Positions 1 to 64,000 of a stretch of DNA of 64,000 nt are shown here, one piece after another. The DNA comes from Ruminococcus sp. (GTDB taxonomy: Bacteria > Bacillota > Clostridia > Oscillospirales > Ruminococcaceae): positions 89,992 through 153,991 of the forward strand of contig JAFUXL010000011.1 in assembly GCA_017470905.1 (NCBI GenBank), in the 5' to 3' direction. The notes below the pieces were generated by a model. That model saw only the letters and a list, made by a program, of their open reading frames with translations. It was not told the origin of the DNA and ran no database searches. The translations under genes were made by a program, and so were the position numbers. Every line of letters starts with the position of its first letter. Position 1 is the stretch's first letter.

Positions 1-726
1 GGGCATTGTCATGATTACAAGCTTTTCGGCTTTAACCTGTGCATGACGAACCTGCTCGGTGTTGTCGGTGAATTTTTTCTTTTCGTATTCCTCACGGACA
101 AAGGCTTTTACGGTTCTTATTCCGACAAGGTTTTCCTGAACGCTGGAGTTCATATTGTCGTAATGCGTGAGCATAGCCTTGAAACGGGGGTGAGCCTTTG
201 TCATTATGCTTGCAACGATTACCGCAAGGACGGGTACTGCACATAAGAATACCATTGAAAGCCTTGAATTCATTCTCAGTGCCGCAATCAATGCACATAT
301 GAGCATTATGGGCGCACGGAATGCTGTTCTTATGAACATCATGAATGCATTCTGTATATTTGTTACGTCCGTGGTAAGTCTTGTTGTGAGAGATGCCGTT
401 GAAAATTTATCAACATTTGCGAATGAAAAATCCTGCACCTTTCTGAAAAGCGCACGTCTTAAATTCTTGGCAAATCCCATAGCGGCAACTGCGCTCAGCC
501 GTCCCGCAAGTGCGCCGAAAAACAATGATACAAGTGCCATTCCGACCATTAGCAGACCCATGCCAGCAACATAGCTTATATTGCCCTTTTTAATGCCGTT
601 GTCGATTATGGCTGCCATTACAGTCGGTATAAGCACCTCCATGAGAACCTCTCCGATTATGGAAACAGGGGAGAGTATAGCCTGTTTTTTGTATTCGCCA
701 ACATTAGAAAATATAGTTTTGAACAA
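1..726 (-). CDS. ABC exporter, transmembrane domain (partial)
   Basis: The minus-strand reading frame runs off the left edge, so only about 242 N-terminal residues are visible. They form a hydrophobic ABC exporter transmembrane domain; a coupling stretch (RKVQDFSFANVDKFSTASL) and the motif SLTTRLTTDVTNIQ are typical of half-size multidrug/peptide exporters with fused ATPase, which would lie outside the window. The start is taken as TTG at 726 because a perfect AGGAGG (735-740) sits 8 nt upstream and no ATG is better placed. It lies 23 bp downstream of the marR-like gene and is most likely co-transcribed with it. Substrate unknown. Confidence 0.85.
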   Translation of the reverse strand, partial: MFKTIFSNVGEYKKQAILSPVSIIGEVLMEVLIPTVMAAIIDNGIKKGNISYVAGMGLLMVGMALVSLFFGALAGRLSAVAAMGFAKNLRRALFRKVQDFSFANVDKFSTASLTTRLTTDVTNIQNAFMMFIRTAFRAPIMLICALIAALRMNSRLSMVFLCAVPVLAVIVASIMTKAHPRFKAMLTHYDNMNSSVQENLVGIRTVKAFVREEYEKKKFTDNTEQVRHAQVKAEKLVIMTMP

Positions 727-749
727 ATACAAAACCTCCTTTCAGATAA

Positions 750-1268
750 TTATTCTTTTTTGTCCTGACACAAGTCGTCTACTTTTTTGCGCAAAAGACA
801 GGAAAGCTCCATAGGATTTGAAAATTCCCCGTCAATGCCTTCAATGCGGCGCATTTTTCCAACTATCCTGCTCAGATACTCGAGGAGGTTTTCTTTTTCT
901 TCATCGGAAAAATCGGAAAATATAAGCTCATCGTATTCCGTGAACTGCTGAATGCATTTATCCGCCGCCTCCCTGCCTGCATCTGTCAGGGCAAGTCTTT
1001 TGCAGCGGAGATTGTCCTCATCTACAGTTTTTGTGATAAGACCTGCTTTTTGCAGTCTCTTTGTCGATACCGCAACGGAAGCAGGGGTGACATTAAGCTG
1101 CTCGGCGATTGTATTCTGAGTGCAGTTTTCGTTCATGCCTATAGTTTTAATAATGGCAATCTGTCCGAAATGCAGCGGAGAATTTTCGCTTACTCTCTTG
1201 TGGAAAAGCTTTCTCAGCAGGTGGATATTTTCGAGCATACCGACAAGCTGTTTGTTATGAACCATCAT
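750..1268 (-). CDS. MarR-family transcriptional regulator
   Basis: A 172-residue protein with a winged-helix MarR fold: the recognition region CTQNTIAEQLNVTPASVAVSTKRLQKAGLI followed by the wing (DEDNLRCKRLALTDAGRE) is characteristic. It is first in an operon with the ABC exporter, a common arrangement in which the repressor senses a compound and releases exporter expression. Two consecutive ATGs (1268 and 1265) follow AAGGAGGG; the second has the better spacing. A 26-bp palindrome just after the promoter is the probable autoregulatory operator. The 5' leader is one of the R2 repeats. Confidence 0.9.
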   Translation of the reverse strand: MMVHNKQLVGMLENIHLLRKLFHKRVSENSPLHFGQIAIIKTIGMNENCTQNTIAEQLNVTPASVAVSTKRLQKAGLITKTVDEDNLRCKRLALTDAGREAADKCIQQFTEYDELIFSDFSDEEKENLLEYLSRIVGKMRRIEGIDGEFSNPMELSCLLRKKVDDLCQDKKE

Positions 1269-1269
1269 A

Positions 1270-1400
1270 TTCCCTCCTTATTAAAACCGTCAGATTTTCG
1301 CCTTCCACAGCTTGTCATTCAGTTCATCCCCAAAGGGACTTCCTTCGGTCGCTTCACTTGGTTTCGTTCACTTTCATGACAAGGGCGAAAATTTTCCTGA
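1270..1400 (-). repeat. R2 leader repeat, copy 1 (before marR-like gene)
   Basis: Copy of the R2 family lying directly before the marR-like start and supplying its AAGGAGG. Inner stem arms 1311-1318 (CTTGTCAT) and 1376-1383 (ATGACAAG) are perfectly complementary; outer arms are GCGAAAATTTTC-type stretches near both ends. Other copies are at 25094-25196, 40934-41010 and two in tandem at 56418-56645. Confidence 0.75.
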
Positions 1401-1418
1401 TTTGAAAATATCAAATTT

Positions 1419-1484
1419 TAAACAATTAAACGTTTAATTGTTTAGTGCGCAAAGAATTATATCATATATATTCTTATTTGTCAA
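1419..1484 (-). promoter_or_regulatory. Promoter and 26-bp palindromic operator of the MarR/ABC operon
   Basis: On the minus strand a consensus promoter is visible: TTGACA (1479-1484), 17-bp spacer, TATAAT (1456-1461). Just downstream, 1419-1444 is a perfect 26-bp palindrome with half site TAAACAATTAAAC, covering the start of the transcript. This is where a MarR repressor would block initiation. Assignment to the adjacent regulator is inference. Confidence 0.8.
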
Positions 1485-1551
1485 TAGGTATTCCGAAATT
1501 TTCACATAATTTATACATTTCAATATCTCCTGCCGGTGGCGGAGGATAAGG

Positions 1552-1583
1552 AAAAAATTGACGGACAGCCTTAACTGTCCGTC
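1552..1583 (-). terminator. Terminator of prfB
   Basis: On the minus strand a 9-bp stem (GACGGACAG / CTGTCCGTC, 1560-1583) with a 6-nt loop is followed by AATTTTTT, six bases past the prfB stop. Classical intrinsic terminator. Confidence 0.9.
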
Positions 1584-1589
1584 ATTATA

Positions 1590-2708
1590 TTATTTTTCGA
1601 GAGTGCCGTGGGAGAGCGATTTGAGATAGGCATTTATAAATCCGTCAATATCGCCGTCCATGACCGCCTGGATATTGCCGTTTTCAAAGCCTGTTCTATG
1701 GTCCTTTGCGAGAGTATAGGGCATGAATACATATGAGCGTATCTGCGAACCCCATGCAATCTGGTTCTGAACTCCCTTTATGTCCTCAATTTTTTCGAGG
1801 TGTTCACGTTCTTTTATTTCGACAAGCTTTGCACGGAGCATTTTCATTGCATAGTCCTTGTTCTGGTACTGGCTTCTCTGTGTCTGGCATGAAACGACTA
1901 TTCCCGTGGGCTTGTGAATGAGACGGACTGCGGAGCTTGTCTTGTTGACCTTCTGACCGCCTGCGCCGCTTGAACGGTATACCTCCATTTCAATATCTTC
2001 GGGGCGTATGTCAACCTCGATTGAGTCGTCAATTTCGGGCATTACTTCGAGGGCTGCAAAAGATGTATGTCTCCTGCCCGATGCATCAAAGGGCGAAATT
2101 CTTACAAGGCGGTGTACTCCCGATTCGGATTTCATATAGCCGTAGGCATTGTCGCCCTCTATGAGTATAGATGCGGATTTCATTCCGGCATCATCGCCGT
2201 CAAGATAATCAAGGAGTGTTACCTTATAGTCATGCCTTTCAGCCCAGCGGTTGTACATTCTGTAGAGCATTTCAGCCCAGTCCTGAGCCTCCGTGCCGCC
2301 TGCTCCCGCATGGAAAGTGAGAATTGCGTTTGAATTGTCATATTCTCCGTTGAGGAGTGTTGCAAGCTTTTCCTCTTCAAGCTTTGATTTGAAAGCATTT
2401 GACTCGGAGGTTATCTCATCGAGCGAGCTTTCGTCATCTTCCTCGATGGATAATTCGATAAGGGTGATAATATCCTCAAGGCTTTCGTTGAGTCTGTTAT
2501 ATTTTTCAATTTTCTTTTCAAGGGATTTGGTTTCCTGAAGTACCTTCTGTGAATTTTCGAGGTCGTCCCAGAAACCCTCCTTTGCGGTTTCCTCATTGAG
2601 TTCGGCGATTCTTTTTTTTGCGCCTTTTATGTCAAGAACATCGGCAAGCTCTTCCATTTCCTTGCGGTAGCCTACCATTTCGACACGCAGTTCATCAAGA
2701 ATAATCAT
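1590..2708 (-). CDS. prfB: Peptide chain release factor 2
   Basis: A 372-residue class-I release factor that recognises UAA/UGA and triggers peptide release in the ribosome. The RF2 anticodon-like SPF tripeptide is at about 205-207 (ISPFDASG) and the catalytic GGQ at about 250-252 (GAGGQKVNK), the same positions as in E. coli RF2, so the N-terminus is complete. The start ATG has GAAAGGA 9 nt upstream. The family usually has an autoregulatory +1 frameshift with an in-frame UGA near codon 26; here the frame is continuous and no such UGA is present, so this control appears absent. Confidence 0.97.
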   Translation of the reverse strand: MIILDELRVEMVGYRKEMEELADVLDIKGAKKRIAELNEETAKEGFWDDLENSQKVLQETKSLEKKIEKYNRLNESLEDIITLIELSIEEDDESSLDEITSESNAFKSKLEEEKLATLLNGEYDNSNAILTFHAGAGGTEAQDWAEMLYRMYNRWAERHDYKVTLLDYLDGDDAGMKSASILIEGDNAYGYMKSESGVHRLVRISPFDASGRRHTSFAALEVMPEIDDSIEVDIRPEDIEMEVYRSSGAGGQKVNKTSSAVRLIHKPTGIVVSCQTQRSQYQNKDYAMKMLRAKLVEIKEREHLEKIEDIKGVQNQIAWGSQIRSYVFMPYTLAKDHRTGFENGNIQAVMDGDIDGFINAYLKSLSHGTLEK

Positions 2709-2740
2709 AATAACAAATCCTTTCGTATTGGTTTTAATAT

Positions 2741-2769
2741 ATTATAGCATAAATTTCCTTATTAATCAA
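2741..2769 (-). promoter_or_regulatory. Extended -10 promoter before prfB
   Basis: Minus strand: TTGATT, 17-bp spacer, then TGCTATAAT (extended -10). It overlaps the 3' end of the upstream transporter gene. Confidence 0.6.
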
Positions 2770-4084
2770 GCTTTGGCATAATTTTTGTGACACGACTTAT
2801 TTCTACACGGCGGTGTTTAAATTCCGTTATGTCTATATGGAGAATATCGGTATCGAGGGAAATTTTGCTGCCGTCCTTCGGAATTTCTCCGAGCAGGGAG
2901 GCTGCATATCCGCCGAATGTGTCGTATTTGTCGGCAGGAAGCTTTATTTCAAGCTCTTCGGCTACCTCGCTCAGAGGGGTTATGCCGGGGATAAGCCATG
3001 TATTCACACCTGTTTTTTCAAATTTCCTTTCCGGTTCGTCGAGTTCATCGTCGTCAAAATCCCCGACAAGCTGTTCAACGAGGTCGGTAACGGTGATTAT
3101 TCCGCTCATTCCGCCGTATTCATCGACAACTACTGCGAAACGTGCTGCGCCGTATTTTTTCATCTGTGCGAAAAGTCTGTCGGCTTTCATGTTTTCATGT
3201 ACGAAATAAGGCTCTCTCACGGCATTGGACATTATATTTTCACGGCTTTTGTCCTCAAGGCGGAAATAGTCCTTTGCGTTCAGTATACCTATTATATTGT
3301 CTATACTCTCGCCGCATATTGGGAAAGACGAATGTCTTGTGCGGTGAATGGTTTCCTCCCAGACTTCAATGCTGTCCTTTTCCCATAATATGGAAGCGTC
3401 TGTGCGGTGCGTGCATATCTGACCTGCCGTCATGTCATCGAATGCAAATACATTCTTGATTATTCGGTTTTCGTCCTCGTCAATAGTGCCGTTTTCCGCA
3501 CCTGCATCGGACATCATGAGGATTTCCTCTTCTGTGACCGAATTATTTCCCTTGTCGGGGTTAATGCCGACAAGCTTAAGCAAAATCCTTGCCGTTATTT
3601 CGGACAAAAACGAAAACGGCACGAATATGACATACACAAATCCTATAAATCCAGAAAGCCGTAGGGCGGTTTTTTCGGGGTGCATTGCTGCGGTTTTTTC
3701 GGGGATTATCTTTCCGAAAACCGTATTTAAAAATGCAAATATCAGTGAAAAGGCTGTTACTGCGGCAGGACGCAGCCATTCGGCAGCATTTTCATATATT
3801 TCGGTACTTACCGAATAGAGAGGTACAGAAATATATGCGGCAATATATGATGATGTGATAATGCTTATTATGAAAAATGCCGAACTTACCGAAGAAAGAA
3901 ATTTTGACGGTTTATCTGTCAGCTTTTTCAGTTTTTCGGCTTTTTTATTACCGCTTGCCGCCATTTCCGCAAGCTTTGAGTCGTTAATTGATATTACAGC
4001 CGTTTGTGCGGCAGAAATCAGTGCATTGACGGCAATAAGAACTATCGGCAGAAAAATATACATATATAACTCACTAAAGAGCAT
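2762..4084 (-). CDS. CNNM/CorC (HlyC-type) membrane transporter
   Basis: About 440 residues: an N-terminal DUF21 transmembrane domain with four hydrophobic segments (from MYIFLPIVLIAVNALISAA), a paired CBS domain in the middle (ICTHRTDASILW and the stretch ending FAVVVDEYGGMSGIITVTDL), and a C-terminal CorC_HlyC domain (GVNTWLIPGITPLSEV). Bacterial members are implicated in Mg2+ or Co2+ movement; annotation as haemolysin is historical. The first in-frame ATG (4099) is the ATGGAGG of the ribosome-binding site itself, so translation must start at 4084, 8 nt after GGAGG. A leader ORF and attenuator-like hairpin lie upstream. Confidence 0.9.
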   Translation of the reverse strand: MLFSELYMYIFLPIVLIAVNALISAAQTAVISINDSKLAEMAASGNKKAEKLKKLTDKPSKFLSSVSSAFFIISIITSSYIAAYISVPLYSVSTEIYENAAEWLRPAAVTAFSLIFAFLNTVFGKIIPEKTAAMHPEKTALRLSGFIGFVYVIFVPFSFLSEITARILLKLVGINPDKGNNSVTEEEILMMSDAGAENGTIDEDENRIIKNVFAFDDMTAGQICTHRTDASILWEKDSIEVWEETIHRTRHSSFPICGESIDNIIGILNAKDYFRLEDKSRENIMSNAVREPYFVHENMKADRLFAQMKKYGAARFAVVVDEYGGMSGIITVTDLVEQLVGDFDDDELDEPERKFEKTGVNTWLIPGITPLSEVAEELEIKLPADKYDTFGGYAASLLGEIPKDGSKISLDTDILHIDITEFKHRRVEISRVTKIMPKLD

Positions 4085-4127
4085 TAAAATATCCTCCATT
4101 TAAAATAGTAATCCATAATCTCCAAAA

Positions 4128-4164
4128 GGCACAGTCGTCACCGCAAAAAGGAGCAGACTGTGCC
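4128..4164 (-). terminator. Attenuator-like hairpin in the CNNM leader
   Basis: Minus strand: arms GGCACAGTC (4156-4164) and GACTGTGCC (4128-4136), a perfect 9-bp stem followed by TTTT. The left arm lies inside the leader ORF (codons 19-22) and the leader stop codon is in the loop, so a ribosome finishing the leader would cover the hairpin. The short T run makes it a modest terminator; it may instead be a regulatory structure. Confidence 0.55.
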
Positions 4165-4221
4165 GTATAATCGGTATAGAGTACATTTATGGGGAATACT
4201 GCCGTCAGGGGCATTGTCCAT
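4138..4221 (-). CDS. Putative 27-residue leader peptide
   Basis: A short ORF between promoter and CNNM transporter gene. It starts with ATG at 4221 after a near-ideal GGAGGTGA (7 nt spacing) and ends in TGA at 4138, about 50 nt before the transporter start. The N-terminal half carries two Asp and two Pro residues (MDNAPDGSIP) and the end is aromatic/basic (SFLR). This resembles in outline the short acidic/proline leader MgtL, whose translation is sensitive to Mg2+ in enterobacteria; no sequence homology is claimed. The ribosome-binding site and position make translation likely; function is inferred. Confidence 0.6.
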   Translation of the reverse strand: MDNAPDGSIPHKCTLYRLYGTVCSFLR

Positions 4222-4252
4222 TAAAAATCTCACCTCCGCAATAATATACTAT

Positions 4253-4281
4253 ATTATACATTATAATATTGTCTTTGTCAA
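4253..4281 (-). promoter_or_regulatory. Promoter of the CNNM leader/transporter unit
   Basis: Minus strand consensus: TTGACA (4276-4281), 17-bp spacer, TATAAT (4253-4258). It precedes the 27-residue leader ORF. Confidence 0.85.
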
Positions 4282-4320
4282 GAAAAAATTATTGATATAA
4301 AAAACAACACTATGCATTTT

Positions 4321-4402
4321 TTGCATTCCCCTCTACAGGAGGGAGGAAACCGGGAAAAATATAAAAATTTCTGTGCATTATTTTAAAGCACTCATTTATA
4401 GT
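4321..4402 (+). repeat. R1 repeat, degenerate copy
   Basis: The right half of the R1 family (AATATAAAAATTTCTGTGCA, then a stretch ending CTCATTTATAG) preceded by a decayed GC-rich segment. It lies before the wzm-like operon in the same orientation as the genes. Confidence 0.6.
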
Positions 4403-4445
4403 TAATTATTTAAAATAATCTGCAGTCCTGAATTTTTTATAGTGC

Positions 4446-4474
4446 TTGCATTTTGAAAAAAAATCTGATATAAT
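4446..4474 (+). promoter_or_regulatory. Promoter of the polysaccharide export operon
   Basis: TTGCAT, 17-bp spacer, TATAAT, ending about 40 bp before the permease start. Confidence 0.7.
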
Positions 4475-4514
4475 ATATCCATGGATATAATTTGTTGAAT
4501 AAGGCGGTTTTAAG

Positions 4515-5291
4515 ATGCAGCTTATCAGAGAACTATATATGTACAGAACCATGACGGCATCTCTTGTAAAAAAAGATTTAAAGGGCAGATATAAAGGCTC
4601 TGTACTGGGATTCCTCTGGACCTTTATAAATCCGCTTCTTCAACTTGGGGTATATACCCTCGTCTTTCAGGTAATACTCAAAAATCCCATGCCGAATTAT
4701 TATATGCATTTGTTTGTTGCGCTCGTCCCCTGGATATTTTTTTCCTCATCTCTCACAACAGGCTCAAAAGCCGTACTCGGACAAGCCAATATGCTCAAAA
4801 AGATATATTTCCCCCGTGAAGTCCTTCCTCTTTCCTATACTCTCAGCAGCTTTGTGAATATGGTTCTTTCGTTCATCGTAATCTTTGCGGTATATATCAT
4901 ATCTCCCCTTAAAATGCACTTGCCGCCGCTTATTATGCTCCCCGTGGTAATGCTCATACAGCTCGTTCTCGTTGCAGGAGTTACCATGATAACATCATCG
5001 CTGACGGTATATCTGCGTGACCTTGAACACATCATGAGCATTCTGAATATGGCGTGGATGTATCTTTCGCCCGTGGTATATCCTATTGATTATATCCCCG
5101 AAAAATACATGATGCTTTATCTTATTAATCCCATGTCGCCCGTGATAATAGCATACAGGGATATATTATACTACGGAAATTTCCCCGAACCGAAAATAAT
5201 TCTGCTTGCACTGTGCGAAAGCCTTATAATATTTTTCGCAGGGATTCTGATATTCGGAAAATTAAAAAGACACTTTGCGGAGGAACTGTAA
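4515..5291 (+). CDS. Polysaccharide ABC exporter permease (Wzm/TagG type)
   Basis: A 258-residue integral membrane protein with about six hydrophobic segments. The N-terminal stretch VKKDLKGRYKGSVLGFLWTFINPLLQLGVYTLVF is the hallmark of the ABC-2 polysaccharide/O-antigen export permeases. It should form a channel dimer and pair with the ATPase encoded immediately downstream (stop and next start overlap as TAATG). AAGGCGG stands before the ATG. It exports a lipid-linked glycan or teichoic-acid-like polymer; the polymer itself cannot be told from the window. Confidence 0.92.
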   Translation: MQLIRELYMYRTMTASLVKKDLKGRYKGSVLGFLWTFINPLLQLGVYTLVFQVILKNPMPNYYMHLFVALVPWIFFSSSLTTGSKAVLGQANMLKKIYFPREVLPLSYTLSSFVNMVLSFIVIFAVYIISPLKMHLPPLIMLPVVMLIQLVLVAGVTMITSSLTVYLRDLEHIMSILNMAWMYLSPVVYPIDYIPEKYMMLYLINPMSPVIIAYRDILYYGNFPEPKIILLALCESLIIFFAGILIFGKLKRHFAEEL

Positions 5292-6496
5292 TGGCAATTA
5301 TAGAAGTCAGAGATGTTAAAAAAAGCTTCAGGGTATATTTCGACAAGGGGCATACCATGAAGGAAAAACTGCTTTTCGGCAGCCGCAGAAGATACGATGA
5401 GAGAGTTGTACTTGACGGCATATCCTTCGATATAGAAAAGGGCGAGGCTGTCGGACTCGTGGGGCATAACGGCTGTGGAAAAAGCACACTTCTTAAACTT
5501 CTGACAAAAATAATCTACCCCGACAGCGGAACTGTAAAGACGTATGGGAGAGTTTCCAGCCTGCTCGAACTCGGCGCAGGCTTTCACCCCGATATGACGG
5601 GCAGAGAGAATATATATACAAATGCCTCGATATTCGGACTTACAAAGAAAGAGATAGAAAGCCGCATTGATGATATAATAGAATTTTCCGAACTTGAAGA
5701 ATTTATAGACAACCCCGTGAGGACGTATTCATCGGGAATGTATACAAGGCTTGCGTTTTCGGTCGCCATAAACGTAGATGCGGATATTTTACTGGTTGAT
5801 GAGATACTTGCCGTGGGCGATGCGGCTTTTCAGGCTAAATGCCTCGAAAAAATGCTCGATATAAAATCCAGAGGCACTACAATAGCGATTGTTTCGCATT
5901 CTCTGTCGCAGGTTGAACAGATATGCGGCAGAACTATATGGATTGACGGCGGCAAGATAAGAATGGACGGCAGTCCGAATGAAGTACATCCGCAGTATCT
6001 CGAATATATGGGGCTTAAACGCAGAAGCCCGAAGCAAGCCCCCGAAAATAAGGATATTAAACGGGAAAACCCCGAAAATAAAGAATTTTTCGCCGAAATC
6101 ACAAAAGCCGAAATCATAGGCGAGGACGGCACGGCATCGTGCAGATACAGAACTGGCGAAAGGGTTACGCTTAAAATACATTACAAAGCCGACCCGTCAA
6201 AGCTTGACGGTGTGCTGATAGGTCTTGCATTCTACAGGAGCGATAAATTAAACTGCTACGGCACGAATACGATACGTGAGAGAATAGACTATATAAAGCT
6301 TAAAGAACAGGGAGAAATAACCTGCGAAATAGACAGGCTTAATTTCGTAAGGGGTTCATACTGGCTTGACATAGCCATAAGGTCAAGGGATATGTTCGCA
6401 TATGATTATAAGGCGAAAGCCGTTGAATTTACGGTATATTCGACCGTTGACGAGGTTGGCGTTGCAAGGCTTGACCATAGATGGATATTTGATTAA
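5291..6496 (+). CDS. Polysaccharide ABC exporter ATPase with C-terminal glycan-binding domain (Wzt type)
   Basis: A 401-residue ATPase. Walker A is GHNGCGKST, the signature YSSGM, Walker B ILLVDEILAVGD, and the H-loop is in VSHSLS. After the nucleotide-binding domain (about 1-245) and a charged linker (PENKDIKRENPENK) there is a domain of about 130 residues of the Wzt C-terminal type, which in Gram-negative homologues recognises the modified chain end of the polymer. ATG at 5291 is preceded by GGAGGA and overlaps the permease stop; the longer frame upstream lies inside the permease gene and is not used. The Wzt_C domain suggests substrate-specific export coupled to chain termination. Confidence 0.92.
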   Translation: MAIIEVRDVKKSFRVYFDKGHTMKEKLLFGSRRRYDERVVLDGISFDIEKGEAVGLVGHNGCGKSTLLKLLTKIIYPDSGTVKTYGRVSSLLELGAGFHPDMTGRENIYTNASIFGLTKKEIESRIDDIIEFSELEEFIDNPVRTYSSGMYTRLAFSVAINVDADILLVDEILAVGDAAFQAKCLEKMLDIKSRGTTIAIVSHSLSQVEQICGRTIWIDGGKIRMDGSPNEVHPQYLEYMGLKRRSPKQAPENKDIKRENPENKEFFAEITKAEIIGEDGTASCRYRTGERVTLKIHYKADPSKLDGVLIGLAFYRSDKLNCYGTNTIRERIDYIKLKEQGEITCEIDRLNFVRGSYWLDIAIRSRDMFAYDYKAKAVEFTVYSTVDEVGVARLDHRWIFD

Positions 6497-6510
6497 CTTT
6501 GTATAAACCA

Positions 6511-6637
6511 TGATTGGGATATTTAAAATCGTTCTTGATAATATATAATAAAAAGCATTGTTTCCCCCACCTGCGGCGGGGGAAACAATGACAGAATATA
6601 AAATTTTTTGTGAATTATTTTTAAATGATTATTTACG
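6511..6637 (+). repeat. R1 repeat, well-preserved copy
   Basis: GC-rich hairpin with arms TTGTTTCCCCC / GGGGGAAACAA preceded by GATAATATATAATAAAAAGC and followed by AATATAAAATTTTTTGTG. It lies between the Wzt-like gene and the next gene, on the same strand. It also creates a spurious in-frame ATG upstream of the true start at 6669. Confidence 0.8.
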
Positions 6638-6668
6638 ATATAAAATTAATACAAACCGGAGGAATATT

Positions 6669-8942
6669 ATGGGTGAATATGACAGGATAAATCAGAACGC
6701 ACAGTCCTACAATCAGGGAGAACTCCCCGAAAACGGCGGTATTAAAAATTTCTTCCGCAGGCTCGGCAGAAAACTCACTTTCTGGTATATAAATCCGTTC
6801 GGCGAAAAACAGAACAGCTTCAACAGGGAAAGTGCAGGCATGATAACAGAACTTTCCGAAAGAATTGACGCAAATGACGATGTAACAAAATATATTGCGG
6901 AAGTCCTAAAAAACGAAGTCAGTGCGCTGAACAGCAAGATAGATGCAACAGCGGATAATTTAAACAAATATATCCGCCTTTCCGAACCTGAACTAAGAAA
7001 GAAAATATCCCCGACGCTAAAGGGCGAAATTGACAGCTTCGTAACCGCAGGACTTACGAAAAGTATATCCTCCGTGGACGATGAAAGCCTTGAACAGTGG
7101 GGAATAGAATACAAAAAGAAAATACTTGCCGAAATTTCCGCAAATGCCGAGAGAAAAGGCACTGTCGCAATAGTTTGCATGAATTTCCTCATGAGCCGGG
7201 GCATAGATGCCGTGAGGAACGAGGCACTTGAACTTTATAAATTGCTTAAAAGAACCTGTTCGTATAATCTGAAATTCATCTCTATCGAGAAGAATATAAC
7301 GGAAATGCAGATAAAGGGCGGTCTTATGCTCATACCCGAAAAGGGTGCTGGGGAGATAATAAAATCACTTAATCTTTCGCTGTGTATATTGTGCGAAACC
7401 ACCCCGAATATAGTACTTCAGGACAACTGCTCGCTCCTTGCGGAGCATATAATATTTAAATTAAGCGGTCAGAATCCGCTTAACAACCTGAGCGAAAATA
7501 CGCTCAGGGAGCTTATACATTTCAACGATTTCGGACAGCACAAATATCTTGTTCAGTCCTCGAAAGCCGCCGATATAATGGAGGAAAAGGGCTTCCGCAG
7601 ACCCGAAATTTCATATCCCCTTACATCAGACGGAAAAATATACATAAGAAAAAGAATTTTCTCCACGGAGAAATTTACTGTCGGCTTTGCGTCCTCTCCC
7701 ATGAAGCTTGAACAGTCCGAGGCAAGGGGAGTAAATCTCCTTTGCAGCGTGATAAAATCCAACCCCGACATAAAATTCAAAATACTCTGGAGATATGAAA
7801 ATGTTGACCTGCCCTATATAATGAAAATGGCGAGAAACTGCACGGTAATCAGCGGCGCATATGATATGGGAAAATTTTATTCCGAGATAGACTGCATAAT
7901 AATACCGTATCAGTCTATAAATTACAATCATGCATGTTCGCTTTCTGCAATCGAGGCTATGAGGAATTTCATACCCGTGGTATGTACTTCTGTTTCGGGA
8001 GTTTCCGAGGTAGTGGCGGAGTGCGGAATGGGCGAGGTATCGGGAATTGATGAACCGTCCGTATCCTCCGCACTGCGCAGAGTTAAAAACCGTTACCGTG
8101 ATTACCTCACGCCCATGACCAAACAGCGGCTTGAGGATATGATATGCAGCAGGAATATAACGGATATAATAGAAAGCGAAGCCGATAAAAACCGAAGTGC
8201 AAAGCCAGTTTCCCTATATGAATGGGACAGGCGGCTCAGACTTGACAATAAATACCTCGTAATGGGTCACAAGGCCATGAAGGAATATTACAGCCGTCTC
8301 GAAATTGCGGAAAATTACACGCAGGAGAGATTTACTTCACCTGCGCTTAAATATTTTGATTTTATCGAAAGGCAGAATGTCGGGGTAATATTCGATAATT
8401 ATTTCGGCGCAGTCTCTCTGCTGATACTCGATGCCGCCTGCGGTGACGGGAGAATTACGGCTGAATGCATAAGGCACGGAAAATGTATCTCCGCCGATGC
8501 AAGTGCCGAAATGCTCAGAGTTGTAAAGAACCGTTTCGCAGAATACAGAAACGGCCCCGATGTTGCCGTGATTGATATTATCGCAGACAATATAAGGGGA
8601 AAATACGATGCCGTTACCTGTTTCAGATATATAAGGCATTTTGAATATTCGTCAAGAAAGCTTATATACAATAAATTCAGGGATATTCTCACGGAGGACG
8701 GAATACTGATATTCGATGTTCCGAATATAGATTTTGAAGTACCGCTGAAAAATATAAAGGGCTGGGAAAAATATAATATATACGATGTATTTTTCGACAG
8801 GGAAAGCATTGAAAGAGAGTTGAAACTAAGCGGTTTCCGCATAAAATACATAATCCCGACAGGTCAGGGGCTTATGACCGACCTCCCTGCAAATATCAGA
8901 AACCGACCCATGACATGGACTGTCGGTGCGGTCAAGCTTTGA
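6669..8942 (+). CDS. Glycosyltransferase-methyltransferase fusion protein
   Basis: A 757-residue protein without signal peptide. Residues roughly 50-150 are helical/charged. About 330-480 resemble the C-terminal half of a GT4-like glycosyltransferase (VGFASSPMKLEQ, CTVISGAYDMGKFYSEIDCIIIPY, and SLSAIEAMRNFIPVVCTSVS with the E-x-x-M/E-x7 pattern). The last 200 residues are a class I SAM methyltransferase with motif I LILDAACGDGR, and CFRYIRHFEYSSRK plus DGILIFDVPN later. ATG 6669 follows GGAGG by 5 nt; upstream codons belong to the R1 repeat. Next to a Wzt with glycan-binding domain, it is a candidate chain-terminating enzyme, by analogy with WbdD. That role is inference. Confidence 0.8.
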   Translation: MGEYDRINQNAQSYNQGELPENGGIKNFFRRLGRKLTFWYINPFGEKQNSFNRESAGMITELSERIDANDDVTKYIAEVLKNEVSALNSKIDATADNLNKYIRLSEPELRKKISPTLKGEIDSFVTAGLTKSISSVDDESLEQWGIEYKKKILAEISANAERKGTVAIVCMNFLMSRGIDAVRNEALELYKLLKRTCSYNLKFISIEKNITEMQIKGGLMLIPEKGAGEIIKSLNLSLCILCETTPNIVLQDNCSLLAEHIIFKLSGQNPLNNLSENTLRELIHFNDFGQHKYLVQSSKAADIMEEKGFRRPEISYPLTSDGKIYIRKRIFSTEKFTVGFASSPMKLEQSEARGVNLLCSVIKSNPDIKFKILWRYENVDLPYIMKMARNCTVISGAYDMGKFYSEIDCIIIPYQSINYNHACSLSAIEAMRNFIPVVCTSVSGVSEVVAECGMGEVSGIDEPSVSSALRRVKNRYRDYLTPMTKQRLEDMICSRNITDIIESEADKNRSAKPVSLYEWDRRLRLDNKYLVMGHKAMKEYYSRLEIAENYTQERFTSPALKYFDFIERQNVGVIFDNYFGAVSLLILDAACGDGRITAECIRHGKCISADASAEMLRVVKNRFAEYRNGPDVAVIDIIADNIRGKYDAVTCFRYIRHFEYSSRKLIYNKFRDILTEDGILIFDVPNIDFEVPLKNIKGWEKYNIYDVFFDRESIERELKLSGFRIKYIIPTGQGLMTDLPANIRNRPMTWTVGAVKL

Positions 8943-8944
8943 TA

Positions 8945-8981
8945 AAATTCATATCCCCCGGATGTCGGGGGAGGTGAATTT
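8945..8981. terminator. Bidirectional terminator-like hairpin
   Basis: AAATTCA / TGAATTT outer arms and CCCCCG / CGGGGG inner arms form a long stem between the converging fusion gene and feoB. T runs are short on both sides. Confidence 0.6.
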
Positions 8982-11011
8982 CAGAAGATTAAATTTATTG
9001 TCATACACAAAATTATACCCGTCAGAAGCGGAAGAATAAAGCTCACGGCAGTCCATTTGAGACTGCCTGTTTCTTTTTTTATCGTCATGCAGGATGTCGC
9101 ACACGGAAAATGAAAAAGCATGAATATAAGCGTACATATTGCCGTTTTCAAGGTCCAGCCGTTCTGTATGAAAATATCTCTCAGTGCTGATATGTCGGGA
9201 ATTTCCACGGGGCTGCCCTCCGCAAGATATGTCATTAAAATAACGGGCAGCACTGTTTCGTTCGCAGGAAATCCAAGTATAAATCCCAGAATTATAACAC
9301 CGTCCATTCCCGTTAAATTTCCGAAAGGCTCAAGAAAATCGGCAATATATTGAAGTACTGCGGTGTCGTGTATTTTTATGTTCGCAAGCAGCCATATGAT
9401 AAGACCGCACGGAGCGGCGGCGGTGCAGGCTCTTCCGAGTACGAACAGTGTCCTGTCAAGGAGCGAACGCACAAGGATTTTCCCAATCTGCGGCATTCTG
9501 TAAGGCGGAAGTTCAAGTGTATAAGCCGATGTCTCGCCCTTTAGCAAGGTGCATGAGAGAATTTTTGACATGATAAGCGTCATAATTATTCCGAGAAGTA
9601 TCGCCGTAAGCAGATACAATGCCGCAGCAATCCCCCCTGATGACGCAAGGAATATCGAAATTATTGCGATTATCGCAGGAAATTTTCCGTTGCACGGCAC
9701 AAAGCTGTTTGTTATTACCGCAATCAGCCTTTCACGGGGAGAGTCTATAATCCTGCACCCTGTAATTCCGCAGGCATTGCATCCGAAACCCATTGACATG
9801 GTAACAGCCTGTTTTCCGCAGCTCCCGGAGCATTTGAAGCAGCGGTCGAGATTAAAGGCTATTCTCGGAAGATAGCCCAAATCCTCCAGAAATGTGAAGA
9901 AGGGGAAAAATATCGCCATCGGCGGCAGCATTACCGATACTACCCATGCGAGGACTTTGTATATTCCGTCAATCAGTGCGCCCGTCAGCCATGAGGGGGA
10001 GTTAAGGTTTTCAAGACCCGATTTCAGAATATCCCCGAACGAGAATAAAATATTTCCCAGTATATCGGATATATAATTAGCCCCCGTCATGGTTATCCAA
10101 AGTATAATACCAAGGAGCAGGAGCATAATCGGTATTCCGTATATTCTGCTTAAAACTATTTTATCAATTTTTCTGTCGGAGGCATGAGGGGAAAAGTTTG
10201 AGAATTTAACGGACTCCGCCGTTATCTCGCCTGATTTTTTCATGATTACAGCGGATTCCTCATCGCAGAGGTCATCGCTTTTTATATTATATTTTTCCAT
10301 AATACGGCATACAGTATCACGGTTTATAAAATTCCCCTCGATATTTTCGGCTTTTTCGATATAATTCAAGTCGTTTTCCATGAGCCTCAAAGCGGCGGTG
10401 CGCACGGGGATATATTTAATTTTATCTTTAATGTCTGCGGATATTTCCTCTATGGCTTTTTCGGTATTTTCCGAAAATTTCAGGGGCGGTGGAGGAGGTG
10501 GATTATTTTTCAGGGTATCGCAGAGTACTTCGCAGAGTTTATCCAGGCCAATGCCGCTTCTTGCTGTAATTCCGACCGCAGGAATACCGACTGATTTTGA
10601 AAGACGGCGGATATTTACGGATATGCCTTTTTTTTCAGCCTCATCGAGAAGATTTACACAAAGGATTACATTCCTTGAATTATCCCTTATCTGAATGGCA
10701 AGTGCAAGATTTCTTTCAAGGCATGAGGCATCGCACACGACTATTACGGCATCGGCATTTCCGAAACATATAAAATCCCTTGCGGATTCCTCCTCGGCGG
10801 TGTCAGCACGGAGGGAATACATTCCGGCAATATCGGTCAGCGTGAAATTTATGCTGTTGTATTCAAAAGCTCCCTCGGCATTTGAAACGGTTTTGCCTGC
10901 CCAGTTTCCCGTATGTTGTTTCAGACCGGTAAGGCTGTTGAAAACAGTGGATTTTCCGACATTCGGGCTGCCTGCGAGGGCTATCAGATATTCTTTTTTC
11001 ATATCGGGCAT
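8981..11011 (-). CDS. feoB: Ferrous iron transporter FeoB
   Basis: A 676-residue Fe2+ uptake membrane GTPase. The N-terminal G domain has G1 GSPNVGKST, G3 DIAGMYSL and G4 NLLD; a helical spacer with a PPPPPP stretch follows, then the membrane core with the gate motifs (GFGCNACGITGCRI and PCNGKFPAI) and the last segments ending MTINLIF. Length is full. GAGGTG stands 5 nt before the ATG. No feoA-like gene lies beside it, which is uncommon but not rare. A terminator separates it from the upstream tetR gene, so it is its own unit. Confidence 0.95.
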   Translation of the reverse strand: MPDMKKEYLIALAGSPNVGKSTVFNSLTGLKQHTGNWAGKTVSNAEGAFEYNSINFTLTDIAGMYSLRADTAEEESARDFICFGNADAVIVVCDASCLERNLALAIQIRDNSRNVILCVNLLDEAEKKGISVNIRRLSKSVGIPAVGITARSGIGLDKLCEVLCDTLKNNPPPPPPLKFSENTEKAIEEISADIKDKIKYIPVRTAALRLMENDLNYIEKAENIEGNFINRDTVCRIMEKYNIKSDDLCDEESAVIMKKSGEITAESVKFSNFSPHASDRKIDKIVLSRIYGIPIMLLLLGIILWITMTGANYISDILGNILFSFGDILKSGLENLNSPSWLTGALIDGIYKVLAWVVSVMLPPMAIFFPFFTFLEDLGYLPRIAFNLDRCFKCSGSCGKQAVTMSMGFGCNACGITGCRIIDSPRERLIAVITNSFVPCNGKFPAIIAIISIFLASSGGIAAALYLLTAILLGIIMTLIMSKILSCTLLKGETSAYTLELPPYRMPQIGKILVRSLLDRTLFVLGRACTAAAPCGLIIWLLANIKIHDTAVLQYIADFLEPFGNLTGMDGVIILGFILGFPANETVLPVILMTYLAEGSPVEIPDISALRDIFIQNGWTLKTAICTLIFMLFHFPCATSCMTIKKETGSLKWTAVSFILPLLTGIILCMTINLIF

Positions 11012-11090
11012 ATCAGCACCTCTTCCGATAGATTACGGGGAATTTATCACCCGTTTTTTTATTATATTTTAATTATCGTGCCGATATGAC

Positions 11091-11116
11091 AAAAAATATC
11101 CCCGCACACGGCGGGG
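11091..11116 (-). terminator. Terminator of the tetR gene
   Basis: Minus strand: CCCCGC / GCGGGG stem (11100-11116) followed by ATATTTTTT, just after the TetR stop codon. Confidence 0.85.
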
Positions 11117-11122
11117 AAATAC

Positions 11123-11725
11123 TCATTGTTTGTTCTGTTCTATAATATTTCTGATTGCATCGTAGAGATATGGCTTCATATCGCCGATGGAGCATGGTTC
11201 GCTGTACAATATCGAGGAATAACAGACTCCCGAAACGAGTTCTATTATCATGAAGAGCATTATTTCGGGGTTTTTAAGACCGAAAGGAGCTTCCTCTATG
11301 AGTTCGTAGTATATGTTGAGAAAGTTTATATCCTCGTCTGCCGGCGGTGCGGTGAGTGCGGATTTGAAAACACCCCAGCTGAGATTTTTGGAAATAAATG
11401 TCATAAGCGACTGGTTTTCCGTGAGCTGGTCAATTATATTGTCGATAATTGCTATAATTTTTTCGTCAAATGGTATGCCCTGTGTTTTTTCCTTTGTCTC
11501 TTCGAGTGCCGTGCGGAATATCTGGCTGGACTTATGAGCGATAAGGCGGTTGCGTATATCATACTTGTCCTTGAAATAGAGATAGAATGTTCCCTTTGCA
11601 ACGCCTGCCTTGTTCACGATGTCGGAAATAGATGTCTTGCTGAAGCCCTTTGTCGTAAAAAATTCAAAAGCGGTTTTCAGCAGAGAATTTTCTTTAAGCT
11701 GTTTGTTGATGTCAATTTTTCCCAT
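11123..11725 (-). CDS. TetR/AcrR-family repressor
   Basis: A 200-residue regulator: N-terminal TetR helix-turn-helix (TAFEFFTTKGFSKTSISDIV, then NKAGVAKGTFYLYFKDKYDI) and a helical ligand-binding C-terminus. It is divergent from the MMPL transporter operon, and three matching 13-bp dyads lie between the two promoters, so it most probably represses the transporter and itself. GAGGTGA lies 8 nt before ATG. Confidence 0.93.
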   Translation of the reverse strand: MGKIDINKQLKENSLLKTAFEFFTTKGFSKTSISDIVNKAGVAKGTFYLYFKDKYDIRNRLIAHKSSQIFRTALEETKEKTQGIPFDEKIIAIIDNIIDQLTENQSLMTFISKNLSWGVFKSALTAPPADEDINFLNIYYELIEEAPFGLKNPEIMLFMIIELVSGVCYSSILYSEPCSIGDMKPYLYDAIRNIIEQNKQ

Positions 11726-11789
11726 AATAAATCACCTCATGAAAGCTTTAAATTACAGTTTTTGTATGAATATTTTTATATTTTGTCCT

Positions 11790-11920
11790 GTAAATGAGCA
11801 TTTTTAAATAATACACAAAAATTTTTATATTTCGTCTTTGTTCCCCCGCCTACGGCGGGGGAACATTTTTTATTATACTTTTTTGTATATATCAGGAAAA
11901 ATTTCAAATTTGCTCAATCA
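11790..11920 (-). repeat. R1 repeat, copy in the tetR leader
   Basis: Well-preserved R1 copy in reverse orientation, reading towards tetR: GTATAATAAAAAATG, hairpin TGTTCCCCCGCC / GGCGGGGGAACA, then AATATAAAAATTTTTGTG and a stretch ending TGCTCATTTAC. Most of the roughly 260-nt tetR leader consists of it. Confidence 0.8.
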
Positions 11921-11985
11921 CAATTTTGTCTTTGTTCCGTATGCAGGGAGATATCTTTTCGGCACAAAATTATTATCCTGTTTTT

Positions 11986-12014
11986 ATTATATATCATATT
12001 ATAGTAAGTGTCAA
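11986..12014 (-). promoter_or_regulatory. Promoter of the tetR gene
   Basis: Minus strand TTGACA (12009-12014), 17-bp spacer, TATAAT (11986-11991). The nearest TetR-type dyad begins 12 bp upstream of the -35. Confidence 0.8.
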
Positions 12015-12025
12015 GAAGATAAAAC

Positions 12026-12124
12026 TGACTATCAGTCATAAAAAACCTTGTTTGAAATTGTGCAGGTCTACAAAAATATGACTGAAAGTCATTTTTTCTT
12101 CGATTTGATATTGACTGCCGGTCA
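12026..12124. promoter_or_regulatory. Three TetR-type operator dyads
   Basis: Three 13-bp sites with the form TGACTnnnnGTCA: TGACTATCAGTCA (12026-12038), TGACTGAAAGTCA (12079-12091) and TGACTGCCGGTCA (12112-12124). The third overlaps the -35 of the MMPL promoter. Their position between the divergent promoters points to the adjacent TetR protein. Confidence 0.8.
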
Positions 12125-12139
12125 TTTATGTAATATAAT
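12111..12139 (+). promoter_or_regulatory. Promoter of the MMPL operon
   Basis: TTGACT (12111-12116), 17-bp spacer, TATAAT (12134-12139). The -35 lies inside the third repressor dyad. Confidence 0.85.
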
Positions 12140-12269
12140 ATATCATGTACCGTGGATGAGTAAATTAAAAGTCATTCATAAAAATAAACCGGATGACAAA
12201 AAGCCGTAAATCACCGCCTGCGGCGGAGACCTGCGGACAAAATACATATTAATGAAAGGAATGGTTTAT

Positions 12270-14375
12270 ATGCTTAAATTCGGCGAATTTGTATCAAAGC
12301 ACCGTGTCATGATACTCGTTATCGGAATCCTGCTCCTGATACCCTCGGCGATAGGATACCTCAACACAAGAGTAAATTATGATATTCTCTCCTACTTGCC
12401 CAAGGATATAGATACAATGGCAGGTCAGGATATTTTAAAGGACGAATTTGGTCAGGGCGGCTTTTCATTCGTTATGGTGGAGGGCATGACCGAAAAACAG
12501 ATAAAGGATACTGCCAATAAGATTTCTGAGATAGAACACGTTTCGGATGTTGTATGCTATGAGTCCCTCACGGATTTAAATATCCCGAAGGAGATACTTC
12601 CGCAGAAAATATACGATTTCTTCAACAAGGACGATACCACACTTATGGCTGTATTCTTTGATGATACAACATCTGCGGACGGCACTCTTGCGGCTGTTGA
12701 CAAGATGAGAGAAATAACCGGCAAAGAATGCTTCATAAGCGGTATGTCGGCAATAACCCTTGATATGAAAAATCTTTCCGACAGTGAGTCGGTAATATAT
12801 GCCGTAATCGCAGTAATACTCACAAGCATAGTACTTGTAATCTCAATGGATTCTTTCCTCATACCCGTATTTTTCATGCTCAGCATAGGTCTTGCGATAG
12901 TATGGAATTTGGGTACAAACTTCGTAATGGGCGAAATTTCGTTTCTTACACAGGCACTTGCACTCGTTTTGCAGCTCGGTGTTACTATGGACTATTCCAT
13001 ATTCCTCTGGCACAGCTACAAGGAACAGCAGCGCACATATTCCGACAAGAAAGAGGCTATGGCTCATGCAATTGCAGTTACCATAACTTCGGTAGTCAGC
13101 AGCTCGTTCACAACGGTTGCCGGATTCCTTGCAATGTGCTTTATGAGCTTCACGCTCGGACTTGACCTCGGAATTGTAATGGCAAAGGGTGTTGTATGCG
13201 GAGTTATCGCCTGCGTAACGGTTCTGCCCTCGATGATACTTATATTTGACAAAGCAATAGAAAAAACCTCGCACAGAGATTTTCTGCCGTCTTTCCGTCA
13301 TACTTCTCTTTTTATCGTAAAGAACGCAGTAATATTTATTACAGCCGCAGTTGTACTTCTTATTCCTGCATTTTACGGTTACAACCACTATGACGTTTAC
13401 TATAAGCTTGACAGCACGCTCCCGAAAAGCCTTGAAAGTGTTGTCGCAAACACAAAATTAGCCGAAGATTTCAATATGAACAGCACGCACATTCTCCTCG
13501 CCGATGCGGATATGGATTCAAAACAAGCCAAGAAAATGATAAGCGAAATTGAGGACGTTGACGGCGTTAAATTCGCAATGGGATTTGATTCACTCGTAGG
13601 CTCGGCAATCCCGGATGAGATTATCCCCGATGATGTAAAGGAGATACTCAAGAGCGGCGAATGGCAGCTTATGCTCATAGGCTCCGAATACGAAGTAGCC
13701 TCCGATGAAGTCAACGAACAGGTCGCACAGCTTAATGATATAGTCGGAAAATATGACGAAAATTCAATGCTCATAGGCGAAGCACCTGCAACCAAAGACC
13801 TGATTGAAATAACCAACCACGACTTCAAGGTCGTAAGCATACTCTCGATAGCGGCGATATTTATTATCATAGCACTTACATTCCGTTCAATATCGCTCCC
13901 GATAATACTTGTATCGGTTATTGAGCTTGCAATAATGATAAACCTCGGAATATCCTGCTACACAAATACGTCACTTCCGTTTATAGCCTCTGTTGTAATC
14001 GGTACTATCCAGCTCGGAGCAACGGTTGACTATGCTATCCTCATGACAACAAGATACAGAACCGAACGCTCATCGGGCAAGGACAAAAAAGAAAGCATAG
14101 GCATAGCGGTAAGCACCTCGATAAAATCAATATTTACATCTGCACTCGGATTCTTTGCGGCTACGGTAGGAGTTGCGTTCTATTCCGAGATAGGAATGAT
14201 TTCTTCACTCTGTGTACTTCTTTCAAGGGGCGCACTCATATCAATGGCAGTGGTACTGACCGTACTGCCCTCGATGTTCATGCTTTTTGACAAGATAATA
14301 TGCAAAACCAGCGCAGGCTTTCTTCCGCAGGAGGATACGGAGGAAAATCGCCGCAGACTTCATTTTGCACACTGA
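12270..14375 (+). CDS. MMPL/RND-superfamily transporter
   Basis: About 700 residues with the RND architecture duplicated in two halves: one N-terminal membrane helix, an extracytoplasmic loop (about 35-165), five helices, then a second helix-loop-five-helix unit. Motifs GVTMDYSIFLWHSY and GATVDYAILMTTRYRTE are the paired TM4 Asp-Tyr signatures needed for proton coupling. The ATG at 12252 overlaps the GAAAGGA site and is too close, so start 12270 is chosen. It is first in a TetR-controlled operon with the secreted heptad-repeat protein. Substrate unknown; family members export lipids or drugs. Confidence 0.92.
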   Translation: MLKFGEFVSKHRVMILVIGILLLIPSAIGYLNTRVNYDILSYLPKDIDTMAGQDILKDEFGQGGFSFVMVEGMTEKQIKDTANKISEIEHVSDVVCYESLTDLNIPKEILPQKIYDFFNKDDTTLMAVFFDDTTSADGTLAAVDKMREITGKECFISGMSAITLDMKNLSDSESVIYAVIAVILTSIVLVISMDSFLIPVFFMLSIGLAIVWNLGTNFVMGEISFLTQALALVLQLGVTMDYSIFLWHSYKEQQRTYSDKKEAMAHAIAVTITSVVSSSFTTVAGFLAMCFMSFTLGLDLGIVMAKGVVCGVIACVTVLPSMILIFDKAIEKTSHRDFLPSFRHTSLFIVKNAVIFITAAVVLLIPAFYGYNHYDVYYKLDSTLPKSLESVVANTKLAEDFNMNSTHILLADADMDSKQAKKMISEIEDVDGVKFAMGFDSLVGSAIPDEIIPDDVKEILKSGEWQLMLIGSEYEVASDEVNEQVAQLNDIVGKYDENSMLIGEAPATKDLIEITNHDFKVVSILSIAAIFIIIALTFRSISLPIILVSVIELAIMINLGISCYTNTSLPFIASVVIGTIQLGATVDYAILMTTRYRTERSSGKDKKESIGIAVSTSIKSIFTSALGFFAATVGVAFYSEIGMISSLCVLLSRGALISMAVVLTVLPSMFMLFDKIICKTSAGFLPQEDTEENRRRLHFAH

Positions 14376-14396
14376 AGATAGAAAGGGAGTTATTTT

Positions 14397-17030
14397 ATGA
14401 AAAATTCTAAGAAAATAATCGCAGCCATTGCCGCAATTTCCATATCCGCAGCCGCAACGGGCGCAATCACATATGCAAACAATGACGAACCCGAAGAGGA
14501 TATTATCGAGAATGCGGAGGAAATAAAAGAGGATTCCTCGCAGGAAAGAGTATCGAACGGAGAAAATGCCGAAAAGGACGAGACAGTCTATGTACTCTGC
14601 AATAATGATTCGTCCGTTAAAAACGTAATCGTCAGCGACTGGCTCAAAAATGCTCCTGCATCGGGAGAAATTACGGACGTTTCCTCGCTTGCCGATATAA
14701 TCAACGTAAAGGGCGATGAGGATTTTGTTCAGGACGGCGAAAATCTCAAATGGAACGCTGACGGAAATGATATATATTACAGAGGAACGACCGACAAGGA
14801 ACTCCCTGTTGATGTGACTATAACATATTATCTTGACGGAAATGAAATATCCCCCGATAATTTAAAGGGAAAAAGCGGTCATATAACCATCCGCTGGGAC
14901 TATACAAACCATGCGCAGGTGACAAAGACCGTAAACGGCGAAAAAAGAGATATGTATGTGCCTTTCATGACGGCAAGTGCGGCAGTCCTCGACACGGGCA
15001 GATTTCTCAATGTTGAAGTAACGAACGGAAAAGTAATATCCGACGGCGAAAGAATTATAGCCGTAGGTGTCGGATTCCCCGGACTTCATGAAAGTCTCGG
15101 ACTTGATGAGATAAGTGAATTTGATGTTTCGCTCCCAGATTATTTTGAAATATCCGCAGATGTAAGCGATTTTGAGATGAGCAGCTCCGTAACCGTGGTA
15201 TCAAATGAGATATTCTCCGATATGGATATGGACGGCAGCTTCGATTTCGGAGAACTTACGGATAAGATAAAGGAACTCAGTGACGGAGCAAATAAACTCG
15301 CTGACGGTACGGCGGAGTTATATGACGGAATAAGTCAGCTCTCCGATAAGTCAAAGGATTTGGCGGACGGTGTGAATAAGCTTGCGGACGGCTCTTCAAA
15401 GCTTAAAAGCGGCGCAGACGAACTCAGCAGCGGTGCGGCACAGATAGCTGACGGCGCAAAGACACTTTCGGATTCAACAGTAACCCTCACGAGCGGCGTA
15501 CAGACCGCAAAGGACGGCTCTTCACAGCTAAGTGAGGGAGTGGTCAAGGCTAATGAAGGCGCAAAGACACTTTCGGGCGGTGCGGTAAAGGTCAATGACG
15601 GCGCAAATTCCCTTTCGGACGGTATCACAGAGGCTAAAAAAGGCTCTGATGCACTCGTTGACGGCTTCGCACAGCTTGATGACGGAATAGCACAGTTTTC
15701 GGGCGGTACGGATGCCCTCACGGACGGTGTATCAAAAATTTCGGCAGGCAGCTCACAGGTAAAGGACGGTGCGGCACAGCTTTCCGAAAATATGAATACA
15801 TTCTCTGTTGGAACAGATACCCTTAACAAGTCCGCACAGCAGCTTTCACAGGGCATAAGCTCCGCAAAGGACGGTGCGGATAGTCTCTCCGCAGGAATAA
15901 ATCAGGTAAAGGACGGTGCGGATTCGCTTACGGCAGGCGCACAGTCACTTTCGGACGGCGCAGACCAGCTTGCCGGCGGTCTTGCATATGCAGGAGCAAG
16001 CCTCGATGCAACGATAGCCGCAAATGAACAGGCATTATCAGCTTTGCAGGCTCTCTATCAGCAGAACCCCTCGCAGGAAATGGCAGTCGCTGTAGGAACT
16101 TTACAGCAGACAATAGATTCCCAGAAACAGATAGCTGCATCAATGAAAGACGGCGGTCAGCTTAAAGACGGTGCGGCGGCTCTCTCCGCTGGCGCACAGC
16201 AGATAAATGCCGGCGCAGGTCAGCTTTCCGCAGGTCTTGAAGCCGCTGCGGACGGCTCACAGTCCTTGCAGCAGGGTCTTTCGGCACTCGATGACGGCGG
16301 CAAACAGCTTTCCGCAGGAACACAGAAGGTTTCCGACTCCGCAGGACTTCTCTCACAGGGAGCAGGCAGTCTTTCGGACGGTGCATCGGCTCTCGACAGC
16401 GGCATATCGGAATTTGCACAGGGCAGCGGTACTCTCGTGGGCGGTCTTGACAGTCTTGTTAATGCAATAAAACAGCTTTCGGGCGGCAATGCGGCACTCA
16501 ATGCAGGACTTGCAAAGCTTCAGGCAGGTGCGGTTGACCTCAAAAACGGAACAGGTGAACTCTCAACAGGTGCGGCATCTCTGAGCGAGGGTCTTGGTCA
16601 GCTTAATTCGGGTGCGGGAACTCTCGAAAGCGGTCTGTCACAGATACTTTCGGGCAGCAGTCAGCTTTCGGACGGCGCAGGAACTCTCTATAATTCGATA
16701 CTTAAACTTAGTGACGGCGCAGGAACTCTTTCAAGCGGTGCGTCCGAACTCGATACGGGAATAGTTACTCTTAAAGACAATATGCCTGCACTTATGGACG
16801 GTGTAAGCAAGCTTAAAGACGGCTCAAAGGAACTCAATGACGGAATGATTGAATTTAACAATGAGGGCATATCCAAAATATCCGAGGTGGTTGACGAAAA
16901 ACTTCCCGACATAGCCGACAGGTTCAGGGCTCTCGGCGAAGTATCAAGGGATTACGGAACATTCAGCGGAAAATCGGGAGATATGGACGGCAGCGTAAAA
17001 TTCATATATATGTTTGACGGCGTTGAATAA
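14397..17030 (+). CDS. Very long secreted heptad-repeat protein (YhgE-like repeats)
   Basis: An 877-residue protein with a signal peptide (KKIIAAIAAISISAAATGAITYA), an acidic segment, an N-terminal globular part (about 60-275, including VTITYYLDGNEISPDNLKGK), and then about 550 residues of seven-residue repeats of the form L-x-D-G-x-x-x (LADGTAEL, LSDGASAL, LKDGSKEL). One short interruption near 540-575 (ALQALYQQNPSQE) breaks the repeats. Such repeats occur in YhgE/Pip proteins, which however have C-terminal membrane helices; none is seen here. It follows the MMPL gene by 21 bp with GAAAGGGAG, so it probably works with the transporter, perhaps as a rod-like accessory in the wall. Confidence 0.8.
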   Translation: MKNSKKIIAAIAAISISAAATGAITYANNDEPEEDIIENAEEIKEDSSQERVSNGENAEKDETVYVLCNNDSSVKNVIVSDWLKNAPASGEITDVSSLADIINVKGDEDFVQDGENLKWNADGNDIYYRGTTDKELPVDVTITYYLDGNEISPDNLKGKSGHITIRWDYTNHAQVTKTVNGEKRDMYVPFMTASAAVLDTGRFLNVEVTNGKVISDGERIIAVGVGFPGLHESLGLDEISEFDVSLPDYFEISADVSDFEMSSSVTVVSNEIFSDMDMDGSFDFGELTDKIKELSDGANKLADGTAELYDGISQLSDKSKDLADGVNKLADGSSKLKSGADELSSGAAQIADGAKTLSDSTVTLTSGVQTAKDGSSQLSEGVVKANEGAKTLSGGAVKVNDGANSLSDGITEAKKGSDALVDGFAQLDDGIAQFSGGTDALTDGVSKISAGSSQVKDGAAQLSENMNTFSVGTDTLNKSAQQLSQGISSAKDGADSLSAGINQVKDGADSLTAGAQSLSDGADQLAGGLAYAGASLDATIAANEQALSALQALYQQNPSQEMAVAVGTLQQTIDSQKQIAASMKDGGQLKDGAAALSAGAQQINAGAGQLSAGLEAAADGSQSLQQGLSALDDGGKQLSAGTQKVSDSAGLLSQGAGSLSDGASALDSGISEFAQGSGTLVGGLDSLVNAIKQLSGGNAALNAGLAKLQAGAVDLKNGTGELSTGAASLSEGLGQLNSGAGTLESGLSQILSGSSQLSDGAGTLYNSILKLSDGAGTLSSGASELDTGIVTLKDNMPALMDGVSKLKDGSKELNDGMIEFNNEGISKISEVVDEKLPDIADRFRALGEVSRDYGTFSGKSGDMDGSVKFIYMFDGVE

Positions 17031-17041
17031 TTTATTTTATT

Positions 17042-17083
17042 AAGCCCGAAAATGGCTGTATACCGTTTTCGGGCTTATTTTTT
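17042..17083 (+). terminator. Terminator of the MMPL operon
   Basis: AAGCCCGAAAA / TTTTCGGGCTT stem followed by ATTTTTT. Confidence 0.92.
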
Positions 17084-17173
17084 CAGCTCTGTTTCCCTGC
17101 CGCCGTACAGAATATTTATATAAGTTAAAATAAAATTTTAATATTCCGCCCCCGAAATCTGCACGAAATACTA

Positions 17174-17202
17174 TTGACATTATCCAAAAAAAAGTGTATA
17201 AT
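17174..17202 (+). promoter_or_regulatory. Promoter of rny
   Basis: TTGACA, 17-bp spacer, TATAAT. The rny start is about 225 nt downstream. Confidence 0.85.
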
Positions 17203-17427
17203 TAGAGTGTTGTATTATTTACAAAAATATTACTGTGGCAGTAATGCAGCCTTGTTTTACATCTTTATCTTCATACGGTCAGCAGCTCCGTGTGAATTGT
17301 TTTTTTGCAGTCCGCTTTGCGGATTTTTAATATATGAAAAGTTAATAAAATAATGCGGCATTTACCGCCTTTGTAATAAGATTTATGAATACAAACTCAT
17401 TATTCTTGAAAAGGAGGTATGCACTGA
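17203..17427 (+). other. Long untranslated leader of rny
   Basis: About 220 nt between promoter and rny start with no convincing ORF. It contains small dyads (TCCGC TTT GCGGA followed by TTTTT near 17310-17330, and GCGG/CCGC near 17355-17370) but no known riboswitch was recognised. Leader-level control of RNase Y is possible but not shown. Confidence 0.4.
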
Positions 17428-19005
17428 ATGGAAACGATTGTCGCAGTTATTCTTATCATTGTCGCCCTCGCCGCAGGTCTTGCAATAGGCTATTCCGCCG
17501 CCTATAAAAAAGGTGTCGAGGCAGGCGTTGAAAAACGCAGGCAGGAAGCCGAAGCCATTACAGGCTCTGCCGAGGAAAAAGCCAAGCGTATTATCGAGGA
17601 TGCCGAGAAAGATGCCGATAATAAAAAGAAAAGCGCACTTATCGAGGCTAAGGACGAAATACATAAGCTCCGTGCCGAAGCCGACAAGGAAATAAAAGAC
17701 CGCCGCTCCGAGCTTTCCCGTCAGGAAAGACGTATGCAGCAGAAAGAAGAAAATCTCGATAAGAAAAACGATAACCTTGAGAAAAAAGACGAAATCCTCA
17801 GCAATAAAATCAAGTCCGCTGACGAAAAACTCAAGGAAGCCGAAGCTATCAAAAAAAGCGAAATGGACGTTCTCGAAAGAATTTCCGAATTTACCAGAGA
17901 ACAGGCTAAAGAATATATCATTTCCAAGCTTGAGGACGACCTTGTACACGAAAAAGCTGTCAAGATTGCCTCGTATGAACAGCAGCTTAAGGACGAATGC
18001 AGTGAAAAGGCAAGAAGCTATATATCCCTCGCTATTGCCAAGGTAGCCGCAGACCAGGTGTCCGAGGCGGCTGTATCCGTTGTACCCCTGCCGAATGACG
18101 AAATGAAGGGCAGAATTATCGGCAGAGAGGGAAGAAATATCCGTACCCTTGAAACACTCACGGGTGTTGACCTTATCATTGACGACACCCCCGAGGCTAT
18201 CACTCTTTCGTGCTTTGACCAGATAAGACGCGAAGTCGCAAGGATTGCCCTCGAAAAACTTATCGCCGACGGACGTATCCACCCCACACGCATAGAGGAA
18301 ATGGTCGATAAAGCCCGCCGTGAGGTAGAATACCGCATTAAGCAGGAGGGCGAAAGAGCTGTTATCGAAACGAATGTTCATGGTCTTAATCATGAGCTTA
18401 TCAAGCTGCTCGGTCGCCTTAAATTCCGTACAAGCTACAGACAGAATGTACTCGACCACTCAATCGAAGTCGCAAAGCTCTGCGGAGTGCTTGCGTCCGA
18501 ACTCGGTGTCGATGCAAATGTGGCAAGACGTGCCGGTCTGCTCCACGATATAGGAAAGGCTCTGACCTCAGAAATCGAAGGCTCTCATGTGCAGATAGGT
18601 GTTGACGTGTGTAAAAAATATAATGAAAGCCCCGTGGTCATTCACGCTGTCGAGGCTCACCACAACGACGTTGAACCAAGAACCGTCATTGCCTGTATCG
18701 TTCAGGCGGCTGACGCAATATCCGCCGCAAGACCTGCTGCAAGGAGCGAAAATTACGAAAGCTATATCAAGCGTCTCCAGAAGCTTGAGGAAATCTGTAA
18801 TTCCTATGATGGCGTTGAAAAATGTTTCGCTGTCCAGGCAGGACGTGAAGTCAGAATTATGGTCGTACCCGAAGTTATCAACGATGAAAAAATGGTTCTC
18901 GTTGCAAGGCAGATTGCCCAGCAGATTGAAACCGAAATGGACTACCCCGGACAAATCAAAGTCAATCTTATCCGTGAAAGCCGTGTCACCGACTACGCTA
19001 AATAA
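17428..19005 (+). CDS. rny: Ribonuclease Y
   Basis: A 525-residue membrane-anchored endoribonuclease that starts mRNA decay in Gram-positives. An N-terminal membrane helix ([20 protein letters not shown]) is followed by a long charged coiled coil (about 30-200), a KH RNA-binding domain ([15 protein letters not shown] with the GxxG loop) and an HD domain ([21 protein letters not shown]). Length matches the family. AAGGAGG lies upstream; a three-codon ATG-CAC-TGA sits between it and the start but is too close to be used. Confidence 0.97.
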
Positions 19006-19012
19006 GCAAATG

Positions 19013-19046
19013 ACTGCGGACGGCATATCGCTGTCCGCAGTTTTTT
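19013..19046 (+). terminator. Terminator of rny
   Basis: ACTGCGGAC / GTCCGCAGT stem followed by TTTTTT. Confidence 0.93.
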
Positions 19047-19122
19047 AAATACACGCTTCAGAATATATAAACCGTGTATGTTATATACTGTGAATCATGT
19101 ATTTACCGAAAGGAGCTTTTCT

Positions 19123-20811
19123 ATGAAACCGACAAATGTGATTAAAAATTTCGTGAATGTCGCTGCGGCTTTTGTTGTTTCAGCAGTGTCCGTGGCAACA
19201 GCCTCATATGCCGACTGGCAGCAGATAGGCGTTATGGGCGATTTGAACAATGACGGAAGCGCAAGCGTTGCAGACCTCGTTATCATGACACAGCACCTCA
19301 ACAATCAGAAAAAACTTACAAATCAGAATATGTACCGTGTGAACAACGCCTATCTCGGCATAAACGGCGAAAGCTTTCAGGGGGAGCAGTATTTCTGCAC
19401 TGCGGATATTAATTCCGACAACAAGGTAGATGTATTTGACCTCATACTGCTCAGAAATTATGTAGCAAATTCGTGGGCTGAACCCTTATGGCAGTGGTTT
19501 GATGAAACTCCGCAGGAAACCACAGCCACATCAGAAATTGCAACAACAACGACTACAGAGACTGTTTCTGCCGAAACGACTGCAACTACAGTCGCAAATT
19601 CCCCGGACGACACGCTCATATCTCCTCCGATAGATGATTTGACAAAGAATATCCCCTCACAGGGCGAGGCTGATATAGTTATATTCTATGTGGATTTTCC
19701 CGACTGCAAGTATGAGACCGATTTTTCGGCGGAACAGGTTGAAGAAATTGCCTTCGGTGCGGAAAATGCGGACAGCAGCAGCTATCCCTTTGAAAGTATT
19801 TCCGCATTTTACAGCCGTTCCTCAATGGGTGTATCACAGATAAAGGGCAAGGCTTTCAGATATACCGCAAAGGAGAATATATCCTCATACGACAACGACA
19901 AGCAGAAGCTCCTGAAAGAATGCTGCAAGGCATTCGAGGACTCCGCCGACTTTACGCAGTTTGACGGCGATAAGAACGGTGTTATAGATGCAACAATTAT
20001 AACCGTTCCAAAGGAATCGGACGATGATGCCTGGTGGGCTTGTGCAGGGCCGAGCGGTCTTGACGGCTTCAAGGTTGACGGAATGAAAGTCGGTCATCTC
20101 ATAACGGGCGACTGCGAAATAACATCTGCAAGCGACTGCTCAGGCTTCGTCAGCAGCTATTCGCACGAAATCGGTCACGGAATGGGTCTGCCCGATTATT
20201 ACAGATATAATTCCGGCAGTGATTTTGAGGGACTTCACGGTCTTGCCGGAATTGAACTCATGGACGATGCACTCAGCGATTTTGGCGCAGTTTCAAAGCT
20301 TCATCTCGGCTGGTATACGAAAAATCAAATCAATGTCTATGATTCCTCTCTCGGAAAGCAGACGTATACTCTCGGCGGCTCGCAGACCGAAAACGCAAAC
20401 TGTCTCTTAATTCCCTGCGGTGAACTTGACAGCAAGTATCATTCGGAATATTTCGTTGTTGAATACAATACAAACGATGTGAATAACTCCTATATGCGTG
20501 ATGTGTACTATAACAACGGCAGCGGCATCAGAGTTTATCACGTCAGTGCGGAAACCTACGACAACGGTTATTGGGTTGCTTTCAAGTACGAAAGCGGCGG
20601 CAGCTTTGACAACGGAAGAAGATTTATAAGAATAACCAACGACACCGAGGGATATGACAATTATTATCATACGGGCGATGTTATAGACAGCTCTGTTTCG
20701 GGGTTCTGCTGGTATGACGAAAATCAGTCCGAAACCGTTGACCCCAAGGTAAAGATAACCGTTGGCGAACTCACCGAAAACGGCTATTCAATAACGGTCG
20801 AAAATACATAA
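19123..20811 (+). CDS. Dockerin-bearing secreted M6-like metalloprotease
   Basis: A 562-residue secreted protein. After the signal peptide (AAAFVVSAVSVATASYA) comes a type I dockerin with two Ca2+-binding repeats (GDLNNDGSASVADLVIMTQH near 39-58 and ADINSDNKVDVFDLILLRNY near 94-113), a Thr/Glu-rich linker, and a catalytic domain like the immune-inhibitor-A/M6 peptidases with HEIGH at 348-352 and Asp 358. The dockerin would dock the protease onto a cohesin scaffold at the cell surface. Start 19123 follows GAAAGGAG; the longer frame has no such site. The next gene starts 13 bp after the stop and is probably co-transcribed. Confidence 0.88.
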   Translation: MKPTNVIKNFVNVAAAFVVSAVSVATASYADWQQIGVMGDLNNDGSASVADLVIMTQHLNNQKKLTNQNMYRVNNAYLGINGESFQGEQYFCTADINSDNKVDVFDLILLRNYVANSWAEPLWQWFDETPQETTATSEIATTTTTETVSAETTATTVANSPDDTLISPPIDDLTKNIPSQGEADIVIFYVDFPDCKYETDFSAEQVEEIAFGAENADSSSYPFESISAFYSRSSMGVSQIKGKAFRYTAKENISSYDNDKQKLLKECCKAFEDSADFTQFDGDKNGVIDATIITVPKESDDDAWWACAGPSGLDGFKVDGMKVGHLITGDCEITSASDCSGFVSSYSHEIGHGMGLPDYYRYNSGSDFEGLHGLAGIELMDDALSDFGAVSKLHLGWYTKNQINVYDSSLGKQTYTLGGSQTENANCLLIPCGELDSKYHSEYFVVEYNTNDVNNSYMRDVYYNNGSGIRVYHVSAETYDNGYWVAFKYESGGSFDNGRRFIRITNDTEGYDNYYHTGDVIDSSVSGFCWYDENQSETVDPKVKITVGELTENGYSITVENT

Positions 20812-20824
20812 GGAAGGCTTTTAT

Positions 20825-22231
20825 ATGGCTAAAACAATATTCAATTCAACCGAAAAATCGAATTTTATCCTTAATATGACTGAGGAAAAATATTCGCAGA
20901 TAGCATCATGGGGACTTCTTGCAGCCTGCTTCGGGGTGTCTCTCTTTACGATGATACCCGAAATCACCAAGAACAGGGGATTTTATGCCATGTCAACCGC
21001 AGGACTTGCAATATCGGGTGTTATCTGTCTTGTGCTTGCGCTGATAGCTGTTATCAAGAAATATATCAGGAATATTATTTTCCCCGTATGTGCGTTCGGC
21101 GCAATGGTTCTCTGGTGCGTCATATCGCTGATAAATTCCTATGATGTGAATATCTCCCTGAACGGCTATCCTGGAAGGGGAGAGGGCTTTCTTGCAATAT
21201 TGTTTTATTTCAGCTTTTTCGTGACAGCCGCCTCGATAAAAAAAGAAAAGGCATTGGAGACTTTTCTGTACGGCATAACAGGTGCAGGACTTCTCAATTC
21301 GGCATGGAGTCTGATACAGATACTCGCCGCAGCCTTCAGCCATTACGTAAATATTTCAATCGGCACGGAGGTAAATGCCGCATCGGGACTTATGCAGTCG
21401 CCGCTGTTTCTTGCCATGCTGCTGACGGTATGCCTTGTCACGGCACTTGTCGGATATGCCTTGTCGGGAGACAAAAAGAAACGAATATTCTCTATAATAT
21501 GCGCCTGTCTGTATTCATTCGTTATGATGTTTACTTATTCGCTGATAGGAATATGCGGTGCTTTAATCGGAATAATATCCGTCATAATTGCCGTGATAAG
21601 GGAAAAATCTCCGAAAATAAGGCTTTTGTCGGTGCTTTCCGTGATAATTCCTGCCGCTGTTTCGATACTCCTCGTAAACGGCGGAATTATCGGAAATGCC
21701 GGAAAATATCAGCTCCATGACGGTCAGCTTTTATGGTGGGCTGACGGCTATATGCGCATATCCGCCTGCGGTATGCCCGACTCAAAAGTAGTTGACATCA
21801 ATGATACATATGATGTTTATTATACGCTTAACAGTAAAACTATCAACATAATCAGGGACAGAGTACTCACGGGAACGGGTCCCGACCAGCTTGTATATCC
21901 TCAGCTTTATACCACTGCCGACCTTGATATTGAAAATTCCGATATAAGCGATATAATTTCGAGAAATAAAGGAACATTCGACAAGGTATACAATGAGTAT
22001 CTCAACACAGCTGCCACAAGGGGAGTTCCCTCGCTTATTGCGATGATATGTGTTATCGTCTCCGTGATTTTCATAGGACTGAAAAATATTAAGCGTTCAG
22101 AGACCGCCCCTGTCTTTTTCTTTGCATATATAAGCGGAGTGCTTATATTCCTCATAGGGTGCAGCAATATCGGATTTTCTTCGATATTCTGGGCAATTGC
22201 GGGTGCGCTTTGCGCCGATTTGAAAAAATAA
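20825..22231 (+). CDS. O-antigen ligase/polymerase-like membrane protein
   Basis: A 468-residue protein with about ten to twelve membrane segments and a large loop (about 295-400). The loop carries the Wzy/WaaL-like elements GTGPDQL and VYNEYLNTAATRGVPSL, and the early NGYPGRGEGFL is typical of the Gram-positive O-antigen ligase family. These proteins transfer or polymerise undecaprenyl-linked glycans on the outer face of the membrane. It follows the dockerin protease with GGAAGG before the start. It could attach glycan to a secreted protein, but this is only suggested by the neighbourhood. Confidence 0.75.
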   Translation: MAKTIFNSTEKSNFILNMTEEKYSQIASWGLLAACFGVSLFTMIPEITKNRGFYAMSTAGLAISGVICLVLALIAVIKKYIRNIIFPVCAFGAMVLWCVISLINSYDVNISLNGYPGRGEGFLAILFYFSFFVTAASIKKEKALETFLYGITGAGLLNSAWSLIQILAAAFSHYVNISIGTEVNAASGLMQSPLFLAMLLTVCLVTALVGYALSGDKKKRIFSIICACLYSFVMMFTYSLIGICGALIGIISVIIAVIREKSPKIRLLSVLSVIIPAAVSILLVNGGIIGNAGKYQLHDGQLLWWADGYMRISACGMPDSKVVDINDTYDVYYTLNSKTINIIRDRVLTGTGPDQLVYPQLYTTADLDIENSDISDIISRNKGTFDKVYNEYLNTAATRGVPSLIAMICVIVSVIFIGLKNIKRSETAPVFFFAYISGVLIFLIGCSNIGFSSIFWAIAGALCADLKK

Positions 22232-22239
22232 CAGAAACT

Positions 22240-22266
22240 CTCCCCGATATACGGGGAGTTTTTTTG
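22240..22266 (+). terminator. Terminator after the O-antigen-ligase-like gene
   Basis: CTCCCCG / CGGGGAG stem followed by eight T. Confidence 0.93.
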
Positions 22267-22297
22267 TCATATAAAGCACAATTTTGTGAAAACACTC

Positions 22298-22326
22298 TTG
22301 ACAAAAACACTTATTTGTGTTATAAT
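22298..22326 (+). promoter_or_regulatory. Promoter of the DUF4230 gene
   Basis: TTGACA, 17-bp spacer, TATAAT, 17 bp before the start codon, so the leader is very short. Confidence 0.85.
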
Positions 22327-22343
22327 TACGCAGAGGTGATATT

Positions 22344-23009
22344 ATGAACGAATACAAATCTTCGGGCAAAAACAGGGCTTTATTTATTATAATTGCTGTG
22401 TTAATTGCCGCAGTTGCTGTACTTTCAATTATTATTGTCAAGGGAAGAAAGCCAAAGGAAACCATTGCGGATAAGGCAATAAGTGCTGTTTCGGATGCTG
22501 TGCAGGGAGAGCATACGGTCACAGAGCTTGACATAAGAGGAAAAATCGAAAACGCAAGCGAACTGACAACGCTGAAATATTTATACCATTCCGCCGATAT
22601 TTACGAAAGCTCAAAAAAAATAAAGGGTGTTAAAATCCCCCTTACTACTGATATGGTGGTGTTTTCCTACGACGGCATTATAAATATCGGGTTTGATTTG
22701 AAAGCTATTGATATAGACGTTGACAGCGATAAAAAAGAGATTGATGTAGTCCTGCCAGAGCCGAAAATATTATCCCATGAGCTTGACGAAAAAAGCTTTG
22801 AGTTTCGTGATGCAAAAAATTCCATACTGAATGATACATCTCTCGGCGATTATTCTCAGCTTATGTCAACCCAGAAAGAAAAAGAAGAAAAAAGATTTAT
22901 GGAGAATGAAGAATATCTCAAAACAGTAACTGCAAATGCAAGGACTATATTCAAGGATTTAATAGGCATGATTGACGGTACGGACGGATATACGGTTATA
23001 TTTGAATAA
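22344..23009 (+). CDS. DUF4230 membrane-anchored protein
   Basis: A 221-residue protein with one N-terminal membrane helix (ALFIIIAVLIAAVAVLSIII) and an extracytoplasmic domain. The order of motifs (ITELDIRGKIENASELTTLKY-like start, then VVFSYDGIINIGFDLKAIDI and KEIDVVLPEPKILSHELDE) matches the DUF4230 family. Its role is not known. AGAGGTGAT precedes the ATG; the gene has its own promoter and terminator. Confidence 0.8.
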   Translation: MNEYKSSGKNRALFIIIAVLIAAVAVLSIIIVKGRKPKETIADKAISAVSDAVQGEHTVTELDIRGKIENASELTTLKYLYHSADIYESSKKIKGVKIPLTTDMVVFSYDGIINIGFDLKAIDIDVDSDKKEIDVVLPEPKILSHELDEKSFEFRDAKNSILNDTSLGDYSQLMSTQKEKEEKRFMENEEYLKTVTANARTIFKDLIGMIDGTDGYTVIFE

Positions 23010-23010
23010 A

Positions 23011-23040
23011 AAAATCGGACTTGAAAAAAGTCCGTTTTTT
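23011..23040. terminator. Bidirectional terminator
   Basis: CGGACTT / AAGTCCG stem flanked by A-rich and T-rich tracts, between converging genes. Confidence 0.9.
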
Positions 23041-23491
23041 ATTGCTTTGCATTTTCTTTTTTCTTTTCAAGTCTTTCATAGTGAGCCTTTATGGACTTTA
23101 CCTTATTGTCAAGGAGTTTCTGGAGGTCATTTCCGTCCTTGGCGATTTTCTCGAAATCCGTATCCGTTGTCGTTGCCTTAAATAAAGCGTGAACGGTTTC
23201 GTTTCTTGCAATTCTCCATTCATGAGGCTCCTCAACAAACGCTATGGTTATTCTGTCACGGACGAATTTATTGTTCGTGAATATCGGATTTGACCGCATT
23301 TTGTTGAGGTTTCTGCAAAGGCTGTTTGAAAGCTTGCAGCCAACCGTGCGGAAAAGAGAATCAATTCTGTCCTCTATTATTGCATATTCTATGAGCAGAG
23401 CCTCGAAATAAAATTCATTATTCATAGCCTTGGAAAGTTTAGCCTTATTCTGCTTGTAAAGCTCATATTTCAGATAATTTTTCTCTGCCAT
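23039..23491 (-). CDS. HEPN-like protein with an RNxxxH motif
   Basis: A 150-residue, mostly helical protein. An N-terminal helix (NEFYFEALLIEYAIIEDRID) and a later IARNETVHAL (Arg96-Asn97-x3-His101) match the RNxxxH active-site pattern of HEPN-domain ribonucleases. Overall homology was not verified. The start is moved to 23491 because AGAGGAG precedes that ATG by 5 nt. No nucleotidyltransferase partner is adjacent. It could be a stand-alone RNase, an abortive-infection-like protein or a non-catalytic HEPN protein; the C-terminus is strongly basic (RLEKKKENAK). Confidence 0.6.
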   Translation of the reverse strand: MAEKNYLKYELYKQNKAKLSKAMNNEFYFEALLIEYAIIEDRIDSLFRTVGCKLSNSLCRNLNKMRSNPIFTNNKFVRDRITIAFVEEPHEWRIARNETVHALFKATTTDTDFEKIAKDGNDLQKLLDNKVKSIKAHYERLEKKKENAKQ

Positions 23492-23564
23492 AATTACTCC
23501 TCTTTCGGTCAATGTTCATTATGTAAATAATTTCCGCAGCCGGAAATATCATATTATATTATTT

Positions 23565-23593
23565 ATTATATCATATAACAACAAAAATGTCAA
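23565..23593 (-). promoter_or_regulatory. Promoter of the HEPN-like gene
   Basis: Minus strand TTGACA (23588-23593), 17-bp spacer, TATAAT (23565-23570). Confidence 0.85.
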
Positions 23594-23830
23594 GCTTTTT
23601 CAGAAAAATATATAAACTGTTCATAATTTAATGAACCGTTTTTAGATTCGTTTTTTATGCGAAAACTACCTCTATACTTTTTCTGTGGGAAATGTTATAA
23701 TGTTACTATAAAAGAAAATATCCCCAAAATTTCATATTATCGCAGGTTTTCGGAAAAAATCGCAGACCGTTCAGAGCATATCTCCCTTTGCGGGCGATAT
23801 AAAGTAAAATATTTAAATTTCCGAAAAATA
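23594..23830. other. Intergenic AT-rich stretch
   Basis: Apart from one small dyad (CTGTTCAT / ATGAACCG near 23617-23642, followed by TTTTT) nothing recognisable is seen here between the two divergent promoters. Confidence 0.4.
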
Positions 23831-23859
23831 TTGACAAATTGTTATATATAGTGTATAAT
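23831..23859 (+). promoter_or_regulatory. Promoter before the ribbon-helix-helix gene
   Basis: TTGACA, 17-bp spacer, TATAAT; an AAAGGAGG lies at 23889-23896 downstream. Confidence 0.8.
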
Positions 23860-23974
23860 ATAAAGTTACGGAGAATATTTTTTAAGAAAGGAGGCACTTT
23901 GATATAAAATGCAGTTAAACCATAACTCCATAATCAATAAGGATGTGTCCTTCTGCATTTGCTCTGAGGAGATT

Positions 23975-24165
23975 ATGTTTAAAATTTCAAAGGGATACAT
24001 ACCGTTTCCAAGACAATCAGGCTTTCTGAAGATAAAGCCGAGCTGCTCGAAAAGCTTGCGGCGGAGTATAATATTTCATTCAACCAGCTCGTCAATCAGT
24101 GCATTGAATTTGCAATGAAACACTTTTGCTCCGACAGCCCGGAAGAAACCGAAGACGAAAAATGA
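23975..24165 (+). pseudogene. Ribbon-helix-helix protein, frame disrupted near the N-terminus
   Basis: From 24001 one frame encodes 54 residues beginning TVSKTIRLSEDKAELLEKLA and continuing NISFNQLVNQCIEFAMKHF, a clear CopG/Arc-type DNA-binding fold. That frame has no usable start: it is closed by TAA at 23980-23982. The ATG with a ribosome-binding site (GAGGAG before 23975) is in another frame, which reads MFKISKGYIPF and then diverges. One missing base between 23975 and 24001 would join the two. This is a broken gene, a sequence error, or a slippage case. A terminator follows immediately. Confidence 0.6.
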
Positions 24166-24169
24166 CAAA

Positions 24170-24203
24170 AGAGCCGTCCCCCGAAAGGGGCGGCTCTTTT
24201 TTG
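24170..24203 (+). terminator. Terminator of the ribbon-helix-helix gene
   Basis: AGAGCCG-T-CCCC / GGGG-CGGCTCT stem followed by TTTTT. Confidence 0.92.
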
Positions 24204-24322
24204 TATTCGGTTTTGTGTTCAAAAACGATGCACATTTTGCCTCTTTTTTAACTCTATACTTTTGAAAATATATGTGTTACAATAGAATTGCAGTAAGGTT
24301 TAAGGCGGTTTGGGGTTTATGA

Positions 24323-24556
24323 TTAAATGGCTCTTTCTATTTCGCTGACAATTTCACTCATGTTTACATCGAGGGCAACGGATATACGGTAAAGCGTTTC
24401 AAGTGTGGGCTTGCGTTCTCCCCGTTCTATTGCGCTCAGATGAGTTCTTCCTATATCGGCGAAGCCGCTGAGAACCTCCTGCGAAATGCCCTTTCTTTTA
24501 CGGAAGTCTGCGATTACCCTGCCGACAATTCTGGAGTCAAGTGTCGGATTGTACAT
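24323..24556 (-). CDS. XRE-family regulator
   Basis: A 77-residue Cro/CI-type helix-turn-helix protein (FRKRKGISQEVLSGFADIGR, then THLSAIERGERKPTLETLYRI). Start 24556 (MYNPTL) is favoured because AGG is 9 nt upstream; the longer frame adds a hydrophobic N-terminus unlike the family. It is divergent from a consensus promoter at 24613 and may regulate the small genes downstream of it. Confidence 0.85.
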   Translation of the reverse strand: MYNPTLDSRIVGRVIADFRKRKGISQEVLSGFADIGRTHLSAIERGERKPTLETLYRISVALDVNMSEIVSEIERAI

Positions 24557-24612
24557 ATTATCACGCCTGATAATATGATATACCAACAAAATAAAAATTT
24601 TGAATACATATG

Positions 24613-24641
24613 TTGACATTTTGGCTTTTTTGTGATGTAAT
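24613..24641 (+). promoter_or_regulatory. Promoter of the small-gene unit
   Basis: TTGACA, 17-bp spacer, TGTAAT; divergent from the XRE gene 57 bp away. Confidence 0.65.
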
Positions 24642-24716
24642 GCAGTTGTAATAAATTATGGTAGTGGTGCTTTTGAAAACGACTGTTACATTTAACGAAG
24701 GGAAAGAGACAGGGAA

Positions 24717-24812
24717 TTGGTAAGAAAAATTGACAAGTACAAGAAAAGCAAGAAAATCAGCCGTGTTGAGACTGCCTTAGCTGTCGAAAATGCGGTGAAC
24801 GGAAAGGAGTGA
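24717..24812 (+). CDS. Possible 31-residue basic protein
   Basis: A TTG-initiated ORF (KIDKYKKSKKISRVETALAV in its middle) after AGGGAA, ending 6 bp before the next start; its last codons contain the AAGGAG of the next gene. Lys-rich N-terminus. An alternative 18-codon GTG ORF (24667-24723) overlaps its start. Whether it is translated is uncertain. Confidence 0.35.
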   Translation: MVRKIDKYKKSKKISRVETALAVENAVNGKE

Positions 24813-24818
24813 AAATAA

Positions 24819-25091
24819 ATGGTAACTACAATTAAAATTGACACCGTTGAAAAGGGCGCAGTTCCCGAAGTGTATGCAAGAGCAATCGAGGAGTTTGAAA
24901 AGCTTACCCGTGAGGAAAACTGTCAGATTTTAAGCGTCACGGCATCGGAGGTTCAACATTCGTTTGCCGCACACAAGCAGGTAATTACAATTGTCTGGAC
25001 AGGTACTTCCAACAAGATAAAATCGTCCTATCGTGCCAGCCACGGAGTAGGACTTTTCCCCGGAACTGTTTCATGGGTAGAGCTTGTATAA
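24819..25091 (+). CDS. Small conserved-looking protein of unknown function
   Basis: A 90-residue acidic protein with an alpha helix (VPEVYARAIEEFEKLTRE) and predicted beta strands (CQILSVTASEVQHSF, HKQVITIVWTG). No family recognised. GGAAAGGAG lies 10 nt before the ATG. It is the main gene of a unit divergent from the XRE regulator. Confidence 0.7.
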   Translation: MVTTIKIDTVEKGAVPEVYARAIEEFEKLTREENCQILSVTASEVQHSFAAHKQVITIVWTGTSNKIKSSYRASHGVGLFPGTVSWVELV

Positions 25092-25093
25092 GC

Positions 25094-25196
25094 TGAGGAA
25101 AATTTTCGCCCTTGCACTGAGAGTGAACGGAGCGTAGTGAAGTGAACGAAAGTGCAAGATTATAAAGGCGAAAATTTGACGATTTTAAATGGAGGA
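25094..25196 (+). repeat. R2 leader repeat, best-preserved copy
   Basis: Outer arms AAATTTTCGCC / GGCGAAAATTT (11 bp, perfect) enclose inner arms CTTGCACT / AGTGCAAG. The right end (GACGATTTTAAATGGAGG) supplies the ribosome-binding site of the lipoprotein gene that follows. Confidence 0.85.
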
Positions 25197-25201
25197 TTAT
25201 T

Positions 25202-25366
25202 ATGAAGAAGAGAATTTTTGCGCTGATACTTGCAGTTCTTTCATGTTTTTCAATGCTTGCCCTCACAGGCTGCGGCGGAGGTTCATCATCAACAAGAGAC
25301 CCCGAGGTTGAAGCATATGACAGAGAATATATCATAACACATGATATGTTCGGAAATCCCAGATAA
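25202..25366 (+). CDS. Small lipoprotein
   Basis: A 54-residue ORF. The signal sequence (MKKRIFALILAVLSCFSMLA) ends in the lipobox LTGC, so the protein would be lipid-anchored, leaving only about 31 exported residues (GGGSSSTRDPEVEAYDREYI and a short tail). GGAGG lies 7 nt before ATG. Function unknown. Its leader is an R2 repeat, and a terminator follows at once. Confidence 0.75.
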   Translation: MKKRIFALILAVLSCFSMLALTGCGGGSSSTRDPEVEAYDREYIITHDMFGNPR

Positions 25367-25372
25367 TGAAAC

Positions 25373-25410
25373 AAAAAAAGGGCAGACCCGAAGGTCTGCT
25401 CTTTTTTTAT
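25373..25410. terminator. Bidirectional terminator
   Basis: GGGCAGACC / GGTCTGCTC stem with CGAA loop, A7 on one side and T7 on the other, between converging genes. Confidence 0.92.
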
Positions 25411-25424
25411 ATAAAGAGGAGGAA

Positions 25425-27881
25425 TTAGCCCATTGTAATCTCAACCTCGTGAACGCCGCCCTCACAAGCAGGGATAACATTTCCGTCAACGGCATTTCCG
25501 TCAACAGTCATGGATTTAACACCCTTGCAAACGTGGTCGGGGTTCTTTACGGTTATATTGAATGCTGCACCACGGAACTTACGCACAGCGGTGAAGCCGT
25601 CCCATTCGTGGGGGATAGACGGGTCAACTTTAAGACCGTCAAATACGGGCTGTACACCGAGGATATACTGCGAAATAGCAACCATATTCCAAGCGGCAGT
25701 ACCCGTAAGCCATGAGTTCTTGCCCTCACCGAAACGGCTTGCGTCCTTGCCTGCAATCATCTGACCATAAACGTAGGGTTCAGTCTTGTGAAGCTCGGAT
25801 ATATCCTCATTGAAAGCAGGAGCAATCTTGCTGTAATACTCGAAAGCCTTGTCGCCGCGTCCTGCGTAAGCCTCCGCACAGATTATCCATGCGTTGTTAT
25901 GTGTGAAGATACCTGCATTTTCCTTGTAGCCGCCGGGGTATGTGGAGATTTCGCCGTACTGGATATAGTACTTTGTGAATGCGGGATTGTTGAGGACAAG
26001 ACCGTATTTCGTATTGAGGTACTTGTCGATAGAATTGAGGGTCTTGATGTCTGCGCCCTCGTCCTTGCCGATTTCAGACATAACGGCAAATCCCTGCGGC
26101 TCGATGAAGATTTTGCCCTCTTCACATTCCTTGCTGCCCATTTTTTCGCCGTTAGCGTCATAAGCTCTGATGAACCAGTCGCCGTCAAAAGCAGACTCCA
26201 TGACATTCTTCTTCATCTTGTCTATTTCAGCCTGAGCCTTTTCAGCTCCTTCGGTTTTGCCGAGATGTTCGAGGATACCTACATAAGCGGGTCCTGCATA
26301 AGTAAAGAGTGCGGCAACCATAACGGACTCTGCAACCTTTGAATATCCGCCCTCTTCGGCGAATTTGGGATTTGTATATGTCTGGAAGCTCTCGCCGGGC
26401 TTGTCCGAGAAGCATGAGAGATTTATGCAGTCGTTCCAGTCGGCACGCATAGCAAGCGGAAGTCCGTGAGGTCCGAGATTATTAACGATATGATAGAATG
26501 AAACCGTGAGGTGGTCGAGCATGGTCTGAGCCTTTGACTCGTCATTGTCATAGGGTACTTTTTCGTCAAGGATAGTCCAGTCGCCTGTCTCCTTGATGTA
26601 TGCGCCCACGGAAAGTATCATCCACAGCGGGTCGTCCGAGAAGTCTCCGCCTATATCGGAATTGCCCTTCTTTGTAAGAGGCTGATACTGGTGGTAGCAG
26701 CCGCCGTCCTCAAGCTGAGTTGCTGCGAGGTCGATAAGTCTCTCTCTTGCCCTGTCGGGAATCTGATGAACAAAGCCGAGAATATCCTGATTGGAGTCAC
26801 GGAAGCCCATGCCTCTGCCGATACCGCTTTCAAAATACGATGCGGAACGTGAGAGGTTGAATGTTACCATACACTGATACTGGTTCCAGATATTTACCAT
26901 GCGGTTTACTTTTTCATCGGGAGTATTTACGTTGAATATGCTGAGAAGCTCGTCCCATGTAGCTTTAAGCTCTGCAAGACCTGCCGCAACCTTTTCGGGG
27001 GTGTTGTACTTTTCAATCATTGCATAAGCCTTTTCCTTGTTGATAGTCTGACCGTCAGCGAGGAATTTCTTATCTTCGGGATTTTCAACGTAGCCGAGAA
27101 CGAATATGAGGGTTTTGCTTTCGCCTGCGCCGAGGGTAATTTCCTTGTAGTGAGAAGCAATGGGCGACCAGCCGTCGGCAAAGGAATTGTTTGCTTTTCC
27201 GTTGATTACAGCCTGCGGGTCATTGAAGCCGTTGTAAAGACCGATGAAAGAGTCACGGTCTGTATCGTATCCGTCAATTGTATCGTTTACGGTATAGAAA
27301 GCATAGTGATTTCTTCTGTCTCTGTATTCGGTTTTGTGGTAAATGGTGCTGTCCTCTACTTCAACACGACCTGTCGAGAAATTTCTCTGGAAGTTGGTGC
27401 AGTCGTCCTGAGCGTCCCAGAGACACCATTCAGCGAAAGAGAAGAGCTTGAAGGTCTTTTCGCTGCTGCCCTCGTTCGTGAGGACAAGCTGCTGAACCTC
27501 GCCGTCATAATTCTGGGGAACGAAGAAAGTAACTTCAGCCTTTAAGTCATTCTTTTTGCCTGTGATGACGGTATAGCCCATACCGTGGCGGCATTCATAG
27601 GAATCAAGCTCTGTCTTGCAGGGCGACCAGCCGGGGTTCCATACTGTGCCGTTGTCGTTTATATAGAAATAGCGTCCGCCCATATCTATCGGAACATTGT
27701 TGTAGCGGTAACGTGTTATTCTTCTGAGACGTGCGTCCTTATAGAAGCAGTAGCCGCCTGCGGTGTTTGAGATGAGCGAGAAAAATCCCTGATTTCCGAG
27801 GTAGTTTATCCAAGGGTAGGGGGTTTTTGGGGAATTGATGACATATTCCTTATTAGCATCGTCAAAAAATCCGAACTTCAT
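25425..27881 (-). CDS. Cellobiose phosphorylase (GH94)
   Basis: An 818-residue cytoplasmic enzyme that splits cellobiose with phosphate into glucose-1-phosphate and glucose. The N-terminus ([20 protein letters not shown], then [18 protein letters not shown]) is diagnostic, and the catalytic acid lies in [13 protein letters not shown]. Length fits cellobiose phosphorylases rather than the longer cellodextrin or chitobiose enzymes. AAAGGAG stands 8 nt before ATG. It spares ATP during cellulose breakdown, and the glucokinase at 59.6 kb and epimerase upstream fit the same pathway. Confidence 0.96.
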
Positions 27882-28095
27882 AATTTGTACTCCTTTGTCT
27901 TATACATTACATCAGTTTATCTGAAAACGCAGATAAACTGCACTGAAAATATTATACCACATATACAAAAATATTACAATAGATAATTGAAAATTCAAAG
28001 TGTAGGTATTTCGGGCGATTTTTTGTGCATTTCTTACAAAATATATATTTTTTGTAAAATTAAGGAAAATTTTAACAAAAATTATAAACCAATAT

Positions 28096-28160
28096 TTCAA
28101 AATAATACACAAAAATTTTTATATTTTGTTCCCCCACCACAGGCAGGGGGAACGATATTT
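28096..28160 (-). repeat. R1 repeat, partial copy
   Basis: Right half and hairpin of R1 in reverse orientation, between the epimerase stop and the cellobiose phosphorylase start, reading towards the latter. It may also act as the epimerase terminator. Confidence 0.7.
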
Positions 28161-28161
28161 T

Positions 28162-29175
28162 TTATATTTTCGTAAAGAACCTCTGATGTGTGTGGAAAGT
28201 CTCCGAGGGCTTTACCTCTCTGTAGCCCGTCATTTCTGCCGGGAGAGAGAGATTGGGCGCATCAATCATGGCTGTCATCGGTTCGGGACAGAAATAATGA
28301 TTAAAGCCTCTGTCGTTCCAGATTATCCAGAAATTGTACTCCTTTGAAACCTCGTAGCACAATTTCTTTCCGCTTGCGGTATCCTCTGCAATGACACCGT
28401 GGAATTTTTCGCCGCCGATGTCGATGTATTCTCCGAAATACATATCATTGTCAACAATCTGCAAAACGGGGCATTTCGTGCCGTTTTTGTATTCCAAATC
28501 CCATTCTTCGGGTTCCTTGAATTTTTCTGTGGGCAGACAGCGTTCGTTAAGCTCGCATTTGTCTCCAATCGGGACGGTAAGACGGATATTTTCTTCCTTT
28601 CCGCCGTCCGCAAAGGGAGCGTTTATAGTTGTGTGCGATGCAAGCGACATGGGGAGGACTTTGCTGTCCGAATTGTTCGTGAAAGTAATATCCTGCTCCA
28701 GACCCTCCGCCGAAAGCGTGAATGTATATTCAGCCGTGAAAGGTACGGGGAGATATTTAAAAAATTCGTCTCTTTCGTCATAGACATATCTTGTCTTTAC
28801 CCATGCGCAGTTGCTGTCGGCATTGTATTCAACGACCTCATGCTCTCTTTTGTGGAGAAAGCCGTGAATATGATTGTTATAGGGGGCTTTTTCGTTCACG
28901 GGGAGCTGATAGACCGCATCGGAGGTCTTTAAAACTCCGTCAGCGAACCTGTTGGGCAGATAGAGCGTAGGCAGTCCCCAGACCTCTGCGGACTGTTTAA
29001 TGACATCTGCGGTGTTTCCGCTGTTGAAACGGAAAAATTCCATGCCGTTCTTAATGTCCCTAAGCCTGATTACATTCGAGCCGATACCATAGGCGATGAG
29101 AGCCTCGTATCCGCCTGCGGCAAGCCGTATGCAGGGAATATCGTTGAATTTAATTTCCTGTGCAGAACTGTTCAT
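28162..29175 (-). CDS. Aldose 1-epimerase-like protein
   Basis: A 337-residue galactose-mutarotase-fold protein. Conserved elements are HIHGFLHKREHEV (catalytic His candidates), SLASHTTINAPF and the C-terminal CPEPMTAMIDAPN with the Glu. It would interconvert alpha and beta anomers of a sugar. Placed just upstream of cellobiose phosphorylase on the same strand, it may supply the anomer that enzyme or glucokinase needs. AAAGGAATG stands before the start; the leader carries an R4 hairpin. Confidence 0.88.
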   Translation of the reverse strand: MNSSAQEIKFNDIPCIRLAAGGYEALIAYGIGSNVIRLRDIKNGMEFFRFNSGNTADVIKQSAEVWGLPTLYLPNRFADGVLKTSDAVYQLPVNEKAPYNNHIHGFLHKREHEVVEYNADSNCAWVKTRYVYDERDEFFKYLPVPFTAEYTFTLSAEGLEQDITFTNNSDSKVLPMSLASHTTINAPFADGGKEENIRLTVPIGDKCELNERCLPTEKFKEPEEWDLEYKNGTKCPVLQIVDNDMYFGEYIDIGGEKFHGVIAEDTASGKKLCYEVSKEYNFWIIWNDRGFNHYFCPEPMTAMIDAPNLSLPAEMTGYREVKPSETFHTHQRFFTKI

Positions 29176-29193
29176 TTATATCATTCCTTTTTG

Positions 29194-29220
29194 TATCTCT
29201 CCGCCTGCAGCGGAGAGATA
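29194..29220 (-). repeat. R4 hairpin in the epimerase leader
   Basis: Perfect 10-bp stem TATCTCTCCG / CGGAGAGATA. A related hairpin lies before the XRE gene (35644-35674) and a half copy before the coiled-coil gene (about 57421-57433), each about 20-60 nt before the start codon. Confidence 0.6.
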
Positions 29221-29319
29221 TATTTTATATTTTATATCTTTTGTATTGTCTTTTGCTGAATCACAGTTATGTATTTTATTTAATTATGAATTATGCATTG
29301 ATTACGCATTAGTTACGCA

Positions 29320-29982
29320 TTATTTCATGGGGGATCTGCCGTATTGGTTTTCCGTGGGAACGCTCGGCTGACAGAGTATCACGATATTATATATTGCCAC
29401 TGCCAGGGTTGCAATTGTGGCGAGTACAAAAAGTATAACCAGTCCGCCTGCTGCATTGGCTGCACTCCTTGAGCCTCCGAAGCCTGCGGCAAATGCCGAG
29501 CCGAATGCGGCAACGCCGAGTATGGCAAGGACAAAGTAAGCGGCATACATGATTATAAGGGGGGTAACATTTTTTCCTGCATCATGAAACCTTCTGAAGC
29601 ATATCGAGAGTGAGGGAATAAATGTTGCAAGCTGCCAGACAGTGGTGAGAGCTTTGACTCTTTCGCCCATAAGACCGAGAACGAATCCGATGATAAACAT
29701 AAAAAGCACGGTGTACCAGTATTCGCTCCTTGTGGAACGTCCCGAAAAATTGACATAGTTCTTGAAGTAAAGCTGTATAGCCTCTCCGAAGTTTACATAT
29801 TTCGGCGAACCGTCCGTATTTGCAGTATTCATGTTTATACTGCTGTTAATGCTTCTGTCGATGCTGCTGTCACCGGGCTTGCTGAGATTGACACCGCCGC
29901 CGCCTATCGGCACGGCACTTCCGCAGGCATTGCAGAATTTTGCGTTATCCGAGATTTCGTTTCCGCAGTTGATACATTTCAT
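29320..29982 (-). CDS. Zinc-ribbon DUF805 membrane protein
   Basis: A 220-residue protein. The N-terminus is a zinc ribbon (MKCINCGNEISDNAKFCNAC) followed by a Ser/Asn linker and a DUF805 membrane domain with four helices (NFSGRSTRSEYWYTVLFMFI is typical). The start 29982 follows GAGGTGA; a GTG three codons earlier is part of that site. Function of DUF805 is not established. A dyad at 30003-30058 separates it from citrate synthase. Confidence 0.88.
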   Translation of the reverse strand: MKCINCGNEISDNAKFCNACGSAVPIGGGGVNLSKPGDSSIDRSINSSINMNTANTDGSPKYVNFGEAIQLYFKNYVNFSGRSTRSEYWYTVLFMFIIGFVLGLMGERVKALTTVWQLATFIPSLSICFRRFHDAGKNVTPLIIMYAAYFVLAILGVAAFGSAFAAGFGGSRSAANAAGGLVILFVLATIATLAVAIYNIVILCQPSVPTENQYGRSPMK

Positions 29983-30002
29983 ATAAATCACCTCATAAAT
30001 TA

Positions 30003-30058
30003 TTTAATTCATAATTATCCGCAGTGCATAAGAATATGCACTGTGAATTATGAATCGG
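30003..30058. repeat. R3 AT-rich inverted repeat with inner hairpin
   Basis: Outer arms TTCATAATT / AATTATGAA and inner arms CAGTGCATA / TATGCACTG with loop AGAA, just after the citrate synthase stop. Confidence 0.65.
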
Positions 30059-30060
30059 TT

Positions 30061-31410
30061 TCAGTCCATTCTGTTTTCCATGTCGGTATATTCACGCATG
30101 GGAGATATTGCCTTGTACGCCGGACGTATTATCTTGTTTGAATTGATAAGCTCCTCAATTCTGTGAGCCGACCAGCCTGCAATACGTGATATTGCAAAGA
30201 GCGGTGTGAACAGCTCATCGGGTATGCCCAGCATTCTGTAGACAAAGCCGCTGTAGAAATCAACATTTGCGCATACACCCTTGTAGATTTTTCTTTCCTC
30301 GGCAATAACCTCGGGGGCAAGCTTTTCAACGAGGGAGTAAAGTGCAAATTCATCGTGTCTGTTCTTTTCCGAGCTTAATTTCTCGACAAAGCCCTTGAAA
30401 ACCTTTGCCCTCGGGTCGGAATGTGAATAAACAGCGTGTCCCATGCCGTAGATAAGCCCTGCCTTGTCAAAAGCCTCTTTGTGGAGAAGTCTTTTCAGGT
30501 AGTTTCTTACCTCGTCCTCGTCAGTCCAGTCGCTTACATTGTGCTTCATATCCTCGAACATTTTCGCTACCTTGATATTCGCACCGCCGTGCTTGGGACC
30601 TTTGAGAGAGCCGAGAGCCGCAGCGATTGCGGAATAGGTATCCGTTCCAGATGATGATACAACGTGTACGGTGAATGTCGAGTTGTTGCCTCCGCCGTGT
30701 TCGGCATGGAGTACGAGAGCAAGGTCAAGTATTCTTGCCTCAAGCTCGGTAAACTGCTTGTTCGGGCGGAGCATATAGAGAAGATTTTCCGCTATCGAAA
30801 GCTCGGGCTTGGGGTCGTGAATGAATATGCTTCCGCCGTATTTTGAGTATCTGTGAATGTGATAGCCGTATACGGCAAGCTGAGGGAAGAGCGTTATAAG
30901 CTCAATGCTCTGCCGGAGGATATTCGGTATTGTGATGAGGTTGGCTTTGTCATCGTATGAATAGAGTGCGAGGACACTTTTTGCAAGCGTGTTCATCATA
31001 TTGTCGCTGGGGGCTTTCATGATTACATCACGGTTGAATGTCGGGGGCAGACAGCGGAAGTCGGCAAGAATTTTCTTGAAAGAAGAAAGCTCGTGGAACG
31101 AGGGCATATTTCCGAAGAGAAGAAGATAGACGGTTTCTTCAAATCCGAAACGCTTTTCGTTAATGAAGCCCTGAACTATGTCTTCGACATCAATTCCCCT
31201 GTAGTAGAGCTTTCCGTCGCCCGTTTCGGGGTCTACCTGAATGGTGCTTATATTGGTAAGGCCTGCAACAACCCCCTTTCCGTTAATATCACGCAGACCT
31301 CTCTTAACGTCGTACTGCGTATAGAGTGAGGGGTCTATCTTGTAGCCCTCGACAGATTTTTCGGCAAGCTCCGAAATTTCGTCTGTAATGTTTGAAAATT
31401 TATAGTTCAC
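30061..31410 (-). CDS. Citrate synthase
   Basis: About 449 residues, condensing acetyl-CoA and oxaloacetate. Catalytic regions are LHAEHGGGNNSTFTVHVVSS and KHGGANIKV (substrate-binding His) and GMGHAVYSHSDPRAKV (catalytic His and Asp). The frame is open up to an ATG at 31476, but that site has no ribosome-binding site; the GTG at 31410 has AAAGGG about 12 nt upstream and gives a family-like N-terminus (NYKFSNITDEISELAEK). Its role is probably glutamate synthesis in an incomplete citric acid cycle. Confidence 0.93.
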   Translation of the reverse strand: MNYKFSNITDEISELAEKSVEGYKIDPSLYTQYDVKRGLRDINGKGVVAGLTNISTIQVDPETGDGKLYYRGIDVEDIVQGFINEKRFGFEETVYLLLFGNMPSFHELSSFKKILADFRCLPPTFNRDVIMKAPSDNMMNTLAKSVLALYSYDDKANLITIPNILRQSIELITLFPQLAVYGYHIHRYSKYGGSIFIHDPKPELSIAENLLYMLRPNKQFTELEARILDLALVLHAEHGGGNNSTFTVHVVSSSGTDTYSAIAAALGSLKGPKHGGANIKVAKMFEDMKHNVSDWTDEDEVRNYLKRLLHKEAFDKAGLIYGMGHAVYSHSDPRAKVFKGFVEKLSSEKNRHDEFALYSLVEKLAPEVIAEERKIYKGVCANVDFYSGFVYRMLGIPDELFTPLFAISRIAGWSAHRIEELINSNKIIRPAYKAISPMREYTDMENRMD

Positions 31411-31527
31411 TATATCGTCATCCCTTTCTTTTTTAATATCCGCATATGTTTCGTTCTGCAAATGAGCATTCAGCACACATCAGCCGCAGACCTGTCTTTT
31501 CCGGACATTGAAACAGACACTGTATAT

Positions 31528-31556
31528 ATTATACATTATTTTACAAAAATTGTCAA
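31528..31556 (-). promoter_or_regulatory. Promoter of the citrate synthase gene
   Basis: Minus strand TTGACA (31551-31556), 17-bp spacer, TATAAT (31528-31533). Confidence 0.88.
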
Positions 31557-31683
31557 GCATTAAAAAATACTCAATGCATATTATATAAAAATATTTGTCC
31601 GGGTGAGATATTTTGTAAATTTCTCTTGCAAATGAGAGCAGAATGTGATATTATATATAATGTGGAGTTTTCAGTTTATCATA

Positions 31684-31825
31684 CTATGATCGAGCAAATT
31701 TAAAATTGTTTGTTATGATATACAAAAAACATAATAAAAAACCCTGTTTCCCACGCCAATGGCGTGGGAAACAAAGACAGAATATGAAAATTTTTGTATA
31801 TTATTTTAAAATGTTCATTTATAGA
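31684..31825 (+). repeat. R1 repeat, full copy with altered hairpin
   Basis: Complete R1 copy with hairpin TGTTTCCCACGCC / GGCGTGGGAAACA. Compared with other copies both arms have changed (CCCAC/GTGGG instead of CCCCC/GGGGG), so pairing is kept. It lies directly before the zinc-ribbon gene in the same orientation. Confidence 0.8.
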
Positions 31826-31848
31826 TACATGAAAAGGGAGTGGTTTTA

Positions 31849-32910
31849 TTGGATGCTGCGGAGTATAAATGTCCGAACTGCAATGCGGATTTGAAATTTG
31901 ACCTGGCAACGCAGAAGGTAAGCTGCGAATACTGCATGAGCAGTTTTACAATTGACGAAATAAAGGAAATATATGCCGATATTCAGCCGCAGGAAAATTC
32001 GGCGGAGCAGGCTGCCGCAGAGGACGATTTTGCAGAGCATACAAATCTCTATCACTGCGCAAGCTGCGGTGCGGATATAATGGCGGAGGACGGTCAGACG
32101 GCTCTTTTCTGCTATTACTGCCACAATCCCGTAATACTTTCGGGAAAACTCACGGGCAGCTATAAGCCCGATAAGGTGATAGGCTTCAAAATAACAAGAG
32201 ACAGGGCATTGGATATGTTCAGGCAGTGGTGCGGAGACAGAAAATTTCTCCCCAAGGATTTCAAATCCGAACAGCAGCTTGAAAAAATGACGGGGCTTTA
32301 TGTGCCTTTCTGGGTCGCTGACTGCGATTTGAAAGCCGATTTTTCGGGAATAGGAAGAAGTATCCGCACATGGACTTCCGGCGGATACAGATATACCGAG
32401 ACAAAGGAATTTCAGGTTGAGCGTCACGGCAATATCTACGTCAGCGGAGTCCCGGCAGACGGCGAAAGCAAGATAGAGGATTTGCTCATGGAGTCAATCG
32501 AGCCTTTTGACTACGGCGAGCTTAAAAATTTTGATATGTCGTATTTAAGCGGTTTCTATGCGGATAAGTACGATGTTGACAAGGCGGCTGTCTTTCCGAG
32601 AGTAAAGGAGCGTGTCACAAAGGCAGGCAGGGACGAAATGCAGAAAACTTTTTCGGAATACACCAGCGTTTCCCCGAATGCCGAAAACTATAACGTGAGA
32701 AGTACAAAGTGGCAGTACATGATGCTCCCCGTGTGGTTCATGTCGTATAAATACGATGATAAGATATATGAATTTGCCCTCAACGGTCAGACGGGAAAGC
32801 TTGCCGGTACTCCTCCGCTTGACAAGAAAAAATTAAATCTTTTCTGCGTTGGATTATGTGCGGCGATAACATTTCTTGGATTTATTCTGGGAGGGACGGG
32901 TATAATATGA
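31849..32910 (+). CDS. Zinc-ribbon protein with C-terminal membrane helix
   Basis: About 353 residues: two zinc ribbons (CPNCNADLKF with CEYC; CASCGADIM with CYYC), a soluble middle part (GLYVPFWVADCDLKADFSGI and later MMLPVWFMSYKYDDKIYEFA), and a C-terminal membrane helix (LNLFCVGLCAAITFLGFILG). It matches proteins annotated as TFIIB-type zinc-ribbon membrane proteins in Clostridia, of unknown function. The start is TTG at 31849, 8 nt after AAAGGGAG; the in-frame GTG three codons earlier overlaps that site. It overlaps the TPM gene by 4 bp. Confidence 0.8.
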   Translation: MDAAEYKCPNCNADLKFDLATQKVSCEYCMSSFTIDEIKEIYADIQPQENSAEQAAAEDDFAEHTNLYHCASCGADIMAEDGQTALFCYYCHNPVILSGKLTGSYKPDKVIGFKITRDRALDMFRQWCGDRKFLPKDFKSEQQLEKMTGLYVPFWVADCDLKADFSGIGRSIRTWTSGGYRYTETKEFQVERHGNIYVSGVPADGESKIEDLLMESIEPFDYGELKNFDMSYLSGFYADKYDVDKAAVFPRVKERVTKAGRDEMQKTFSEYTSVSPNAENYNVRSTKWQYMMLPVWFMSYKYDDKIYEFALNGQTGKLAGTPPLDKKKLNLFCVGLCAAITFLGFILGGTGII

Positions 32911-33827
32911 AGAGATTTATATTTTCCGCCGTTCTTGCAGTGATGTTTCTTTTCGTCATGCCGCTGAATGCTCTGAATGCCGATGCTGCTTACAATTACG
33001 CAAAGGGCTATGACGGCGATATGGAGAAAATCGGTCTTTATGATGAATACGGGCTTTTCGGCGGAGACGAATTTGAAGAGATTGATACAATGATAGATAC
33101 ATACGCTGAACTGCTCGAAATGAATATAGCCGTATTTCTTGCGGACAGCTCATACGCATATTTTTCCGATTATCAGACGGAAATTTTCGCAGACGACAGC
33201 TATGACGAAATCTTCGGGGAGGATACGGACGGAGTATTCTATTATCTCGATTTGTCGGGAAAACGTCCTGCATATGATTATCTTTCCACAAGCGGAAAGT
33301 CTGTGCTTTACTATCAGGACAAAATAGACAGCAGAGAATTTGAAAGAACCATGATAAGCCACCTCCCCTCATCGGGCGAGGAAATAAGAGCCGAACAGAT
33401 ACACGATGCAATAACGGCTTTCTGCGATTTTCTCATGAACAGAAAAAACGAAAGCACAAGCTTTTCAAGGCATTACAAAGACAGCTCTTCGGGAAAGGTT
33501 TTCTATTACAAGAACGGTGAGCTTTTCATAACCAGGGGAAATGCCCCCTCTACCGTGCTTTTCATCACGTTCATATTCTTTCTCATAGGGCTTGTGACTT
33601 CACTGATAACAAAAGCCTGCGTAAAGAGCCATTACAAATTCAAGGCATCGGCAAATCCCGGTACTTATGTTTCGCAGCAAAATTCAAGGCTTAATATCCG
33701 AACCGATACGTTCCTGCGCACACATACATCAAGGGCAAAAATAGAGTCAAGCAGCGGCGGCAGAAGCGGCGGCGGAGGAGGTCATTCGCACGGTGGCGGT
33801 CACGGCGGCGGAGGCTACCACAGATAG
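32907..33827 (+). CDS. TPM-domain exported membrane protein
   Basis: About 306 residues: signal sequence (RFIFSAVLAVMFLFVMPLNA), an extracytoplasmic TPM domain (DEYGLFGGDEFEEIDTMIDT and later DTDGVFYYLDL), a membrane helix near 215-235 (TVLFITFIFFLIGLVTSLIT) and a cytoplasmic Gly/His-rich tail (SGGGGGHSHGGGHGGGGYHR) like that of YgcG. ATG 32907 overlaps the preceding stop as ATGA, so the two proteins are translationally coupled and probably interact. TPM domains are linked to membrane protein quality control and photosystem repair in other organisms. Confidence 0.82.
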   Translation: MKRFIFSAVLAVMFLFVMPLNALNADAAYNYAKGYDGDMEKIGLYDEYGLFGGDEFEEIDTMIDTYAELLEMNIAVFLADSSYAYFSDYQTEIFADDSYDEIFGEDTDGVFYYLDLSGKRPAYDYLSTSGKSVLYYQDKIDSREFERTMISHLPSSGEEIRAEQIHDAITAFCDFLMNRKNESTSFSRHYKDSSSGKVFYYKNGELFITRGNAPSTVLFITFIFFLIGLVTSLITKACVKSHYKFKASANPGTYVSQQNSRLNIRTDTFLRTHTSRAKIESSSGGRSGGGGGHSHGGGHGGGGYHR

Positions 33828-33935
33828 TAAGTAATTAATAATTCATAATGCATAATGCATAATTTGCAGGGCTTTCAGCCTTGCAGTTAAAGCATTGCCA
33901 CAGGCAATAATATAATTATGAATTATGCATTAAAT
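33828..33935. repeat. R3 AT-rich inverted-repeat element
   Basis: AATTCATAATGCATAAT at the left end and its inverted form at the right flank two small hairpins (AGGCT/AGCCT and ATTGCC/GGCAAT). It looks like a non-autonomous miniature element. Confidence 0.6.
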
Positions 33936-33951
33936 AAATGGAGGTTTTTAT

Positions 33952-35322
33952 ATGTCAAACGAAAAAATACCCTACAAAATTTATCTCTCGGAGGAGGAAC
34001 TCCCCAAACAGTGGTACAACGTGAGGGCGGATATGAAGAAAAAGCCTGCACCTCTCCTCAATCCTGCAACATTAAAGCCCGTAACGGCTGAGGAACTCGG
34101 TCATGTTTTCTGCGATGAGCTTGTCGCACAGGAGCTTGACGACACTACACCCTATATCGACATTCCCGATGAGATACAGAGCTTCTACAGAATGTACCGT
34201 CCGTCACCCCTCGTAAGAGCTTACTGCCTTGAAAAATATCTCGGCACTCCTGCAAAGATATACTACAAATTCGAGGGAAACAACACAAGCGGAAGCCATA
34301 AGCTCAATTCCGCAATCGCACAGGCTTATTATGCGAAAAAACAGGGTCTTAAAGGCGTTACCACCGAAACAGGAGCAGGTCAGTGGGGTACTGCGCTTTC
34401 AATGGCTTGTTCGTATTTCAACCTCGACTGCAAGGTATATATGGTAAAGGTATCCTACGAGCAGAAGCCCTTCAGACGTGAGGTAATGCGCACATACGGA
34501 GCGTCCGTTACTCCCTCGCCCTCGGATACGACAGAGGTCGGAAGAAAGATTTTATCCGAATTTCCCGACACTAACGGAAGTCTCGGCTGTGCAATATCCG
34601 AGGCTGTCGAGGCTGCAACTTCACAGGAAGGCTACCGTTATGTCCTCGGAAGTGTTCTCTCACAGGTACTTCTCCACCAGACAGTTATAGGCCTTGAAAC
34701 CAAGGCTGCAATGGACAAATACGGCATAAAACCCGATGTTATCATAGGCTGTGCAGGCGGCGGCTCAAATCTTGGCGGACTTATCGCACCTTTCATGGGC
34801 GAAAAGCTCAGAGGCGAGGCGGATTATAAAATAATTGCCGTTGAACCTGCATCATGCCCCAGCTTTACAAGAGGTATCTATGCATATGATTTCTGCGATA
34901 CCGGAAAGGTATGCCCCTTGCAGAAGATGTATACACTCGGCAGCGGATTTATGCCCTCGCCCAATCACGCAGGCGGTCTCAGATACCACGGTATGAGTGC
35001 CATTCTCTCGGAGCTTTACGACCAGAAATTAATGGACGCAATATCGGCTGAACAGACGGCAGTATTTGATGCCGCACAGCAGTTTGCAAGAGTTGAGGGA
35101 ATACTCCCGGCACCCGAAAGCAGCCACGCAATACGTGCGGCAATCGACGAGGCTGTCAGATGCAAGGAAACGGGCGAGGAGAAAACCATACTCTTCGGTC
35201 TTACCGGTACGGGATATTTTGATATGTATGCTTATGCGGCATATAATGACGGAAAAATGAGCGACTATATCCCGACTGATGACGAGCTTAAAAAATCCTT
35301 TGCTTCTCTCCCCAAGGTTTGA
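33952..35322 (+). CDS. Tryptophan synthase beta-like protein (TrpB2 type)
   Basis: A 456-residue PLP enzyme making tryptophan from indole and serine. The PLP lysine is in EGNNTSGSHKLNSA, the glycine loop is GCAGGGSNLGGL, and the extended N-terminus (YKIYLSEEELPKQWYNVRAD) marks the TrpB2 subgroup. No trpA or other trp genes are nearby, so it may scavenge indole or work with a distant pathway. GGAGG stands 7 nt before ATG. A terminator follows. Confidence 0.94.
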   Translation: MSNEKIPYKIYLSEEELPKQWYNVRADMKKKPAPLLNPATLKPVTAEELGHVFCDELVAQELDDTTPYIDIPDEIQSFYRMYRPSPLVRAYCLEKYLGTPAKIYYKFEGNNTSGSHKLNSAIAQAYYAKKQGLKGVTTETGAGQWGTALSMACSYFNLDCKVYMVKVSYEQKPFRREVMRTYGASVTPSPSDTTEVGRKILSEFPDTNGSLGCAISEAVEAATSQEGYRYVLGSVLSQVLLHQTVIGLETKAAMDKYGIKPDVIIGCAGGGSNLGGLIAPFMGEKLRGEADYKIIAVEPASCPSFTRGIYAYDFCDTGKVCPLQKMYTLGSGFMPSPNHAGGLRYHGMSAILSELYDQKLMDAISAEQTAVFDAAQQFARVEGILPAPESSHAIRAAIDEAVRCKETGEEKTILFGLTGTGYFDMYAYAAYNDGKMSDYIPTDDELKKSFASLPKV

Positions 35323-35343
35323 TTCAGTTCTGAATATTAAGTA

Positions 35344-35371
35344 TCCCCCGTTTTGCAGCGGGGGATTTTTT
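35344..35371 (+). terminator. Terminator of the trpB2 gene
   Basis: TCCCCCG / CGGGGGA stem followed by TTTTTT. Confidence 0.92.
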
Positions 35372-35612
35372 AGTATAATTCCTGTTCAAGATTTCTGAAA
35401 TTTTCCGTATTGAAAAAATCGGTTATTGTTATATTAAGCCCGTCACATAATTTTTTGATTGTCACTATGCCTATATTTTTAACATGATGATTGACAATGC
35501 AGTTTACGGTTGATTGTGTAATGCCTGAAATATTGCAAAGTTTATTGACAGTGATATTGCGTTCATCACAAAGCTCCAGTATACGTTCCGCAACGACTTC
35601 TGAAATTCCCAT
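35370..35612 (-). CDS. Small XRE-type regulator
   Basis: An 80-residue Cro/CI-type DNA-binding protein (LCDERNITVNKLCNISGITQ, then STVNCIVNHH and IGIVTIKKLCDGLNITITDF). It lies divergent from a two-peptide unit whose promoter is embedded in repeated AACGAT-type dyads, so it is the likely regulator of that unit. Start after GGAGTGTG. The leader holds an R4 hairpin. Confidence 0.85.
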   Translation of the reverse strand: MGISEVVAERILELCDERNITVNKLCNISGITQSTVNCIVNHHVKNIGIVTIKKLCDGLNITITDFFNTENFRNLEQELY

Positions 35613-35643
35613 AGTATCACACTCCGTTGATTTTATAATGTTT

Positions 35644-35674
35644 GTATCTCCCCCGCATCGGGCGGGGGAGATAC
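35644..35674. repeat. R4 hairpin in the XRE leader
   Basis: Perfect 13-bp stem GTATCTCCCCCGC / GCGGGGGAGATAC with a 5-nt loop, about 30 nt upstream of the XRE start. Confidence 0.7.
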
Positions 35675-35715
35675 GGCTTTTATGGTTATGATACCATTTT
35701 TAAAAGAAAATACTT

Positions 35716-35872
35716 GTTGATAAATCGTTGATTTTCGACAAATTTCGACAAAAAAGTGTCTTATTGTGTATAATGCACAAATCGGACGTTTAAACTTTGT
35801 GCATAAAAATTAACGATAAATCGTTGACATTTTAGAAAACTTGTGATATAATACATATAACGATAAAACGTT
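35716..35872. promoter_or_regulatory. Promoter and repeated operators of the two-peptide unit
   Basis: Promoter TTGACA (35824-35829), 17-bp spacer, TATAAT (35847-35852). Dyad AACGATAAATCGTT (35812-35825) overlaps the -35, AACGATAAAACGTT (35859-35872) covers the transcription start, and GTTGATAAATCGTT (35716-35729) is a third, weaker copy. A separate dyad TGCACAAA / TTTGTGCA spans 35774-35803. The layout is that of a tightly repressed promoter. Confidence 0.8.
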
Positions 35873-35895
35873 AATAAATATACGGAGGTGGAATT

Positions 35896-35973
35896 ATGAT
35901 ATTGGGATGGATTCTTCCGATAATCTGCACTCCTGTATTGCCTGCTCCTTATTTTTGGAGATGGTTAAGGTAA
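35896..35973 (+). CDS. 25-residue hydrophobic peptide A
   Basis: An ORF with an ideal ribosome-binding site (GGAGGTG, 5-6 nt spacing). The peptide is hydrophobic and Pro-rich (MILGWILPIICTPVLPAP begins it), has three Trp and ends in a Trp/Arg-rich tail (WRWLR). Long enough for one membrane span, no signal peptide. Together with peptide B it forms its own transcription unit with promoter and terminator. Candidate membrane-active toxin, leaderless bacteriocin, or small membrane regulator; no family recognised. Confidence 0.7.
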   Translation: MILGWILPIICTPVLPAPYFWRWLR

Positions 35974-36041
35974 TCAGTTTATAGTGTTAATCTGCGGTAA
36001 TGCAACTGTACTGCTATTCCGTATGCGAAAGGAGGATAACT

Positions 36042-36119
36042 ATGGGATTTTTGATTTACTCAGGTGCTGTCGGCATTTCAACAGCAATCTACTCAATCTG
36101 GGTTTTACGCCATCGCTAA
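36042..36119 (+). CDS. 25-residue hydrophobic peptide B
   Basis: An ORF of exactly the same length as peptide A, 68 bp downstream, with AAAGGAGG 6-7 nt before its ATG. It has a hydrophobic core (GFLIYSGAVGISTAIYSIWV) and a basic end (LRHR), the pattern of a single membrane helix with a positive cytoplasmic tail. A strong terminator follows, so the unit ends here, just before the promoter of the NatAB-like exporter. Confidence 0.7.
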   Translation: MGFLIYSGAVGISTAIYSIWVLRHR

Positions 36120-36159
36120 TTGGCATTTAACATTAAGGCTTTGATATTTAACACTGAAA

Positions 36160-36197
36160 ACAGTCTTTCGTGTACAGTACGAAAGGCTGTATTTTTG
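36160..36197 (+). terminator. Terminator of the two-peptide unit
   Basis: A 12-bp stem (ACAGTCTTTCGT / ACGAAAGGCTGT, one wobble) followed by ATTTTTG. Confidence 0.9.
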
Positions 36198-36208
36198 TAA
36201 TATAAATA

Positions 36209-36237
36209 TTGACAAATCATGAATAATCTGTTATAAT
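36209..36237 (+). promoter_or_regulatory. Promoter of the NatAB-like exporter
   Basis: TTGACA, 17-bp spacer, TATAAT. The exporter start is about 105 nt downstream. Confidence 0.85.
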
Positions 36238-36343
36238 CAAATATGTTAATAACCATGTTTATACAGACTAAAGAATAAAGAAAAAAGAATAATGAATAAA
36301 TAATAATAATTTTTAATTATAAATTAATAACAGGGGGATTTCT

Positions 36344-37084
36344 ATGGAAAAAGTTCTTGAAGTAAAGGAACTGTCAAAAAAATATTCAAAGGTATTCGCC
36401 GCCGATAAAGTATCTTTTGATATAGACAAGGGGGAGATATTCGCCCTCATCGGTCCGAACGGCGCAGGAAAGACTACTACTATCCGCATGATTGCGACAC
36501 TCCTTACGCCTACCTCGGGAGATGCGGTCGTGGCAGGTCACAGCGTTGTAAACGAGCCGTCAAAGGTCAGGGAATGTATTACATATCTTCCCGATGAGGC
36601 AGGAGCTTACAAGACAATGAAAGGCATTGAATATCTTAAATTTATGGCAGGACTTTTTACAACCGACAGCAGGCAGATTGAACAGTTTGTCCAGAGGGCT
36701 AAGGATATAAACGGTCTGGGCGACAGACTGAACGACAAGATAGGCACATACAGCAGAGGCATGATTAGAAAGCTTTTATTATCCCGTGCAGTAATGACCA
36801 AGCCGAAGCTTGCAATACTCGATGAGCCGACAAGCGGTCTTGATGTACTCAATGCACTTGATATAAGAAAGACTATAAAACGTCTCGCCGCCGAGGAGGG
36901 TATGTCGTTCCTGCTGTCCTCGCATAATATGCTTGAAATAGAATTTGTCTCTGACCGTGTTGGGATAATTGCAAAGGGTCATTTAATGGTTACGGGCAGG
37001 ACGGATGAATTGAAACAGCGTTACAATGCCCCTAATCTTGAGGAAGTCTTTGAAAGGGTGGTGCTTGAAAATGAAATTCATTAA
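36344..37084 (+). CDS. ABC exporter ATPase (NatA type)
   Basis: A 246-residue ATPase with Walker A GPNGAGKTT, signature YSRGM, Walker B LAILDEPTSGLD and H-loop SSHNML. It overlaps the permease gene (start 37071) and would power it. Family members extrude Na+ or export peptides and antibiotics. GGGGGA precedes ATG. Confidence 0.93.
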   Translation: MEKVLEVKELSKKYSKVFAADKVSFDIDKGEIFALIGPNGAGKTTTIRMIATLLTPTSGDAVVAGHSVVNEPSKVRECITYLPDEAGAYKTMKGIEYLKFMAGLFTTDSRQIEQFVQRAKDINGLGDRLNDKIGTYSRGMIRKLLLSRAVMTKPKLAILDEPTSGLDVLNALDIRKTIKRLAAEEGMSFLLSSHNMLEIEFVSDRVGIIAKGHLMVTGRTDELKQRYNAPNLEEVFERVVLENEIH

Positions 37085-38414
37085 TCTGCTGAAAAAAGAA
37101 CTTAAAGAGCTGATAAATACCCAGATGATTATAAGTCTTGTCGTTGTCATGGTTATGCTTATGGCGGTCGGAAATCTGATGACTTCAACAATCAACGAGG
37201 TTTCAAAAACGGAATATAAAATATCCCTGAGTGACAGGGACGATACGGATTTTACAAAATCAATGCTCGAAAAACTGAAGGAAAACGGAAATGTAATAAC
37301 CCTGATTGATACTCAGGGCGATGATTATGCAGGAATATTGAACGAAAACAATCTCGACAGCATTGTAATTATCCCGGAGGGCTTTACAGATGCGATAGAC
37401 AAAAACGAAAAGCCGCAGCTTATCACCGTATCACGTATGGAGTCGGCGGCTATGATGTCCAATATCGGAAATCATGTTTCGGACATCACAAGCCTGATAA
37501 GGTCGTGCATATATGAGGAGCTGTCGCAGAGGGCGGGCATTTCCGACGAAGAACTGAAATACATGAACAATCCCGTTGATATTATTGACAATACGGTGGT
37601 TTCCGATAAATCCGCCTCCATTTCAGTCGATACCATAATGAACAATGTAATGATGAAAAATCAGATACTGCCCATTATTGTATTCGTTCTTATTATGATG
37701 GTTTCGCAGATGATTATGAGTGCGATAGCAAACGAAAAGATTGACAAGACCCTTGAAACGCTGCTTTCCGCACCCGTTTCGAGAAGCTCAGTCATAGGCG
37801 CAAAAATGCTTGCGGCGGCGATAGTGGCTTTATTGAATGCAGTGTTCTATATGATAGGCTTTTCGTCATTTATGTCAGGCACTGTCGGCAGTACAATGAG
37901 TACGAGTGTGAATATGGAACAGCTCACGGAGGGTATCGGCTCTGTGGGAGATATAATCTCAACAGAGGTCAAGCTTTCACAGCTTGGATTGTCACTTTCG
38001 GTAACGGATTATCTCCTTGTCGGATTACAGCTTTTCATTACAATAATGATATGTCTTTCGATTTCGATAATACTGGGCGCACTGGTGAACGATGTAAAAT
38101 CTTCACAGACCATGCTCATGCCCCTGCTTATGCTTGCAATGGTTCCTTATATGGTTTCACTCTTTGCAGATGTAAACAGCCTGCCCGCCGGGTTCAGAAT
38201 ACTTGTATATGCGATACCGTTTACGCATACATTTTCTGCGATTAGCAATCTTATGTTCGGGCATGACCTTATATTTGTCATGGGGCTGGTATATCAGGTT
38301 ATAGTGCTTGCGGTGTGCATGTTCTTTGCGCTGAGGCTTTTCAACTCCGACAAGATACTCACCATATCGCTCAATTTCGGAAAAAAAGACAAGCGCAGCA
38401 ATTCTGATGTATAA
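37071..38414 (+). CDS. ABC exporter permease (NatB type)
   Basis: A 447-residue ABC-2 permease: one N-terminal helix (MIISLVVVMVMLMAVGNLM), a large extracytoplasmic domain (about 40-195), then five helices including IANEKIDKTLETLLSAPVSR, a hallmark of NatB/YhaP-like permeases. Start 37071 follows AAAGGGTGG; the longer frame lies inside the ATPase gene. It may remove the neighbouring hydrophobic peptides, but this is only suggested by position. Confidence 0.9.
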   Translation: MKFINLLKKELKELINTQMIISLVVVMVMLMAVGNLMTSTINEVSKTEYKISLSDRDDTDFTKSMLEKLKENGNVITLIDTQGDDYAGILNENNLDSIVIIPEGFTDAIDKNEKPQLITVSRMESAAMMSNIGNHVSDITSLIRSCIYEELSQRAGISDEELKYMNNPVDIIDNTVVSDKSASISVDTIMNNVMMKNQILPIIVFVLIMMVSQMIMSAIANEKIDKTLETLLSAPVSRSSVIGAKMLAAAIVALLNAVFYMIGFSSFMSGTVGSTMSTSVNMEQLTEGIGSVGDIISTEVKLSQLGLSLSVTDYLLVGLQLFITIMICLSISIILGALVNDVKSSQTMLMPLLMLAMVPYMVSLFADVNSLPAGFRILVYAIPFTHTFSAISNLMFGHDLIFVMGLVYQVIVLAVCMFFALRLFNSDKILTISLNFGKKDKRSNSDV

Positions 38415-38431
38415 AAAACCATGATAAAAAC

Positions 38432-38460
38432 AATTTCCCCCGTCTGCGACGGGGGAAATT
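38432..38460. terminator. Bidirectional terminator
   Basis: A 13-bp stem AATTTCCCCCGTC / GACGGGGGAAATT with a 3-nt loop between converging natB and sigE genes; flanking sequence resembles an R1 remnant. Confidence 0.8.
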
Positions 38461-38466
38461 TCTGCT

Positions 38467-39168
38467 TCATGATATTTTTTCAAGCCTTGAACGTAGCTTT
38501 TTAATAATTTTCTTTTCAAGTCTCGATATGTATGACTGTGATATGCCGATAAGCTCGGCAACCTCTTTCTGGGTTTTTTCTTTTCCGTCAACAAGTCCGA
38601 AACGCATTTCCATTATCTCCCTTTCACGGTCGCACAGTTCGGCAACGGCATCACGGAGCATTTCTCTTTCGGCTTCGCTTTCTATTCCTCTGCTGACGAC
38701 GTCCTCGTCCGTTCCGAGAACATCGGAAAGGAGCAGTTCGTTTCCGTCATAATCTATATTCAGCGGCTCGTCTATGGAAAGGTCATTCCTGTACTGCGAT
38801 GCCTTGCGCATGAACATCAGTATTTCATTTTCAATGCACCTTGATGCATATGTGGCGAGCTTTATGTTTTTCGTGGGGCAGAAGGTGTTCACAGCCTTGA
38901 TAAGACCTATTGTTCCTATTGAAACTAAATCCTCTATGCCGACACCGGATGACTCGAATTTTTTCGCTATGTATACGACAAGCCTTAAATTATGCACTAT
39001 GAGGATATTTCTTGCCTCACGGTCGTTATTGACAAGCCGTATGAAAACATCGTCCTCTTCCTCTCGTGTAAGCGGAGGAGGGAGCGTGTCTGCGCCGTTT
39101 ACATAATAGACCTCTCCGCTGCCGAAAAGCTCCATTATTTTCCTGAGTATCTCTTTTATCTTGTTCAT
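38467..39168 (-). CDS. sigE: Sporulation sigma factor SigE (pro-form)
   Basis: A 233-residue mother-cell sigma factor. It has a short pro-sequence ([14 protein letters not shown]) ending near the processing region [20 protein letters not shown], then regions 2 ([20 protein letters not shown] and [20 protein letters not shown]) and 4 ([20 protein letters not shown]). The start 39168 follows GGAGAG; upstream codons overlap spoIIGA. It lies 28 bp after spoIIGA, the conserved order. It shows the host makes endospores or retains this machinery. Confidence 0.96.
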
Positions 39169-39196
39169 TTTATCTCTCCAATCGTTGTATTTCGTG

Positions 39197-40012
39197 TTAT
39201 AATATCTTCGGGTTGAAAATAGCCTTTCCTCCGCTGTGACCGGAACCAACCATAGCTTCAACAGGTTTTTCCTCCCCCGAATATCCGTTGATTATCTTTA
39301 TTTCATCGGGGCGGAATATTGCCATAAGTCCGCTGTCCGAAACCGTTGAACACGGCACAAGGCGGCAGCCTCTGGGGAGAATATCTCTGCCGTTTTCATA
39401 GCCTGTGAGCCTTGAAAAATCCTCGTTTCCGCATATGATGACGGGCTGACCCGAAAAGAAATCTATAAGTCCGTTGCCCGTGTCGGCAAGTCCCTCACAT
39501 TCCACCTCTTTTCCGCCGTATTTTATGACAACACGGTATTTGCAGTCCGTATATCTTCCATTGTCGGATATTCTGCGGAGAACGCAGACAATACCGTATA
39601 ATGCTGCAGTTGTCGCAAGCAGTACAATCAGCGAAAAATCTATGTAGAAATATGTATTTGAAAAATGCATGAAATCGGGCTTCAGCCATGAATATACTCC
39701 GTATACCGCACCTGCGAATATGAAATTGACACCGAAAAAATATGCCGTATTTATCATAATTCTTTTCGGGCTGTCCTTTCCGAAAGCCGTAATAACGATA
39801 GTGACGGCGGCAAATGACTTTATTAAAAGATTGATTGGCGTACCGAGTTCGGGGGCGAGTATCAGGAGCGAAAAAAGACTGCCGTATGCCGATGACACAA
39901 TACAGCGGATATTTTTCAGGGGAGTATGCGTTAGCTTTGCAGTCGTTTTCAGCAAAATACAGTTTACATATATATTCAGCACTATAAGCACATCGACATA
40001 TATCGTCTGCAA
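39197..40012 (-). CDS. spoIIGA: Sigma-E processing peptidase SpoIIGA
   Basis: A 271-residue aspartic protease that removes the SigE pro-sequence. Five N-terminal membrane helices ([20 protein letters not shown] is typical) are followed by a retroviral-type catalytic domain with LADTGNGL. The start is TTG at 40012 after AAAGGGGGG. It immediately precedes sigE. Confidence 0.95.
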
Positions 40013-40042
40013 ATCCTGTCCCCCCTTTCAGCCGTTGTTATA

Positions 40043-40930
40043 TTATACTCTTTTTTTCCCGAAAAAATACCTTATTGACAAAAATAACAACAATGAGAAT
40101 ACTGCCGTTCCGAGGAAGAATAAAAGCATTGATTTTACGGGCATTTTACTTTTAGGAGTATTTATCGCCGCCGTCTGAATTGCTTCTTCTGCGATACGGA
40201 ATGAAATATTATTCTCGTCCGCATATTCCTCAGCCTTTGATTTTTTACTTCCCATGATACAGAAATCCTGTTTCGGAGCAGGTTCGTTATTTTCGGGAAT
40301 ATAACCCAAAGCCCTTTCGCCTATCGTATTCACGCAGGGAGGAATATATATCCCGCCGAGGGAATTGCACATATAAAACGCTCTCTTTCCGATTTTTTCC
40401 GTATTTTCTCCGAGTGATACACAGGAAAGAGCCGTACAGCCCGAAAAGCAGTAATTTCCTATATAGTCCACGCTTTCGGGGATGGTTATTTCCGTCAGAG
40501 ATGTACAGGCCCTGAAACACGACTCGGGAAGATATTCGGTATCCGCATCTATTTCCGCATCGGAAAGCGAGGTACAGCCGCAGAAAGCTCCCGTTCCTAT
40601 CGCCCTGACGGTTTTGGGTATATCCACGCTTTCAAGCGATATGCACGCATAAAAGCTGTGATGTCCTATTCTTTCGAGGGTGTTGGGAAATTCTATCTTT
40701 TTGAGCGACTTGCAGTCGAAAAAAGCGTTATCCCTTATTTCGGTGACGGGGCAGCCGTCAATTTTTTCGGGCAGCTTTATTTTTTCGGGGCTGCCTCTGT
40801 ATCCCGTTATTACAGCCTCATTTCTTATGATGGTGTATGTGTATTTAAGTTCGTCCGCATGAATATCCGACAAATTTACCGAAAATATAAACGGTATCGC
40901 CGTAATAAAAGCTATTATCTTATTTTTCAT
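40043..40930 (-). CDS. BspA-type leucine-rich-repeat surface protein
   Basis: A 295-residue protein: signal peptide (IIAFITAIPFIFSVNLSDIH), about six LRR_5 repeats (for example FFDCKSLKKIEFPNTLERIG and YACISLESVDIPKTVRAIGT), and a C-terminal membrane helix (SMLLFFLGTAVFSLLLFLSI) with basic tail. Such proteins are displayed on the surface and bind proteins or glycans. It ends 30 bp before spoIIGA on the same strand. AAGGAG precedes ATG, delivered by an R2 repeat. Confidence 0.88.
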   Translation of the reverse strand: MKNKIIAFITAIPFIFSVNLSDIHADELKYTYTIIRNEAVITGYRGSPEKIKLPEKIDGCPVTEIRDNAFFDCKSLKKIEFPNTLERIGHHSFYACISLESVDIPKTVRAIGTGAFCGCTSLSDAEIDADTEYLPESCFRACTSLTEITIPESVDYIGNYCFSGCTALSCVSLGENTEKIGKRAFYMCNSLGGIYIPPCVNTIGERALGYIPENNEPAPKQDFCIMGSKKSKAEEYADENNISFRIAEEAIQTAAINTPKSKMPVKSMLLFFLGTAVFSLLLFLSIRYFFGKKRV

Positions 40931-40933
40931 AAA

Positions 40934-41041
40934 AACTCCTTATTTAAAATTGTCAAATTTGCGCCCTTATATCTTGCACTTTCGTTCACTCCGCAAAGCT
41001 GTGTTCACTGGTGGGGGAGAACAAGGACAAAATATAAAAGT
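40934..41041 (-). repeat. Chimeric R2/R1 repeat in the LRR-gene leader
   Basis: Right part of R2 (AGTGAACGAAAGTGCAAG, then GGGCGCAAATTTGACAATTT and the AAGGAG) joined at about 41010 to a piece of R1 in reverse orientation (TTTTATATTTTGTCCTTGTT, then CTCCCCCACC). The left R2 arm is missing. Confidence 0.65.
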
Positions 41042-41157
41042 TTACGGTAGATAAAATTAATTCTGAATTATGCATTATAAATTATGCATTGTATATTAGT
41101 TTACACCATCTTGTGTGCGAAATTTGTCGGAACAAGGGAGCATTTTTGGTTTTTTTC

Positions 41158-41186
41158 TTGACAAACTCATATAAATCTGATATTAT
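41158..41186 (+). promoter_or_regulatory. Promoter of the Fur-family gene
   Basis: TTGACA, 17-bp spacer, TATTAT. A GC hairpin (CCCCCGCTG / CGGCAGGGG, R1-like) lies in the leader at about 41207-41233. Confidence 0.8.
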
Positions 41187-41249
41187 TAAATAAGATAATG
41201 ATAAAAAGCTTCCCCCGCTGTCGGCAGGGGAATATATCAGGGAGGAAAA

Positions 41250-41669
41250 ATGAAACGGGACTCAGGCTATAATACAAAGCAAAAGGAAAAGCTCCTCGGC
41301 TATCTAATCAAAAATAAAGACAAGCATACAAATGTTCAGGAAATAAGCGCATATCTTTCGGCGGACGGCTCATCGGTCGGCACTGCCACGATTTACAGAC
41401 AGCTTGACAAGCTCGTTGAAAGCGGTGTCGTAAGAAAATATAACTTTGACGGAAAAACAGGTGCCTGTTATCAGTATATAGACGTACATGAGCATTGCAG
41501 CGAGCATTTTCATCTGAAATGTACCTCGTGCGGAAAGCTTATTCACCTCGAATGTGACCACCTTGCAGGCGTGAATGAGCATATACGCAGTCATCACGGC
41601 TTCATCGTTGACCCCTCACAAACGGTATTCTACGGCGTATGCGCCGAATGTGCGGAAAATAAAAAATGA
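41250..41669 (+). CDS. Fur-family metalloregulator
   Basis: A 139-residue metal-dependent repressor. A winged helix (TNVQEISAYLSADGSSVGTA, TIYRQLDKLVESGVV) is followed by the metal site HEHCSEHFHLKCTSCGKLIH and a second CxxC (CAEC) for structural zinc. Sequence alone does not separate Fur, Zur and PerR. GGGAGG precedes ATG. Its stop overlaps the next start (ATGA), so the membrane protein is in the same operon and may serve metal handling. Confidence 0.9.
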   Translation: MKRDSGYNTKQKEKLLGYLIKNKDKHTNVQEISAYLSADGSSVGTATIYRQLDKLVESGVVRKYNFDGKTGACYQYIDVHEHCSEHFHLKCTSCGKLIHLECDHLAGVNEHIRSHHGFIVDPSQTVFYGVCAECAENKK

Positions 41670-42160
41670 AAATAATCAAGACTGTACTGTATGTCCTTGC
41701 GGCGGATATACTTTCGCTGTTCATAGACTTTACGCTTGCATCATCGTCAATGTTCATAATAAGGCTGATATGTGCGGTGTGTACCTTCCTCATACTTGCG
41801 GTAATTCTTTCGGGTCTTGCAGTCAGCACCGCAAATCAGGACTTGAAGGACAAGAGAATTAACAATAAAAAAATAAATATCATTCTTCCCCTTTCAATGG
41901 GGACAGCTGCGTCTTTTCCTGCGGCTGTAAGCTGGTGTGTGCTTAAATTCTCAATGCGCAGATTTGATTTTTATCGCTGGCACAAGATAATAAACGGTTA
42001 TTTCCTGCAAATATACAATTTCATCGAACCCGATGCATCCTCCTCGGCTTTAAGCACGGGAGAAGTCAATATCATGCTGATACTTGTATTTATCCCCGTG
42101 ATTATATTCCTTACGGCTTATTTTCTCGTATACAAGGGGATAATTCATATCGGAAAATAA
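41666..42160 (+). CDS. Membrane protein of unknown function, coupled to the Fur-family gene
   Basis: A 164-residue protein with four hydrophobic segments (TVLYVLAADILSLFIDFTLA; FIIRLICAVCTFLILAVILS; INIILPLSMGTAASFPAAVS; INIMLILVFIPVIIFLTAYF). No family recognised. The start overlaps the Fur-family stop by 4 bp. Confidence 0.8.
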   Translation: MKIIKTVLYVLAADILSLFIDFTLASSSMFIIRLICAVCTFLILAVILSGLAVSTANQDLKDKRINNKKINIILPLSMGTAASFPAAVSWCVLKFSMRRFDFYRWHKIINGYFLQIYNFIEPDASSSALSTGEVNIMLILVFIPVIIFLTAYFLVYKGIIHIGK

Positions 42161-42173
42161 TATACAGCAACGT

Positions 42174-42204
42174 GGCTGCTGCATATCTGCGGCAGCCTTT
42201 TTTT
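42174..42204 (+). terminator. Terminator of the Fur operon
   Basis: GGCTGC / GCAGCC stem followed by TTTTTTT. It sits only 13 bp before the next start. Confidence 0.85.
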
Positions 42205-42216
42205 GTGAGGTGTAAT

Positions 42217-43155
42217 ATGTCATCTGTAATTCTCAATCAGACAATAATAATGCTGATACTCATGCTTGCGGGGGTTCTTTGCGCAAAGACGGGCATAATA
42301 TCCCAACAGTCAAACAAAGACCTTTCAAAATTCATTTTGCAGGCGGTAAACCCCGTGGTTATATTTATGTCTTACCAGACGGACTATAAGCCCGAGCTTG
42401 CCAGAAATCTCCTGTTTACTTTTACTATGTCTTTTGTATCAATGATATTGTCAATCATAATTATAACCTTGATTATCCGTGAAAAAAACGGCAGGGACAC
42501 TGCGATAGAGAGATTTTCCTCAATATATTCCAACTGCGGATTTATGGGCATTCCTCTCGTGAATGCGATGTTCGGGTCGGAGGGAGTATTCTGTCTTACC
42601 GCTTACATAACAGTTTTTAATATATTCGCATGGACACACGGAATTATAATAATATCGGGGGAGAAGAATTTAAAACAAGCCGTGAAGGTATTGTATTCCC
42701 CGACAATGATTGCCATATTCCTCGGAATAATATTTTTCTTTGCACAGATACGGCTTCCCGAAATTCCCTCAAAAGCTATGGAATTTATAGCCTCTGTGAA
42801 TACTCCGATGGCGATGATAGTATCGGGTGTTACCATGGCATCGACAAATATCTCCGCATTAATCAGGAAACGGAGCGTTTATATCATATGTGCGCTGAAA
42901 TTGATTTTTATACCTTTTGTTATCTCACTGCTGATTATTCTTGTCTTTCCGCAGAGCATTGACACAAAGGCGAAATTTACCGTAATTATCGCTGCCTCCG
43001 CACCTCCTGCGGCAATGTGTACTCTTCAGGCGGTAAGATATGGCAAAAATTCTCTCTACGCATCTGAGATTTTTACGGCTGGAACTATACTGTCTGTAAT
43101 TACTTTACCAATTATCACAAAACTTACGGAATTTTTAACAAAAACATTGGTTTAG
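42217..43155 (+). CDS. AEC-family transporter
   Basis: A 312-residue membrane protein with about ten helices of the auxin efflux carrier family (LILMLAGVLCAKTGIISQQS, then YSNCGFMGIPLVNAMFGSEG, and the C-terminal PPAAMCTLQAVRYGKNSLYA). Bacterial members carry malate or other organic acids or amino acids; the substrate is not evident. The start 42217 follows GTGAGGTG; the upstream codons belong to the terminator. Confidence 0.9.
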   Translation: MSSVILNQTIIMLILMLAGVLCAKTGIISQQSNKDLSKFILQAVNPVVIFMSYQTDYKPELARNLLFTFTMSFVSMILSIIIITLIIREKNGRDTAIERFSSIYSNCGFMGIPLVNAMFGSEGVFCLTAYITVFNIFAWTHGIIIISGEKNLKQAVKVLYSPTMIAIFLGIIFFFAQIRLPEIPSKAMEFIASVNTPMAMIVSGVTMASTNISALIRKRSVYIICALKLIFIPFVISLLIILVFPQSIDTKAKFTVIIAASAPPAAMCTLQAVRYGKNSLYASEIFTAGTILSVITLPIITKLTEFLTKTLV

Positions 43156-43277
43156 TTTTGTGTACATCGCTGATTTTTATAAAATTATCGAAAAACTGTT
43201 TTATTTTTAGTGAAAATGTGTTATAATAAATATGCAATTTAGGACAATTGATTTACAATAGTCCTAAAATTTGTTAT

Positions 43278-43435
43278 CTATGACTGAGCAGATTTAAAAT
43301 TGTCCTTGATAAATATATAACAAAAATCATGCCCCCCTCAACGCAGATGACCTGCGAAATTCCTTTGGGGAACTGAGGAAACAGGAGCAGGATATAAAAA
43401 TTTTTGTGGATGGTTTTAAAATGTTCATTTATAGC
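43278..43435 (+). repeat. R1 repeat, expanded copy
   Basis: R1 ends (TGACTGAGCAGATTTAAAAT, and AATATAAAAA-type right end finishing TTCATTTATAG) around a rearranged middle that holds GAAATTCCTTTGGGGAACTG. The copy at 58681-58810 has a similar middle. It lies directly before the ROK-type gene. Confidence 0.7.
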
Positions 43436-43463
43436 ACTATATTACGGAACGGAGTTTTTACCA

Positions 43464-44684
43464 ATGGAAAAAAGAGGTATTAGTAAACTTGACCTGAAAA
43501 GATGCAACCGAATGCAGATACTACGTGTCATAAGAGAGGCAGGACCTATCTCCCGTGTTGATGTTGCAAGCGCACTCGAAATTACAAGAGCCGCTGTCAC
43601 AATTATCACAAACGAAATGATTGAAGAAGATGTTCTCGTTGAAATCGGGGAAGCACCCGTCAATGCGGAGAAACTCCAGAAAGGCAGAAGAAAAATTCTC
43701 ATTGACATAAACGTAAACAGCAGATTTGCCCTCGGTGCAACTGTTGACGAAAAAGAAGTGAGCATCGGACTTACAAATCTTAATTCCGAAATCCTTGACA
43801 AGTCAAGCATGGTTATCGACGAAAGAACTACAAGCAAGGATATTATAAATTACATAATAAAAACCTGCAATGTTATGATTGAAAACAGCGCACTCACAAA
43901 GGACAGGCTTCTCGGTCTCGGCGTGGGTGTTGTTCCGTCAATGTGGGGCAAGCTGAAAATATTCTATAAGGACGGAGTACTCGATTTTTCAAACTTCATA
44001 GAAAAGCTTCAGAGCGGTCTTGATATTGATATTCACTGTGGAAATGCAATCGGTCTTATGGCTCTTGCAAGCAACGATTTCAGAGTGCAGAACGGCTATC
44101 AGACAAATACTGCCCTGCTCCATAACGGAAATCAGGTGAACCTTGCAATAGTAAACAAGAACGAGCTTTCGAGCGACTATATTTCATATACTTCGATGAT
44201 TGAAAGATATATCATCTGCCCCAACGGAAGAGCATACGAGGGCTATCCCAACGGCTCGGTAAAGGCGGAGCTTTCGAGGTCGGCTATGCTCAGTGCCTTT
44301 TATGAAATATATTCAAAGGAAAAAACTCCCGTTCTCTATGAGCTTACTGACGGCGACAAGACCAGGATAGATACCGAAAAGGTATTTATGGCTCTTATGC
44401 GTGGTGAAGAACCGGTCAAAAATCTTGTCGATGATATAATCGCAAAGTATACCATTCTCATAAATAATCTTGCTATTTCCCATTTTGCCAAGAAAATTGT
44501 CCTCCACAATTACAAGCTCAATGAAAAACAGTTCGATTATGTAAAGAGAGAAATGATACGCCTTGTAAGTGAAGATATTGCCGACAGAGTAGTCCTCAGC
44601 AAGCTTGACGGAAAAAATAATTTCCTCGGCGGCTGTGCGCTTATCATTCAGGATAATTTCTACACAAAGGGCGGTATGCACTGA
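43464..44684 (+). CDS. ROK-type transcriptional repressor
   Basis: A 406-residue protein with an N-terminal MarR-like helix-turn-helix (RMQILRVIREAGPISRVDVA, then LEITRAAVTIITNEMI) and a degenerate ROK sugar-kinase domain. The kinase phosphate motif (DxGGT) is replaced by GATVDEKEVS and the zinc motif CxCGxxGC is absent, so it is a sensor, like NagC/XylR/Mlc, not a kinase. Start 43464 follows ACGGAG by 9 nt; the upstream frame is in the R1 repeat. The targets are unknown. Confidence 0.85.
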   Translation: MEKRGISKLDLKRCNRMQILRVIREAGPISRVDVASALEITRAAVTIITNEMIEEDVLVEIGEAPVNAEKLQKGRRKILIDINVNSRFALGATVDEKEVSIGLTNLNSEILDKSSMVIDERTTSKDIINYIIKTCNVMIENSALTKDRLLGLGVGVVPSMWGKLKIFYKDGVLDFSNFIEKLQSGLDIDIHCGNAIGLMALASNDFRVQNGYQTNTALLHNGNQVNLAIVNKNELSSDYISYTSMIERYIICPNGRAYEGYPNGSVKAELSRSAMLSAFYEIYSKEKTPVLYELTDGDKTRIDTEKVFMALMRGEEPVKNLVDDIIAKYTILINNLAISHFAKKIVLHNYKLNEKQFDYVKREMIRLVSEDIADRVVLSKLDGKNNFLGGCALIIQDNFYTKGGMH

Positions 44685-44774
44685 TTAAAAATCCGTCAGG
44701 AAAAGAAAGTGCGCTCATAATATAAGCTTTACTCCGGTTAATGTAAAAGACCTTTACATCAGGCTGTGAAAAAA

Positions 44775-44815
44775 ACAGGCGGATACCCCGTTAAGCGGTA
44801 TCTGCCTGTTTTTGT
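44775..44815 (+). terminator. Terminator of the ROK-type gene
   Basis: A 13-bp stem ACAGGCGGATACC / GGTATCTGCCTGT (one G-T pair) followed by TTTTTG. Confidence 0.92.
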
Positions 44816-44860
44816 ATTGGTTTATTGGTTAAAAAACCGTGATTATGAATTAATTTTCTA

Positions 44861-44889
44861 TTTACTTTTTTTCCGAAACGTGTTATACT
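44861..44889 (+). promoter_or_regulatory. Promoter of comM
   Basis: TTTACT, 17-bp spacer, TATACT, 39 bp before the start. Confidence 0.6.
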
Positions 44890-44928
44890 GTTTTAGGACG
44901 ATAATTTAATGATAATCGGAGGAAATAT

Positions 44929-46455
44929 ATGTTTGCTAAAGTTTCAAGTCTCGGACTTTTCGGTCTCAATGCTTTTCCCGTTGATGTAGAAATAGATATA
45001 AGCCGTGCCTTGCCCCAGTTTGACATAGTGGGTCTGCCCGATGCCGTTGTCAGGGAAAGCCGTGAAAGAATAAGAGCTGCTCTTCGTGCCTGCGATATAA
45101 AATTTCCCGTTGCAAAGGTAATGATAAATCTTGCCCCCGCAAATACCAAAAAAAGCGGTTCTGTCCACGATATGGCTATATTTATGGCTATACTGGAGGC
45201 TATGCATATGACAGACCTTTCGCCCGACGGCAGCGCATTTATAGGCGAAATATCCCTGAACGGCGATATACGCAGAATCAACGGCGTTCTCCCTATGGTA
45301 ATGCTTGCATATGAAAAGGGGATTAAATCCGTTTTCGTTCCCTATGAAAATGCCCGTGAGGCATCTGTAATAAAGGGAATAGATGTGTATGCCGTCAGAA
45401 ATGCAAGAGAGCTTATAAGTCATTTTCGTAATGAAAACAAGATGACACCCGTTGAAAATTACATTCCGTCAGATGCCGCATATGATAATGCTCTTGATTT
45501 TGCCGATGTTAGGGGACAGCAAGGCGCAAAAAAAGCCCTCGAAATCGCTGCGGCAGGCGGTCATAATGCCCTTATGGTAGGCACACCCGGCAGCGGAAAG
45601 AGTATGCTTTCAAAGCGTATGCCCTCGATACTGCCCCGGCTTACCTTTGAGGAGGCTCTCGAAACTTCAAAAATTCATTCAATTACAGGATTACTTTCAT
45701 CGGAACAGCCCATAATAACAAAAAGACCTTTTCGTTCGCCGCATCATACAATATCATCCGCAGGACTTATAGGCGGAGGAAGTATTCCTAAACCGGGAGA
45801 AATTTCGATTGCGCACAACGGACTGCTTTTCCTCGATGAGATTGCGGAATTTGACAGGAGAACACTTGAAATAATGCGTCAGCCTCTTGAGGACGGAAAG
45901 GTAAGTATAGTACGTGCGGCAGGTTCGGTGACATATCCGTGCAATGTTATGCTCATAGCCGCCATGAACCCCTGTCCGTGCGGATATTACGGACATCCCA
46001 CAAGAAAATGCATATGCAGCAGGAAAAAGGTGAGCGACTATCTCTCGAAACTGTCGGGGCCGCTGCTTGACCGCTTTGATTTGCATATCGAGGTTGCGCC
46101 CGTTGAATTTGAGGATTTGTCCTCGAAGGCTCACGAAGAACCATCCTCCGAAATAAGAAAGAGGGTTATGGCGGCAAGAGAGATACAGAGGGAACGCTTC
46201 AAGGGTACGCCCATTACCTGCAATGCCATGATTACTCCCGATAAACTGGGCGAATTTTGCCTTATGGACGAGCCTGCGGAAACAATTTTCAAGTCCATAT
46301 TTGACCGTCTCGGTTTAAGCGCAAGAGCCTATGACAGAATATTAAAGGTTGCCCGCACGATTGCCGACTTAAACGGAGATGACCTTATAAGAAAGCATCA
46401 TATTGCAGCCGCCGCACAGTACCGCAGTCTCGACAGAAAATACTGGACAGAATAA
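44929..46455 (+). CDS. comM: YifB/ComM-type AAA+ ATPase (Mg-chelatase-like)
   Basis: A 508-residue protein: an N-terminal ChlI-like domain (LGLFGLNAFPVDVEIDISRA, GLPDAVVRESRERIRAALRA), a central AAA+ ATPase with Walker A GTPGSGKS and LLFLDEIAEF, a zinc-like NPCPCGYYGHPTRKCICS, and a C-terminal Mg_chelatase_C domain. ComM drives branch migration during integration of transformed DNA. GGAGG precedes ATG. Confidence 0.95.
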   Translation: MFAKVSSLGLFGLNAFPVDVEIDISRALPQFDIVGLPDAVVRESRERIRAALRACDIKFPVAKVMINLAPANTKKSGSVHDMAIFMAILEAMHMTDLSPDGSAFIGEISLNGDIRRINGVLPMVMLAYEKGIKSVFVPYENAREASVIKGIDVYAVRNARELISHFRNENKMTPVENYIPSDAAYDNALDFADVRGQQGAKKALEIAAAGGHNALMVGTPGSGKSMLSKRMPSILPRLTFEEALETSKIHSITGLLSSEQPIITKRPFRSPHHTISSAGLIGGGSIPKPGEISIAHNGLLFLDEIAEFDRRTLEIMRQPLEDGKVSIVRAAGSVTYPCNVMLIAAMNPCPCGYYGHPTRKCICSRKKVSDYLSKLSGPLLDRFDLHIEVAPVEFEDLSSKAHEEPSSEIRKRVMAAREIQRERFKGTPITCNAMITPDKLGEFCLMDEPAETIFKSIFDRLGLSARAYDRILKVARTIADLNGDDLIRKHHIAAAAQYRSLDRKYWTE

Positions 46456-46456
46456 T

Positions 46457-46540
46457 ACAAAAACATGATTGAGCAGATTTTAAAAAAGCACTGTTTCCCT
46501 GCCATAAACAGGGGAATAAAGAAAAAATATAAAAAAGAAA
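46457..46540 (+). repeat. R1 repeat, decayed copy
   Basis: ATGATTGAGCAGATTTTAAA, a weak hairpin (TTTCCCTG / CAGGGGAA) and AATATAAAAAAG, between comM and rodA. Confidence 0.5.
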
Positions 46541-46556
46541 TAAAAAAGGAGCTTCA

Positions 46557-47717
46557 ATGAAATCAGTATTCAAAAGCTTGCAGCGCAGCAGACATACCAC
46601 GGATATAGGGCTGCTTATTGCCGTTACACTCTGCGCTGTGATAAGTACGCTGCTGATATATTCCATCGTAAGGAGCGGTATAAATACCCGGGAGGGCGTG
46701 GGCGAAAGCTATATGATAACCCAGACCGTTTCAATGATAATAGGAATGGTAACGGCTGTAATAATATCATATATAGATTATCATAAAATTGTCAGGTTAT
46801 GGTTTATAATCGTACCCATATCACTTGCTCTTATGGCACTTACATTCACAAGTCTTTCCTACAGGCGAGGCGGTGCGGACGACCAGGCATGGATACAAAT
46901 TGCAGGTTTCAGTCTACAGCCCTCTGAAATAATGAAGATAGCGTTTATAGTCTCATTCAGCTATCATCTTTCAAGGGACGAGGAGAATATGAACAAGCCA
47001 CTGCATATGCTCCTCCTGCTCATACACGGGGCTGTTCCGATAGGAATAGTCGGCTTGCAGGGCGACTACGGCACGGCTATAATATTTGTGGCTATATTCG
47101 CATCTATGATGATTTCTTCGAGAATATCTTGGAAATATCTGCTTGTATCACCCTTCCTCATAGCCGGAGTTTCCGCAGCGATGTGGTTCTTTGCATTCGG
47201 TGAGCATCACAAGAAGCGTATACTGGTTTTGTTCAATCCGGGAAGCGACCCTGACGGCATTGAATATCAGCAGGATTTGGGGCTTGCCGCCCTTGAGTCG
47301 GGCGGAATTTTCGGAAAGGGTCTTTTCGCCGGCAAGAGCGAATATATATATGTTCCTGAAATGCACAACGATTTTATATTCTCCTATGCAGGTCAGGTAT
47401 TCGGCTTTGTCGGCTCTCTCGGAATACTGATAATTCTGACTTATATCTGCCTTAAAGTATTCACCGACAGCAGGATAGCCCGTGACAGGCTCGGAAGATT
47501 TATATGCATGGGAGCATTCGGGCTTTTATTTTCGCACTGTGTCATGAATATAGGCATGGTGCTGAAGGTTGCCCCCGTAATCGGTGTACCTCTGCCGTTT
47601 CTCAGCGCAGGCGGCACGGCTATGGTCAGTATGTATGCAATCATAGGACTGGTATTAAGTACTTACAGCCACAGAGCCGTGACATACAATGTTTTCTATG
47701 ACGAAAACGAACAATAA
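46557..47717 (+). CDS. rodA: SEDS peptidoglycan polymerase RodA/FtsW type
   Basis: A 386-residue protein with about ten membrane helices. SEDS signatures are SLQPSEIMKIAFI, GLQGDYGTAIIFV, YQQDLGLAALESGGIFGKGL and VPLPFLSAGGTAMVSMYAII. It polymerises lipid II glycan strands, most likely for elongation; it is less similar to FtsW/SpoVE, judged by eye. AAGGAG precedes ATG. No mre genes are adjacent. Confidence 0.9.
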   Translation: MKSVFKSLQRSRHTTDIGLLIAVTLCAVISTLLIYSIVRSGINTREGVGESYMITQTVSMIIGMVTAVIISYIDYHKIVRLWFIIVPISLALMALTFTSLSYRRGGADDQAWIQIAGFSLQPSEIMKIAFIVSFSYHLSRDEENMNKPLHMLLLLIHGAVPIGIVGLQGDYGTAIIFVAIFASMMISSRISWKYLLVSPFLIAGVSAAMWFFAFGEHHKKRILVLFNPGSDPDGIEYQQDLGLAALESGGIFGKGLFAGKSEYIYVPEMHNDFIFSYAGQVFGFVGSLGILIILTYICLKVFTDSRIARDRLGRFICMGAFGLLFSHCVMNIGMVLKVAPVIGVPLPFLSAGGTAMVSMYAIIGLVLSTYSHRAVTYNVFYDENEQ

Positions 47718-47843
47718 CTAATGCATAATGCATAATTCATAAGTCATAATTCATAATTACAAAAAGGCTGACACGTGTATCAGGTGCCAGCCTTTTAAAA
47801 TGATAATCAATTATGCATTATGCATTATGAATTATGAATTGAA
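47718..47843. repeat. R3 AT-rich inverted-repeat element around a terminator
   Basis: AATGCATAATGCATAATTCA on the left and TTATGCATTATGCATTATGA on the right are inverted copies. They enclose the hairpin AAAAGGCTG / CAGCCTTTT (47762-47796), which terminates both rodA and the converging radical SAM gene. Confidence 0.75.
47762..47796. terminator. Bidirectional terminator inside the R3 element
   Basis: Stem AAAAGGCTG / CAGCCTTTT with an inner CAC/GTG pair. Confidence 0.85.
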
Positions 47844-49211
47844 TTATTCCTGTTCTCCGAATGTGCGGAGGGCTTTGAGCATTATAGCACATTCAAGACG
47901 TTTCTTTTCGAGCTGACAGGAAAGCTTGTAAGCCTTTCTTATATTGCCCATGTACTGATAATTATTTGCATTACAGCCGCCGCTGCAATAGAATTTCGCC
48001 CAGCACTCACGGCATTCGGGCTTTGAATATATATGCGCCCTTGCGAAATCCTCTTTCATCTCCTGATTGAAAGTACCCTCGTCAATATTTCCCATTTTAT
48101 ATTCATCTTTTCCGACAAACTGATGACAGGGGAAAATATCGCCGTCGGGGGTTATTGCAACGTAATCATTGCCGCAGCCGCAGCCTCTGAGCCTTTTTAT
48201 GGCGCAGGGTCCCTGGTCGAGGTCTATCATGAAATGGAAGAAATTGAATTTTCCGCCCTTTTTCTCATTTTCGATGATTTTGTCGGCAAGTCTCTCGTAT
48301 TCCCTGAAAACTGCGGGAAGCTCGCCCTCTGTAAGAGCGTATTCGTCCGAGTCTCCGACAACGGGTTCAATTGAAATCTGGTCAAAGCCTGCGTTGTACA
48401 GTGCGAATACGTCCTCGGAAAAATCAAGGCTCTTGTTGGTGAATGTTCCTCTTACATAGTATTCCTTATCGCCTCTGCCCTCGACAAGCTTTTTGTATTT
48501 CGGCAGGATTATATCATAACAGCCCTGACCGTTCGGGAATACACGGAAATAGTCATTGACCGATTTTCTGCCGTCAATCGAAAGCACAACGTTTGACATC
48601 TCTTTATTTATGAAGTCAATTTTTTCGTCATCAAGGAGAAGTCCGTTTGTGGTTATCGTAAATCTGAATGTCTTGTTGTATTCTTTTTCACGGGTTCTTG
48701 CGTATTCTACGATTTGTCTGACAACATCGAAATTCATGAGAGGCTCGCCGCCGAAGAAATCAAGCTCAAGAGTTGGTCTGTCGCCCGAATTTTCGAGGAG
48801 GAAATCAATTGCGTGCTTACCCGTTTCAAATGACATGAGCTTTCTGCCCTTGCCGAAATCGCCTGTAGATGCAAAGCAATATTTACATCTCAGCTGACAG
48901 TCGTGCGCTATATTGAGACACATAGCCTTTACGGGCGATGAAACGGAATACTTTGCGAATTTTTCGTATTCGTCCTCCGAGAATAATATCTTGTCGTTGT
49001 ACAATTCAACTATTTCCTGATAGCACGACTCAATATCTTCGGGGTCGTAGGCTCTTGAAAGCTTTTCCACAACATTTTCGGGACATTTTTCCTCAAATGG
49101 AGGAGCTACATTGTCGAGGAGGTCATATGTAAGCTCATCTACTATATGAACGCCTCCGCTGTTCACATCAAGAACTATGTTAAATCCTCTTAATTTATAC
49201 TTGTGTATCAT
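47844..49211 (-). CDS. scfB: SCIFF peptide maturase (radical SAM/SPASM)
   Basis: A 455-residue enzyme that forms thioether bonds in the SCIFF precursor. An N-terminal RiPP recognition part (about 1-90) is followed by the radical SAM cluster CQLRCKYC (Cys 105, 109, 112), FFGGEPLMNF, and a SPASM domain rich in Cys (CGCGNDYVAITPDGDIFPCH, then ECRECWAKFYCSGGC). Start 49211 is preferred over 49217 because GAAAGGA is 8 nt before it. It overlaps the upstream small gene by 17 bp. The precursor lies 1.7 kb upstream, with two unrelated genes between. Confidence 0.95.
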   Translation of the reverse strand: MIHKYKLRGFNIVLDVNSGGVHIVDELTYDLLDNVAPPFEEKCPENVVEKLSRAYDPEDIESCYQEIVELYNDKILFSEDEYEKFAKYSVSSPVKAMCLNIAHDCQLRCKYCFASTGDFGKGRKLMSFETGKHAIDFLLENSGDRPTLELDFFGGEPLMNFDVVRQIVEYARTREKEYNKTFRFTITTNGLLLDDEKIDFINKEMSNVVLSIDGRKSVNDYFRVFPNGQGCYDIILPKYKKLVEGRGDKEYYVRGTFTNKSLDFSEDVFALYNAGFDQISIEPVVGDSDEYALTEGELPAVFREYERLADKIIENEKKGGKFNFFHFMIDLDQGPCAIKRLRGCGCGNDYVAITPDGDIFPCHQFVGKDEYKMGNIDEGTFNQEMKEDFARAHIYSKPECRECWAKFYCSGGCNANNYQYMGNIRKAYKLSCQLEKKRLECAIMLKALRTFGEQE

Positions 49212-49419
49212 AGTCATTATCCTTTCCGTTAATCCGGTCTAAATATCTCTGCTTTGCCTTTTTGTTATGAACAATAACAAAAGGTATTAATATAAAAAGT
49301 GGGAAAAGCTCCCAGAATATCATGCAGATAAATTGCTCTGCATCTACGCCCAGCCAATCAAGTATTCCGAAAGTAAATATCCCAAAAATAGGGGCAAGCA
49401 CCGCAAAATGAAGTGCCAT
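49195..49419 (-). CDS. Small membrane protein between TIR gene and scfB
   Basis: A 74-residue protein with two hydrophobic helices (FAVLAPIFGIFTFGILDWLG and FICMIFWELFPLFILIPFVI) and a charged tail (NKKAKQRYLDRINGKDNDYD). Its start overlaps the TIR gene stop (TAATG) and its end overlaps scfB, so the three are translationally coupled. No family recognised. Confidence 0.75.
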   Translation of the reverse strand: MALHFAVLAPIFGIFTFGILDWLGVDAEQFICMIFWELFPLFILIPFVIVHNKKAKQRYLDRINGKDNDYDTQV

Positions 49420-50795
49420 TAATCCAAGTAATGTGTCTGATGAAATTTTTCTTTCCGATATTTTTTGACAGCTTCCTCACGCTGAGAGAGGTTTTTCTTT
49501 CCTGATTCATAATCGGCAGCAGTTTCGTCATAGGCGAGCCTTTTGAACATTCGTTCTTTTGCCGCTTTGTTTGACTTATATTTCTGCGGTATGAGAAGTG
49601 CAAGTATAATTCCAAGCACCATAAACCACGAAATTGAAAATACAATTATTACACTTTCGTCAAAAAATTTTTTCAGAAGTCCTGACAGTATGGAAGAAAT
49701 TACAGTTGCACCGAACATGGCAAGAATAAGGCTTGTTGAATAGGACTGATATTCCTGTTTATAAAGATTTTCGGCGTTTAATTTTTCGTTTATAAGCTGT
49801 GCGTGTTTTTCCTGTTCGTAGCGGTGTATTTTATTAAGCTGACTTTTCATCTGTTTTTCGTACTGGGCGAAAAGGGATTTAAGCTGGTCTTTTGTATCAG
49901 ATGCAACCGAAAATATCTCCGATATGCTTTTTGTTATATTATTCCGTGCATCATATTTTTCCATATCCTGCGCCTGAAAGCCCTGCAATTCATCGGGCAG
50001 GCTGCTCACGGGCATATTCTTGTAGCAAGGGATAATAAGCCTGCTCTTGTCCTCTTTCATGAGGTCGAGAAATCTGCTCCATTCGTTTCTTACCCATACG
50101 GCATTGAAATTATCTGTTGAAGTACCCACGCAGAGCATTACCTGCGAGGAATTTATCGCAGAAAATATATAAGGCTCAAATTCCGTACCCAGTTTATCTT
50201 TTAACGTAACTGCGGCATAGAAAACCTTATAGCCCTCTTTTGTGAGTGTGCTGTACAAATCATGGGCAATAAAGGAGTCCTCTGTTCTTTCGCCGTTTTC
50301 GCCCGTTTCCTTGTAGCATATGAAGATGTCAAAGGGCTTTTCCTTTGCGGAAACGGAAATTATATGCTGCTGTATATCATCTATTTTTTCAGCCTCACGG
50401 GTATAGATAGTATACATGATTTCATCGGCATATTCAAGAGCCTTTGAATATTCGGGGATATTATAAATCCTCTCGAAGTCGGTTCGGTGACAGGTCGGAA
50501 TTTTTTTATTTGTTTTCGGGTCGTCAACGTATTCTATGCCGTATCTGCAAAGGCAGAGACCCCAGTAAGCCTCTGACTCTTCGGGGAATATATCAATAAT
50601 TTCCCTGTAGGCTTCGGCAGCCCTGTCAAATTCGCAGCCAAAACGCAGACGGTGAGCCTTTTTGAACAAATTAAGTCTGTTTTCGGTGCTTATGTCAGGA
50701 ATAGTCTGGTAGCTTCCGCAGTAGGCACATTTGCATATTCTCATATTTTTGATTATTTCGAGATTTGCGCCGCACATCTTGCAGTTGAACACCAT
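49419..50795 (-). CDS. Zinc-ribbon/TIR-domain membrane protein
   Basis: A 458-residue protein. Residues 1-30 form a zinc ribbon (Cys 5, 8, 23, 26); 45-130 look like helical repeats (RAAEAYREIIDIFPEESEAY, WGLCLCRYGI); 152-282 form a TIR domain (KPFDIFICYKETGENG, LTKEGYKVFYAAV, GTEFEPYIFSAINSSQVMLC, VRNEWSRFL). Glu207 sits where TIR NADases have their catalytic Glu. A coiled coil follows (about 300-350), then two membrane helices (355-372, 382-402) and a basic tail. It lies between the SCIFF precursor and maturase genes. NADase activity and any defence role are inference. Confidence 0.82.
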   Translation of the reverse strand: MVFNCKMCGANLEIIKNMRICKCAYCGSYQTIPDISTENRLNLFKKAHRLRFGCEFDRAAEAYREIIDIFPEESEAYWGLCLCRYGIEYVDDPKTNKKIPTCHRTDFERIYNIPEYSKALEYADEIMYTIYTREAEKIDDIQQHIISVSAKEKPFDIFICYKETGENGERTEDSFIAHDLYSTLTKEGYKVFYAAVTLKDKLGTEFEPYIFSAINSSQVMLCVGTSTDNFNAVWVRNEWSRFLDLMKEDKSRLIIPCYKNMPVSSLPDELQGFQAQDMEKYDARNNITKSISEIFSVASDTKDQLKSLFAQYEKQMKSQLNKIHRYEQEKHAQLINEKLNAENLYKQEYQSYSTSLILAMFGATVISSILSGLLKKFFDESVIIVFSISWFMVLGIILALLIPQKYKSNKAAKERMFKRLAYDETAADYESGKKNLSQREEAVKKYRKEKFHQTHYLD

Positions 50796-50821
50796 AAATT
50801 TTCACCCCTTATCCCTTTAAG

Positions 50822-50855
50822 AAAAAAAGAGCCGGAATGGTAAACATACCGACTC
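50822..50855 (-). terminator. Terminator between scfA and the TIR gene
   Basis: Minus strand: 11-bp imperfect stem GAGTCGGTATG / CATTCCGGCTC followed by seven T. It should make scfA transcripts abundant relative to the downstream genes. Confidence 0.85.
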
Positions 50856-50876
50856 GTTATGCAATAAGCTGTTTGC

Positions 50877-51014
50877 TTATTTCTCGCACTTCTGGTTTGC
50901 AACAGTGCAAGATGTCTTGCAGGCTGACTGACACGAAGCCTGACATTTGCCGCAGCCGCCCTTCTTGGCAGACTCCTTGAGATTAGCCTTATTGATTGTC
51001 CTGATGTGTTTCAT
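50877..51014 (-). CDS. scfA: SCIFF ribosomal peptide precursor
   Basis: A peptide of exactly 45 residues with six Cys (21, 24, 28, 32, 36, 43), the definition of SCIFF (six cysteines in forty-five residues). The N-terminus MKHIRTINKANLKESAKKGG and the core GCGKCQASC are typical. Cys residues are cross-linked by the ScfB maturase. The start is 51014, after AGGAGGGTG; the longer frame begins upstream of the promoter. A palindrome lies in the leader and a terminator follows. Confidence 0.97.
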   Translation of the reverse strand: MKHIRTINKANLKESAKKGGCGKCQASCQSACKTSCTVANQKCEK

Positions 51015-51038
51015 TTTTTCACCCTCCTGTACAGTAAT

Positions 51039-51052
51039 CACGGTGTACCGTG
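51039..51052 (-). promoter_or_regulatory. Palindrome in the scfA leader
   Basis: Perfect 14-bp palindrome CACGGTGTACCGTG just downstream of the promoter start site, either a repressor site or an RNA hairpin. Confidence 0.55.
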
Positions 51053-51063
51053 TGTTGGAATAT

Positions 51064-51092
51064 ATTATAGCATATCGGGAGAAATTTTTCAA
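51064..51092 (-). promoter_or_regulatory. Promoter of scfA
   Basis: Minus strand TTGAAA (51087-51092), 17-bp spacer, TATAAT (51064-51069) with extended TGC. Confidence 0.85.
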
Positions 51093-51205
51093 TAGTTTTT
51101 TTCTTTGAAATACAGAAAAAATCAATTTTTAGTGATTTTCAACAACAGTGTTGAAATATAACTGTGATTTTTTCGCTTGATTTGCTTTAAATATTTAAAT
51201 TACTG

Positions 51206-53134
51206 TCACTGTTCATCGAGTTCGATAAGCTTTTCAAAATCCTCGTCCATGAGATTTTTCAGGCGGTCTATTTCGGCGCATTTGCTGTTCATAAGTTCAT
51301 AATCGCTGTAGACCTCCTCACGGGAGATTTCCTCCGTGAGAGTGTCAATCTGTTTCTGGAGGTTATCTATTTCATTTTCAATGCGGCGCATTTCATTTTT
51401 TCTTGCGGCATCGGCACTTCTCTGCTGCCTGCTGCGATAGGATTTCACCTGCTTTTCCCTTGCGATTTCTGCGGCTTTTGCGGATTTTTCGGCATCAGCG
51501 GCTTTTTTTTCGGCAGCCTGTTCCTCACGGAGTACATCGAGATATTTTTCAAATCCATATTCATGCATACGATAGGAATTATTTGTAAGTTCAATCAGTC
51601 TGTCGGCGATTTTGCTTAACAGATACCTGTCATGCGAAACGAAAATTATCGTACCCGTGTATTCCTCCATAGCTTTTTCTATGGCTTCTTTTGATGATAA
51701 ATCGAGATGATTGGTCGGTTCATCGAGAATGAGAATATTTCCATGCTCCTGCATCATTATGGCAAAGCACAATTTGGCACGTTCTCCGCCGCTTATGACA
51801 CCCGTTTCCTTGAATACATTCTCGCCCGTGATGCGTACCTGTGCGAGGAGATTTCTGACTTCGAGGTCTGACAAGGAGGGATAACGGCTGTGGAGTTCTT
51901 CCATTACGGTGAGTTCCTTATTCAAATTAGTGCTTTCCTGCTCGAAGTAGGATATTTTTATATTGCTGTTCCAGCGTATGACACCCTTATGCGGGAGCTG
52001 TTCCTGAATGATTTTCAAAAGAGTGGACTTGCCTATTCCGTTGTCACCTATTATGCCTATCTTGTCGCCACGTCTTACTTCAAAGCTTATTTCGGGTACG
52101 AGAGTTTTTTTCTGTGAGCCGTTTCCCACGGAGATGTCAATATTTTTGACTTTTAGTACATCTATGGGAGGTTCGACTGCATAGGTGAAGCTTATTCTTG
52201 CATTTTTACTGTCATGGACGGGACGTTCGACAAGCTCCATATTTTCGAGCTGTTTTCTTCTGCTCTGCGCCATTTTGGTGGTTGAGGCACGGACGAGGTT
52301 TTTAGCGACATATTCCTCCATTTTTGCGATTTGCTTTTGCTGGAGTTCATATTCCTTTTCCTGACGGGTATCGTTTTCTTCATGCTGGCGGACAAAGGCT
52401 GAATAATTTCCTTTATAGCGTTTAAGGATACCTCTTTCTATTTCGCATATGCTTGTGCATATCCTGTCGAGGAAATATCTGTCGTGCGATACTATAAGCA
52501 CTGCGCCCCTGTAGGATTTGAGATAATCCTCAAGCCACATTATAGTCTTGAAATCGAGGTGATTTGTAGGCTCATCGAGGATAAGAAGATTAGGCTCTTC
52601 GAGCAGCAGCTTTGATATTGAAAGCCTTGTCTTTTCGCCGCCGCTGAAGCCCGAAACCGTGCGGCTGAGTTCATTTTCCGAAAAGCCCATGCCGTTGAGT
52701 ATCGTTTTTATTTTAACGTCCGTGTTATAGCCGTCATTAGCCTCTATCCATGAGGTAAGCCGCTGATATTCATCGGCGGAGGAATTATCGCCCGACTGTA
52801 TTTCGAGTTCTATTTCACGCAGTCTTTCTATGGCATTGTGAACAGGTTCAAAGACGCTCTGCATTTCTTCAATCACGGTATTTTCGCTGTTAAGTCCGCC
52901 CATCTGTTCGAGGTAGCCTGTTACAGTCTTTGCGGCGATTGAGACAATGCCGTCCTTTTCGGTAAATCTGTCGGGTTCTTCGCTGCCGGTGAGGATTTTC
53001 AGGAGGGTAGATTTTCCGCAGCCGTTTTTTCCGACAAGACCGATTTTATCGTTTTCGTCTATATTCAGACAGACATTTTTGAGTATCTGATTTCCGTTAT
53101 AGAATTTATTTATATTGGTTAATCCTGCAAGCAT
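51206..53134 (-). CDS. ABC-F ATPase
   Basis: A 642-residue cytoplasmic protein with two ABC domains in tandem and no membrane segments: Walker A GKNGCGKST and GDNGIGKST, signatures FSGGEKTRL and ISGGERAKL, Walker B LLILDEPTNHLD twice, a linker (about 240-310) and a C-terminal coiled coil. Such proteins act on ribosomes (translation rescue or antibiotic protection); this looks like a Uup/YdiF-type housekeeping member. AAGGGAG precedes ATG. Confidence 0.94.
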   Translation of the reverse strand: MLAGLTNINKFYNGNQILKNVCLNIDENDKIGLVGKNGCGKSTLLKILTGSEEPDRFTEKDGIVSIAAKTVTGYLEQMGGLNSENTVIEEMQSVFEPVHNAIERLREIELEIQSGDNSSADEYQRLTSWIEANDGYNTDVKIKTILNGMGFSENELSRTVSGFSGGEKTRLSISKLLLEEPNLLILDEPTNHLDFKTIMWLEDYLKSYRGAVLIVSHDRYFLDRICTSICEIERGILKRYKGNYSAFVRQHEENDTRQEKEYELQQKQIAKMEEYVAKNLVRASTTKMAQSRRKQLENMELVERPVHDSKNARISFTYAVEPPIDVLKVKNIDISVGNGSQKKTLVPEISFEVRRGDKIGIIGDNGIGKSTLLKIIQEQLPHKGVIRWNSNIKISYFEQESTNLNKELTVMEELHSRYPSLSDLEVRNLLAQVRITGENVFKETGVISGGERAKLCFAIMMQEHGNILILDEPTNHLDLSSKEAIEKAMEEYTGTIIFVSHDRYLLSKIADRLIELTNNSYRMHEYGFEKYLDVLREEQAAEKKAADAEKSAKAAEIAREKQVKSYRSRQQRSADAARKNEMRRIENEIDNLQKQIDTLTEEISREEVYSDYELMNSKCAEIDRLKNLMDEDFEKLIELDEQ

Positions 53135-53414
53135 TTATAACTCCCTTTTCTAAAAAATTATATTGTTATCCATTTTTTCGGCATTTCGTTAAGTTATTGC
53201 TGTGTAAAAATGCATATTGAAAATAAAATAAATTTAAGTTATAATAGTATTATACTATTTTAACCGCATATTGTCAAACCTTAATTTAATGCATAATGCA
53301 TAATTCCCATGCCTGCGTCATGGGGGATAATATAAGACAGTATACCCTCCGCCGCAGGCGGAGGGTAAAAAGGCATACAGTAATAATTAAAGAACAAATG
53401 AAAGGATAAAGATA
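53135..53414. other. Intergenic region with R3 fragment and GC hairpin
   Basis: Contains AATGCATAATGCATAATTCC (R3-like), a CCCATG / CATGGG dyad, and a strong hairpin TACCCTCCGCC / GGCGGAGGGTA (about 53341-53369) between the divergent ABC-F gene and glgB. No convincing promoter for glgB was identified. Confidence 0.5.
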
Positions 53415-55211
53415 ATGAATATCTATACTTTTTATGACGGAAACGAATTTGAGGCATATAATTATCTTGGTGCGCACGTAACGGAAGAGGGTACTCTTTT
53501 CAGGACTTACGCTCCCCATGCATCAAAGGTGTCTCTTGTCGGGGATTTCGGAAAATGGGAGGACATTCCCATGGAGAGAACCGAGGACGGCAGATTTTTT
53601 GAAATATTATGCCCCGCTGCAAAGGAGGGTATGAGATACAAATACCGCATTTACGACAGCAAGGGAAAATTCATAGACCACTGCGACCCCTACGGCTTCG
53701 GAATGGAAGTACGCCCCGGTACTTGTTCCGTTATAAGGGATATAAAGGGATATAAATTTACCGATAAAAAATGGCTTGAAAACAGGAGTGACTGCCGTGA
53801 CAAGCCTATGAATATATATGAACTCCACCTCGGTTCATGGAGAAGAAAATCCGATGAGGACGAAAACGGCTGGTATGATTATTCCGAAATTGCCGGTATG
53901 CTCGTTGATTATCTCTGTGAATACGGATATAATTTCATAGAATTAATGCCCCTCAGCGAACACCCCTGCGATGAGTCGTGGGGCTATCAGGCAACGGGAT
54001 TTTTCGCCCCTACGTCAAGATACGGAACACCCCGTCAGCTCATGGAATTTATCGATAAATGCCACAGCAAAAACATAGGCGTTATAATAGACTTTGTACC
54101 CGTACATTTTGCGGTTGACCATTATTCCCTCACGGAATATGACGGAACAAAACTCTATGAATTTCCCGACGATGAGGCAGGATATAACGAATGGGGCAGC
54201 AGGAATTTCATGCATTCAAGGGGCGAGGTGCGCTCGTTTTTGCAGTCTGCGGCAAATTACTGGCTGGAGGTATATCATTTTGACGGTATAAGGACAGACG
54301 CTGTAAGAAATATGATTTATTGGCACGGAAAGGAATACCTCGGAGAGAACAAATATGCAATACAGTTTCTGAAAGATATGAACTGCGGACTTAAGGCACG
54401 TCATCCCTCCGCAATACTTGCCGCAGAGGACTCGTCATCATATCCGAAGGTAGCAGCCCCTGTATTTGACGGCGGACTCGGATTTGACTACAAATGGGAT
54501 TTGGGCTGGATGCATGATACGCTTGAATATTTTCAGAGTGCGCCGATTTACAGGTCGAGGGATTATCACAAGCTTACCTTTTCGATGCTGTATTTCTATA
54601 ACGAAAGATATATACTCCCTCTCTCTCATGATGAGGTTGTCCACGGAAAGGCTGCAATAGTCCAGAAAATGAACGGTCAGTATGATGATAAATTTCCGCA
54701 GGCAAGGGCTATGTATATGTATATGATTGCACACCCCGGAAAGAAACTGAATTTTATGGGCAGTGAATTTGGACAGCTGCGTGAATGGGACGAAAAAAGA
54801 CAGCAGGACTGGGATATGCTGAAATATCCCATGCACGACTCATTCAGGGAATATATGAAAAAGCTAAATAAAATATATCTCAAATATACCGCCCTGCATT
54901 ACGACTATGACCCGACAAATTTCATGTGGGAGGACTGCAATTCCCCCGACAGGTGCGTATATGCCATGAGGCGAAAGAGTGCGGACGGCGATATTCTTGC
55001 GGTGCTTAATTTTTCCGACTGGTATCAGAAGGACTATTCCGTGACAATAGGCGCAGACTATAAGGCAAAGCTTCTTCTTGACTCGGATAACCAGCTTTAC
55101 AGCGGTTCAACTCCCGATGGAAAGACGGAATTTAATCAGCATGACGACCGCATAGACATGAATATACCTCCCTACAGCGGAAGAATGTTTCTTTTAATTC
55201 ATAATTCATAA
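53415..55211 (+). CDS. glgB: 1,4-alpha-glucan branching enzyme
   Basis: A 598-residue GH13 enzyme that makes alpha-1,6 branches in glycogen. An N-terminal CBM48 (GTLFRTYAPHASKVSLVGDF) precedes the barrel with ELHLGSW, FDGIRTDAVRNMIYW (nucleophile Asp), LAAEDSSSYPKV (acid Glu) and LSHDEVVHGK. It is on the short side because it lacks the extra N-terminal module. The last codons and the stop lie in an R3 repeat. It fits storage of glucose from cellobiose. Confidence 0.94.
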   Translation: MNIYTFYDGNEFEAYNYLGAHVTEEGTLFRTYAPHASKVSLVGDFGKWEDIPMERTEDGRFFEILCPAAKEGMRYKYRIYDSKGKFIDHCDPYGFGMEVRPGTCSVIRDIKGYKFTDKKWLENRSDCRDKPMNIYELHLGSWRRKSDEDENGWYDYSEIAGMLVDYLCEYGYNFIELMPLSEHPCDESWGYQATGFFAPTSRYGTPRQLMEFIDKCHSKNIGVIIDFVPVHFAVDHYSLTEYDGTKLYEFPDDEAGYNEWGSRNFMHSRGEVRSFLQSAANYWLEVYHFDGIRTDAVRNMIYWHGKEYLGENKYAIQFLKDMNCGLKARHPSAILAAEDSSSYPKVAAPVFDGGLGFDYKWDLGWMHDTLEYFQSAPIYRSRDYHKLTFSMLYFYNERYILPLSHDEVVHGKAAIVQKMNGQYDDKFPQARAMYMYMIAHPGKKLNFMGSEFGQLREWDEKRQQDWDMLKYPMHDSFREYMKKLNKIYLKYTALHYDYDPTNFMWEDCNSPDRCVYAMRRKSADGDILAVLNFSDWYQKDYSVTIGADYKAKLLLDSDNQLYSGSTPDGKTEFNQHDDRIDMNIPPYSGRMFLLIHNS

Positions 55212-55466
55212 TGCATAATTCATAATTAATGTGGCTGAGAAAATTTAAAATTTTTCATGATAATATAAAAAAGTATAATAAAAATCATTGTCCCCCCACC
55301 TGCGGCGAGGGGAACAATGACAAAATATAAAAATCTTTTGTGCATCACTGCAAATGCTTATTACAGACAATGACAATGATTTCTTACAAATTACAAGCAG
55401 GAAACAAGGCTTAGCTTTCATCAATGCATAATTCTTAATTATGAATTATGCATTCTGCATTAAATA
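55195..55466. repeat. R3 repeats flanking an R1 copy
   Basis: AATTCATAATGCATAATTCA (from about 55198) and its inverse near 55425-55462 enclose an R1 copy (55231-55366) with hairpin TTGTCCCCCCACC / GGCGAGGGGAACAA. The whole glgB-cysE spacer is repeat DNA. Confidence 0.7.
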
Positions 55467-56413
55467 ATGTAGAACCATGTTTCGTCCTGTTCGATGTCTT
55501 TCTTTTCGGGCTTTTCGTTGCCGTATCTGAAATTAAGCTCCTGCGCCTTTACGCTTACTCTTGCGCCGCTCGAAACAGATTTAGTTATGAAAGTATTGCC
55601 GCCGATTACAACATTCTTTCCGACAACGGTTTCGCCGCCGAGGATTGATGCTCCTGAATATATTGTGACATTATCCTCGATAGTGGGGTGACGTTTCTTG
55701 TTTTTAAGAGCCTGACCGCCTCTCGTGGAGAGTGCGCCGAGGGTAACACCCTGATATATTTTCACATAGTCGCCTATCACGGTAGTTTCGCCGATAACGA
55801 TGCCCGTGCCGTGGTCGATGAAGAAATATTTTCCGATAGTTGCGCCGGGGTGAATATCAATTCCCGTCTTGCTGTGGGCATATTCCGTCATTATTCTGGG
55901 TATCATGGGAACACCTAAAAGATGAAGCTCGTGGGCAATTCTGTTTACAAATATTGCGAAAAGTCCTGGATAGGAAAATATTATTTCGTCCTTGCTGAAT
56001 GCGGCAGGGTCGCCCTCAAAAGCCGCCTGAACGTCCGTTTCGATATATTCCCTTACCTTTGGTATCTTTTCTATAAAGGCAAAGGTAAGCTCCTGTGATT
56101 TTTCGGCAATTTCATCGTCCGATACGCTCTGAAATTCGGGGCTGTAGTGCAGTACACGCTTAATCTGTTCGGTGAGGTTATATATGATATTTTCCAGTAC
56201 CATTGAGGTATTATTCCTGACGATGTAGCTTTTAAGTGCTTTATTCCTGAAATGTGCAGGGAAAACCAGGCTTCTCAATTGTGATATTATATCTTGAAGT
56301 ACATCTTCATCCGGATGAGGGAACGGCTTGATTTCATCAATAATTCTGCCCTTTCCGTAGTCACTTGTGAGAGTGTCCACAAGGGCTGTAATTCTTTCTT
56401 CAATATTATTCAT
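55460..56413 (-). CDS. cysE: Serine O-acetyltransferase
   Basis: A 317-residue enzyme making O-acetylserine for cysteine synthesis. A helical N-terminus (about 1-170) is followed by a left-handed beta helix of hexapeptide repeats (GIDIHPGATIGKYFFIDHGT, then GIVIGETTVIGDYVKIYQGV). Catalytic His are in DIHPGA and DHGTGI. It is the long EpsC-like type. AGGAGG precedes ATG and comes from an R2 repeat. Confidence 0.93.
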   Translation of the reverse strand: MNNIEERITALVDTLTSDYGKGRIIDEIKPFPHPDEDVLQDIISQLRSLVFPAHFRNKALKSYIVRNNTSMVLENIIYNLTEQIKRVLHYSPEFQSVSDDEIAEKSQELTFAFIEKIPKVREYIETDVQAAFEGDPAAFSKDEIIFSYPGLFAIFVNRIAHELHLLGVPMIPRIMTEYAHSKTGIDIHPGATIGKYFFIDHGTGIVIGETTVIGDYVKIYQGVTLGALSTRGGQALKNKKRHPTIEDNVTIYSGASILGGETVVGKNVVIGGNTFITKSVSSGARVSVKAQELNFRYGNEKPEKKDIEQDETWFYII

Positions 56414-56417
56414 AACA

Positions 56418-56645
56418 TACCTCCTATTTGAAATCGTAAATCGCCCGAAGGAAGTCCCCTTGGGGGATTTCGCCTTTTGAACCTTGTGCTTTCGTTCGCT
56501 TTACTGCGTTTCGCTCACTTTCAGCACAATGGCGAAATTTTCCTCCTATTTAAAATCGTAAATTCTTGCCTTTTATGCTTGCCATTCCGCTTACTTCGCT
56601 ATGCTCCGTTCGCTCTCATGGCAAGAGCAAAAATTTCCTCTGTGC
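56418..56645 (-). repeat. Two tandem R2 leader repeats before cysE
   Basis: Copy a (about 56418-56540) has inner arms TTGTGCT / AGCACAA; copy b (about 56540-56645) has CTTGCCAT / ATGGCAAG. Each ends in a CGATTTnAAATAGGAGG stretch; that of copy a is the cysE ribosome-binding site. Confidence 0.8.
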
Positions 56646-56667
56646 ATTATTCCTATTGGTATACTAT

Positions 56668-56696
56668 ATTATATCACTAACGGCGATAAATGTCAA
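56668..56696 (-). promoter_or_regulatory. Promoter of cysE
   Basis: Minus strand TTGACA (56691-56696), 17-bp spacer, TATAAT (56668-56673). The leader is about 250 nt and is almost entirely R2 repeat. Confidence 0.85.
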
Positions 56697-56723
56697 TTGA
56701 TTTTTAAATAATTATGTAAATCC

Positions 56724-56758
56724 AAAAATGCCGCCCGTATTATGAATTAAACGGGCGG
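56724..56758 (-). terminator. Second terminator after the coiled-coil gene
   Basis: Minus strand stem CCGCCCGT / ACGGGCGG followed by CATTTTTGG. Confidence 0.75.
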
Positions 56759-56770
56759 TATGTTATATTT

Positions 56771-56831
56771 TGCTGTTATCAGACAGATTTAAAATTGCTC
56801 ATGACAATACAAAAAGCATGACCAAAAACAA
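56771..56831 (+). repeat. R1 repeat, left-half remnant
   Basis: CAGATTTAAAATTGCTCATG, then CAATACAAAAAGCATGA; no hairpin remains. Confidence 0.5.
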
Positions 56832-56841
56832 GGTTCCCATT

Positions 56842-56864
56842 AAAAAAGGCGGATACAATCCGCC
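56842..56864 (-). terminator. Terminator of the rsmD-coaD-coiled-coil cluster
   Basis: Minus strand stem GGCGGAT / ATCCGCC with loop TGT followed by TTTTTT, right after the stop codon. Confidence 0.92.
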
Positions 56865-56870
56865 CATGCT

Positions 56871-57365
56871 TTACTTATTCTGATTTTCGGGGTTCTGGTT
56901 GAGAGTGGGCGATGCCTTGAGGGTATCGGCAACTCTTTCCTTTGTGCGCTTTATATCCATGAGATTCTTGTTATATGCGGTTTCGGTTTCGTTGAGCATT
57001 TTTGCGACTGAAAGTGCGGCTGTAGCCTGCATATTCTTGGCAGATGCCTGTGCCTTTGTGAGTATTTCGATTGCTCTTTTCTTTGCCTCCTCGACAACGG
57101 CTTCCCTCGAACATATCTGTGCGGCTCTTTCCTCGGCTTTTCTTATGATAGCCTCTGCGTTTATCTTAGCTTCGTTGAGTATTCTCTGGCAGTCATATTC
57201 TATTTTTTTAGCCTCCTTAAGCTCGTGGGGCATATTGAGGCGCACATCGTTGATAAGCTCTCTCATACGTTCGCCGTCAACGATTTTTTTGTGACCCGCA
57301 AGCGGAACTGTCATGGATTTATCGAGGAGTGCATCCATTTCCTCCAGTATTTCATCAATGCTCAT
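56871..57365 (-). CDS. Coiled-coil protein (ATP synthase b-subunit/DivIVA-like)
   Basis: A 164-residue protein, almost wholly helical from residue 35 on, with alternating Ala/Glu/Lys repeats (NEAKINAEAIIRKAEERAAQ, VVEEAKKRAIEILTKAQASA). It resembles stalk-like coiled coils annotated as ATPase or DivIVA-like proteins beside coaD in Clostridia. No membrane helix. It is the last gene after rsmD and coaD, 96 bp downstream of coaD. GAGAGGTTG precedes ATG. Function unknown. Confidence 0.75.
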   Translation of the reverse strand: MSIDEILEEMDALLDKSMTVPLAGHKKIVDGERMRELINDVRLNMPHELKEAKKIEYDCQRILNEAKINAEAIIRKAEERAAQICSREAVVEEAKKRAIEILTKAQASAKNMQATAALSVAKMLNETETAYNKNLMDIKRTKERVADTLKASPTLNQNPENQNK

Positions 57366-57461
57366 AGTATCAACCTCTCATTAATTATTTTCACGAAAAA
57401 TAATTTTATATTTTAATATTTTTGTATCTCTCCGCAGACGGCATTAAGGACAATTTTAATA

Positions 57462-57953
57462 TTATTTCTGTTTTACAAGTCTTTCCGTTATGTCGCCGAG
57501 TATCTGCGGCGGAACAAAATGACTTATGTCTCCGCCGAAATAGGCTATCTGTTTTACAACGCTGGAGCTTAAATACATATTTTCAGCCGCTGTTGTAAGG
57601 AACACGGTTTCTGCGCCTGCATAGAGCTTTTTATTTGCAAGAGCCATCTGAAATTCATATTCAAAATCGCTTACGGCACGCAGACCCTTTACAATGGCGA
57701 TTGCACCCACATTCCGCACATAATCCGCAAGCAGACCGTCAAGAATATCTATGACAACGTTGTCCAAATCCTGCGTTACGGCTTCTATCATGAGCATACG
57801 CTCGGTAGCGGTGAAGCTGGGGGCGTTTTTGCCGGCATTTCTCGAAATAAGCACGATTACCTTGTCGAAAAGCCGTGAGGCTCTTGTAATTATATCGAGA
57901 TGCCCCAAAGTAACGGGGTCGAAGCTGCCGGGGCATACTGCTATTCTTCTCAT
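57462..57953 (-). CDS. coaD: Phosphopantetheine adenylyltransferase
   Basis: A 163-residue nucleotidyltransferase for the fourth step of coenzyme A synthesis. Motifs are CPGSFDPVTLGHLDII (ATP-binding TxGH type) and YLSSSVVKQIAYFGGDISHF near the C-terminus (ISSS region). Its ATG overlaps the rsmD stop by 4 bp. Confidence 0.97.
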   Translation of the reverse strand: MRRIAVCPGSFDPVTLGHLDIITRASRLFDKVIVLISRNAGKNAPSFTATERMLMIEAVTQDLDNVVIDILDGLLADYVRNVGAIAIVKGLRAVSDFEYEFQMALANKKLYAGAETVFLTTAAENMYLSSSVVKQIAYFGGDISHFVPPQILGDITERLVKQK

Positions 57954-58507
57954 TCTTCAGATTCCTCCTCGGAGGGCTTTATAAAAATTGCCACATTTAT
58001 TTTGCCGTAGCTGTAGATTTTGCGCAGTGACATACCATCGGGGGCGGACGGTTCTGGGGCATCCTTTTCGTATTCGCATATGATACTTCCGCCGCCTTTC
58101 AGTTTAACGGCACAGAGCGGTAGTATTTTCGCTATATGACCGTGCCTGTAGGGAGGGTCGAGGATTATTATATCAAAGGTTTCGGACGTATTTGCGATAT
58201 AGTCGTAGCTGTCTCTCGTGACAACTGAAGAATTTTTAACAAATCCCGTATTTTTCAGATTTTCTCTGACACAGTCTATGGATTTTTTTGAACTGTCCAC
58301 AAAGACTGATTTTTCCGCACCTCTGCTGAGAGCCTCAATGCCCATCTGACCGCTTCCTGCGAAAAGGTCGAGAACGCAGGAACCCTCTATATAGAACTGT
58401 ACCGCCGAAAAAACGGCTTCCTTGACCTTATCGCCCGTGGGACGCACGTCCATTCCCTCCGGGGCGATAAGCTTTCTTCCTCTTGCCGAGCCTGTGATAA
58501 CTCTCAT
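57950..58507 (-). CDS. rsmD: 16S rRNA (guanine966-N2)-methyltransferase
   Basis: A 185-residue methyltransferase. The family N-terminus MRVITGSARGRKLIAPEG is followed by VLDLFAGSGQMGIEALSRGA (SAM site) and the catalytic IILDPPYRHG. Start 58507 follows AAGGA; the seven upstream codons contain that site. It is co-translated with coaD. Confidence 0.95.
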   Translation of the reverse strand: MRVITGSARGRKLIAPEGMDVRPTGDKVKEAVFSAVQFYIEGSCVLDLFAGSGQMGIEALSRGAEKSVFVDSSKKSIDCVRENLKNTGFVKNSSVVTRDSYDYIANTSETFDIIILDPPYRHGHIAKILPLCAVKLKGGGSIICEYEKDAPEPSAPDGMSLRKIYSYGKINVAIFIKPSEEESEE

Positions 58508-58547
58508 AACATTGTCCTTTCCGTACAAAACAGTTTACACATGACTC

Positions 58548-58576
58548 ATTATACAATATTTTCCTTAATTTGTCTA
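58548..58576 (-). promoter_or_regulatory. Promoter of rsmD-coaD
   Basis: Minus strand TAGACA (58571-58576), 17-bp spacer, TATAAT (58548-58553). Confidence 0.75.
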
Positions 58577-58680
58577 CATGATTTTTAAAAATAAGTTATA
58601 TCTCACAATTTTTTTATTTTTATCTCGATTTTTTTCATAAATATGTCAAATTGTTCGTGTGCTTCACGGCATAATCCTCC

Positions 58681-58810
58681 CATAAAATAAATATAATAAA
58701 AACGTTCTTCTGCCGCCGCAGGCAACCGGCGGAAATTCCTTTAGGGACGGGGAAAATTAAGAAAAATATAAAAATTTTTGTGCATTATTTTAAAATGCTC
58801 ATTTATAGAT
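58681..58810 (+). repeat. R1 repeat, expanded copy
   Basis: R1 ends around a middle with GCCGCCGCAGGC and GAAATTCCTTTAGGGACGGG, related to the copy at 43278-43435; right end AAAATTTTTGTGCATTATTT, then a stretch ending CTCATTTATAG. It precedes the GH25 gene. Confidence 0.75.
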
Positions 58811-58829
58811 AAAAAATCACCAAAAACTA

Positions 58830-58858
58830 TTGACTAAACGTGAATTTTGGTGTATTAT
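58830..58858 (+). promoter_or_regulatory. Promoter of the GH25-glucokinase operon
   Basis: TTGACT, 17-bp spacer, TATTAT. Confidence 0.75.
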
Positions 58859-58883
58859 ATATAGTATAAAGGTGCAAAAAGCT

Positions 58884-58904
58884 ATGGGAGAAGATTTTTC
58901 GTAA
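58884..58904 (+). CDS. Possible 6-codon upstream ORF
   Basis: ATG (58884) after AAAGGTG reads MGEDFS and stops with TAA directly before the ATG of the GH25 gene. The GH25 gene itself lacks a well-placed ribosome-binding site, so it may depend on re-initiation after this ORF. Confidence 0.4.
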   Translation: MGEDFS

Positions 58905-59639
58905 ATGGTAAAAAAATTGATTTTTTCAGTCATAGGAATATTCATGATGCTGTTTTCTTCATTGGTATCATACAGATATTCAACGGCTGTCGTTAATAAA
59001 AACAAATACCCCGTTTTCGGCATTGACCTCTCCCACTATCAGGGCGATGTCAACTGGAAAAAACTTCGGCAGCAGGGCGTTGAGTTTGCTTTCATAAAGG
59101 CTACCGAGGGTAGCGGCCATGTTGATGAATCCGCCGCAGACAATATCAGAAATTCAGCCGATACGGATATTGCCGTCTCATGCTATCATTTTTTCAGCTT
59201 CGACAGCCCCGGAGAAACCCAGGCGGAAAATTTCATCAGAACCGTTCCGAAAGAAAGCATTGATATGCCCCCTGTCATAGATATAGAATACTATGCCGAC
59301 AAAAGACAGCACAAGCCAAGCCTTGAAGATACGGAAGCAATTCTCACTCCTCTCTTAAAGCTTCTGGAGGAATATTACGGCAGAAAGCCGATAATATATG
59401 CAAACTACTCTGTATACAGCAGATACATCAGAGAAAAATATTCCGATTATCCCCTCTGGATAAGAAATACTCACGAAGAACCGAATTTCGCCGACTGGAA
59501 ATTCTGGCAGTATTCCGACAAGGGTATGCTCGACGGATATATCGGAAAGGAAAAATATATTGACTACAATGTGTACTGCGGAAGCAGGGAAGAATTTGAA
59601 AAAGAATTTAATTTATCCACAAGGAGGACTAAAAAATGA
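58905..59639 (+). CDS. GH25 lysozyme-like muramidase
   Basis: A 244-residue protein: an N-terminal signal anchor (IFSVIGIFMMLFSSLVSYRY) and a GH25 barrel with FGIDLSHYQGDVNWKKL, FAFIKATEGS, and PPVIDIEYY holding the catalytic Asp-x-Glu. It cleaves peptidoglycan between MurNAc and GlcNAc, probably the cell's own wall. Its stop overlaps the glucokinase start (ATGA). Confidence 0.92.
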   Translation: MVKKLIFSVIGIFMMLFSSLVSYRYSTAVVNKNKYPVFGIDLSHYQGDVNWKKLRQQGVEFAFIKATEGSGHVDESAADNIRNSADTDIAVSCYHFFSFDSPGETQAENFIRTVPKESIDMPPVIDIEYYADKRQHKPSLEDTEAILTPLLKLLEEYYGRKPIIYANYSVYSRYIREKYSDYPLWIRNTHEEPNFADWKFWQYSDKGMLDGYIGKEKYIDYNVYCGSREEFEKEFNLSTRRTKK

Positions 59640-60601
59640 AGTACTATGTAGGAATTGACCTCGGAGGTACCAATATCGTTGCAGGCGTTGTCGATGAGGA
59701 TTATAATATCATCGCCAAGGCAAGCACAAAGACCAACTGCCCCCGTCCCGAAAAGGAAATCGCTCAGGATATGGCTAAAATGGCTCTCGCCGCTGTCAAA
59801 AAGGCAGACCTCACCCTCAGCGATATTGAATGGATTGGCATAGGCACTCCGGGTATCGCCAACAGCAAGACAGGCATCATCGAATATTCCAATAACCTCG
59901 GCTTCAAAAATACCCCCATGGTCAAGTATATAGAAGGGGCTATCGGAAGAGACGATACTCCCGTTTTCATCGAAAATGATGCAAATGCCGCAGCCTACGG
60001 AGAATTTGTCGCAGGTGCAGCCAAGGGTGCAAAAAATGCCGTATGTATCACACTCGGCACGGGTGTAGGCGGCGGAATTATCATCAACGGAAAAATATAT
60101 TCAGGCTCTAACTTTGCAGGTGCCGAAATAGGTCATACCGTCATCGAGGTTGACGGCGCACAGTGTTCATGCGGAAGAAAGGGCTGTTTCGAGGCTTATT
60201 CCTCCGCAACGGGTCTTATCCGCATGTCAAAGGAGGCTATGGAGGCTTTCCCCGACAGTATCATGAATAAAATGGCGCAGGAAAAGGGAAAGGTTACTGC
60301 AAGAACCTCTTTCGATGCCATGAGAGCAGGAGACAAGCCTGCTAAAGATGTTGTTGACAAATACATAAAATATCTCGCCGCAGGTATCACGAATACAATA
60401 AATATCTTCCAGCCCGACGTACTCTGCATAGGCGGCGGCGTGTGCAACGAGGGCGACCCGCTTCTCCTCCCCATGAAGGAGCTTGTCAAAAAAGAAGTAT
60501 ATACGAGAGACTCCGAAAAGAACTGCGACATAGTTATCGCAAAGCTCGGAAATGATGCGGGCATCATCGGTGCGGCTTTCCTCGGAAGAGCTAATCAGTA
60601 A
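59636..60601 (+). CDS. glcK: ROK-family glucokinase
   Basis: A 321-residue sugar kinase: phosphate motif GIDLGGTNIVAGVVDE, FIENDANAAAYGE with the catalytic Asp, and the ROK zinc motif CSCGRKGCFEAYSS. It phosphorylates glucose, including that freed by cellobiose phosphorylase. Translationally coupled to the GH25 gene, an unexpected partner. GGAGG lies just before ATG. Confidence 0.94.
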   Translation: MKYYVGIDLGGTNIVAGVVDEDYNIIAKASTKTNCPRPEKEIAQDMAKMALAAVKKADLTLSDIEWIGIGTPGIANSKTGIIEYSNNLGFKNTPMVKYIEGAIGRDDTPVFIENDANAAAYGEFVAGAAKGAKNAVCITLGTGVGGGIIINGKIYSGSNFAGAEIGHTVIEVDGAQCSCGRKGCFEAYSSATGLIRMSKEAMEAFPDSIMNKMAQEKGKVTARTSFDAMRAGDKPAKDVVDKYIKYLAAGITNTINIFQPDVLCIGGGVCNEGDPLLLPMKELVKKEVYTRDSEKNCDIVIAKLGNDAGIIGAAFLGRANQ

Positions 60602-60747
60602 CGAATCGTAAAGCTTATGTTTTCAGCTATATGCACAAAGATATTTCCGAAAATTTGTGCATATGGCTGATTTTTATTTTCATATGCAACATTTCCCTTA
60701 AAATTTCACACTTAATTTATGAATCGGTTCAAAAAGGAGGGATTTTA

Positions 60748-61257
60748 ATGAATGATTTCCCGAAAGACGTAAGGCTCGCACAGAAAGGCGACAGTCAGGC
60801 TTTTGCAAGACTGTATGCCCTTGTATATGAGGATATGTACCACATAGCATTGTACAGCCTGAGAAATTCTCATGATGCCTGTGATGCGGTCAGTGATGCG
60901 GTACTCGATGCATTTACATCAATAGAGAATTTAAAAGACGAAAAAGCCTTTAAAAACTGGATAATGCGCATTCTTTCAGCGAAAATAAAACAGCGTCAGA
61001 CGGAATATTACAGAGATACCGAGGAGCTGACCGAAATTAACGAACCCGCCGAGGATTTCAGCTATGAGAATGCGGAGCTTAATCAGGCTCTCGAAAGCCT
61101 CGACCCGCAGTCCAGACTTATACTTTCAATGTCTGTGCTGGAGGGCTATACAAGCGAGGAAATTTCCGAGGTATGCAGTTTGAATGCAAGCTCCGTCAGG
61201 TCAAGACTCAAACGCATTAAAGAGCGTCTTAAGCTCGAACTTGCAGGAAAGATTTAA
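60748..61257 (+). CDS. ECF-type sigma factor
   Basis: A 169-residue sigma factor: region 2 (DSQAFARLYALVYEDMYHIA, then DACDAVSDAVLDAFTSIENL) and region 4 (LDPQSRLILSMSVLEGYTSE, then EEISEVCSLNASSVRSRLKRI). Start 60748 follows AAGGAGGG; upstream codons lie in the intergenic region. It is followed after 13 bp by a membrane protein with the layout of an anti-sigma factor. Confidence 0.9.
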   Translation: MNDFPKDVRLAQKGDSQAFARLYALVYEDMYHIALYSLRNSHDACDAVSDAVLDAFTSIENLKDEKAFKNWIMRILSAKIKQRQTEYYRDTEELTEINEPAEDFSYENAELNQALESLDPQSRLILSMSVLEGYTSEEISEVCSLNASSVRSRLKRIKERLKLELAGKI

Positions 61258-61270
61258 AGGAGATGTTCTT

Positions 61271-63835
61271 ATGAATGATAACGATAAGAAAGTAAAGGAA
61301 TATCTCGAAAAGGAAGATATCCCCGACGAGATAAGCCCCGACAACATCAGAAAAATGCTCGACGAAAAAGCTCCGCAGAAGAAAAGAGGAAATATATCCG
61401 CCGCAGGAAGAATTGCCGCAATTGCAGCCGCCTGCGTTGTAATAGTCGGCGGTACGGTTCATATCGCAGGACAGGATAATTTAAAATATTCTCTCAGTAA
61501 AAAGCAGAATACTCCCGATACTGTCGAAAGCTTTGACAACAATATTTTGGGAAACAATTCTGAAAAAAATACTGAAAATACCACAATAAAAACCGTTAAA
61601 GCCGAGGAAGTTGTCCAAGCCCCCTATATGGCAGGTGCGGAAAGCTATGAGCAGGTTTATACCATGCTCGAAAAATCCGCTAAAAAATACAAGAAAAAAT
61701 ACAATACAACATATATCTACGGTACGCAGTCTGAAAAAGGCTTGTATATGACAAATGATATTGCAGAAGAAGCCGAAGAAGAATATGCTATGAACAACAA
61801 TGCTGATGACAGTCTGGTTTATGACAGCGCGGCAAATGACACCGGTCGGTCTGTTACTCCTCATACAGGCTATTCGTCAGCCGCAATGGATACCGGTACA
61901 GGCGGCGCAGGTGATGAAAGCGGCGAAATTATAGCCGTCCCCGAAAATCCCGACGAAGAACCCACAGAGGAAGTTACAGAAGTTCCCACCGAAGAAATCA
62001 CAGAAGAACCTACGGAGGAAATAACCGAAGAGCCTACGGAAGAAACTACCGAGGAAACAACGGAGGAATCCGAAGAAACTACCACGGAAGTTACAAATGT
62101 TTCCACAACAGCCGTTACAACGACAACTACATCTGAAACTACAACAGCCGCAGATGATGACTTCTCCGATACGTATTCTCAGGAGGAAAACGTCCGTGAG
62201 GCTGATATTGCCAAAACTGACGGAAAAAATATCTACTACGTATACAATAACTATGATTATGACTACACCTATGACATGGATTATTTCAATCCCGATATTC
62301 CGACAATGAATATTGTTTCCGTTGACAACGGAAAATTCACCAATTCATACACTGTCGATTTAACTCCCGACATGAGCAGATATGATGACAATTATACCCA
62401 CAGTGCAAATATAATTGATATGTATATCTATGACGATATGCTTATAGTCATAGGCAATGTATGGTCGTCCTACAGCGTTGATTATTACTATGCCGACGGA
62501 ACGGGCGAAAGTACAGATGATGTATGGTTCGGCGGAAGTGACGAATGCTTTGTATCGTTCTATACTCAGGGAGATGAGCCGAAGCTCATAGGCACTTATT
62601 TTCAGGACGGACATTACAACGACGTGAGAATATCCCCCGACGGATATATGTATCTTGTATCGAATTATTATTCCGCAGATTTCGACAGAATCAAGAAGGA
62701 GGAAAATACCGAAAGATATATCCCCTCGTGCGGAGTTAATCAGGAGGTTGAATGTATCCCCCCCGAAGATATACTCCTCCCCAGAAGATTTGACGAGATA
62801 AATTCAATAGAGTATACGGTTATCGGAGGCATTGACCTCACAGAACCGGCAATGTTCACTCCCGTTGAGACAAAGGCTCTCGCAGGATATACGGGTCAGC
62901 TTTATGTCTCTGAAAACAATATCTACACTTCGGCAAATAACTACGATAACGGTATGTCGAATACAGATATAACAAGAATAGCCGCTGACAAGGGAAGCAT
63001 AACTCCGCAGGCATCAGGTACGGTTCTCGGATATGTTAAAGACCAGTTCTCCATGAGCGAATATGACGGATATTTCAGAGTGGCAACAACAAGGCGTGGA
63101 ACTTACTACAACGGCGGTATACTGAGCGATTTCTTCGGCACAAGCGACGAGGAATATTTCAACGACAACTGCGTATATGTCCTCGATATGGATATGAACT
63201 TAGTCGGATATGTTGACGGTCTCGGCGAGAACGAAACTATAAAATCCGTAAACTACAGCGGAAATATCGGCTATGTGGTAACATACAGGCAAACTGATCC
63301 GCTGTATGCAATTGATTTGAGTGACCCCGCAAACCCGACCGTCATGGACGAATATAAAATCCTCGGCTACAGCAATTATATGCAGAAATGGACTGACGGA
63401 CTTCTCCTCGGATTTGGTGCGGACGCTGACGAAAACGGTATAGAAACAGGTGTAAAGCTTGTAATGTTCGATAATTCAGACCCCTACGACCTCAAAGAAG
63501 TCGGATATTACAGTATCAATCACGGCGATGACAGCTATATCTATTCAAATGCCATGTGGGAGAGAAAGGCACTCCTGATTGCTCCGAACAAGAATATAAT
63601 CGGTGTGCCGATACATGAATATCACGGCTACGAAAACCATGAAACATCAAAATATATGTTCTTTTCGTATGAGGACGGAGAGTTTAAGCTAAAGGGCGAA
63701 ATCAGAGCGAACGACAGTTCATACGAATTAGACAGAGCCGTATATATCGGAAATTATGTCTATGTCCTCTCGGAAAAGACCTTCATATCGGCAGATATTG
63801 AAACACTCACGGAAACAGACAGAGTTGAATTTTGA
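61271..63835 (+). CDS. Membrane beta-propeller protein, candidate anti-sigma factor
   Basis: An 854-residue protein. The first 45 residues are cytoplasmic and charged (MNDNDKKVKEYLEKEDIPDE), then one membrane helix (AAGRIAAIAAACVVIVGGTV), a disordered part, a Glu/Pro/Thr-rich linker (about 235-310, TEEITEEPTEE repeats and TTTTTSETTTA), and a large domain of the Beta_propel type (VREADIAKTDGKNIYYVYN, LIGTYFQDGHYNDVRISPDG, YVVTYRQTDPLYAIDLSDPA). AAAGGAG stands before ATG 61271. The pairing with an ECF sigma factor suggests signal sensing outside the cell; regulation is inferred from layout, since no known anti-sigma fold was recognised. Confidence 0.82.
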   Translation: MNDNDKKVKEYLEKEDIPDEISPDNIRKMLDEKAPQKKRGNISAAGRIAAIAAACVVIVGGTVHIAGQDNLKYSLSKKQNTPDTVESFDNNILGNNSEKNTENTTIKTVKAEEVVQAPYMAGAESYEQVYTMLEKSAKKYKKKYNTTYIYGTQSEKGLYMTNDIAEEAEEEYAMNNNADDSLVYDSAANDTGRSVTPHTGYSSAAMDTGTGGAGDESGEIIAVPENPDEEPTEEVTEVPTEEITEEPTEEITEEPTEETTEETTEESEETTTEVTNVSTTAVTTTTTSETTTAADDDFSDTYSQEENVREADIAKTDGKNIYYVYNNYDYDYTYDMDYFNPDIPTMNIVSVDNGKFTNSYTVDLTPDMSRYDDNYTHSANIIDMYIYDDMLIVIGNVWSSYSVDYYYADGTGESTDDVWFGGSDECFVSFYTQGDEPKLIGTYFQDGHYNDVRISPDGYMYLVSNYYSADFDRIKKEENTERYIPSCGVNQEVECIPPEDILLPRRFDEINSIEYTVIGGIDLTEPAMFTPVETKALAGYTGQLYVSENNIYTSANNYDNGMSNTDITRIAADKGSITPQASGTVLGYVKDQFSMSEYDGYFRVATTRRGTYYNGGILSDFFGTSDEEYFNDNCVYVLDMDMNLVGYVDGLGENETIKSVNYSGNIGYVVTYRQTDPLYAIDLSDPANPTVMDEYKILGYSNYMQKWTDGLLLGFGADADENGIETGVKLVMFDNSDPYDLKEVGYYSINHGDDSYIYSNAMWERKALLIAPNKNIIGVPIHEYHGYENHETSKYMFFSYEDGEFKLKGEIRANDSSYELDRAVYIGNYVYVLSEKTFISADIETLTETDRVEF

Positions 63836-63857
63836 AATAATATGGAATACCGCCCGT

Positions 63858-64000
63858 ACATGAAATGCTCCCCTTTTGTTGGACAATGTGGTATAATAGA
63901 AATATACCAAAATCACAGTCTGACGAAAGGGGACATTTTAATGCCCAAAGGAAAGCCAAACAAAAGATACACACCAGAATTTAAGCTCATGGTAGTAGAA
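63858..64000 (+). mobile_element. IS3-type insertion sequence, left end
   Basis: About 140 bp at the window edge. The ORF start and the preceding TGCTCCCCTTTTGTTGGACA stretch look like the left end of an IS3-group element. The exact border cannot be set without the right end. Confidence 0.6.
63941..64000 (+). CDS. IS3-type transposase OrfA (partial)
   Basis: Only the first 20 codons are in the window. They read MPKGKPNKRYTPEFKLMVVE, the typical beginning (K-R-Y-T-x-E-F-K) of the helix-turn-helix subunit of IS3 transposases. GAAAGGGGA is 9 nt upstream of ATG. OrfB would follow beyond the edge, normally reached by a -1 frameshift. Confidence 0.8.
   Translation, partial: MPKGKPNKRYTPEFKLMVVE

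What the first reader, a model, noticed from the sequence alone, without database searches (positions are those of the whole stretch)
35716..36197. Self-contained unit of two 25-residue hydrophobic peptides beside an XRE regulator and an ABC exporter
Between an 80-residue XRE gene and a NatAB-like exporter there is a promoter with three AACGAT-type dyads, two ORFs of exactly 25 codons (35896-35973, 36042-36119), each with a near-perfect ribosome-binding site, and a 12-bp-stem terminator. Peptide A is Pro/Trp-rich with a WRWLR end, peptide B looks like one membrane helix with basic end. Such tight packaging implies both are made. Candidates: paired leaderless bacteriocin with exporter, repressed membrane toxin pair, or small membrane signalling proteins. 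No known family was recognised.
Basis: partly seen in the sequence, partly recalled or inferred. Interest (0 to 1): 0.82.

Follow-up and report, generated by a model that had tools for sequence, protein, structure and literature searches.

The report
Repressed mini-peptide operon with kissing mRNA
A Ruminococcus genome carries a tiny gene unit for one or two 25-residue membrane-like peptides, apparently kept silent by a neighbouring repressor and by an mRNA whose start and end hairpins are built to pair with each other; it is probably a small, tightly controlled membrane-acting peptide system.

Summary
In detail: XRE gene, promoter with AACGAT dyads (two good, one degenerate), two 25-codon ORFs with strong Shine-Dalgarno sites, terminator. 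The NatAB exporter is a core gene of the genus with its own promoter. The XRE is the conserved partner: of 80 named loci with a relative (56-86% identical), 62 have at least one such dyad beside it and 36 a pair 41-50 bp apart, but the gene behind the promoter changes. In 11 of 84 sequences examined it is a hydrophobic peptide of 19-32 residues.

New here: in five species, this one included, the peptide-B mRNA has a hairpin about 30 nt before the ATG whose 7-nt loop is complementary to the 7-nt terminator loop. Three different loop pairs occur and all match (35 of 35 pair cells; 4 of 7 pairs changed on both sides). The composite was found at only these five places in about 1.04 Mb of fetched sequence. 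Peptide A is probably a real but optional gene.

Best reading: a locally repressed membrane peptide whose mRNA closes into a leader-terminator kissing complex that limits translation, working like LexA-TisB/DinQ and hok/AapA mRNAs but filed under neither. Expression, toxicity and function are inferred.

The parts
35370..35612 (-). XRE/HTH_26 regulator, 80 aa; divergent to the peptide operon; Cys38 in the presumed recognition helix instead of the usual Asp38
   Evidence: Pfam HTH_26 47.4 bits against cutoff 22; matches at E<=1e-12 in 45 of 125 genus genomes, own included; alignments A1/A2
35718..35729 (.). degenerate third dyad (half site TGATAAATCGTT)
   Evidence: sequence
35812..35825 (.). 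operator 1, AACGATAAATCGTT, abutting the -35
   Evidence: dyads of this kind beside the XRE in 62 of 80 named loci
35824..35852 (+). promoter TTGACA-17-TATAAT, 12 of 12, TG before -10
35859..35872 (.). operator 2, AACGATAAAACGTT, over the expected start of transcription
   Evidence: 47 bp from operator 1, the commonest spacing in relatives (27 of the 36 pairs)
35896..35973 (+). peptide A, MILGWILPIICTPVLPAPYFWRWLR; optional first ORF
   Evidence: homologue MFWWLFPIISSPIITIPHISRWFN in L010/L127 (tblastn 42% over 19 aa, E 3.5e-4); codon-position identity 11/23, 19/23, 11/23 in a hand alignment
35993..36023 (+). leader hairpin of peptide B; 7-nt loop ACTGTAC at 36005-36011
36042..36119 (+). peptide B, MGFLIYSGAVGISTAIYSIWVLRHR
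   Evidence: SD AAAGGAGG directly upstream; positional counterparts of 20-33 aa in L125, L127, L149, L186
36160..36190 (+). intrinsic terminator; 7-nt loop GTACAGT at 36172-36178, complementary to the leader loop
36344..38414 (+). neighbouring NatAB-type ABC-2 exporter (36344-37084 and 37071-38414); judged NOT part of the unit
   Evidence: own promoter 36209-36237; NatA in 92 of 100 genus genomes, XRE upstream in 4 of 87 checked

Best explanation
The unit is a locally repressed operon for one (B) or two (A+B) small membrane-inserting peptides. Step 1: the XRE dimer binds two dyads, one beside -35 and one over +1, and shuts its target promoter (inferred from position, conservation and a specificity change; binding not shown). 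Step 2: when repression is lifted, a terminated mRNA of about 330 nt is made (inferred). Step 3: in that mRNA the 7-nt loop of the hairpin in front of peptide B's ribosome site kisses the 7-nt terminator loop. The pairing is supported by covariation; its effect is inferred: it probably brings the 5' arm of the terminator onto the ribosome site, so that finished transcripts are translated poorly unless opened or trimmed. Step 4: the peptide acts on the cell's own membrane as a stress or growth-control peptide (inferred from size, hydrophobicity and double control). Confidence by step: XRE acts through the dyads 0.85, kissing pairing 0.85, translation lowered by it 0.5, membrane-active growth control 0.45.
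For: Dyads beside the XRE in 62 of 80 named loci, 46 with one 50-90 nt from the XRE start, 36 with a pair, 48 directly followed by a promoter. In the genus the operator-promoter pattern occurs 34 times in 30 of 125 genomes, 26 of the 34 beside an XRE by coordinates, against 1 hit of the reversed control. Cys38 goes with AACGAT-type operators in 2 of 2; Asp38 with CGGT-type in 59 of 81 loci. Kissing helix: 35 of 35 cells paired, 4 of 7 pairs changed on both sides; whole structure 97.4% paired against 25-53% when slid. Shuffled leaders give such a hairpin in 5-11 of 20000 per locus. 22 hits in 386 sequences, all copies of the same five loci, about 1.04 Mb distinct. Permuted-loop control mean 0.3, maximum 2, against 7 rows. 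Peptides hydrophobic. Terminator 5' arm against SD: the five rank 3, 18, 21, 22, 24 of 129 units.
Against: No expression, binding or toxicity data. Only 5 of 11 hydrophobic-peptide loci have the kissing loops (L137, L141, L158, L172, L178, L280 do not). Three of the five share one loop pair, so independent pairs number three. The anti-SD signal is mild. RNAfold of the whole window transcript is not unusually stable (z -1.5) nor is the leader alone (z 0.5). L203 has Asp38 with an AACGAT-type operator, 4 further Asp38 loci have mixed ones and 13 none; one search pattern contained Asp38, so the sample leans that way. 18 of 80 named loci show no dyad by my pattern (4 of the 80 are too short). 8 of 34 operator sites are not beside a known XRE. 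Peptide B is too divergent for a dN/dS test. In many species the XRE promoter drives something quite different or nothing recognisable.
Confidence: 0.5

Rival explanations
1. Leaderless bacteriocin (one or two peptides) exported by the neighbouring ABC transporter; XRE represses production.
For: Hydrophobic peptides with basic, Trp-containing ends; fast divergence between close species while leader and terminator stay; four of five kissing units lie next to a NatAB (window, L125, L127, L149), and L172 reads as lying before an ABC ATPase; other XRE-driven genes read like secreted proteins.
Against: NatAB is a core gene, found upstream-linked to an XRE in 4 and to peptides in 3 of 87 regions. 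L186 lies beside genes that read like serA and serC. Terminator and separate promoter uncouple peptides and exporter. No family match for the peptides in Pfam or NCBIfam.
Confidence: 0.2
2. Small membrane proteins that regulate a membrane partner (for example NatAB) rather than a toxin.
For: Recurrent neighbourhood with NatAB; single hydrophobic stretch.
Against: Divergence far above that of the partner (NatA 93% and XRE 84% identical to L127, peptide A 42% over 19 aa); L186 is away from NatAB.
Confidence: 0.17
3. The transcript acts mainly as a regulatory RNA: the kissing hairpins pair with other RNAs or dimerise, and the ORF is incidental.
For: Leader and terminator conserved better than the ORF; some relatives make a short terminated transcript with no clear ORF (L134, L147, L155, L162, L169); by eye L134 and L155 have 6-nt complementary stretches.
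Against: Each of the five units has an SD and an open hydrophobic ORF between the hairpins. The five ORF-less relatives gave no significant loop match, although the hairpin that the script picked for L155 and L169 is probably not their terminator.
Confidence: 0.1
4. Complementary loops are DNA inverted repeats (recombination or inversion sites) that let the ORF be exchanged.
For: ORFs between conserved flanks look unrelated in window, L125, L127.
Against: Only 7 bp; each copy lies in a hairpin loop and one copy always in a terminator; loops change together between species.
Confidence: 0.05

Closest known systems
TisB and DinQ of E. coli (LexA-repressed single-helix toxic peptides)
   Same: 27-29 aa hydrophobic peptide under a repressor; for dinQ two operators overlapped by the promoter and only one of five transcripts translated (passages of PMC3567139; TisB passages of PMC8309996)
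   Different: Repressor is a stand-alone XRE gene, not LexA; no antisense promoter common to the five units; leader-terminator kissing loops; no family match
hok/Sok and aapA/IsoA mRNAs with 5'-3' long-distance interaction
   Same: mRNA ends pair across the small ORF and hide the ribosome site (passages of PMC6733600)
   Different: Here a discrete 7-nt loop-loop pair between an SD-near hairpin and the intrinsic terminator; hiding of the ribosome site not shown; no antisense RNA seen; other peptides
Fst/par type I system
   Same: Terminator loop used for a kissing RNA pairing, small hydrophobic toxin (passages of PMC7472228)
   Different: There the pairing is between two RNAs, and the family has a PxxxGC motif (passage of PMC8309996) that both peptides lack; here the pairing is inside one mRNA
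Prophage Lp1 protein 11 (PDB 3b7h)
   Same: Only solved chain matched by the XRE profile at E<=0.001, E 1.3e-17
   Different: Listed only as a structure; no peptide operon known to me

Membership tests
HTH_26 / Cro-C1 (XRE) regulators | Score above the curated Pfam cutoff | tested here: met
   47.4 bits against 22
Type I toxin-antitoxin | Small hydrophobic peptide, under 60 aa, one helix | tested here: met
   25 aa each, best 18-residue hydropathy 1.74 and 1.47; helix not modelled
Type I toxin-antitoxin | Antisense RNA antitoxin | tested here: inconclusive
   Weak minus-strand promoter-like matches in window (10/12), L125 and L127 (9/12), none in L149 and L186; an RNA made elsewhere cannot be excluded
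Type I toxin-antitoxin | Expression stops growth or damages the membrane | not testable with these tools
   needs experiment
LexA-regulated TisB/DinQ | Controlled by LexA | tested here: not met
   Neighbouring regulator is an 80-aa HTH_26 XRE; operators of its type lie beside XRE genes in 26 of 34 sites. No LexA box search was run
Fst/Ldr toxins | PxxxGC motif | tested here: not met
   Absent from both peptides by reading; motif as given in a passage of PMC8309996
Leaderless bacteriocin with dedicated exporter | Exporter co-occurs with the peptide | tested here: not met
   Exporter usually without peptides: 3 of 87 upstream regions
Rgg/SHP-type peptide quorum sensing (recalled) | Regulator with a peptide-binding C-terminal domain | tested here: not met
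   Regulator is 80 aa, HTH over residues 10-70
Known RNA families | Rfam match | tested here: not met
   No match up to E 1 in 33800-38500

The most novel reading that the evidence does not exclude
A new class of peptide-mRNA control element: an SD-near hairpin and the intrinsic terminator of the same short mRNA kiss through co-evolving 7-nt loops, closing the message around a 20-33 residue membrane peptide, and the whole is a replaceable cargo of a one-target XRE repressor module that carries different secreted or membrane proteins in different Ruminococcus species.
Probability: 0.5. Interest if true: 0.76.

Novelty: new variant of a known kind. Interest (0 to 1): 0.62.

Why it matters
It would be a repressed small membrane peptide system in a common rumen and gut genus, where my eight literature searches showed none described, and a clean natural case (three covarying 7-nt loop pairs) for testing how a terminator can control translation of its own message. 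The exchangeable cargo behind one XRE promoter gives a handle for finding further small secreted and membrane proteins.

Tried and rejected
Peptide B by tblastn in 199 relatives found only itself above noise (next best E 0.14). DNA search with the leader in 125 genus genomes gave two real relatives (G025, G060); a guaA-leader hit in G009/L098 and eleven others were read and set aside as unrelated, the rest of a long, cut list was not read. The 39-aa reading of peptide B from ATG 36000 was rejected: a stop in L127 and no ATG in L125 at that place. Rfam, Pfam, NCBIfam, PADLOC and PHROGs gave no family for the two window peptides; a PHROG match of E 0.0087 to the L127 peptide was judged too weak. 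XRE relatives in viral contigs (8, at 51-56%), phages and plasmids are more distant; the nearest plasmid one (L328, 66%) has no operator of this type and reads as driving a larger protein. The leader pattern is absent from viral contigs. An antisense promoter common to the five units was looked for and not found. Energy folding alone gave no support for the leader. Loop matches in L144 and L197 (shuffle values 0.037 and 0.043, next after the five) are not peptide units and were not followed. L158 has two peptides but no loop match. Literature: eight searches showed nothing on such an element; of papers I saw listings, and passages of PMC3567139, PMC8309996, PMC6733600 and PMC7472228.

Full report
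Observation. The XRE gene (35370-35612, -) is followed on the other strand by a perfect sigma-70-type promoter (35824-35852) between two AACGAT dyads (35812-35825, 35859-35872), two 25-codon ORFs and a terminator (36160-36190). A third dyad (35718-35729) is only a degenerate half. In the 64-kb window the two peptides are the only ORFs of 15-40 aa behind a full AGGAGG/GGAGGT/GGAGGA site at 3-8 nt from ATG (29 rows). The genome held (2.04 Mb, 74% complete) has the strict dyad three times, two of them here.

The exporter is mostly a bystander. NatA has a match at E<=1e-60 in 92 of 100 genus genomes. I looked at the sequence upstream of 87 of these 92 genes (30 loci and 57 fetched; five were cut by contig ends and left out; a few of the 87 are short). 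An XRE of this type lies there in 4 of 87, and peptides in 3 of those 4. The exporter also has its own perfect promoter behind the terminator. Against this, four of the five kissing units found lie next to a NatAB, so the neighbourhood is old or preferred, but not a dedicated pair.

The XRE and its promoter are the conserved core. Matches at E<=1e-12 occur in 45 of 125 genus genomes, own included. A scan of the GTDB collection with two peptide patterns gave 87 relatives; the 80 best were kept, 56-86% identical, and two genomes give two loci each: Ruminococcus and other Oscillospiraceae MAGs, R. flavefaciens, and more distant ones in Lutispora, Acetivibrio, Desulfosporosinus and others. By my pattern 62 of the 80 have at least one dyad near the XRE, 46 have one 50-90 nt from its start, 36 have a pair 41-50 bp apart (27 at 47 bp, as in the window), and in 48 the dyad is directly followed by a promoter; 4 of the 80 are too short to tell. 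In the genus the pattern CGGTNNACCGTTGAC occurs 34 times in 30 of 125 genomes, 26 of the 34 beside an XRE when coordinates are compared, 8 not, against one hit of the reversed pattern. So it looks like a local regulator, mostly with one target. In the window and in L125 the XRE has Cys38 where others have Asp38, and both have AACGAT-type in place of ACGGT-type operators. Of 81 loci tabulated, 59 have Asp38 with CGGT operators (6 of them with a mixed second one), 4 have Asp38 with mixed operators only, 13 Asp38 with none found, 2 others none found, and one, L203, is an exception with Asp38 and an AACGAT-type operator. One of the search patterns contained Asp38, so the sample leans towards it. 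By recalled alignment with the 434 repressor, position 38 lies in the recognition helix.

What the promoter drives varies. Of 84 sequences examined (80 named, the window, L280, L328, L329), the first SD-preceded ORF within 200 nt was a protein over 35 aa in 46, a hydrophobic peptide of up to 35 aa in 11, another peptide in 1, none in 14; 8 had no recognisable promoter or operator and 4 were truncated. The larger products look, on reading, like secreted proteins, small membrane proteins and zinc-ribbon proteins; no family search was run on them.

Peptides. Peptide A has a homologue in L010/L127 (42% over 19 aa, E 3.5e-4). In a hand alignment with one codon gapped, codon positions are identical at 11/23, 19/23 and 11/23, the pattern expected of a selected hydrophobic protein rather than drifting DNA; it is one pair of species. 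L125 has no peptide A, so A is optional. Two small peptides in tandem occur also in L158. Peptide B has positional counterparts in L125, L127, L149 and L186 with 20-33 residues, hydrophobic, too divergent to align with confidence, while the leader around it is 90-93% identical in window, L125 and L127 and the terminator loop unchanged.

The RNA element. In front of peptide B lies a hairpin with a 7-nt loop ACUGUAC; the terminator loop is GUACAGU, its exact reverse complement. L127 and L125 keep both loops, L125 with a compensatory change in the leader stem. L149 has AGGAUGC with GCAUCCU and L186 has ACCAUAC with GUGUGGU (one G-U). None of the three leader loops pairs with another's terminator loop. 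In a hand-made alignment of the five (leader hairpin and terminator joined, ORF left out) the kissing helix has 35 of 35 cells paired and 4 of 7 pairs with changes on both sides; for the whole structure 97.4% of cells pair against 25-53% when partners are slid. The alignment was made knowing the structure, so it leans towards it; the shuffle test does not depend on it: base-shuffled leaders contain such a hairpin in 5 to 11 of 20000 trials per locus. A search of 386 fetched sequences (about 1.04 Mb distinct), both strands, for hairpin-SD-ORF-terminator with matching loops gave 22 hits, all overlapping copies of the same five loci. An earlier, stricter scan gave 7 rows, all from the five loci, among 76 candidates in 316 sequences, against a mean of 0.3 and a maximum of 2 with permuted loops. 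In a test over 30 loci with a terminator the five had the five lowest shuffle values (0 to 0.03), followed by L144 (0.037) and L197 (0.043), which are not peptide units. Six of the 11 hydrophobic-peptide loci do not have the loop match. No Rfam family matches.

Mechanism. Supported by sequence evidence: operators and their XRE, the loop-loop pairing, the coding nature of peptide A. Inferred: repression, translation of B, the effect of the kissing pair on translation, and what the peptides do. The 5' arm of the terminator can pair with the ribosome site of peptide B; energies of the five rank 3, 18, 21, 22 and 24 of 129 units, a mild signal. I take the most likely role to be a conditional membrane-acting peptide with two locks, one on transcription and one on translation. 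That is how TisB and DinQ (LexA) and the hok and aapA messages (5'-3' pairing) work, as seen in passages of PMC3567139, PMC8309996 and PMC6733600. It is not filed as a type I toxin-antitoxin system: window, L125 and L127 have only weak minus-strand promoter-like matches near the exporter start and L149 and L186 none, and toxicity is untested.

Literature. Eight searches of the open PMC library showed no description of this unit or of a leader-terminator kissing pair on a peptide mRNA in this group; subscription journals are mostly not held and only listings were seen for most hits, so this is a limited statement.

Noticed in passing
window 36255-36327: AT-rich stretch in front of the exporter gene with nine partial matches (24-63 bases, 83-100% identical) elsewhere in the same genome; looks like a small dispersed repeat.
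   Followed up: no
window 35642-35676: Very stable G+C hairpin (z -6.8) in the 5' leader of the XRE gene, absent at that place from L125; similar stretches at two places of contig C9 of the genome.
   Followed up: partly
window 35718-35803: Remnant of a second promoter-operator (TCGACA-18-TATAAT, 11 of 12) and an inverted repeat GCACAAA/TTTGTGC between XRE and the active promoter; a similar doubled arrangement is seen by eye in L125, L149, L324 and L325.
   Followed up: partly
L134, L147, L155, L162, L169, L176: Close XREs whose divergent promoter seems to make only a short terminated transcript with no clear ORF, several beside a gene that reads like serA: possible small RNA or decayed peptide unit.
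   Followed up: partly
L280, L141 (= L325), L172: Cys/Trp-rich hydrophobic peptides of 22-25 aa directly behind the XRE promoter without the leader hairpin.
   Followed up: partly
L227-L244 and L189-L204: More distant XRE relatives: many of the first group use TGAGTT/AACTCA-type dyads and drive proteins that read like SLOG-domain proteins; several of the second drive 57-68 aa proteins that read like Spo0E-like regulators, some before genes that read like conjugation genes (labels recalled).
   Followed up: no
L278: Three tandem XRE genes of this family in one Ruminococcus genome.
   Followed up: no
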